DNA of 32,127 nt, taken from contig CALLVG010000190.1 in assembly GCA_938010715.1 (NCBI GenBank), positions 1 through 32,127 on the forward strand. Direction: 5' to 3'. The notes under the pieces were generated by a model. That model searched no databases. It was not told the DNA's origin and was given only the letters and a program-made list of their open reading frames with translations. Shown in pieces: positions 1-32,127 of this stretch. Positions within the stretch are counted from its first letter, which is position 1. Each line of letters starts with the position of its first letter. Position numbers and translations under genes: made by a program. This DNA comes from an uncultured Saprospiraceae bacterium (GTDB taxonomy: Bacteria > Bacteroidota > Bacteroidia > Chitinophagales > Saprospiraceae).

Positions 1-1077
1 AGCTACTTCTGGCCAAGTATAAACAACGCCAGGAATCAAATTATAATCAATATGTGGTTTTTGACCAACAATTTGCTCAGCAACGAGGGTTCCTTCTTCC
101 TCCGCTTTATGCGCTAACATCGCACCTTTTATAACATCTCCAATCGCATAAATACCAGGAACGCTTGTTTCTAAATGTCCATTGACTTCGATTCTTCCTT
201 TGTCATCTTTTCCGATGCCGACATTTTCTAAACCTAAATTATCGGTATATGCTCTACGGCCAATGGCAACCAAGCAGTAATCTGCTTTTAATTGAAAAGT
301 ATCTTCGCTATCTCTTTTTTGAACGCCAACCGTCACACCTTTTGCAGTACCTTTTACTTCGGTAACCATGTGTTTCAAGTGGAATTTCATTCCTAACTTT
401 TTCAACGAACGCATCAATTCTTTTCCACAATCTTTATCCATTGAAGCGATACATCGGTCTGCGTATTCAACCACTTCTACCTCTGTTCCCAATCGAGCGA
501 AAACAGAACCTAACTCCAAACCAATAACTCCTGCACCGATGACCACCATTCGTTTTGGTAGTTTATCAATGTTCAATGCCTCGGTTGAAGTGATGACTCT
601 CTTTTTATCATAATTGAAAGAGGGTGGTGTGATAGGTTTTGAACCAGTAGCGATAATCACTTTATCAGTAGTGATTTCTTCTGTCTTGCCGTCATCCTTT
701 GTGATGGTAATGGTGTTTTTATCTTTAAAACTACCATGACCGTGGTGTACATCAATTTTATTTTTTTTCATTAAAAAGTTGATGCCACCTGAAGTTTGTT
801 CCACCACCTCTGATTTCCGTTTGATCATCTGTGGCATATTTAATTTTACACCACCTTTGATGTCTATACCGTGTATATCAAATTTATGAACAGCATTGTG
901 AAAATGTTCTGAAGAATCTAAAAGCGCTTTAGAAGGGATACATCCTACATTCAAACAAGTACCACCCAATGTACTGTACCTTTCAATGATAGCAGTTTTT
1001 AGTCCTAATTGAGCGCATCTAATTGCTGCTACATATCCGCCTGGGCCAGAGCCAATTACTGTTACGTCGTATTGCAT
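1..1077 (-). CDS. lpdA: Dihydrolipoyl dehydrogenase (E3), C-terminal part cut off by the window start
   Basis: Reverse-strand translation begins MQYDVTVIGSGPGGYVAAIRCAQLGLKTAIIERYSTLGGTCLNVGCIPSKALLDSSEHF: FAD-binding GxGxxG and the redox-active GGTCLNVGCIPSK motif. Confidence 0.95.
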   Translation of the reverse strand, partial: MQYDVTVIGSGPGGYVAAIRCAQLGLKTAIIERYSTLGGTCLNVGCIPSKALLDSSEHFHNAVHKFDIHGIDIKGGVKLNMPQMIKRKSEVVEQTSGGINFLMKKNKIDVHHGHGSFKDKNTITITKDDGKTEEITTDKVIIATGSKPITPPSFNYDKKRVITSTEALNIDKLPKRMVVIGAGVIGLELGSVFARLGTEVEVVEYADRCIASMDKDCGKELMRSLKKLGMKFHLKHMVTEVKGTAKGVTVGVQKRDSEDTFQLKADYCLVAIGRRAYTDNLGLENVGIGKDDKGRIEVNGHLETSVPGIYAIGDVIKGAMLAHKAEEEGTLVAEQIVGQKPHIDYNLIPGVVYTWPEVA

Positions 1078-1350
1078 TTTGTATTATTTAAGAAGAGAGA
1101 AATATGGAGTCATCAACCTTCGGAGGAATAGCCACGTAGTGGCGGCTCTGTTTGTAGAAAAGATGTAAACATAATATTTGAGGGGGTTAGCCCTGACACC
1201 GTCAAATTTGAATTAACGGGGACGCCCCGCCGCGGCGGGGCTTAAAAACATAATGTTAATCATGTTGCTACAAACGGTATCGGGGCTAACGTCCCTTTTT
1301 ACTTCAAATTCGTATGACTTATTTTTCTCTGCTTTTGAGAAATTGTTATT

Positions 1351-1384
1351 CAAAAAAAGCCCAAAAGTAAATCCTTTTGGGCTT
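1351..1384 (-). terminator. Rho-independent terminator of the PSP1/RicT-like gene
   Basis: Inverted repeat aagcccaaaag (1358-1367) / cttttgggctt (1374-1384) followed on the minus strand by a T7 run, a few bp past the stop codon at 1390. Confidence 0.8.
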
Positions 1385-1389
1385 GTATT

Positions 1390-2871
1390 CTATTTTTTCG
1401 GATTCGAATTATTGTTGTTTCGATTCTTATTATTGTTGTTATTCCGATTTCTGTTTTTATTCGGGTTTGGTTTACCACCGCCACCTTCCTTACGTGGACC
1501 ACCCGTTTTTTTAGGGCCGCCAGATTTGGACTTAGCTTGAGGCGGTTTAGGGCCACCCTTAGCCTGTGGTGGTTTAGCCTTACCCGTTTTTGGCCTCGGC
1601 TTCGGTTTACCTTGACCGCCTTCTTTTTTAGGAGGACGTGCACCTGATTTATTGCTTGGTCGGCTTCCACCTTTGGCGTTTCCTCTATTGTTTCCGCCTT
1701 TGCGATTATTGTTTCGGTTACGATTATTGCGGCTTTTCTTTTTGCGTTTTTCGGCAGGTAATTCAATTACACCTGTCAAATCGCTTGCCTCAAAATCGAA
1801 TTCATCTTGATCTGCTTTGGTTTCATCAACAAATTGGAGACTCGTGAAATCAATAGGAGCTTCTCCTTTTTTATTCATTTCCAAAATCTTCTTGACACTC
1901 TCGATGTCCAAGGCAAATGTCAATCGACGGCCACCTTCCACTTTCAACATGTAATACATGATTTGTTTGAAAATGTCCGTTTTGAAAAGGGTCGCAGTTC
2001 CTGATTGTGCTCGTAGTTTATCCGCTCTTTTTGGAAATTTTGAAAAGGCATCCATATAAGCATCCAACTCAAAGTTGAGGCAACATTTTAATCGTCCACA
2101 TTGACCAGACAACTTCGCTTGATTGATTGCTAAGTTTTGGTAACGTGCTGCAGTCGTATTCACTGACTTGAAATTAGTCAACCAAGTCGAACAACACAGC
2201 TCCCGTCCACATGAACCCAAACCACCAATACGAGCAGACTCTTGGCGAATCCCAATCTGACGCATTTCGATTTTAACACGAAAGTCTTTCGCAAAGTGAC
2301 GAATCAATTCACGAAAATCTACGCGTCCATCTGCTGTGTAAAAGAAAGTTGCTTTTTTACCATCGGCTTGATATTCAACATCACCGATTTTCATTGCTAA
2401 GTCGAGTGAGCGAGAAATAACTCGCGCTTTGACCATAGTTTCTTTTTCTTTATGGCGCACATCAAATAAGCGCTCCATATCCCTTTCGTTGGCAATACGA
2501 ATGATTTTATTCTTTGTACGTTCTTCACTGACTTTCTTCTTCTTCATCTGAAGGCGCACCAATTCACCCGAAAGGGAGACTTTTCCAATATCATATCCAT
2601 TGCCAGTTCCTGTATCAACCACAACGGTATCGCCAGTAACTGCATTGGCATAAGGAGGGTTGAAATAAAAGTCCTTTCGCGAACCATTTTTGAAACTAAC
2701 TTCAACCGTATCGAATCTTTCTATGTCGTGAATTTCATTGGCAGAAAGCCAATCGTAGGTATTTAATCGGTTGCAACCGCCGGAGGAGCATCCGTTGCTA
2801 TTGCAGCCACCTGCTTTATCGTCTCCGCTACTTGTACCACAGGAGGTACAGCCGCCACTAGAACAGCCCAT
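1390..2871 (-). CDS. PSP1 domain / RicT (YaaT)-like protein with Cys-rich N-terminus and Asn/Lys/Gly/Pro-rich C-terminal tail
   Basis: Core motif GGLGSCGRELCCSTWLTNFKSVNTTAARYQNLAINQAKLSGQCGRLKCCLNFE is typical of the PSP1/RicT family; N-terminus MGCSSGGCTSCG... Confidence 0.88.
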   Translation of the reverse strand: MGCSSGGCTSCGTSSGDDKAGGCNSNGCSSGGCNRLNTYDWLSANEIHDIERFDTVEVSFKNGSRKDFYFNPPYANAVTGDTVVVDTGTGNGYDIGKVSLSGELVRLQMKKKKVSEERTKNKIIRIANERDMERLFDVRHKEKETMVKARVISRSLDLAMKIGDVEYQADGKKATFFYTADGRVDFRELIRHFAKDFRVKIEMRQIGIRQESARIGGLGSCGRELCCSTWLTNFKSVNTTAARYQNLAINQAKLSGQCGRLKCCLNFELDAYMDAFSKFPKRADKLRAQSGTATLFKTDIFKQIMYYMLKVEGGRRLTFALDIESVKKILEMNKKGEAPIDFTSLQFVDETKADQDEFDFEASDLTGVIELPAEKRKKKSRNNRNRNNNRKGGNNRGNAKGGSRPSNKSGARPPKKEGGQGKPKPRPKTGKAKPPQAKGGPKPPQAKSKSGGPKKTGGPRKEGGGGKPNPNKNRNRNNNNNKNRNNNNSNPKK

Positions 2872-3015
2872 ATTTTATATTTTGCAAAGTCGGCTTCTGT
2901 TATCTTTGGGATATTATATATCGAATATCGAAGCTCAACTTCTAATTAATTAAATTGCCGGAAGTATCTGCTATTCAATGATTATCATTCAAATACCGGC
3001 AGTGTTTCAATTGAC

Positions 3016-3116
3016 AGAGTTTGAGAGTTTGAGAGGAATGAGAATTTGAGAGTTTGAGAGTTTGAGAAGGCATTTGCGCTCTCAATCTCTCATTTCTCTC
3101 AATCTCTCATTTTCCA
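3016..3116. repeat. Inverted repeat of short gagagtttgag-type units between holB and the PSP1 gene
   Basis: tttgagagtttgagaggaatgagaatttgagagtttgagag... pairs with ctctcaatctctcatttctctcaatctctcatt. Confidence 0.65.
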
Positions 3117-3117
3117 C

Positions 3118-4227
3118 TCACTTTCTGTTCTTAAAAATTTTGTTCAATTGAATCGATGCATCTAAGAAGAGGATTTTGGGATTCGCATTCCGTTCCACAT
3201 GAAAGATGCAATCTGAAAACAACTGAGCAATTTTTTCGACTTTTTCAAAATCGAGGACTTTCATCATTTTACGAGCCGTTTCCAATTCTGTTGGTAATAA
3301 TCGCACTTTTTCTGTATTCGTTGTTTTTAGGAATAAAAACTCGCGTAAAAAGTGCAAACCATACCTTAAAAAGAATTTTTGAGGCTCTCGTCCTTCTTTG
3401 GCAAAGGTCTCGGCCCATTTGGCCATCGCAATACCGTCGCCAAGATAGCACTTTCGTAGCCAGTCTAAAAACATTGTGCTACGATTCGTACCAGATTCGT
3501 CATTTGAGAGTGCTAAAATGCTCAAAGCTTCATTAAAACTGCCATTTGCGAGCTGTGCAATCGATTGAGCTTCCTCGTTTGAAATCTCTTTGCGTTGCAC
3601 CAATGCTTCGGCAATTTGTGAATCTGACAGTGCATTATATTTTATTAATTGACACCTCGATAAGATGGTATTCAAAATATCTTCGGTGTTATGTGCTACT
3701 AACAGGAAAAACGTGTTTTCGGGCGGCTCTTCTATCAATTTTAACAGTCGGTTACCCTCTTGTCCCAAATATTCAGGTCGCCAGAGTATTAAAATTTTAT
3801 TGGGATTTTCAAATGATTTTAAACTTAATCGGCTGATGATTCGGTTACATTCATTTTTGGTGATGTTCCCTTGTTTGCCTTCTCCGCCAATTTTTTGCAA
3901 CCATTGAAAAGCATTGATGTACGGGTTTTCTAGAATCGTTGTCCGCCATTCTTTCATATATTCTTCACTCGTGACCTTACTTCCAACCGTTGGAAAGGTG
4001 AAATGAATATCTGGATGAATGTTTTTTGCGGCTTTGAGACAAGAACTACATTTTCCACAAACGCCATCTTCTTGTTTGTCCTTGCAAACTAAATAACGAG
4101 CGGTTTCCAATGCCAATGCTAAACCACCTGCTCCTTCTGGCCCGAGCAATATTTGGGCATGCGCCATGCGGTTGCTGTGGGCTGTTTTGAAAAGTTGTTG
4201 CTGGACTTTGATTTGTGCTATTAGCAT
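3118..4227 (-). CDS. holB: DNA polymerase III subunit delta'
   Basis: MLIAQIKVQQQLFKTAHSNRMAHAQILLGPEGAGGLALALETARYLVC...CGKCSSCLKAAKNIHPDIHF; clamp-loader AAA+ with Cys zinc module and EEPPENTFFLLVAHNTEDILNTILSRCQ. Confidence 0.95.
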   Translation of the reverse strand: MLIAQIKVQQQLFKTAHSNRMAHAQILLGPEGAGGLALALETARYLVCKDKQEDGVCGKCSSCLKAAKNIHPDIHFTFPTVGSKVTSEEYMKEWRTTILENPYINAFQWLQKIGGEGKQGNITKNECNRIISRLSLKSFENPNKILILWRPEYLGQEGNRLLKLIEEPPENTFFLLVAHNTEDILNTILSRCQLIKYNALSDSQIAEALVQRKEISNEEAQSIAQLANGSFNEALSILALSNDESGTNRSTMFLDWLRKCYLGDGIAMAKWAETFAKEGREPQKFFLRYGLHFLREFLFLKTTNTEKVRLLPTELETARKMMKVLDFEKVEKIAQLFSDCIFHVERNANPKILFLDASIQLNKIFKNRK

Positions 4228-4254
4228 ATGTAGAACCCAAATTTATTTGGGTTA
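4228..4254 (-). repeat. Palindromic element (copy 1) abutting the holB start codon
   Basis: Minus strand: taacccaaataaatttgggttctacatATG; near-perfect palindrome aacccaaataaatttgggtt. Confidence 0.75.
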
Positions 4255-4307
4255 GATTGTATTTTAGAAAAAAACATTTAGAAAATCTGGCGCAGGCGCT
4301 GATTTTT

Positions 4308-4331
4308 AACCCAAATAAATTTGGGTTCTAC
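4308..4331 (+). repeat. Palindromic element (copy 2), inverted relative to copy 1
   Basis: taacccaaataaatttgggttctac, reverse complement of copy 1. Confidence 0.75.
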
Positions 4332-4452
4332 TTGAGCCAACTCAAAACCTCCTCTGTAACCGGAGCCACTTTCGGCCCAGCCATCTTCACATATTCTCCT
4401 TTCTCATTCGAAAGGTATTTTTGGAAATTCCATTATACTTCGCTGCTTTCTA
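4328..4452 (-). pseudogene. Relic of the 3' end of a glutathione peroxidase gene
   Basis: Positions 4332-4452 align without gaps to 5141-5261 (offset 809). Translation: EV*WNFQKYLSNEKGEYVKMAGPKVAPVTEEVLSWLK*, with an in-frame stop where the intact copy has Ala. Confidence 0.85.
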
Positions 4453-4797
4453 TTTTTCCTCAATTATCCTTTTAATTTTCGATTTTAAATCAGGAATATC
4501 TGAGGTTACCACTCTCCAAACAAGCCCAACAGTAACACCAAAATATTGATGAATAACTACGTCTCGCATACCCGCAATTTCTCTCCATCTAACATTAGGA
4601 TATTTTGTTCTCGTAACTTTTGATATATTCTTGACAGCTTCACCAATGATTTCAATTCGACGAATTACTGCATCTTGCTTTTCAGTATTTTCCTCAAATT
4701 CTTTTTCGGAAAGACCTTCGGTATAATCTTCAATTCTTTGGATGCATTCAAGAATATCTTCGAAAAAAATAAGTTCGTCTCTTTTCTTCTTAGCCAT
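4450..4797 (-). CDS. HEPN (DUF86/HepT-like) putative toxin nuclease
   Basis: IAGMRDVVIHQYFGVTVGLVWRVVTSDIP: RX4HxY HEPN motif; overlaps the MNT gene by 8 bp. Confidence 0.9.
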   Translation of the reverse strand: MAKKKRDELIFFEDILECIQRIEDYTEGLSEKEFEENTEKQDAVIRRIEIIGEAVKNISKVTRTKYPNVRWREIAGMRDVVIHQYFGVTVGLVWRVVTSDIPDLKSKIKRIIEEK

Positions 4798-5092
4798 AGA
4801 TTCTGATTTCTTCAGCTAATATCCTTTCCTTTAAACGAGGTTTAATTGCTTGATATTCAACTAAATCTACTGCCCTACCAAGTAAGTCTTCCAATTCTAA
4901 TTTTATTCCCACAAAATCCAGTAAGCTAATCTTTGTTCCAAGTTCAACTAAAATATCAATGTCACTTTTTGATGTTGCATTGCCTTTTGCAGTCGAACCA
5001 AACAAACCAGCCTTCTTTATCTGATGTCGAATTAATATAGGAATGATTCTATCCTTTATTTCTAAAACATTCATTGTTTGAATTTTTGACAA
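4790..5092 (-). CDS. MNT (MntA-like minimal nucleotidyltransferase) antitoxin
   Basis: GLFGSTAKGNATSKSDIDILVEL: GSxxxGx5SDxD polymerase-beta-like signature; adjacent to HEPN partner. Confidence 0.9.
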   Translation of the reverse strand: MSKIQTMNVLEIKDRIIPILIRHQIKKAGLFGSTAKGNATSKSDIDILVELGTKISLLDFVGIKLELEDLLGRAVDLVEYQAIKPRLKERILAEEIRIYG

Positions 5093-5133
5093 TTTACGGC
5101 TTTTTCTATTAATTAGTCGGTAAAAATGGACGA

Positions 5134-5610
5134 CTATCTATTAACCCAACCCATAATCTCTTCCTCAACCGGAGCCACCTTCGGCCCAACCATCTTCACA
5201 TATTCCCCTTTTTCATTCAAAAGGTATTTTTGGAAATTCCAGGCAACTTCGCTGCTTTCTACTCCATTTTGGCTTTCTGTTCTTAGCCACTTATAAATAG
5301 GGTGTGGATCATCTCCAACGACATTGACTTTTTCCGTTAAGGGAAAAGTAACGCCATAATTGAAAACGCAAAATTTTTCAATCTCTTCTTCACTGCCAGG
5401 TTCTTGACCACCAAAATCATTGCATGGGAAACCGATGATGACGAGTTTTTCGTGGAATTTCTCGTGTAATTCTTGCAATTGCTCGTATTGTGGCGTTAAA
5501 CCACATTCGCTTGCAGTGTTGACAATCATTATCTTCTTTCCAGCGAAAGCAGAAAAATCTATCTCTCCCTCACGGAGACCTTTTATCTTAAATTGATGTA
5601 TTGAACTCAT
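5134..5610 (-). CDS. Glutathione peroxidase family protein
   Basis: NTASECGLTPQYEQLQELH...IIGFPCNDFGGQEPGSEEEIEKFC...WNFQKYLLNEKGEYV: GPx signatures. Confidence 0.95.
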   Translation of the reverse strand: MSSIHQFKIKGLREGEIDFSAFAGKKIMIVNTASECGLTPQYEQLQELHEKFHEKLVIIGFPCNDFGGQEPGSEEEIEKFCVFNYGVTFPLTEKVNVVGDDPHPIYKWLRTESQNGVESSEVAWNFQKYLLNEKGEYVKMVGPKVAPVEEEIMGWVNR

Positions 5611-5656
5611 TTCGCGAAGGTATTGAATTGGAATTGTATTTTTGTAAAAAAAGAAA

Positions 5657-6037
5657 ATGAAAGAAGTCTCTCAGAATCTAAAAAAATGGTTTGTTGCACA
5701 TTTTATTATTGATTTGCTGTTTGCGGTTCCATTATTTCTTTTTCCTGCTACATTTTTGGGCTTTGTTGGTTGGGAGTATTTCGATCCAGTAACGGCTCGA
5801 TTGGTTGCCGCAGCTTTATTTGGGATTGGGTTAGAGTCATATTTAGGTAGAAATGGAAATGCCGAACAATTCAAGGGGATGTTGCGACTAAAGATAATTT
5901 GGTCTGGATTTGCTACGTTTGGTATCTTGATTACAATGTTCTCAATTGAGACAAAACCATTGATTGGTTGGTTTTTGGCAGCTGTTTTCCTCGCATTCAA
6001 TACAGTCTGGGTTTACTGGTGGCGAAAATTGGAGTAA
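5657..6037 (+). CDS. Small integral membrane protein of unknown function (about 4 predicted TM segments by eye)
   Basis: 126-aa ORF, strongly hydrophobic segments, divergent from the peroxidase gene. Confidence 0.7.
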   Translation: MKEVSQNLKKWFVAHFIIDLLFAVPLFLFPATFLGFVGWEYFDPVTARLVAAALFGIGLESYLGRNGNAEQFKGMLRLKIIWSGFATFGILITMFSIETKPLIGWFLAAVFLAFNTVWVYWWRKLE

Positions 6038-6148
6038 CTTTACAATGGAACAAATATTGACTAACTTATGTTTTAAATGGTATTGTTTGCATTTCAGAAT
6101 GAAACTTCAAACAACTTTTTCGTCTTATTCACAAAAAACAAATATAAT

Positions 6149-7174
6149 TTGAGTGAAATCAATTTAACGGTTGACGACCTGGATTTAATGCAATTGTATG
6201 GTCGTAATAATCAAAATCTAAACTTGCTCACCAGAGCATATCCTGAGGTAACGATCACTTCTCGTGGAAATAGTATCAAATTAGCAGGCGACAAGAAAAC
6301 TGCTCAAAAAGTAAAATCTAAGTTTGAATTGATGATTCGTCTTTTGCGAGAGCATAAAGAATTACCAAAACAAATGGTCGAAGATTTATTGAACGGCGAC
6401 AATCCATTTCAAACCAAATTGAGCAATGGGAGTAATAATCCAACCATTGTGCATGGTCGAGGCGGCAAGGAAATTAAAGCTAAAACGGTCAATCAAAAAT
6501 TCCTTTTTGAAGCAAGTGAGGAAAATGATATTGTGTTTGCCATCGGGCCAGCTGGTACGGGTAAAACCTATACTGCTGTTGCTATGGCCGTTCGTGCTTT
6601 GAAAAATAGATTAGTTAAAAAAATAATTCTAACGCGTCCAGCAGTAGAAGCAGGAGAGAATCTTGGTTTCTTACCTGGTGATTTGAAAGATAAAGTTGAT
6701 CCATACTTGCGTCCATTATATGACGCATTGGATGATATGCTTCCTGGAGATAAACTCGCTAAATTCATGGCAGAGCGTACTATCGAAATCGCTCCTTTAG
6801 CATTTATGCGTGGTCGTACTTTGAATGATGCGTTCGTGATTTTGGATGAAGCGCAGAACTGTACCAATGCTCAAATAAAAATGTTTTTGACGCGTTTGGG
6901 GCCTTCTGCAAAATGTATCATCACAGGTGATTTGTCTCAGATTGATTTACCATATCGCGTTCAGTCAGGTTTGAAAGTCGCTTTAGATTTGTTAGGTAAT
7001 GTCAACGGGATCGCTCGTGTAAACCTTAGTGCAGAAGACGTGGTTCGTCACCGATTAGTAAAAGAAATTATCCGCGCATACGAGCGTGAATCCGATCGAA
7101 AAAAGCAAGAAAGAGAAGCTGCTTATCAGGCAGAACAGGCGGAGAGACGAAAGGACAATGGAGAGGAAGAGTGA
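6149..7174 (+). CDS. phoH: PhoH family ATPase
   Basis: FAIGPAGTGKTYTAVAMAVRALKNRLVKKIILTRPAVEAGENLGFLPGDLKDKVDPYLRPLYDAL...ILDEAQNCTNAQIKMFLTRLG. ORF track starts at 6077; a TTG start at 6149 (LSEINLTVDDLDLMQLYG) looks more natural, start uncertain. Confidence 0.92.
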   Translation: MSEINLTVDDLDLMQLYGRNNQNLNLLTRAYPEVTITSRGNSIKLAGDKKTAQKVKSKFELMIRLLREHKELPKQMVEDLLNGDNPFQTKLSNGSNNPTIVHGRGGKEIKAKTVNQKFLFEASEENDIVFAIGPAGTGKTYTAVAMAVRALKNRLVKKIILTRPAVEAGENLGFLPGDLKDKVDPYLRPLYDALDDMLPGDKLAKFMAERTIEIAPLAFMRGRTLNDAFVILDEAQNCTNAQIKMFLTRLGPSAKCIITGDLSQIDLPYRVQSGLKVALDLLGNVNGIARVNLSAEDVVRHRLVKEIIRAYERESDRKKQEREAAYQAEQAERRKDNGEEE

Positions 7175-7207
7175 GATTAGTTGATCAAGTTAATTGAATA
7201 TCTATAG

Positions 7208-7241
7208 TTGTTTGATTGTTGAAATTTCAACAATCAAACAA
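7208..7241. terminator. Perfect 34-bp palindrome between convergent genes, probable bidirectional terminator
   Basis: ttgtttgattgttgaaa / tttcaacaatcaaacaa, 17-bp arms with no spacer, between phoH stop (7174) and the convergent redoxin stop (7257). Confidence 0.7.
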
Positions 7242-7256
7242 TTATAACAAACAATT

Positions 7257-7811
7257 TTACTTCCACTTAATATTACATCCCATGCTTGGAAATTGTTTCT
7301 CTACAATTTTTCCATCTTCCAAAACTGCATCAATGGCCTCACTCAAATCTGCACCCGTCAAAGGTTGACCATTTCCAGGTGAGGAGTTATCTAAACGGCC
7401 TCGGTAAGCTAAATCCATATTTCCATCAAAAAGATAAAAGTCTGGGGTGCAAGCGGCATCGTATGCTTTTGCGACATCCTGTGATTCGTCGTATAAATAC
7501 GGAAACGGATAGCCAACAGCAGCAGCGTGAGTTTTCATTTTGTCGGGGCCATCTTGAGGATAGTTTTCTACATCATTACTACTAATTGCCACAAATGCAA
7601 CACCTTTTGCTTGATACTTGTTAGCCACTTCAACAATCGTTTGGTTGATGTGGATCACATAAGGACAGTGATTGCAAATGAACATAACCACCGTTGCCTT
7701 GTCTGACTTTACATCATTTAATGAGATCGTTTTTCCTGAAATAGTATCAGGCAATTCGAAAGTAGGTGCTTGAGTACCAATTGGGAGCATGTTAGATTCT
7801 GTAAGTGCCAT
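7257..7811 (-). CDS. Thioredoxin/AhpC-TSA-like family protein
   Basis: MALTESNMLPIGTQAPTFELPDTISGKTISLNDVKSDKATVVMFICNHCPYVIHI: redoxin fold with CNHC motif. Start set at the internal Met (7811). Confidence 0.88.
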   Translation of the reverse strand: MALTESNMLPIGTQAPTFELPDTISGKTISLNDVKSDKATVVMFICNHCPYVIHINQTIVEVANKYQAKGVAFVAISSNDVENYPQDGPDKMKTHAAAVGYPFPYLYDESQDVAKAYDAACTPDFYLFDGNMDLAYRGRLDNSSPGNGQPLTGADLSEAIDAVLEDGKIVEKQFPSMGCNIKWK

Positions 7812-7956
7812 ATTTTTTTTATTGAAAGTTTGATGTTGAAAGTTCAAAAAATGATTTGTATAATTTTCATTTCTTTTACAATGCTCAAAATTATTTTAAG
7901 TTTTTGAAAAAGAATGATTTTGAGAAAATAATTTTCAATTAATTGATTTTCAATAG

Positions 7957-8030
7957 ACTTCATTCTGAAATAGTTTGTAGTGCAACGAATGCTTAGATTT
8001 TTTAACGATAAGTAGCGGAAAAAAAAGTAT
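7957..8030 (-). repeat. Dispersed repeat (family R2), inverted copy
   Basis: agacttcattctgaaatagtttgtagtgcaacgaatgcttagattttttaacgataagtagcggaaaaaaaag is the near reverse complement of 12651-12727. Confidence 0.8.
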
Positions 8031-8159
8031 TTGCTTGCATACTAAATATTTTAGAATAAAGTCTAATGTTTTATAAAATTTAAATTATTTTAAATATGTT
8101 TTGAAAATCAAAAAGAAAAAATAATCTGTATCCAACTGGAACTAAATACGACTAAGTTA

Positions 8160-8213
8160 CTGTTCGAGATGGCGTGAATAAAATCATGCGCAACAATTTT
8201 ATTCATCGGACAG
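8160..8213. other. Stem-loop of unknown function upstream of the phosphatase gene
   Basis: Perfect 10-bp arms tgaataaaat (8175-8184) / attttattca (8196-8205), 11-nt loop; outer ctgttc (8160-8165) / ggacag (8208-8213). Confidence 0.5.
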
Positions 8214-8322
8214 CAAACAGGGTGTCAATTTAAAAAGTGATAGACGCATAGAATTTCAAAATGTATTGCCTACCAACACTGATTTTTTTCGATTCTTTAA
8301 AAATAAAATTGATTTATTAACA

Positions 8323-8997
8323 ATGAAAAAATACGCAATTTCAGACATTCACGGATGTGCAAAGACATTCAAAGCACTTTTGGAAAAAATCAATTTTTCG
8401 AAAGAAGATGAGCTTTATATTTTGGGCGATTACTTCGATCGCGGACCTGATGCGAAAGGCGTGATTGATCACATTTGGAAGTTGCAGGAGGAAGGACACA
8501 GAGTCAAATGTCTATTGGGAAATCATGAAGTGATGCTCGTATCAGCAATAAGAGACGAATCTTTATACACTGTTGAATATGATGATGTTTGTAAAAATTT
8601 CGGCATCAACCAAATTTCGGAAATGCCTAAAAAATATCAAGAATGGATTAAAACCTTGCACCTTTACATGGAGGTAGATGAGTACCTTTTGGTACATGCT
8701 GGTTTTAATTTTAAAGCAAAAACGCCTTTCTCAGATTTGGAAGCCATGCCGTGGATTCGACATTGGTATGGAAACATTGATAAAGAATGGTTGGGCGACC
8801 GATTGATTATCCATGGTCATACGCCAACGCGTTATTTAGAAATTAAAAACAGCCTCAGAACCTTAGATGATATTCCTGCGATTGATATTGATGCGGGTTG
8901 TGTTTATCAAGCTTTTGGCTTGGGGCATCTTTGTGCGTTTGAAATGACGGAGCGAGCGTTTACGTTTATGGCGAGGGTGGATGAGTTGAAAAAATAA
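8323..8997 (+). CDS. Serine/threonine-type metallophosphoesterase (PrpA/ApaH-like)
   Basis: YAISDIHGCAKTFKALL...LYILGDYFDRGPDAKGV...CLLGNHEVML...IHGHTPT: calcineurin-like motifs. Start at 8323 preferred over ORF-track 8266. Confidence 0.92.
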   Translation: MKKYAISDIHGCAKTFKALLEKINFSKEDELYILGDYFDRGPDAKGVIDHIWKLQEEGHRVKCLLGNHEVMLVSAIRDESLYTVEYDDVCKNFGINQISEMPKKYQEWIKTLHLYMEVDEYLLVHAGFNFKAKTPFSDLEAMPWIRHWYGNIDKEWLGDRLIIHGHTPTRYLEIKNSLRTLDDIPAIDIDAGCVYQAFGLGHLCAFEMTERAFTFMARVDELKK

Positions 8998-9003
8998 ATA
9001 TAT

Positions 9004-9110
9004 GCTTCTTAGGAGCAATATCTTTGTAGCGTTTAAATATGAATTCTGTTTCCAATCCGTAGGAGAGGCATCTCAAAAAGCAAATTTAGATATCACTCCT
9101 ACGGAGTAAG
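9004..9110. repeat. Dispersed palindrome-plus-tail repeat cluster
   Basis: gcttcttaggagcaatatctttgtag ... atccgtaggagaggcatct ... gatatcactcctacggagtaag; ends are inverted relative to each other. Confidence 0.65.
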
Positions 9111-9144
9111 GTGAAATTGAAAAATTTCAAGTAGCTCATTTAAC

Positions 9145-9921
9145 TCACAACTTTTTAGAAAACAACCATTCCAAAAAATCAGGCTCCTCAAAAGCAGGCA
9201 CCCAACTCAAATGATCCACATCTTTGTACTCCGTATATTTCACATCCGCTTTGAATTTTTTCAACTGCTTGGCCATGCGTCGTGAGTGCCGAACGCCTAC
9301 TACTGGATCAGCATCGCCATGAAAAATCCAGAGGCTGGTTTTCTTTGCATATTTGAAAGTATGGTTCGGATTGCCACCTCCACAAATTGGGATGGCTGCG
9401 GCGAATTTGTCAGGGAAGCGAGCGAGCATTTCAAAAGTGCCCATGCCGCCCATCGAGATACCTGCGATGTAAATTCGTTTTGGGTCAACCGACTCTTCGT
9501 TTATCAATTTTTGAATTAAATGGTAAGCTAATTTTAAACTGGTCGTTGGCTTTCCAACCGAAAGTGGAAACTTAAAACGTTTGCCAATTTTTTTCTTTTC
9601 GCGGTATTTGACTTTGGCCCAATAGTCCTCTTTTGCACATTGTGGAAAGACTACAATGGCAGGGTATCTTGTTCTGTTTTCTAAAAACAAATTGGCACCC
9701 CATTGGAGTTGAGATTCATTGTCATTGCCGCGTTCGCCCGCTCCATGTAAGAAAACTACGAGTGGATATTCTTTCGTTTTATCATAATTTTTGGGGAAAA
9801 GAATACGATAAGGTAACGCGTCTTCTTTGTGCTCAAAGTATGCTCGTTGGTACAATGCTCTATCTTGGGTGAATCCCAAAATTGGAATAATAAGTAGCAG
9901 CAAAATAATTGATTTGTTCAT
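9145..9921 (-). CDS. Secreted alpha/beta hydrolase (prolyl oligopeptidase/esterase-like)
   Basis: N-terminal signal peptide; YPLVVFLHGAGERGND, IYIAGISMGGMGTFEMLARFP, WIFHGDADPVV. Confidence 0.88.
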   Translation of the reverse strand: MNKSIILLLLIIPILGFTQDRALYQRAYFEHKEDALPYRILFPKNYDKTKEYPLVVFLHGAGERGNDNESQLQWGANLFLENRTRYPAIVVFPQCAKEDYWAKVKYREKKKIGKRFKFPLSVGKPTTSLKLAYHLIQKLINEESVDPKRIYIAGISMGGMGTFEMLARFPDKFAAAIPICGGGNPNHTFKYAKKTSLWIFHGDADPVVGVRHSRRMAKQLKKFKADVKYTEYKDVDHLSWVPAFEEPDFLEWLFSKKL

Positions 9922-9948
9922 GAAAGAATTTTGTTGTTAAAATATGGT

Positions 9949-10668
9949 TTAAAGAAATTCCTTAAAGTCTTGTCGTTGGTTTTTACCAATCGGCAGTAGT
10001 TTTTTGTTTTTCATAACAACTGAATTTCCCTCTACATAATCAATGTGATTTCTATTTAGAACAAATGATTTATGTATTTTGAAAAAGGTGTTATTAGGAA
10101 GTTCTTCGTCAAAGCTTGTTAACGTACGAGGAGTCAAATGAAATCGATCTTGCAACCAAACTTTGACATAATTGCCATAACTTTCTAAATAGAAAATTTC
10201 ATCTAAATTAATTTGAATTAAACGCTTTTCAGATTTTATGAAAATCTTATTGGATTGCTTTTCTTCTACTGATTTTGATTCTTGAACGGCAGTTGGAGTC
10301 TGGTTTTTAAATTGAAAAATTTCTAAAGCTTTATTCACTGCTTTCAAAAAACGGTCGAATCGAAATGGCTTCAATAAATAATCACAGACATCCAATTCAA
10401 AACTTTCCAAAGCATATTCTTCATAAGCCGAAGTGATAACCACAATCGGTTTTTTAGAAAGTGTTCTCAAGAAATCCAAGCCTTTCAATTTGGGCATATT
10501 GATGTCCAAAAAAATGAGATCAATTTCTTGATTGCTCATGACAGAAAGTGCTTCTGTCGCCAAGTGACACTGACCAACAATTTCAATAAAAGGAACATCA
10601 CTCGCATATTGCAAAATGACTTTGTGAGCGAGTGGTTCGTCGTCGATGATAAGAGCGCGTAGATTCAC
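9949..10668 (-). CDS. LytTR family response regulator
   Basis: Receiver: RALIIDDEPLAHKVI...LIFLDINMPKLKGLDFL...VVITSAY; C-terminal LytTR domain (IFYLESYGNYVKVWLQ...FFKIHKSFVLNRNHIDYVEGN). Confidence 0.94.
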   Translation of the reverse strand: MNLRALIIDDEPLAHKVILQYASDVPFIEIVGQCHLATEALSVMSNQEIDLIFLDINMPKLKGLDFLRTLSKKPIVVITSAYEEYALESFELDVCDYLLKPFRFDRFLKAVNKALEIFQFKNQTPTAVQESKSVEEKQSNKIFIKSEKRLIQINLDEIFYLESYGNYVKVWLQDRFHLTPRTLTSFDEELPNNTFFKIHKSFVLNRNHIDYVEGNSVVMKNKKLLPIGKNQRQDFKEFL

Positions 10669-10683
10669 AGAATGATTATTTCG

Positions 10684-12153
10684 TTATTTTTTGAGTAATA
10701 CTAAGTTTGCTGTAAAGCTGTTTTTACTTTCTTTAAACTCCAACTCATGCCGCTCAGGAAAACGCAATTCCAATCTACGTTTTAAATTTTTCAAACCTGT
10801 CCCATCTGTTGTGTTTTCTTTTTCTTCAAAAGAATTTTTACAAACAAAAGTTAAATTTCCATCAATACATTTTAAGCGGAGATGCAAAAAACAATCACTT
10901 TGAGCTGGTTCGATTCCATGCTTAAACGCATTTTCAACCAAGTTGATAAAAAGCAAAGGCGGTACTTTTATATCTAAATCACCAATGTCTTTTTCAAATT
11001 TGAAATCTAATTTTTTTGCTAATCGAATCTCCTGCAATTGAATATAATCTTCGATGTATTTGACTTCTTCTTTTAAGGAAACTTCCTGTTCTTTTCCTTT
11101 ATAAATCACATAACGCATCAACTCCGAAAGTTGCAATATAACCTCTGGCGTTTGTTCATCTTTGGTGAGACTGAGCGCATATAAGTTATTCAAAGTATTA
11201 AAAAAGAAGTGTGGATTGATTTGCTGTTTGAGTAAGTTGAGTTCTGTTTCTGATTTTTCTTTTTCTAAAGTAGCGATTGCTTTTGACTGTTTCATCCATT
11301 CGAAAAATATAATTATGGGAGCAGTAATAATTAGAAAAATAAGGATATTAAAATAGGATTGCCTTCCAAAAAACACAGGAATTTCTGTAAAAGGTTTGAG
11401 ACCGATTAACGCTTGTAACGAGTTCGTCATCTGTGTTAAAATGGGAGATGCCATCAATGAAACAGCAAAAATGCCTGCACCATAATAGACGATTCCTTTC
11501 TTCTTCAGGAGACTCGGAATTAGAAATCGTCTATTCATCAAATACAATAAAAACCCCGAAAAAAATGAGAAATAACCAAGAGCAATTACCTTAATCATTT
11601 CAGAAATGATTAAAGGTTTATTTGCTGCGTCGAGATATACTTTCATTCCTTGGGCTTGAACGAAAGGTATAATGATAACTAAGAGAAACATAATGTGATC
11701 CAAGTCAATTTTTTTAAAAAAAGAACTGCCCGATGTCTTTTGAACAATAAAATTATTGGAGAGCAAAACCAACTCCGTGAGCAAAAACAAACCACACATA
11801 ATAAATGGTATAAATCCATCGTGCATCGGAATAGAGCCAAAGGCATTAATTCCTAACATTTCATAGACGTATGGATGGTTTAGGAAAAGAAATCCAATAA
11901 AAGTCATAAACCACAATGCCCAGTATCCTAAAGTTGGTAACTTTTCGCGAAGGTAATTTCTGAAAAAAGCGAATAGAAGAATGGGTGAAAATTGTACTAT
12001 CATCGAAAAAGTATATCCCATGAAATCTCTCCAGGTTTCGCCTCCGAAATCGGGCATTAGCCATCCAGTTACAATCAAAAGAATGCTGGTAAAGAAAAAC
12101 CAAACCGTATTGGTTAGTAGAAAATGCTCTATTTTTTTTACGTACCTATTCAT
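10684..12153 (-). CDS. LytS/YehU-type membrane sensor histidine kinase
   Basis: N-terminal TM segments; LLKQQINPHFFFNTLNNLYALSLTKDEQTPEVILQLSELMRYVIYKG; NLVENAFKHGIEP; adjacent to LytTR regulator. Confidence 0.94.
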   Translation of the reverse strand: MNRYVKKIEHFLLTNTVWFFFTSILLIVTGWLMPDFGGETWRDFMGYTFSMIVQFSPILLFAFFRNYLREKLPTLGYWALWFMTFIGFLFLNHPYVYEMLGINAFGSIPMHDGFIPFIMCGLFLLTELVLLSNNFIVQKTSGSSFFKKIDLDHIMFLLVIIIPFVQAQGMKVYLDAANKPLIISEMIKVIALGYFSFFSGFLLYLMNRRFLIPSLLKKKGIVYYGAGIFAVSLMASPILTQMTNSLQALIGLKPFTEIPVFFGRQSYFNILIFLIITAPIIIFFEWMKQSKAIATLEKEKSETELNLLKQQINPHFFFNTLNNLYALSLTKDEQTPEVILQLSELMRYVIYKGKEQEVSLKEEVKYIEDYIQLQEIRLAKKLDFKFEKDIGDLDIKVPPLLFINLVENAFKHGIEPAQSDCFLHLRLKCIDGNLTFVCKNSFEEKENTTDGTGLKNLKRRLELRFPERHELEFKESKNSFTANLVLLKK

Positions 12154-12361
12154 AATTTAAAATTTTTGTTGTTGCAAACATGAACAACAAAGACCTTTTT
12201 GGTGATAAATGGATGATGAACGGACAAATACTAATGATGAAGGTCGCACAATTCAATTATTCATTGAAATTTATTTGCACAATGAGTTTTTAAACAACCT
12301 CAATACTTAAGTTATGAGAAAGGTTCTATAAATTAGGCTTGGGAAAAATTTCATTTTCATG

Positions 12362-12589
12362 ATGGCATTGGATGAAATGCCAATTGACTCTGATTTTTGG
12401 ACGGCGATGGCTTGTAGCAGAAACTGAAAAGAAAAGACAATTTTGAAACAAATACCCACGAATAAAGACTCCTTCGGGTTGGCCGATTGGGTTGAACATT
12501 GCATTCAATGCAAAACGTACAAAAATACATTTTTGAAATGGAGCAAGATAGAGTTGAGTGAGAAGCCAGCAGGTTTCTGGAGGAAATAA
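12362..12589 (+). pseudogene. Possible degraded small ORF with one in-frame TGA
   Basis: Same frame reads MALDEMPIDSDFWTAMACSRN*KEKTILKQIPTNKDSFGLADWVEHCIQCKTYKNTFLKWSKIELSEKPAGFWRK*; no recognised family. Confidence 0.3.
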
Positions 12590-12650
12590 ACTGATTACTC
12601 ACCCAACCTAATTATTAGCCTTTATTCTAAAATTTTTAGTTTGCAATCGA

Positions 12651-12727
12651 ATACTTCTTTTTTCGCTACTTTTCGTTAAAAAATAATCACTCGTTGCTCT
12701 ACAAACTATTTCAGAATAAAGTCTATT
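12651..12727 (+). repeat. Dispersed repeat (family R2)
   Basis: cttcttttttcgctacttttcgttaaaaaataatcactcgttgctctacaaactatttcagaataaagtct; matches 25275-25320 and the reverse complement of 7957-8030. Confidence 0.8.
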
Positions 12728-14747
12728 GAACAAAAAACCGTTTAGTTTTATACCGAATTCCGTCCTTGTCAAAAATTCTAATCCAGTAGATTCCTGATTC
12801 CCAACTAGCAGTGTTAACCGAAATGTTTTGACCAATTACTTTTGTGGTGTATTGAATTTTTCCTATTGAATTGAATATTTCAATAGAAGACTCACTATTA
12901 GTAACTTCGACAAGTTCCAAATATAGAATATCAGACACTGGGTTAGGAAAGAGGTTGTAACTCAGAGTTTTGACTTCGTTCACATTACTATTGCCAGAAA
13001 TATTGACCGTATAATCTTCAACTTCTCCAATGTATTCATTACAAGGATCTATGATGCCACTCTGACTGAATAGGTTTCGTACCCTCAGTCTGAAAGAAGA
13101 ATTGTTGAGAATTTCTGGAACGGTAAAAAATCCTGCTGCTAACGTATCATCTACAAAAGAACCCATTTCTATAAATTCACCCTCTTCAAATGACCGACTA
13201 TTGTCCCAATCTACCCATGCTTGAGGAATGTCAAGTCCTGTCCCTTGCTCAATATTAATGAACAAAAAATAATTTTCATTTTGAACTAAATTTGCGTTGA
13301 GCATAGAGAAATCAGAGTATGTACTTTCACCAGACGGGTTGGTAAAGATGGTATCAAAGTTCTCGTTTAGGATTGCAACTTCTTTGATGAAATTATTATC
13401 CAAACTTTCAATTCCTTGGGCTAAACAATAATCTTGGCAGTCAAGGATACCATTGTTGTTCAGGTCTGCAAAGTCATCTTCGCCTGGACAAATATCGTCT
13501 TGGTTACAAACACCATCAAAGTCATCATCCTCAATTTCGCCACGACAGTTACAGTTTGCATCAATGACATCATTGATACTACAGGCTAAACCATCATCAC
13601 AGGTATCGCCCATATTTGGACAGTCACTAGCGACAATATCAATTTCATAGTCTTCGACTTCGCCGAATTGTTCATTGCAGGCAGGGTTCTCTATGTTTTC
13701 ACCATAAATTATCCGAACCCTCATTCTTGTCGAACCCAAAAGGGCATCATCTGGCACATCAAAGTTTCCCGTACTGATGAGTCCAAAAAATTCGCCCATG
13801 TTCAAGGATTCCGATTCTTCAAATTTATTATTTTGGTTAAAATCAATCCAAGCATAGGCTACATCAAGGTCAAATACTGCGGCGCCATGAATGTCGATGT
13901 CATAAGAAACACCCTGAACCAATTCTGTTCTAATATTTGTAAAATCAGAGTATCTGGTTTTTCCACTAAAATTATTTATGTCATATAGACGAACGCGCTC
14001 AATGAAATCACCACCTGTATTCGTCGAACCACTGGCTTCGCAATAGTTTTCCAGAATGTCCGGTATGCCATTGTTATTTATGTCTAAATTATCATCCTCA
14101 CCAGGGCATTGATCTTCTTCGTTACAAATACCATCAAGGTCATCATCCTCAAAATCACCACGACAATTGCAATTTGCATCAATGGTATCATCAGTAGTGC
14201 ATTCGATACCATCGTCACAATTGTCGCCTACGTTTGGACAATCGTTAGCGATAATATTTACAGTATAGTCTTCTACTTCTCCAAAAATACTACCGCAGGA
14301 ATAGTTATCAACCGGATTATTAATATAAATGGATCTGACCCTCATCCGGGTAGCTCCTAAAGTCGCATTTGCAGGTACAGTAACTAGTGATTCTGCTACT
14401 GTTTCACCCACTTCAAATCCGCTGTAAAGTACTCTTTCATTTGGTTCAAAAATCTCATTTTGATTGTAGTCTATCCAAACAAAAACAGTATCAAGGTCAA
14501 ATGTATTATTCATGTGAACAAACAACGGATAATCAGCCTCTTGTGCCAGTTCTATCTCAATGTTTGTAAAATCAGAATATGCTGTTTTACCAGAAGACTT
14601 TACGACATCGTATATACGAACTTTGCTTATCCAGTCTGTGGTAGTTCCACTGGCACCTACAGCATCGCAGTATTGCGCATTCGATATTGGATTGAATAAA
14701 AAGAGGGAGAAAAAAATAAAAATGAAGTTGTAGTTATTTCGTTTCAT
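12723..14747 (-). CDS. Secreted protein with three GEVED domains, Asp-rich thrombospondin-3-like linkers and a T9SS type A sorting domain
   Basis: EVEDYTVNI / EVEDYEIDI repeats; DDDLDGICNEEDQCPGEDDNLDINNNGIPD; C-terminus LSYNLFPNPVSDILYLELVE...GIYWIRIFDKDGIRYKTKRFFVQ. Confidence 0.92.
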   Translation of the reverse strand: MKRNNYNFIFIFFSLFLFNPISNAQYCDAVGASGTTTDWISKVRIYDVVKSSGKTAYSDFTNIEIELAQEADYPLFVHMNNTFDLDTVFVWIDYNQNEIFEPNERVLYSGFEVGETVAESLVTVPANATLGATRMRVRSIYINNPVDNYSCGSIFGEVEDYTVNIIANDCPNVGDNCDDGIECTTDDTIDANCNCRGDFEDDDLDGICNEEDQCPGEDDNLDINNNGIPDILENYCEASGSTNTGGDFIERVRLYDINNFSGKTRYSDFTNIRTELVQGVSYDIDIHGAAVFDLDVAYAWIDFNQNNKFEESESLNMGEFFGLISTGNFDVPDDALLGSTRMRVRIIYGENIENPACNEQFGEVEDYEIDIVASDCPNMGDTCDDGLACSINDVIDANCNCRGEIEDDDFDGVCNQDDICPGEDDFADLNNNGILDCQDYCLAQGIESLDNNFIKEVAILNENFDTIFTNPSGESTYSDFSMLNANLVQNENYFLFINIEQGTGLDIPQAWVDWDNSRSFEEGEFIEMGSFVDDTLAAGFFTVPEILNNSSFRLRVRNLFSQSGIIDPCNEYIGEVEDYTVNISGNSNVNEVKTLSYNLFPNPVSDILYLELVEVTNSESSIEIFNSIGKIQYTTKVIGQNISVNTASWESGIYWIRIFDKDGIRYKTKRFFVQ

Positions 14748-15208
14748 TGAAAACAGATTTTATTGGAAATTATTTATGCCAAGAATCCTTGCAGTTACTT
14801 TTTCGTCTAAGGAACTGGAAAAATTAAGTCGTATTAAAAATTCACTAATTTTTTCAAATTTAAACCTGTGCCACCGTCAAATCTAAAACCATTGGGTAAT
14901 GCACTTCTTTGTTTAACTCTAAGTTAATTTTTTTTATTAAATTAATAATACGAATCAGGAGTTTAAGATAAAAATGATTTAGAGTTTCAGAATTTTGTGC
15001 TTTTTGTCGCTACGCGCCACGATGGAAAATTTCAACGCCTGTTCGCATTAATAGTGGTTATTAACGAAGTTGTTAAAAAAAAATTCATTGATTGGCTGCA
15101 AGCGGTAAATTTCCTCACTTTCCCTCAATCATAGAATTTTAAAAAGCTCTAAGGCATCCACTGTGGCTTTGCCTTGTACAGGGGCAAAAGAGCAAGTTAC
15201 GCTAAGAA

Positions 15209-15239
15209 GCCTCAGAGAGGCGACAATATTTACAGGATG
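15209..15239 (+). repeat. Palindrome-plus-tail dispersed repeat module
   Basis: gcctcagagaggc + gacaatatttacaggatg. Confidence 0.5.
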
Positions 15240-15462
15240 AATTTTAATTGAGTTTTGTTAGCTCCAGATACTAGTCTAAAGAGACATTTTTTTTAGCAAA
15301 AAATTTATGTAATTTTTTGATGCGTTTGCCCTCAATAAAGTCTAAATAGTCTTGTTTTTTCAAATAAGTTTGTAGAGCAATCGATGCAAAGTATTTACAC
15401 TTGATGGGAATGACTATAATTGTGGCTCGTTTAATCCACATTACTTAAAAAATTCCTTTAAG

Positions 15463-16470
15463 ATGCTAATCGTCAATGCCTACGCTGCCCAAAAAAGTAA
15501 AGAGAAATTACAGCCATTTCAATACGAATTACCTGACTTGTCAGATGAGCAGGTTGATATTGAAATTGAATACTGCGGTGTTTGTCATTCTGATTTGAGT
15601 ATGATAAATAATGAGTGGGGGCGTTCCAAATATCCACTCGTCCCTGGGCATGAAATCGTTGGGACAATAATCAATGCAGGCAAAGCAGTTAAAAATTTAA
15701 AGATAGGAGACAAAGTTGGTTTGGGTTGGAATTCAGCTTCTTGCATGCACTGTTTTCAATGTATGGATGGCGCACATCACCTTTGCGGAAACGCTGAAGA
15801 AACCATCGTCAGACGGCATGGCGGATTTGCGGACAAGGTACGTGCGCATTGGTCATGGGCGATTCCATTGCCTGAAGGAATTGATATGGCAAAAGCAGGC
15901 CCATTGCTCTGTGGAGGAATCACGGTTTTCAATCCAATCATTTTGGCCGGTGTGAAACCAACCGATAAAGTGGGAGTCATTGGCATCGGTGGTTTGGGTC
16001 ACATGGCTTTAAAATTTCTGAAAAATTGGGGTTGCGAAATCACTGCTTTTAGTTCCAATCCAGCGAAAGAAAAGCAGATTTTAGAAATGGGCGCACATCA
16101 AGTTGTCAACTCAAGAAGTAAAACTGAGTTAGCAAAAATGCGAGGTCAATTAAATTTTATTTTGAATACGACCAACGTTACACTTGATTGGAATGCCTAC
16201 ATTTCATGCCTTGCGCCAAAAGGAAAATTTCATAATGTAGGCGGTGTTTTAGAACCCATGGCCATCGCTGGTTTTAGTTTGATTGGAGGCGAAAAATCAG
16301 TCAGCGGAAGTCCTTTGGGAAGTCCTGCGTTGACTCGGACGATGCTCGATTTCTGTGTAAGACATAATATTTATCCAACCGTCGAGGAGTTCCCAATGGA
16401 AAAGGTAAATGAAGCATTGGAACATTTGGAAGAAGGGAAGGCACGTTTTCGAATTGTTTTAAAAGCGTAA
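15463..16470 (+). CDS. Zinc-dependent NAD(P) alcohol dehydrogenase (cinnamyl-alcohol-dehydrogenase/YahK type)
   Basis: CGVCHSDLSMINNEWGRSKYPLVPGHEIVG; CMHCFQCMDGAHHLC; VGVIGIGGLGHMALKF. Confidence 0.95.
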   Translation: MLIVNAYAAQKSKEKLQPFQYELPDLSDEQVDIEIEYCGVCHSDLSMINNEWGRSKYPLVPGHEIVGTIINAGKAVKNLKIGDKVGLGWNSASCMHCFQCMDGAHHLCGNAEETIVRRHGGFADKVRAHWSWAIPLPEGIDMAKAGPLLCGGITVFNPIILAGVKPTDKVGVIGIGGLGHMALKFLKNWGCEITAFSSNPAKEKQILEMGAHQVVNSRSKTELAKMRGQLNFILNTTNVTLDWNAYISCLAPKGKFHNVGGVLEPMAIAGFSLIGGEKSVSGSPLGSPALTRTMLDFCVRHNIYPTVEEFPMEKVNEALEHLEEGKARFRIVLKA

Positions 16471-16477
16471 AAGTTGT

Positions 16478-16545
16478 TCCCTGAGCGAAGTCGAAGGGTA
16501 CAGAGCAAAGTACGATTTCCATGCTTGTTGACTTCGGCTTCGCTC
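16478..16545. repeat. Inverted repeat of gagcgaagtcgaag type
   Basis: ccctgagcgaagtcgaaggg ... gacttcggcttcgctcagcc between two same-strand genes. Confidence 0.6.
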
Positions 16546-16610
16546 AGCCAACGCATAGTTTCGCTTAGTCAACGCATAGCTCTCAACTTTTAATACCAGT
16601 ACCAGTACCT

Positions 16611-17450
16611 ATGACCAATCGCAAAGCCATTCTATTTATGTTCATCAGTGCAGCATTGTTTGCGGTGATGAATGCTGTTGTGAAATCTGTAGAAGAGTAT
16701 CATACTTTTCAAATTGTATTTTTCAGAGCTTTGGGTTCAGTCGTTTTTGGAATGTCCTACTTACTTAAAAACAAAATCAATATTTTGGGAACACATCGAA
16801 AATTACTCGTTTTGCGTGGGATGGTTGGTGTGACCTCACTGATTTTCTTTTTTATGAGTTTGAAATTATTGCCACTTGGAACGGCAGTTTCGCTTCGATA
16901 TTTAGCGCCCATTTTTGCGGCTATTTTTGCAGTTTGGCTTTTGAAAGAACGCATCAAGCCGATTCAATGGTTTTACTTTTTAATTGCTTTCGCAGGAGTC
17001 GTGATGCTCAAAGGTTTCGATGCCAATGTGTCTCTTTTAGGATTGGTTTATGTTTTGATTTCTGCAGTCTCGGTAGGGATGGTTTTTGTACTTATTCGAA
17101 AAATAGGAACGAGCGAACATCCATTGGTAATCATTAATTACTTTATGGTGATAGCAATGTTGATCGGTGGTATTTTTATGATTCCTTTTTGGAAAACACC
17201 CGATGGTAATGATTGGTATTATTTGTTGAGTCTTGGTATTATTGGCTTTTTCGGACAGGTGTTTATGACCAAAGCTTTTCAATTAGAAGATGCCTCCCGC
17301 GTCGGCCCCATCAAATATGCAGAAGCCATTTTTGCATTAATAATTGGATGGGTTTGGTTGGGAGATACATATACATTTTTCGGTTTGGTAGGAATTGGTT
17401 TGATAATGGCCGGTATGTTTTTGAATGTTTTAGTAAAAAAGGAAAATTAG
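16611..17450 (+). CDS. EamA/DMT family transporter
   Basis: About ten hydrophobic segments; GTAVSLRYLAPIFAAIFAVWLLKERIKPIQW and ASRVGPIKYAEAIFALIIGWVWLGDTYTFFGLVGIGLIMAG. Confidence 0.92.
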   Translation: MTNRKAILFMFISAALFAVMNAVVKSVEEYHTFQIVFFRALGSVVFGMSYLLKNKINILGTHRKLLVLRGMVGVTSLIFFFMSLKLLPLGTAVSLRYLAPIFAAIFAVWLLKERIKPIQWFYFLIAFAGVVMLKGFDANVSLLGLVYVLISAVSVGMVFVLIRKIGTSEHPLVIINYFMVIAMLIGGIFMIPFWKTPDGNDWYYLLSLGIIGFFGQVFMTKAFQLEDASRVGPIKYAEAIFALIIGWVWLGDTYTFFGLVGIGLIMAGMFLNVLVKKEN

Positions 17451-17451
17451 A

Positions 17452-17907
17452 ATGGACAACGATATAAAAATAAAACTAATACAACAACTCAATGAGCAAC
17501 TTGATACTCAAATCGAAACCGCTCAATCTGCCATCAACTCCGCCAAAGAATCAAAGAACAACGAGACCAAAAGCTCCGCTGGTGACAAGTTCGAGACAGG
17601 TCGCGCTATGATGCAAATCGAGCAAGAAAAAAACGAAATGCAACTCGGAAAAACCTTGCAACTCAAAAGTCTCCTCAAACAAGTTGATCTCAAAAAACAA
17701 CACGAAACTGTCGGTTTCGGAAGTCTCGTGATCACCAATCGCGGAAAATACTTCATCGCCATCGGTATTGGTAAGGTTGAAGTGGATGGTGAAATTTGTT
17801 TTGCTATTTCGGTCGATTCTCCAGTTGGGAAATTGCTTTTGGGTAAGCGAGTAGGGGAGGAGGTAGCATTTCGAGAGAATCACTTTTTGGTGGAGGGAAT
17901 TGTTTGA
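17452..17907 (+). CDS. GreA/GreB-like protein (C-terminal Gre-like region, N-terminal coiled coil)
   Basis: SSAGDKFETGRAMMQIEQEKNEMQLG ... VGFGSLVITNRGKYFIAIGIGKVEVDGEICFAISVDSPVGKLLLGKRVGEEVAF. Confidence 0.75.
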   Translation: MDNDIKIKLIQQLNEQLDTQIETAQSAINSAKESKNNETKSSAGDKFETGRAMMQIEQEKNEMQLGKTLQLKSLLKQVDLKKQHETVGFGSLVITNRGKYFIAIGIGKVEVDGEICFAISVDSPVGKLLLGKRVGEEVAFRENHFLVEGIV

Positions 17908-17999
17908 GTGCAATGTAGAATTTTGTACAGATTTGAGTTCATTTTTTGGAAAACTACACTTTAGAATAGTTAATTTGAATTGTGGATTTTAAGAGGAGG

Positions 18000-18076
18000 A
18001 GTCATCTGGAGATGACTTGATATTTGGGTGTAGTCTCCAGACTGCACCCAAATATCCATTCGTCTCCAGACGAAAC
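18000..18076 (+). repeat. Left REP-like palindromes of the RAYT locus
   Basis: gtcatctggagatgac; gatatttgggtgtagtctccagactgcacccaaatatc; ttcgtctccagacgaa: three consecutive palindromes. Confidence 0.85.
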
Positions 18077-18138
18077 AACAACCCAAATCAAAAACAAAAA
18101 AAAACATTATATTCACACCTAATAAAACAAACCATACT

Positions 18139-18732
18139 ATGCCAAAACGAAAAATTTTAGATCAGCGTGGACTTAACTATTTGACATTGACAGTAGTCGG
18201 CTGGGTAGATGTGTTTACAAGAAAAAGATATCGAGACATTATCATTGAAAGCCTAAACTTTTGCCGCAAAGAAAAAGGGTTGATAATCTGCGCTTATGTC
18301 ATCATGAGTAATCACCTACACCTCATCGCCCAAGTTGAAGAGGGAAATAAATGGACACTTTCAGATGTGCTTCGTGACTTTAAAAAATATACTGCTAATA
18401 GAATTTTGGAATCCATTATCAACGAACCCGAGTCACGCAGAGATTGGATGTTGATAGTATTTGGGTATCATGGAAAGTATAAAGAGCAAAATCGAAATTA
18501 TCAGTTTTGGGTGCATGGCAATCATCCCACTGCGTTGTATTCACCAAAAGTGATTTGGGAAAAGATTGCCTACATTCATGCTAATCCAGTTCGAGCAGAT
18601 ATCGTTGATCGCGCAGAGGATTATATCCACAGCAGTGCGCGTCAATATTCAAATGAACATTTAGGTGGGCCTTTAGAAATTGATTTGTTGCCGCCGTTGA
18701 TGCCGGGTGGATTTATTTATGTTCCTTCTTGA
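18139..18732 (+). CDS. REP-associated tyrosine transposase (RAYT, Y1_Tnp / IS200-like)
   Basis: AYVIMSNHLHLIAQVEE (HUH motif), DVLRDFKKYTANRILESI (catalytic Tyr region), KIAYIHANPVRADIVDRAEDYIHSSARQY. Confidence 0.93.
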   Translation: MPKRKILDQRGLNYLTLTVVGWVDVFTRKRYRDIIIESLNFCRKEKGLIICAYVIMSNHLHLIAQVEEGNKWTLSDVLRDFKKYTANRILESIINEPESRRDWMLIVFGYHGKYKEQNRNYQFWVHGNHPTALYSPKVIWEKIAYIHANPVRADIVDRAEDYIHSSARQYSNEHLGGPLEIDLLPPLMPGGFIYVPS

Positions 18733-18757
18733 TATTTTTTTCGTCAGCCACGGCGGA

Positions 18758-18807
18758 TGTATCTGGAGATGACTTGATATTTGGGTGCAGTCTGGAGACT
18801 ACACCCA
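18758..18807 (+). repeat. Right REP-like palindromes of the RAYT locus
   Basis: gtatctggagatgacttgatatttgggtgcagtctggagactacaccca. Confidence 0.85.
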
Positions 18808-18817
18808 GCGGGTATAA

Positions 18818-19720
18818 TCAAAAATTATTAGGGCAAGCGATTCTTCTTTCACTCGAAAAATTTAGTTTTTTAAACTTGTACGCAATGGTGATGCTCGCAG
18901 TTAAATACCAGTCATCGTGTAAAATGTCGCCTCTTTTTGAAGAAGGATAACTATTGGCTGGCGTAAAATTATTGCAATTACATTGTGCGTTTAGGTACTC
19001 CCAATTTCGAGCGGATAACTGACCAGCGAGCACCCCATTATTGCTGATTAATTGGTCAATATTATCTGCATAAGAACCGCTTACATCGTCGAGATAATCT
19101 GTAAAAGTTTTACGAGCGGAGCCTTCCACTGAAAGCGTCCATCGATCATTTAGGAAGATTTTTACGCCTCCTCCCATGGGTATCGAAATTTGAGTGAGTG
19201 CATATTTATCTTTGTTGCCTTCAATGCCTTGCCCTTCAGTGCCGAGCGGCTGTAGCCTCACTTTTGTATCATTTAATTCGGTGTATGGATCAAATTGAAA
19301 AAGTGCAACACCACCATAAACGAATCCAGAAAATTTGCCCAAAAAACTCTTCCGATCGAAAAAAGCTAAGTTCAATTCTGGCATGATCGAAAATTCTCTA
19401 ATCTTACTTTCAAAAGATAAATTGCGTTCGAGCCGACCTGCATCTAATAGACTATTGGCATCACTTCCCGAAATCTTCGTTGCCATTATTTGCGCCCTAA
19501 TGGCTAAGTAGCGATTAAAGTTTAACCTGAAAAAAGCACCAGTAGCGGGATGCGTTTCAGTTGGTACAAAAAGGAAAGGAGACAAATCTCCTTCATAATT
19601 TCCTAAACCTCCAGTCAGACCAATTTCAAACGATTGTGCAAAAATGCTTTTTGAATTTATTCCAATAAAACTGAATAGGAAGAAAAATGACAAGTACAAA
19701 AAGGTCTTCTTTGAAAACAT
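18818..19720 (-). CDS. Outer-membrane beta-barrel-like protein (DUF6089-like)
   Basis: Signal peptide; FEIGLTGGLGNYEGDLSPFLF...; C-terminal HDDWYLTASITIAYKF beta-strand. Confidence 0.75.
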   Translation of the reverse strand: MFSKKTFLYLSFFFLFSFIGINSKSIFAQSFEIGLTGGLGNYEGDLSPFLFVPTETHPATGAFFRLNFNRYLAIRAQIMATKISGSDANSLLDAGRLERNLSFESKIREFSIMPELNLAFFDRKSFLGKFSGFVYGGVALFQFDPYTELNDTKVRLQPLGTEGQGIEGNKDKYALTQISIPMGGGVKIFLNDRWTLSVEGSARKTFTDYLDDVSGSYADNIDQLISNNGVLAGQLSARNWEYLNAQCNCNNFTPANSYPSSKRGDILHDDWYLTASITIAYKFKKLNFSSERRIACPNNF

Positions 19721-20061
19721 AATAGGTGGATTAAATTTGAAAATTCTGTGTTTACACCTACTGGTATATCGAAAGAATATTATCCCCTATTTATGTTTGA
19801 AAAAAAGTCAGAATTCATAGGGGTGTTGAACTTAAAGACTAAATCCAGCAATAAGCAAAGAAGGTGAGATTGCTTAAAGAAGATGAAGATTTGGTCGTTT
19901 GATGCAATCAAGAAGAGTGTGTCGTTTTTATTTATGAAAAAAATAATCAAAAAAATTATATATTTCAATTTAAAATGAACAACTTACGGATTAGCGCTTT
20001 TTAAAAAAGTGCGAGGTGTCAAAATTATCTGACACCGATATTTTCTAACTAAAAATTATTT

Positions 20062-20280
20062 ATGAACGACGTATTAAAAGATGAATCAGATTTTCAACCT
20101 AATCAATCTGGAGGACTTCCAGAAAACCTTTCTAAGGCAGATCACCCTTCCCAAAAAACTTCCGAATCTATTTTGAAAAATCAGTTTTCAGGTATTCCAT
20201 CTAAAGATGAGATAGGAACAGAGCTAAGAAGTGCTCATCGAAATTGGAAAAATGAGAATCGTGCGACACGTAGTCTTTAG
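20062..20280 (+). CDS. Small hypothetical protein (72 aa)
   Basis: ORF in an open intergenic region followed directly by a rho-independent terminator. Confidence 0.5.
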   Translation: MNDVLKDESDFQPNQSGGLPENLSKADHPSQKTSESILKNQFSGIPSKDEIGTELRSAHRNWKNENRATRSL

Positions 20281-20311
20281 ACGATTTTCTAATTGATTTT
20301 TCGACTAAAAA

Positions 20312-20347
20312 AAAGTCCTCCGTTTAAATAATGGAGGACTTTTTTTG
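20312..20347 (+). terminator. Rho-independent terminator
   Basis: agtcctcc / ggaggact with A-run before and T-run after. Confidence 0.88.
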
Positions 20348-20382
20348 TAAAATCTTATAAATTTTAGAGTTCTTCTAAAAAC

Positions 20383-20416
20383 AGAAAAAGCCCAGCATCT
20401 CTGCTGGGCTTTTTCA
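20383..20416 (-). terminator. Rho-independent terminator of the cold-shock gene
   Basis: gaaaaagcccagca / tgctgggctttttc. Confidence 0.88.
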
Positions 20417-20440
20417 ATTTCAAATATCAAAAAATAGTAA

Positions 20441-20629
20441 TTAAACTATACTGACATTAACGGCACTCAATCCTTTTTGGCCTTCCTCTGTATCAAACTC
20501 CACTTTGTCATCCTCACGGATTTCATCATTAAGACCTGTTTGGTGTACAAATACATCTTTGCCACCTCCATCAGGAGAAATAAAACCAAAACCTTTTGTT
20601 TGGTTGAAGAACTTAACTGTTCCAGTCAT
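20441..20629 (-). CDS. Cold-shock domain protein
   Basis: [36 protein letters not shown]1/RNP2 motifs. Confidence 0.96.
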
Positions 20630-20811
20630 TATAAAAATTTAAAAGATAAATAAAGCGCAAACTTATTCTTATTAAACGCTAACTTCCTGATTTCTGCCTT
20701 TTAAATTCACTATGAAAAGTTAATGATTTGCGTTTTGGCTATTTTAGAGTTGAAATCAGTGATTTATTGGCATTAATACCCAAATTTGAGAAATATGATT
20801 TGGTACTTGGA

Positions 20812-21255
20812 CTATAGATTCGCCCAAAAATAAAAGTTATTCCCCTCCAACTCAAAGCCAACACTTGGGTATAGTTGATTTCCAATATCATTATTTTTTT
20901 CAGTTTCTAATAAAATGCCACTGGCGTTATTGGAACGAGCAAGGTCTTTTGCTTTTTCAATTAATGCCTTTGAAATTCCTTTCCCACGATGATCTGAGTG
21001 AACAAAAAGGTCATTTAATAACCATGATCTTTGCATACGTGTGGAAGAGAAAGTTGGGTAGAGTTGCGTAAAACCGACCAATTGCTTAGCATCGTTTTCA
21101 CAAACAAAAATGACGGATTCTTTTGCATAAATCCTTTCCAACAAAAAAGCTTTGGCTGCTGCTTTATCAGATGGTTTTCGATACCAAACGCGGTAGGCGT
21201 CAAATAATTCAACGACTTGATCAATGTGTTGGGAAGTAGCTTGAAAGATTCTCAT
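20812..21255 (-). CDS. GNAT family N-acetyltransferase
   Basis: LLNDLFVHSDHRGKGISKALIEKAKDLARSNNASGILLET; acetyl-CoA binding motif RGKGI. Confidence 0.92.
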   Translation of the reverse strand: MRIFQATSQHIDQVVELFDAYRVWYRKPSDKAAAKAFLLERIYAKESVIFVCENDAKQLVGFTQLYPTFSSTRMQRSWLLNDLFVHSDHRGKGISKALIEKAKDLARSNNASGILLETEKNNDIGNQLYPSVGFELEGNNFYFWANL

Positions 21256-21325
21256 ATTATGGTAATTTTGTAATTGCGAAGCTAAAGAATTATGTAGCTT
21301 TATTTAAAACGAATGAATAGGCATT

Positions 21326-22249
21326 ATGAAAAAAATAATCGATAAGATAACTTCCATGTTTGACTCCAACGATTCAGATAATGGAGAGGAAAAACATCTT
21401 TACTTGTCTGGTTGGGAAGTTAATTTTGACGGCTCTGAGGATTGCATGAATTTCATCAAAACACAAGCCGTCAGTAAAGAAGATGCGATGACGCAGTACT
21501 CCGCGATGGAACTAATTTTCCGTAAAGGAAAATTGGCTGAAATAGTCGAGTATGAAGAAGGTGAAGAAATGGGAGCGCGCGAACTCAAATCAGGAGAGGA
21601 CAATTTCAAATATATCGAAGTCGCTCCAAATAAGCTCTATCAACTCGAAGTCGGGGAGGGTGGGCATAGCTATTTAGGAGGTGAAATCCCAATGGGTATC
21701 ACGACACCAAAATTTGATTTTGTGGCACCAATTCAATATCTGGGAATGTTATCGCCCGATGACAAAGCATTCGAATGGTTGCCCTATGATTTGCACTTAA
21801 TTTGTCCTATTTATTTGAATATCGAAAATTTTTATGTCGATTATTCAAATCCAAACATGCCCAATGTTTTTGATATTGATGACTTAGAAACAACCGATAA
21901 TGCTTATGAGGAAGAGTTGAAATTTGACTCAGAAGTTGTTTTTGAAAAAACGCCCATCCATGCAACGAAGGTAAATGTTGAATCAGCAAATGTAGGAAGC
22001 ACTGGCGCACCAAATTGGATTCAATATCCCGATATTCCCAAATGCCCTAAGAGTGGAAAGCTCATGAAATTCGTTTGCCAATTGACCAGTGAGTACCATG
22101 ATATACCTGTGATACATACTAACGTGAAGGCACGCAATGATTCTTATCAACACTACTTCGATCACATGAACTTTTGGGCAGATGGAGATCTGTTTGTCTT
22201 TTTTGAGCCGGAGTCGCAGATTGCTTGTTATCTGATTCAGCATACTTAA
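21326..22249 (+). CDS. Hypothetical protein, weakly DUF1963/YwqG-like C-terminus
   Basis: WIQYPDIPKCPKSGKLMKFVCQLTS ... DHMNFWADGDLFVFFEPESQIACYLIQHT. Confidence 0.65.
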   Translation: MKKIIDKITSMFDSNDSDNGEEKHLYLSGWEVNFDGSEDCMNFIKTQAVSKEDAMTQYSAMELIFRKGKLAEIVEYEEGEEMGARELKSGEDNFKYIEVAPNKLYQLEVGEGGHSYLGGEIPMGITTPKFDFVAPIQYLGMLSPDDKAFEWLPYDLHLICPIYLNIENFYVDYSNPNMPNVFDIDDLETTDNAYEEELKFDSEVVFEKTPIHATKVNVESANVGSTGAPNWIQYPDIPKCPKSGKLMKFVCQLTSEYHDIPVIHTNVKARNDSYQHYFDHMNFWADGDLFVFFEPESQIACYLIQHT

Positions 22250-22436
22250 GAAAGTAGATAGGGTGGTCTCTTTTGAGTGTATTTAAATTTCTATTAGTGA
22301 AGTTTATTTTTTTGTAAGAATCTGGTTTATATTAAAATAATTTCTCTAAATTAGCAGAACAAAGTTTGGAGTTTGTTCTTTTATTCAAACTTTTAATTCG
22401 TAAAATTATTTTTTTTAAAAACGAAAATTCTACACC

Positions 22437-22715
22437 ATGGAGATTCTATTTATGGCGCTATCAGGCGTTTTAGCATTAGTACTTATTTGGTCACTTTTTA
22501 ATGCATCAAAACTTAGTTCCAAAAAAAAGGAGTTAGAGCAAATGGTTGAGGAATCGAAAAAGTCGATAAAAAAGCTTTCTGAAGATTTGGATTTAAGTTC
22601 AGAAGAGTTCAAAAATCTTCGAATGAGGCAAGGACAAATAACGATAAAATACAAATCAGAAATCGAGGGATTGAATGCAAAGATTAGAGAGTTGGAGAAA
22701 GCGACAGTGGGGTAA
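22437..22715 (+). CDS. Small membrane-anchored coiled-coil protein
   Basis: One N-terminal TM segment followed by a Lys/Glu-rich coiled coil. Confidence 0.6.
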   Translation: MEILFMALSGVLALVLIWSLFNASKLSSKKKELEQMVEESKKSIKKLSEDLDLSSEEFKNLRMRQGQITIKYKSEIEGLNAKIRELEKATVG

Positions 22716-22736
22716 GATTTTACTTGTATTTTGATT

Positions 22737-22777
22737 TAAATTGGGGTTAGGTCTTTATTGGCTTAACCCCAATTTTA
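22737..22777. terminator. Bidirectional terminator between convergent genes
   Basis: aaattggggttag ... cttaaccccaatttt. Confidence 0.82.
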
Positions 22778-23143
22778 TTTTAACCCTAAAAAGAAAGCAT
22801 CCTCTATATGCTCCACGACTGGCTGTTTATTTTTTCTATCCACCACTGATACTACATCAAATCGAATCTCCCAATCATGATTAATTTTTTCTGAATAAAA
22901 AGAAGCAGCTTGCGTCAATAATTTCATTTTCTTTTTGGTTACAAAAGCTTCTGGCCGTCCAAATGAAGTTGAAGTTCGCGTTTTCACTTCCACAAAAACT
23001 AAAACCTTTTTATCCCAAGCAATAATGTCCACCTCTGCTCTGGAAAATTTCCAATTCGTTTCCAAAATTTTAAAACCTTTTGCTTTGAGGTGTTCGCAAG
23101 CAAGTTCTTCTCCGTAGTTTCCAATGTCGTTGTGTAATGCCAT
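22775..23143 (-). CDS. yraN: YraN family (UPF0102) endonuclease-like protein
   Basis: GNYGEELACEHLKAKGFKILETNWKFSRAEVDIIAWDKKVLVFVEVKTRTSTSFGRPEAFV. Confidence 0.94.
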   Translation of the reverse strand: MALHNDIGNYGEELACEHLKAKGFKILETNWKFSRAEVDIIAWDKKVLVFVEVKTRTSTSFGRPEAFVTKKKMKLLTQAASFYSEKINHDWEIRFDVVSVVDRKNKQPVVEHIEDAFFLGLK

Positions 23144-23146
23144 TTT

Positions 23147-23174
23147 AAATTAAAATTAAAATTAAAATTAAAAT
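23147..23174. repeat. Short AAAATT hexamer tandem repeat
   Basis: aaatt(aaaatt)x3 aaaat directly upstream of the yraN start codon. Confidence 0.7.
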
Positions 23175-23577
23175 GAAAAATCAAAAATCAAAAAAATAGA
23201 ATCGCTCTTTTTTATTACTAAGAAACGCTCAAAAAATAAGTTCCCGATTTCAAAAAATTAGTGAAGGAAAAGTGATTGATAATGAGGTTTTTCGAGCTAA
23301 TTTTTTGAATTGAAGAGGGAAGTTATTTTTTGAGTAATACTAAATGTAAAAAGAAATTTCAATTTAAGGAAAATAACAAATTGCTCAGCGATCCTTTCAA
23401 AAATGAAATTAAAGTGATTTAGATTTTAAAAGTTATAACTGACTGATTAGCAGTGACTTTTTGATTTTAATTGCTCATTTTAATTTTGATTTGTCCCTTA
23501 AAGGGACAGAGGGTATATTTGCGAAATTTTAAAATCCGTCGCATCACACAAAGCGACCGTAAATCGTTTATAAGAAT

Positions 23578-24969
23578 ATGAAAAATACGCAAGCCTACAT
23601 CAAAAAAAATAAAGATCGTTTTCTTGATGAACTTATGGAGACTTTGAAAATTCCATCCATCAGCGCAGATCCAAAGTATGCGAAGGATGTGAAGAAAATG
23701 GCAGAGTCCATCAAGAAGCATTTGAAAAAAGCAGGTTGTGACAAAGTAGAAGTACACCCAACGGCGAAGCACCCAATTGTGTATGGCGAGAAAATGATTG
23801 ATAAAAAACTGCCAACGGTTTTGGTTTACGGTCACTACGATGTGCAGCCACCTGATCCATTAGATTTGTGGGATTCACCACCATTTGAGCCAGTTATCAA
23901 AAAAACAAAATTGCACCCCAAAGGAGCAATTTTCGCTCGTGGCGCATGCGATGATAAAGGACAGGCATTTATGCACGTCAAAGCATTCGAGGCAATGTTG
24001 AAAAGCAAAGAATTGCCCTGTAATGTCAAATTCATGATAGAAGGAGAAGAGGAAGTAGGCTCGACCAATCTTTATGATTTTGTAAAAAAGAACAAAAAGA
24101 AACTCGATTGTGATGTAATCTTGATTAGCGATACTTCCATTATCAATAATAAGACGCCAAGTATCACAACTGGCCTCCGTGGTTTGGCATATATGGAAGT
24201 TGAAGTAACTGGTCCAAATCGAGATTTGCACTCAGGTGTTTATGGAGGAGGAGTCGCCAATCCAATCAATACCTTGTGTAAAATGATTGCTTCCTTGCAA
24301 GACAAAAACGGAAAAATCACGGTCAAAGGTTTTTATGATAAAGTCGAAACAGTAAGCAAAAAAGAACGTGCTTTGATGAATCAAGCACCGCACAACGAAA
24401 AAGCTTACGCCAAAGATTTAGGTGTGAAAGAAACGCACGGTGAAAAAGGATACACTACTCTAGAAAGAACATCCATACGCCCAACGCTCGATTGCAACGG
24501 AATTTGGGGTGGCTACACTGGAGCAGGTGCTAAAACTGTTTTGCCATCAAAAGCTTACGCAAAAATCTCAATGCGTTTGGTTCCAAATCAAAGTTCAAAA
24601 GAAATTGCAAAGTTATTCACCAAACACTTCAAAGCAATCGCTCCCCCTTATGTTAAAGTAAAAGTCACAGACTTACACGGTGGAGAAGGATCCGTAACAC
24701 CAACTGACACACCAGAATATAAAGCTGCCGAAATCGCAATGGAAAAAACTTTCGGCAAAAAGCCACTTCCAAGTCGCGAAGGTGGAAGTATTCCAATCGT
24801 CGCACTTTTCGAAAAAGAATTAAAAGTAAAAACCGTCCTCATGGGATTCGGATTGAACAGCGATGACATCCATTCACCAAACGAACATTTCGGACTGTTC
24901 AACTACTATAGAGGGATAGAAACGATACCGTATTTTTATGAGGCATACGCGAATTTGAAAAGCTCCTAA
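23578..24969 (+). CDS. M20 family dipeptidase
   Basis: VLVYGHYDVQPPDPLDLWDSPPFEP, GACDDKGQAFMHVKA, EGEEEVGS, GGSIPIVALFE. Confidence 0.95.
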   Translation: MKNTQAYIKKNKDRFLDELMETLKIPSISADPKYAKDVKKMAESIKKHLKKAGCDKVEVHPTAKHPIVYGEKMIDKKLPTVLVYGHYDVQPPDPLDLWDSPPFEPVIKKTKLHPKGAIFARGACDDKGQAFMHVKAFEAMLKSKELPCNVKFMIEGEEEVGSTNLYDFVKKNKKKLDCDVILISDTSIINNKTPSITTGLRGLAYMEVEVTGPNRDLHSGVYGGGVANPINTLCKMIASLQDKNGKITVKGFYDKVETVSKKERALMNQAPHNEKAYAKDLGVKETHGEKGYTTLERTSIRPTLDCNGIWGGYTGAGAKTVLPSKAYAKISMRLVPNQSSKEIAKLFTKHFKAIAPPYVKVKVTDLHGGEGSVTPTDTPEYKAAEIAMEKTFGKKPLPSREGGSIPIVALFEKELKVKTVLMGFGLNSDDIHSPNEHFGLFNYYRGIETIPYFYEAYANLKSS

Positions 24970-24983
24970 GCAATTCATTAAAA

Positions 24984-25241
24984 CATGAGTCATCCGTATT
25001 GGCGGATAAATCCTGAATTTTTGAAACACTCTGCTCCGTAGGAGCAATATCTTTGTAGAAATGTATTCATATTAGGCTTATTCCGCGCCGTAGGTGTGGT
25101 ATCTTATTTTCGACTTTAAGATTCCCCTTCTACGGAGCGGTTTTCCTTCGTTTTTAGATGATATTCTACAAAGATGCTGCTCCTACGGAGCAATTTTGAC
25201 CAAAATTCGGGATTTATCCACCAATACGGGCGACTCATATG
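24984..25241. mobile_element. Long inverted-repeat, MITE-like element (about 258 bp)
   Basis: catgagtcatccgtattggcggataaatcctgaatttt... (24984-) versus reverse complement of ...aaaattcgggatttatccaccaatacgggcgactcatatg (-25241); similarity continues to the centre. Confidence 0.85.
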
Positions 25242-25274
25242 GATGCTTAGAATTTTGCCTCAATTAGCAAAAAA

Positions 25275-25320
25275 ATAAGCATTCGTTGCTCTACAAACTA
25301 TTTCAGAATAAAGTCTAATG
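25275..25320 (+). repeat. Dispersed repeat (family R2)
   Basis: aataagcattcgttgctctacaaactatttcagaataaagtctaatg. Confidence 0.8.
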
Positions 25321-25427
25321 AATTTTTAAAAATCGAAAAATATATTTTACAGAATCCGGTTAAAGCAGGTATTGTAAGTAATTGGAAAGATTACTTTTTT
25401 AGTTTTACCGATAACTCAGATTTTTAA
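25317..25427 (+). pseudogene. Decayed C-terminus of a RAYT/Y1 transposase
   Basis: NEFLKIEKYILQNPVKAGIVSNWKDYFFSFTDNSDF*: YIxxNPVKAGxVxxWKDY signature without an N-terminal part. Confidence 0.8.
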
Positions 25428-25470
25428 CCCAAATAAACCTGCCCGATGTCAGGCGGGTTTGGGTTCTACT
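25425..25470 (+). repeat. Palindromic element (copy 3) abutting the lptF/G start codon, expanded loop
   Basis: taacccaaataaacctgcccgatgtcaggcgggtttgggttctactacATG. Confidence 0.75.
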
Positions 25471-25472
25471 AC

Positions 25473-27023
25473 ATGAAAAAAATAGATAAGCTTCTCATAC
25501 AATCCTTTATAGGTCCATTTTTCGTGACCTTCCTCATTGCGATATTCGTTTTGATGATGCAGACGTTGTGGTTGTATGTCGATGATATTGTGGGGAAAGG
25601 AGCGGGGCTACTTTTATTGATCGAGTTGCTGAGTTATATGACGGTTTCGTTGGTGCCGATGGCCTTGCCGATTGCGGTATTAATTTCTTCGGTAATGGTG
25701 ATGGGAAATTTGGCAGAGCATTATGAGTTGTCGAGTTTCAAGTCTGCAGGAGTTGGGCTGCCACGAGTGATGCGTCCATTGATATTTATTGCTTTTGGGA
25801 TTGCGGTTCTTTCATTTTTTGTCAATGATAGTTTGATACCTATTTCCAATTTGAAATTCAAATCTCGATTGCACGACATAAGAAAACAAAAACCGACGCT
25901 GAGCATAGAGGAAGGGCTGTTCAACGATGACTTTGGCGACATTATAATAAGAGTTGATAAAAAAGTCGATGAAGATGGAACCGTTGAGAAAGTATTAATT
26001 TATGATCATAGTTCGAATACTGAAAATAGAATGTCTCAAATCAATGCCAAACGCGGTAGAATGTACACTACGAACGAGGGCAAATATTTTGTGATGGACT
26101 TGGAAGACGGCAGCCAATTTAACGAAGTCAAGCCTGAATTCAAAGATGGTAAACGAAATTATCCTTTTGTAAGAACGCAGTTTAAAACTTGGTCAAAGGT
26201 TTTTGACATGAGTTCATTTGAAATTAGTGGTACTGATGAAGAGTTGTTTAAGTCTCACCATACAATGTTGAGTTCTCGTCAGTTGTCGTCCGCGATAGAT
26301 TCGATTGATGTAGAAATGAAAAAGCGAATGACCAATTTTGATGAATATGTCGCTCGTTATATTTCAATATTAGAACAACCAGAAGCAAGCGAAGAAGAAG
26401 AAGTCCCAATTACAAAAGGCTCAGAAAGGAAACCTAAAAAGAAAAAGCAGGGTCGTGATTTTGCTATAAATAATATCCCAAAATCAGTTGCTAAAGATGC
26501 CTTCAAACCAGCTCAACAATTTATCGATAAAGATTTGAAAGAATATGATTCATTTGCGGAGTTGTTTTATAAAGATGAAACTTTAAAGTATTACGATAAG
26601 TCAAAAACCTTTATCAGAGCAGTGTTGACCCAATCGGAAGCGACTTATAATAGTTTGCGACGAACCGCAGAAAAGCGAGTGAAGCATTTATACGAATTAC
26701 ATTTTAAATTCAGTTTAGCTGCATCCTGTCTTATTTTTCTTTTCATTGGCGCGCCGATGGGAGCGATAGTTCGCAAAGGAGGATTTGGGTATCCGATTTT
26801 GATATCAATTGTTTTTTTTATGATATTTATTACGCTAAATATCATGTGTAAAAAATTGGCAGAAAGTCATACGTTGCCAACCGTTTTAGCAGCTTGGACT
26901 CCTTGTTTGATTTTATTGCCTATCGGCATATTCCTGACGACCAAAGCAATGAACGACAGTCAAATTTTTGAAGGAATATCACTTGACCGAATCCGTTCAC
27001 TTTTTAAAAAATCTGAAGGGTAA
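25473..27023 (+). CDS. LptF/LptG (YjgP/YjgQ) family permease
   Basis: MKKIDKLLIQSFIGPFFVTFLIAIFVLMMQTLWLYVDDIVGKG...; HLYELHFKFSLAASCLIFLFIGAPMGAIVRKGGFGYPILISIVFFMIFI. Start moved to internal Met. Confidence 0.93.
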   Translation: MKKIDKLLIQSFIGPFFVTFLIAIFVLMMQTLWLYVDDIVGKGAGLLLLIELLSYMTVSLVPMALPIAVLISSVMVMGNLAEHYELSSFKSAGVGLPRVMRPLIFIAFGIAVLSFFVNDSLIPISNLKFKSRLHDIRKQKPTLSIEEGLFNDDFGDIIIRVDKKVDEDGTVEKVLIYDHSSNTENRMSQINAKRGRMYTTNEGKYFVMDLEDGSQFNEVKPEFKDGKRNYPFVRTQFKTWSKVFDMSSFEISGTDEELFKSHHTMLSSRQLSSAIDSIDVEMKKRMTNFDEYVARYISILEQPEASEEEEVPITKGSERKPKKKKQGRDFAINNIPKSVAKDAFKPAQQFIDKDLKEYDSFAELFYKDETLKYYDKSKTFIRAVLTQSEATYNSLRRTAEKRVKHLYELHFKFSLAASCLIFLFIGAPMGAIVRKGGFGYPILISIVFFMIFITLNIMCKKLAESHTLPTVLAAWTPCLILLPIGIFLTTKAMNDSQIFEGISLDRIRSLFKKSEG

Positions 27024-27694
27024 TGATACGAGCTGCAAAGGAGAACCTCGGATTCCTAATTCCTTTTTTATGGTTTTTGCTCGGAGGAGTCATCCTTCTT
27101 TTTTTTATCGAAAAAGGTGATGTTATATTATATTTCAATGAAAATCGAACCGATTTTTGGACTACCTTCTTTTATTATTTTACGAAAATTGGGGAGGAGT
27201 GGTCTTATATTCTACTCGCTTTATTGTTTGCTTATTTTATAAATTACCGCGCAGCTTTTTCGTTAGCACTTGCTGGCTTAATGACTGGAGTCGTTAGTTT
27301 TTTATTAAAAACGTTTTTTGCACACCCACGTCCCAAGACGTTTTTTCATCAAGAGGGACTGTTAGATCATATCATTTTACCAGAAGGTTATTCACTTTAT
27401 CAAGGATTGACCGCTTTTCCAAGTGGGCATACGATGTCTGCATTTGCACTTTTTGGCTTGGTTGCGCTGTCACTTTCTGGCAGGAATTTTTTAGGACTAT
27501 GCCTTTTTGCCATTGCCTTGCTCATAGGTTTTTCTCGAATTTATCTTTTCCAACATTTCTTTGAAGACGTTTTTTTAGGTGCAATTTTGGGTACTTTAAT
27601 TGCAGTTTTTCTAAAGTATATTTTAAAAAAGCCATGGTTTCTGCCAAAGAAATTTTGGAGTGAATCCATCCAGAAAAAGAAAGAGATTGCTTGA
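27023..27694 (+). CDS. PAP2 superfamily phosphatase
   Basis: KTFFAHPRP, FPSGHTMSAFALFG, SRIYLFQHFFEDVFLGAILG; TAATG overlap with the preceding gene. Confidence 0.94.
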   Translation: MIRAAKENLGFLIPFLWFLLGGVILLFFIEKGDVILYFNENRTDFWTTFFYYFTKIGEEWSYILLALLFAYFINYRAAFSLALAGLMTGVVSFLLKTFFAHPRPKTFFHQEGLLDHIILPEGYSLYQGLTAFPSGHTMSAFALFGLVALSLSGRNFLGLCLFAIALLIGFSRIYLFQHFFEDVFLGAILGTLIAVFLKYILKKPWFLPKKFWSESIQKKKEIA

Positions 27695-27965
27695 AATTCC
27701 TTTTAAATAATAACTTTTCGCTAAAAAAACGGGTTTGTTCCCTACTTGGTATAGATTTTGGGTTGTGGGTATTAGCTGGTCTAAACCCCCAATTTAAAAG
27801 AAGAAGTCTAAACCCAACTCCCCGTTGGATTTCCTACCTTATTTTTTAGTTCTAAGCTACCCATCCCCCCGATCTTTTGGTTGTGAATAGTAAATATTCA
27901 CGCACGATTTTTATTAGGTTATATAAAAAAAAGTTCACAGCCAGGATTAATCACATTCTTCGATA

Positions 27966-30900
27966 ATGCAAACGGTTGCAATTATGAACTCAAGAAGTAC
28001 GTATTCTTCTATCTTGAATTTAATGAAATACACATCATTATTTTCTTTCCTGTTTTTCTATTCTGTATCAACTTTTGGGCAGCATGATTTCTCCCTGGTG
28101 AAATCTGTTGATAGTCCAGTTGCTGCTATTGGTGATGTTATAAACTTCGAAGTTTGTTTGGCCAATGATTTATCAAGCAATGTTACAGGAGTTGAGGTAA
28201 CTGATTTACTACCTGCAGGTCTCACTTATCTGGGATATGCCGCTGATCAAGGTACTTACGATGACGCTACTGGCGTCTGGAATATAGGAACAGTTACATC
28301 CTCTATGGATACGCTATGTCTCACAATTGGGGCAACAATCACACAAGATGGTGTAATTTATAATCAGGCGGAAGTCACTGCTCCAGCCACTGGCGATATC
28401 GACAGTACTCCCGGAAATGGGGATACACTCGAAGATGATATTGCTAATGCTTGCGTCAGTATTCCAATTGAATTATACTGTGGCAATACACTTACTTTGA
28501 CTGCTCCATCTGGTTATACTGGATATCAGTGGTTCAAAGACGGACTCGTAATTGATGGCGAAACGATGGAAACCCTGGTAGTTGATACTACTGGGAATTT
28601 TACGTTTACGACGAATGAGATAACCACAGGTTGTGAAACTGGTCTTTGTTGTCCAGTTATTGTGACAGAAGATTGTCAGTTTGACTTAGCATTAGATAAA
28701 ATGTTGACCTCAACTGGTCCTTTCGCTCCAGGTGATACTTTAACTTTTACAATTACGGTTTATAATCAAGGAACAATCGACGCGACCGATGTAGAGGTGA
28801 CTGATTATGTGCCAACAGATATGACCATGGTGCCAGACCCGAATTGGGTTGCTGGCGTATATACTATTCCGACTTTAGCTGCGGGTATGGATTCTTCTTT
28901 CACGATTGATTTGATTATTGATCCTACTTTCATGGGAACAACTATCACCAATAATGCGGAAATTACCAATGCGGATAATTCATTGGGGCAAGTAGATGAA
29001 GATGGTGACATCGCTACAATTGATGGAGCTGTAGATGATACTTCTGAACTCGGAACGGATAATGATATTGATGATGAGTTTGATGGAACTCCTGGAACTG
29101 CGGACAATCCAGCGGATGCCGATGATTATGATCCTGCACAATTTATGGTAGAACAAACTTTCGATTTGGCTTTGACTAAAGTTTTGGATGCAGCAGAAAC
29201 GCCTGGTCCATTTGCTCCAGGAGATATTGTAACTTTCGAAATAGAAGTTTATAATCAAGGAACTTTAGATGCGTATGATATTCAATTGAGTGATTATATG
29301 CCAGCCGATATGACTTTGACCGATGCTGACTGGGAAGATAATGATGGTGATGGTATCGCCAATTTGGTTAACGGTTTGCCTTTCCTTGCAGCAGGGGATA
29401 GCCTAACAGTTGATATCACGTTTACGATTGACGCTGGTTTTATGGGAACTTCTATTACCAACGAAGCGGAGATTTCTTATGCTTCTGATACTGATGGAGG
29501 ACCCAATACACCTGATACGGATTCAAACGCTGACGGCGTGAATGATGATGTGCAAGGTGGCGACAACGTAACTGATAATAGCAACGGTGATGAAGACGAT
29601 CATGACCTTGCTGCTATAATGGTCGGACAGGTATTCGATTTAGCTTTAGTAAAAACTTTAAATGCTGCTGGAACTGACATGCCAATCGTTCCGGGTTCAA
29701 CAGTTGTTTTTGACCTTGAGGTGTATAATCAAGGTTCTTTGGATGCCTATGACATTCAACTTTCTGATTACATTCCTGCTGGATTGACTTTGGCAGATGT
29801 AAATTGGACAGCAACTGCTGGCGTAGCAAATCTTCAAAATGATATTCCTTTCTTAGCGGCGTATGATAGCACCACAGTTCAAATCACTTTCACAGTCGAT
29901 GCGGACTTTATGGGCACGAGCATTACCAACAATGCTGAAATAGAATATGCAGCCGCAACTGATGGTGGTCCAAATGAACCAGATGCAGATTCTGTATTTG
30001 GTGATCAAGATGGAACGACACCTGATCCAAACGATAATGATAATGCAGACACCACTGGTGGCGATGATTATGATCCAGAAACCATTACGATAGGACAAAC
30101 ATTTGATTTGGCTTTGACCAAAATGATGAGTTCTTACAATGATGTAAACGGTGATGGAATGATCAGCCCAGGTGATTCTGTAATTTATGATATAACAGTT
30201 TATAATCAAGGTACGATTGATGGAACTAACATTGACGTGACAGATTATGTACCTGCTGGTTTGAATTACAATATAGCTGACCCATTAAATGCGGCGTTTG
30301 GTTGGGGTGCAACGCCAACGATGACGATTGCTACTTTGGGTGCAGGTATGGATTCAACCGTTCAGATTAGATTGGAAATTGACCCAATGTTTATGGGGAT
30401 GTCTATCATCAATAATGCTGAAATTACGAGCGCAGATAATGTACTCGGTTTGGCAGATGAAGACTCAACTCCTGGTGATGACATGGGCAATCCATCTGAA
30501 ACTGGAACTGACAACGACATTGCTGATGACAGTAATGGTGGAGTGGACAACCCAGCAGATTCGGATGACTTTGATCCAGCAGAAGTAATGGTTGGACAAG
30601 TATTCGATTTGGCTTTGAGAAAAACATTTTTCAATGCAGGTGCATTTCCTATAGTGCCTGGGACTAATGTGATATTTATGATTGAAGTACTCAATCAAGG
30701 AACATTAGATGCCTATGATGTACAACTTAGTGATTATATTCCACAAGGATTAATTTTAGCGGATGCAGCTTGGGAAGATAATGATGGTGATGGTATTGCT
30801 AATTTATTAAACCCAATCACGCAAGTTGAGGCAGGAACAATTGATACTGCTTATATCACCTTTACGGTTGATCCTTCTTTCCAAGGTACTTCTATTACAA

Positions 30901-32127
30901 ATGAGGCAGAAATATCTCATGCGGCAAGTGAGCCAGGTGGACTGACGGAGGAGGATGTTGATTCTACACCTGATGGTGTAAATGATGATATCCAAGGTGC
31001 GGATAACACGGTGGATAATACCGGTGGTGATGAGGATGATCATGATCCCGCGACATTTGGGGTAACCCAAACCTTTGATTTAGCTTTAACAAAAACATTT
31101 AATAGTGCAGCTCCTACGCCAATCGTTCCGGGGTCAACAGTTACATTCGATTTAACTGTTTACAATCAAGGAACGTTGGATGCCTACGATGTGCAGTTAA
31201 ACGATTATATCCCTGCGGGATTAACGTTGACCGATGCAAATTGGGTGGAAACAGCAGGTGTTGCCAATCTTGTAAATGATATTCCTTTCATCTCTGCTGG
31301 TGGAGACCATACGGTTCAAATCACTTTTACAGTTGATGCAGACTTTATGGGTACTTCAATCACTAATAATGCGGAGATTGCTTATGCAGCCGCAACAGAC
31401 GGTGGTCCAAGTGAACCTGATGTAGATTCTACTTTTGGTGATGAAGATGGAACGACTCCTGATGGTAACAATGACGATACTGCCGATACACTGGGTGGTG
31501 ATGATTACGATCCAGAGACGATTCCAGTCAACCAAACATTTGATTTAGCACTTACAAAAATGTTTGGTAGCTATGTCGATAATGATATGGACGGAATGAT
31601 CAGCCCAGGCGATGATGTAATTTACAACATCACAGTTTATAATCAAGGTACGCTTGACGCAACTATGGTTAGCGTGACTGATTATATTCCAACGGATATG
31701 AATTATGACCCAACAGATGCCTTAAATATGGCATTCAACTGGGGAGCGGGTCCAAATCCAAATACTACGATTGCAATGTTGGCTGCTGGTGCAGATTCAA
31801 CTGTTCAGATTCAGTTAGAAATTGATGCAGCCTTCATGGGCAGCTCAATTATCAATGACGCTGAAATCATTGGTGCAATGGGTGGTGTTGATGAAGATTC
31901 AACTCCTGGTGATAATGCAGGTACACCATCTGAAACTGGGACTGACAACGACATTACTGATGACAGTAATGGTGGAGTGGACAACCCAGTAGATTCGGAT
32001 GATTTTGATCCAGCGGAGATTACATTGGATCAAACATTTGATTTAGCATTGACGAAAGTCTTTACTTCTTCTGTTGATAATGATATGGATGGGGCGATCA
32101 GCCCTGGCGACGATGTTACCTTTACTA
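27966..32127 (+). CDS. Very large DUF11-repeat surface/adhesin-like protein, 3' end outside the window
   Basis: Frame open from ATG 27966 (alternatives 27984, 28023) to the window end. MKYTSLFSFLFFYSVSTFGQHDFSLVKSVDSP signal-like N-terminus, then repeats FDLALTK...PGD..F.I.VYNQGTLDA.....DY.P. Frame checked at several points. Confidence 0.93.
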   Translation, partial: MQTVAIMNSRSTYSSILNLMKYTSLFSFLFFYSVSTFGQHDFSLVKSVDSPVAAIGDVINFEVCLANDLSSNVTGVEVTDLLPAGLTYLGYAADQGTYDDATGVWNIGTVTSSMDTLCLTIGATITQDGVIYNQAEVTAPATGDIDSTPGNGDTLEDDIANACVSIPIELYCGNTLTLTAPSGYTGYQWFKDGLVIDGETMETLVVDTTGNFTFTTNEITTGCETGLCCPVIVTEDCQFDLALDKMLTSTGPFAPGDTLTFTITVYNQGTIDATDVEVTDYVPTDMTMVPDPNWVAGVYTIPTLAAGMDSSFTIDLIIDPTFMGTTITNNAEITNADNSLGQVDEDGDIATIDGAVDDTSELGTDNDIDDEFDGTPGTADNPADADDYDPAQFMVEQTFDLALTKVLDAAETPGPFAPGDIVTFEIEVYNQGTLDAYDIQLSDYMPADMTLTDADWEDNDGDGIANLVNGLPFLAAGDSLTVDITFTIDAGFMGTSITNEAEISYASDTDGGPNTPDTDSNADGVNDDVQGGDNVTDNSNGDEDDHDLAAIMVGQVFDLALVKTLNAAGTDMPIVPGSTVVFDLEVYNQGSLDAYDIQLSDYIPAGLTLADVNWTATAGVANLQNDIPFLAAYDSTTVQITFTVDADFMGTSITNNAEIEYAAATDGGPNEPDADSVFGDQDGTTPDPNDNDNADTTGGDDYDPETITIGQTFDLALTKMMSSYNDVNGDGMISPGDSVIYDITVYNQGTIDGTNIDVTDYVPAGLNYNIADPLNAAFGWGATPTMTIATLGAGMDSTVQIRLEIDPMFMGMSIINNAEITSADNVLGLADEDSTPGDDMGNPSETGTDNDIADDSNGGVDNPADSDDFDPAEVMVGQVFDLALRKTFFNAGAFPIVPGTNVIFMIEVLNQGTLDAYDVQLSDYIPQGLILADAAWEDNDGDGIANLLNPITQVEAGTIDTAYITFTVDPSFQGTSITNEAEISHAASEPGGLTEEDVDSTPDGVNDDIQGADNTVDNTGGDEDDHDPATFGVTQTFDLALTKTFNSAAPTPIVPGSTVTFDLTVYNQGTLDAYDVQLNDYIPAGLTLTDANWVETAGVANLVNDIPFISAGGDHTVQITFTVDADFMGTSITNNAEIAYAAATDGGPSEPDVDSTFGDEDGTTPDGNNDDTADTLGGDDYDPETIPVNQTFDLALTKMFGSYVDNDMDGMISPGDDVIYNITVYNQGTLDATMVSVTDYIPTDMNYDPTDALNMAFNWGAGPNPNTTIAMLAAGADSTVQIQLEIDAAFMGSSIINDAEIIGAMGGVDEDSTPGDNAGTPSETGTDNDITDDSNGGVDNPVDSDDFDPAEITLDQTFDLALTKVFTSSVDNDMDGAISPGDDVTFT

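Follow-up and report, generated by a model that had tools for sequence, protein, structure and literature searches.

A probable RAYT element with inverted two-hairpin ends and an abnormal left end in a Bacteroidota genome

Why do two copies of a repeat lie in direct orientation on either side of a gene when the hairpin centres that they lead into are inverted? The window studied here, the whole stretch of 32,127 nucleotides that was analysed, is one complete contig (C190) of a draft genome of 3.60 Mb in 314 contigs, 76.6% complete, and it carries a RAYT gene that raises this question. A 27-bp direct repeat, atctggagatgacttgatatttgggtg, brackets the gene at 18004–18030 and 18761–18787. The preliminary description had reported direct copies around the transposase ORF (18000–18807) and, overlapping them, a left and a right 26-mer that are exact reverse complements. 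Both observations are correct, as are the coordinates given for them: the direct repeat is exact over 27 bp, and the 26-mers TGGGTGTAGTCTCCAGACTGCACCCA (18025–18050) and TGGGTGCAGTCTGGAGACTACACCCA (18782–18807) agree at 26/26 positions when one is inverted and at 22/26 in direct orientation. From this it had been inferred that the palindrome centre can flip, or that both orientations are functional left and right ends.

The ORF at 18139–18732 encodes a RAYT. In a profile search the protein matched NCBIfam NF047646 with 93 bits, above the family cut-off of 80, which identifies a Y1 HUH transposase domain, and it matched PF01797 (Y1_Tnp) with 24.4 bits. The HUH motif (SNHLH, residues 57–61) and the catalytic tyrosine of the Y---NP motif (Y145 within YIHANP) are both present and intact. 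An alignment of 14 sequences, the RAYT of the window and 13 relatives, shows no variation at N58, H59, Y145, N149 and P150 and hardly any at H61. The closest relatives outside the genus are found in Saprospiraceae bacteria. Against the consensus of subclass 2.6 (NH[LIV]H, WQ, YIH[QN]NP), NHLH agrees and YIHANP and WV deviate slightly, as far as a reading of motifs goes. The gene is flanked by inverted repeats, and cognate REPs occur elsewhere in the genome. The features of the locus are listed here, with H2 for the large and H1 for the small hairpin.

18002–18015, plus strand: left outer small hairpin H1, GG centre, TCATCTGGAGATGA; the out-of-place piece, 29 bp from the H2 core and of opposite centre type
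18016–18024, plus strand: left outer spacer CTTGATATT, contains GATA; identical to the right spacer in a direct match
18025–18050, plus strand: left large hairpin H2, CC centre, core of the left end; exact reverse complement of 18782–18807; TTTG arm on both sides and GCTG foot absent in the foot comparison
18051–18059, plus strand: left inner spacer AATATCCAT, TATC core; TATC recurs at this position in several of the genome's copies and in the element of the congener
18060–18073, plus strand: left inner small hairpin H1, CC centre, TCGTCTCCAGACGA; spaced 29 bp from the H2 core and, like it, CC
18139–18732, plus strand: RAYT gene, Y1 HUH transposase of 197 aa (NF047646, PF01797, motif alignment)
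18759–18772, plus strand: small hairpin H1 of the right side, GTATCTGGAGATGA, with a GG centre and a weak stem; the H2 29 bp away is GG too
18773–18781, plus strand: right spacer CTTGATATT, GATA core, from the sequence
18782–18807, plus strand: large hairpin H2 of the right side, with a GG centre, forming the element's right end, from the sequence and repeat comparison
18806–18809, minus strand: right-end outer foot GCTG (CAGC on the plus strand), overlapping H2, from the foot comparison

Each H2 26-mer is itself nearly palindromic (22/26 against its own reverse complement), so the reverse-complement relation amounts to four differing bases, T/C, CC/GG and G/A. One position of the H2 stem is a T-G wobble pair when the CC strand folds and a C-A mismatch when the GG strand does; this asymmetry is mirrored between the two ends, as it is in inverted copies. 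The inversion extends beyond H2. The segments 18025–18070 and 18762–18807 are inverted repeats of 93% identity, and these, like the third hairpin at 18060–18073, were absent from the preliminary description. The hairpins of the left side fold together into one long hairpin of -23.8 kcal/mol as DNA, and the 72-nt left structure has a z of -8.5 against shuffles, 0/200 of which were as stable.

A genome-wide search for the core with classification of its centre as CC or GG, suggested earlier as a check, was informative. The core GTCTSSAGAC has at least 32 matches in the genome compared with 3 for a reversed control pattern, and at least 30 of them are CC or GG; these counts are lower limits, as copies were found by searches and many lie near contig ends. 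Both the stability of the left structure and this excess over the control exclude a product of chance. The recurrence of the core, together with the NF047646 match, bears out the view that this is a RAYT with cognate REP hairpins. When the left structure served as the query, related copies turned up on several further contigs. The cores form two-hairpin units of one H2 and one H1, 29 bp apart and otherwise alike in their centres. Wherever TCTGGAGA/TCTCCAGA cores are 24–34 bp apart the spacing is always exactly 29 bp, and the centres agree in 9/10 core pairs, the sole discordant pair being the left outer H1(GG)-H2(CC) of the window. Contig C169 has the complete order H2(CC)-H1(CC)-linker-H1(GG)-H2(GG), and C225, C122, C134 and C269 have the same CC...GG pairing with some hairpins degenerate. 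This pairing is the layout of REPINs or BIMEs, and at the locus in the window the RAYT gene occupies the place that the short linker has in the REPINs elsewhere in the genome.

Other arrangements were also seen in this genome. On C122 (L013, 1860–1994) an H2(CC) that lacks a small hairpin of its own stands 36 bp before a complete H2(CC)-H1(CC) unit; this mosaic suggests that units do become fused. A second RAYT on C89 (L023), 48% identical and with an open frame, is surrounded by another hairpin family with TCTGGAGA centres (CAAATCTGGAGATTTG) in tandem blocks, and contig C551 of the congener G004 is arranged similarly. C90 carries a Y1 transposase gene (L027:1369–2172) with a YIINQKEHH motif like that of subclass 1.2, which is reported to be without REPs; repeated palindromic units, for example AGCTCCAGAGGAGC and AGCCCCAGCGGGGC, lie on both sides of it, with inverted arms of 85–89%.

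The relatives of the RAYT show how the ends are normally oriented. In the congener G005 a RAYT whose matched part is 65% identical, and whose frame there contains one stop, is laid out as GCT-H2(CC)-TATC-H1(CC)-RAYT-H1(GG)-GATA-H2(GG), and the extra outer H1 is absent. The closest relative besides G005, a Saprospiraceae RAYT with 62% identity (L033), has ends of the two-hairpin kind that are inverted at 67/67 positions. Among 30 loci of Bacteroidota relatives with a recognisable core within 250 bp of the gene, CC outnumbers GG by 24 to 8 in upstream cores, and GG outnumbers CC by 23 to 2 in downstream cores (Fisher p = 4.8e-7, a value that is too small because several cores per locus are not independent). 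Many other relatives have different core sequences and are uninformative about the side of CC and GG. Since 8/32 upstream cores are GG, and the nearest upstream hairpin is GG in L042, L046 and L089, the side rule is valid for ends and not for each repeat. Because G005, L033 and the other relatives show the inverted CC/GG layout, we read CC on the left and GG on the right as the usual, inverted arrangement of the ends in a RAYT element; H2 reads CC at one end and GG at the other since the two ends are inverted copies.

The polarity of the hairpins is also marked by a foot. On the outer side, 42/55 distinct hairpins (17 loci of relatives) have the motif G[CT]T[GCA] starting precisely 10 nt ahead of the core, against 0/55 at the mirrored inner position (shuffles: mean 1.4, maximum 6); as the hairpins are related by descent, this count expresses conservation in this family and not many independent events. 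Among the H2 hairpins of the host genome in the foot table, 14/15, including the right end of the window, have GCTG, GCTC or GTTG outside. The left H2 of the window alone among these 15 copies has TTTG on both sides, and TTTG is the inner-arm sequence of the right end. The left H2 therefore has two inner arms, and its outer foot is missing. The preliminary description had placed a foot of the GTAG/GGAG type at the ggag before the left small hairpin. That tetranucleotide is missing at the right end, and GGAG was rejected as the foot because it is not conserved there; the conserved foot is G[CT]T[GCA] outside H2. The canonical pattern of GTAG REPs, 5' GT[AG]G at the hairpin foot, is absent as well: the right end has GCTG in its place and the left end TTTG. 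Searches of the literature on this core and on REPs of Bacteroidota RAYTs, including the sections of PMC6006769 consulted, turned up no account of a GCTG foot.

The odd part of the left end is the H1(GG) and spacer at 18002–18024, a near-copy of the inner half of the right end that is fused to the left H2. It agrees directly with the right inner half (18759–18781) at 21/23 positions, and the two differing bases are 18002–18003. The left inner half agrees with the right inner half at only 17/23 positions when inverted, which is below expectation for fresh inverted ends. The flanks are direct because this copy, which continues as an exact match of 27 bp into H2, is joined outside the left H2. 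As the 9/9 other units are concordant and only the left outer pair is discordant, the added piece is the outer half-unit. Other fused three-hairpin palindromes were absent from the relatives' RAYTs examined, so the fusion seems to be either one isolated local event or an error of the assembly.

Our data indicate that the locus is, in all likelihood, a RAYT element (REPtron) resembling those of Bacteroidota subclass 2.6, with inverted two-hairpin ends and a left end made abnormal by a fused inner half-unit. From outside inward, a normal end consists of the foot GCTG, H2, a short TATC or GATA spacer, and H1 29 bp further in. At the left end one H2 is common to two opposed H1 arms, with the outer foot gone. 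RAYTs are flanked by inverted REPs (PMC2817692). The RAYTs of E. coli and Stenotrophomonas cut single-stranded REPs in one orientation only, and reversing and complementing the loop of a perfect-palindrome REP severely reduced cleavage and binding (PMC8266576). The RAYT of the window may likewise cut single-stranded REP hairpins, whose polarity would be supplied by foot and centre. Two adjacent inverted units, or a junction of a right end with a left end, might have been reduced to a single one through slippage or template switching between their near-identical palindromes, and such a collapse of neighbouring inverted units is the likely cause of the fused left end. A similar origin, central deletion of an inverted dimer, is proposed for 'double foot' REPs by Quentin et al. 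2018 (PMC6006769). If foot and centre do give polarity, the left end, having lost its outer foot, is probably a poor or dead substrate.

Other origins of the left end have to be considered. It might be a living joint of a right end with a left end, formed for example by tandem insertion of a circular single-stranded intermediate and retained because the shared H2 is functional. The order H1(GG)-H2-H1(CC) is that expected of an abutted junction from which one H2 was lost, and the near identity of the outer half to the right end is consistent with it. However, the sequence immediately upstream of 18002 showed no trace of a second RAYT, and the foot is lost on both sides. We also know of no circular single-stranded intermediate shown for RAYTs, and taken together we regard a living joint as unlikely. 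We hold it to be equally improbable that, in a short-read assembly, a right-end-like fragment was wrongly attached to the left end by way of the 27-mer and the palindrome. Such an error would fit a draft genome of many contigs in which numerous repeat copies lie near contig ends, the shortness and exactness of the shared stretch, and the lack of another fused example at the relatives' RAYTs examined, but on either side the contig runs on in unique sequence, and 18002–18003 are unlike the right copy. Copying of the left end onto itself by fold-back was judged less likely, because the outer left half agrees at 21/23 positions with the right end and at 19/23 with the mirror of the left inner half. 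In-place inversion of the H2 centre of an originally direct left unit, with unchanged flanks, would yield the exact direct flanks around an exactly inverted H2, yet it is very improbable and was rejected as the main cause: the left H2 is concordant with its own inner H1(CC) as in a canonical left end, none of the other nine units is discordant, the congener and relatives have CC on the left without any flip, and the missing foot would stay unexplained. Of the two earlier proposals, the flip thus finds no support, and the two orientations stand as left and right ends, CC upstream and GG downstream.

The surroundings of the element were compared with those in congeners. The flanking porG and greA-like genes were sought in five congeners, and a clean empty site was not found among them. 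In G004 both flanks are present with about 5.8 kb of other DNA between them; this stretch of other genes, in the region L168 (G004:C342:6500–13824), includes an ORF of more than 1000 aa. G004 carries other genes in the place of the RAYT element, which indicates that the site varies between species. Homology to G004 resumes at about 18816, adjoining the end of porG, and this places the right boundary at about 18812–18816. At the other side it ends near 17875, within the greA-like gene; the comparison thus supports the right boundary only. Elsewhere in the window, the region 24985–25403 contains nested inverted repeats (37 nt, 89%; 29 nt, 93%) with GCTCCGTAGGAGC hairpins, and beside them, at 25317–25403, a short remnant that matches the terminal part of the RAYT model. 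A pair of genes for a HepT-like ribonuclease and a nucleotidyltransferase at 4450–5092 is likely a HEPN-MNT toxin-antitoxin module.

The element resembles several known systems. With the subclass 2.6 REPtrons of Bacteroidetes (Quentin et al. 2018, PMC6006769) the RAYT of the window shares the NH[LIV]H and YIHxNP motifs, a similar length (197 aa, the subclass median being 179), relatives in Bacteroidota, and flanking secondary structures of a non-GTAG kind with further copies in the genome. It differs in the tryptophan motif (WV instead of WQ) and in its fused left end, and the resolution of its hairpins into units of two, with G[CT]T[GCA] as the foot, goes beyond the description in the sections consulted. 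In REPINs and BIMEs (Nunvar et al. 2010, PMC2817692; PMC3116915), inverted REP pairs with a short linker also occur beyond the RAYT locus and the RAYT also lies between inverted REPs, but the family in the window has a GCTG foot instead of GTAG and two hairpins per half. The 'double foot' REPs of subclass 2.4 (PMC6006769) are alike in their symmetric structure and in the supposed central deletion of an inverted dimer, whereas the left end of the window is the opposite case, with outer feet lost and inner arms kept. TIRtrons with their TIRYT transposases (Di Nocera et al. 2013, PMC3733652) have terminal inverted repeats, some with self-complementary tracts, which recall the 67-bp perfect ends of L033; the repeats of the window differ in being REP units dispersed in the genome. 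It is conceivable, though doubtful, that Bacteroidota RAYTs of this branch have a REP class of their own, with an outer G[CT]T[GCA] foot and a CC/GG-centre hairpin, and that the fused left end is a captured right-end/left-end joint recording recombination or movement.

Our study resolves the apparent flip into ordinary inverted ends and one fusion. The loosely described 'atypical' hairpins of Bacteroidota RAYTs thereby gain a concrete anatomy: a foot, a polarity of the centre and, for this genome, the pairing of two hairpins at 29 bp. The anatomy can be tested by single-stranded cleavage assays, as for GTAG REPs, and the footless fused end would offer a natural test of the foot requirement.
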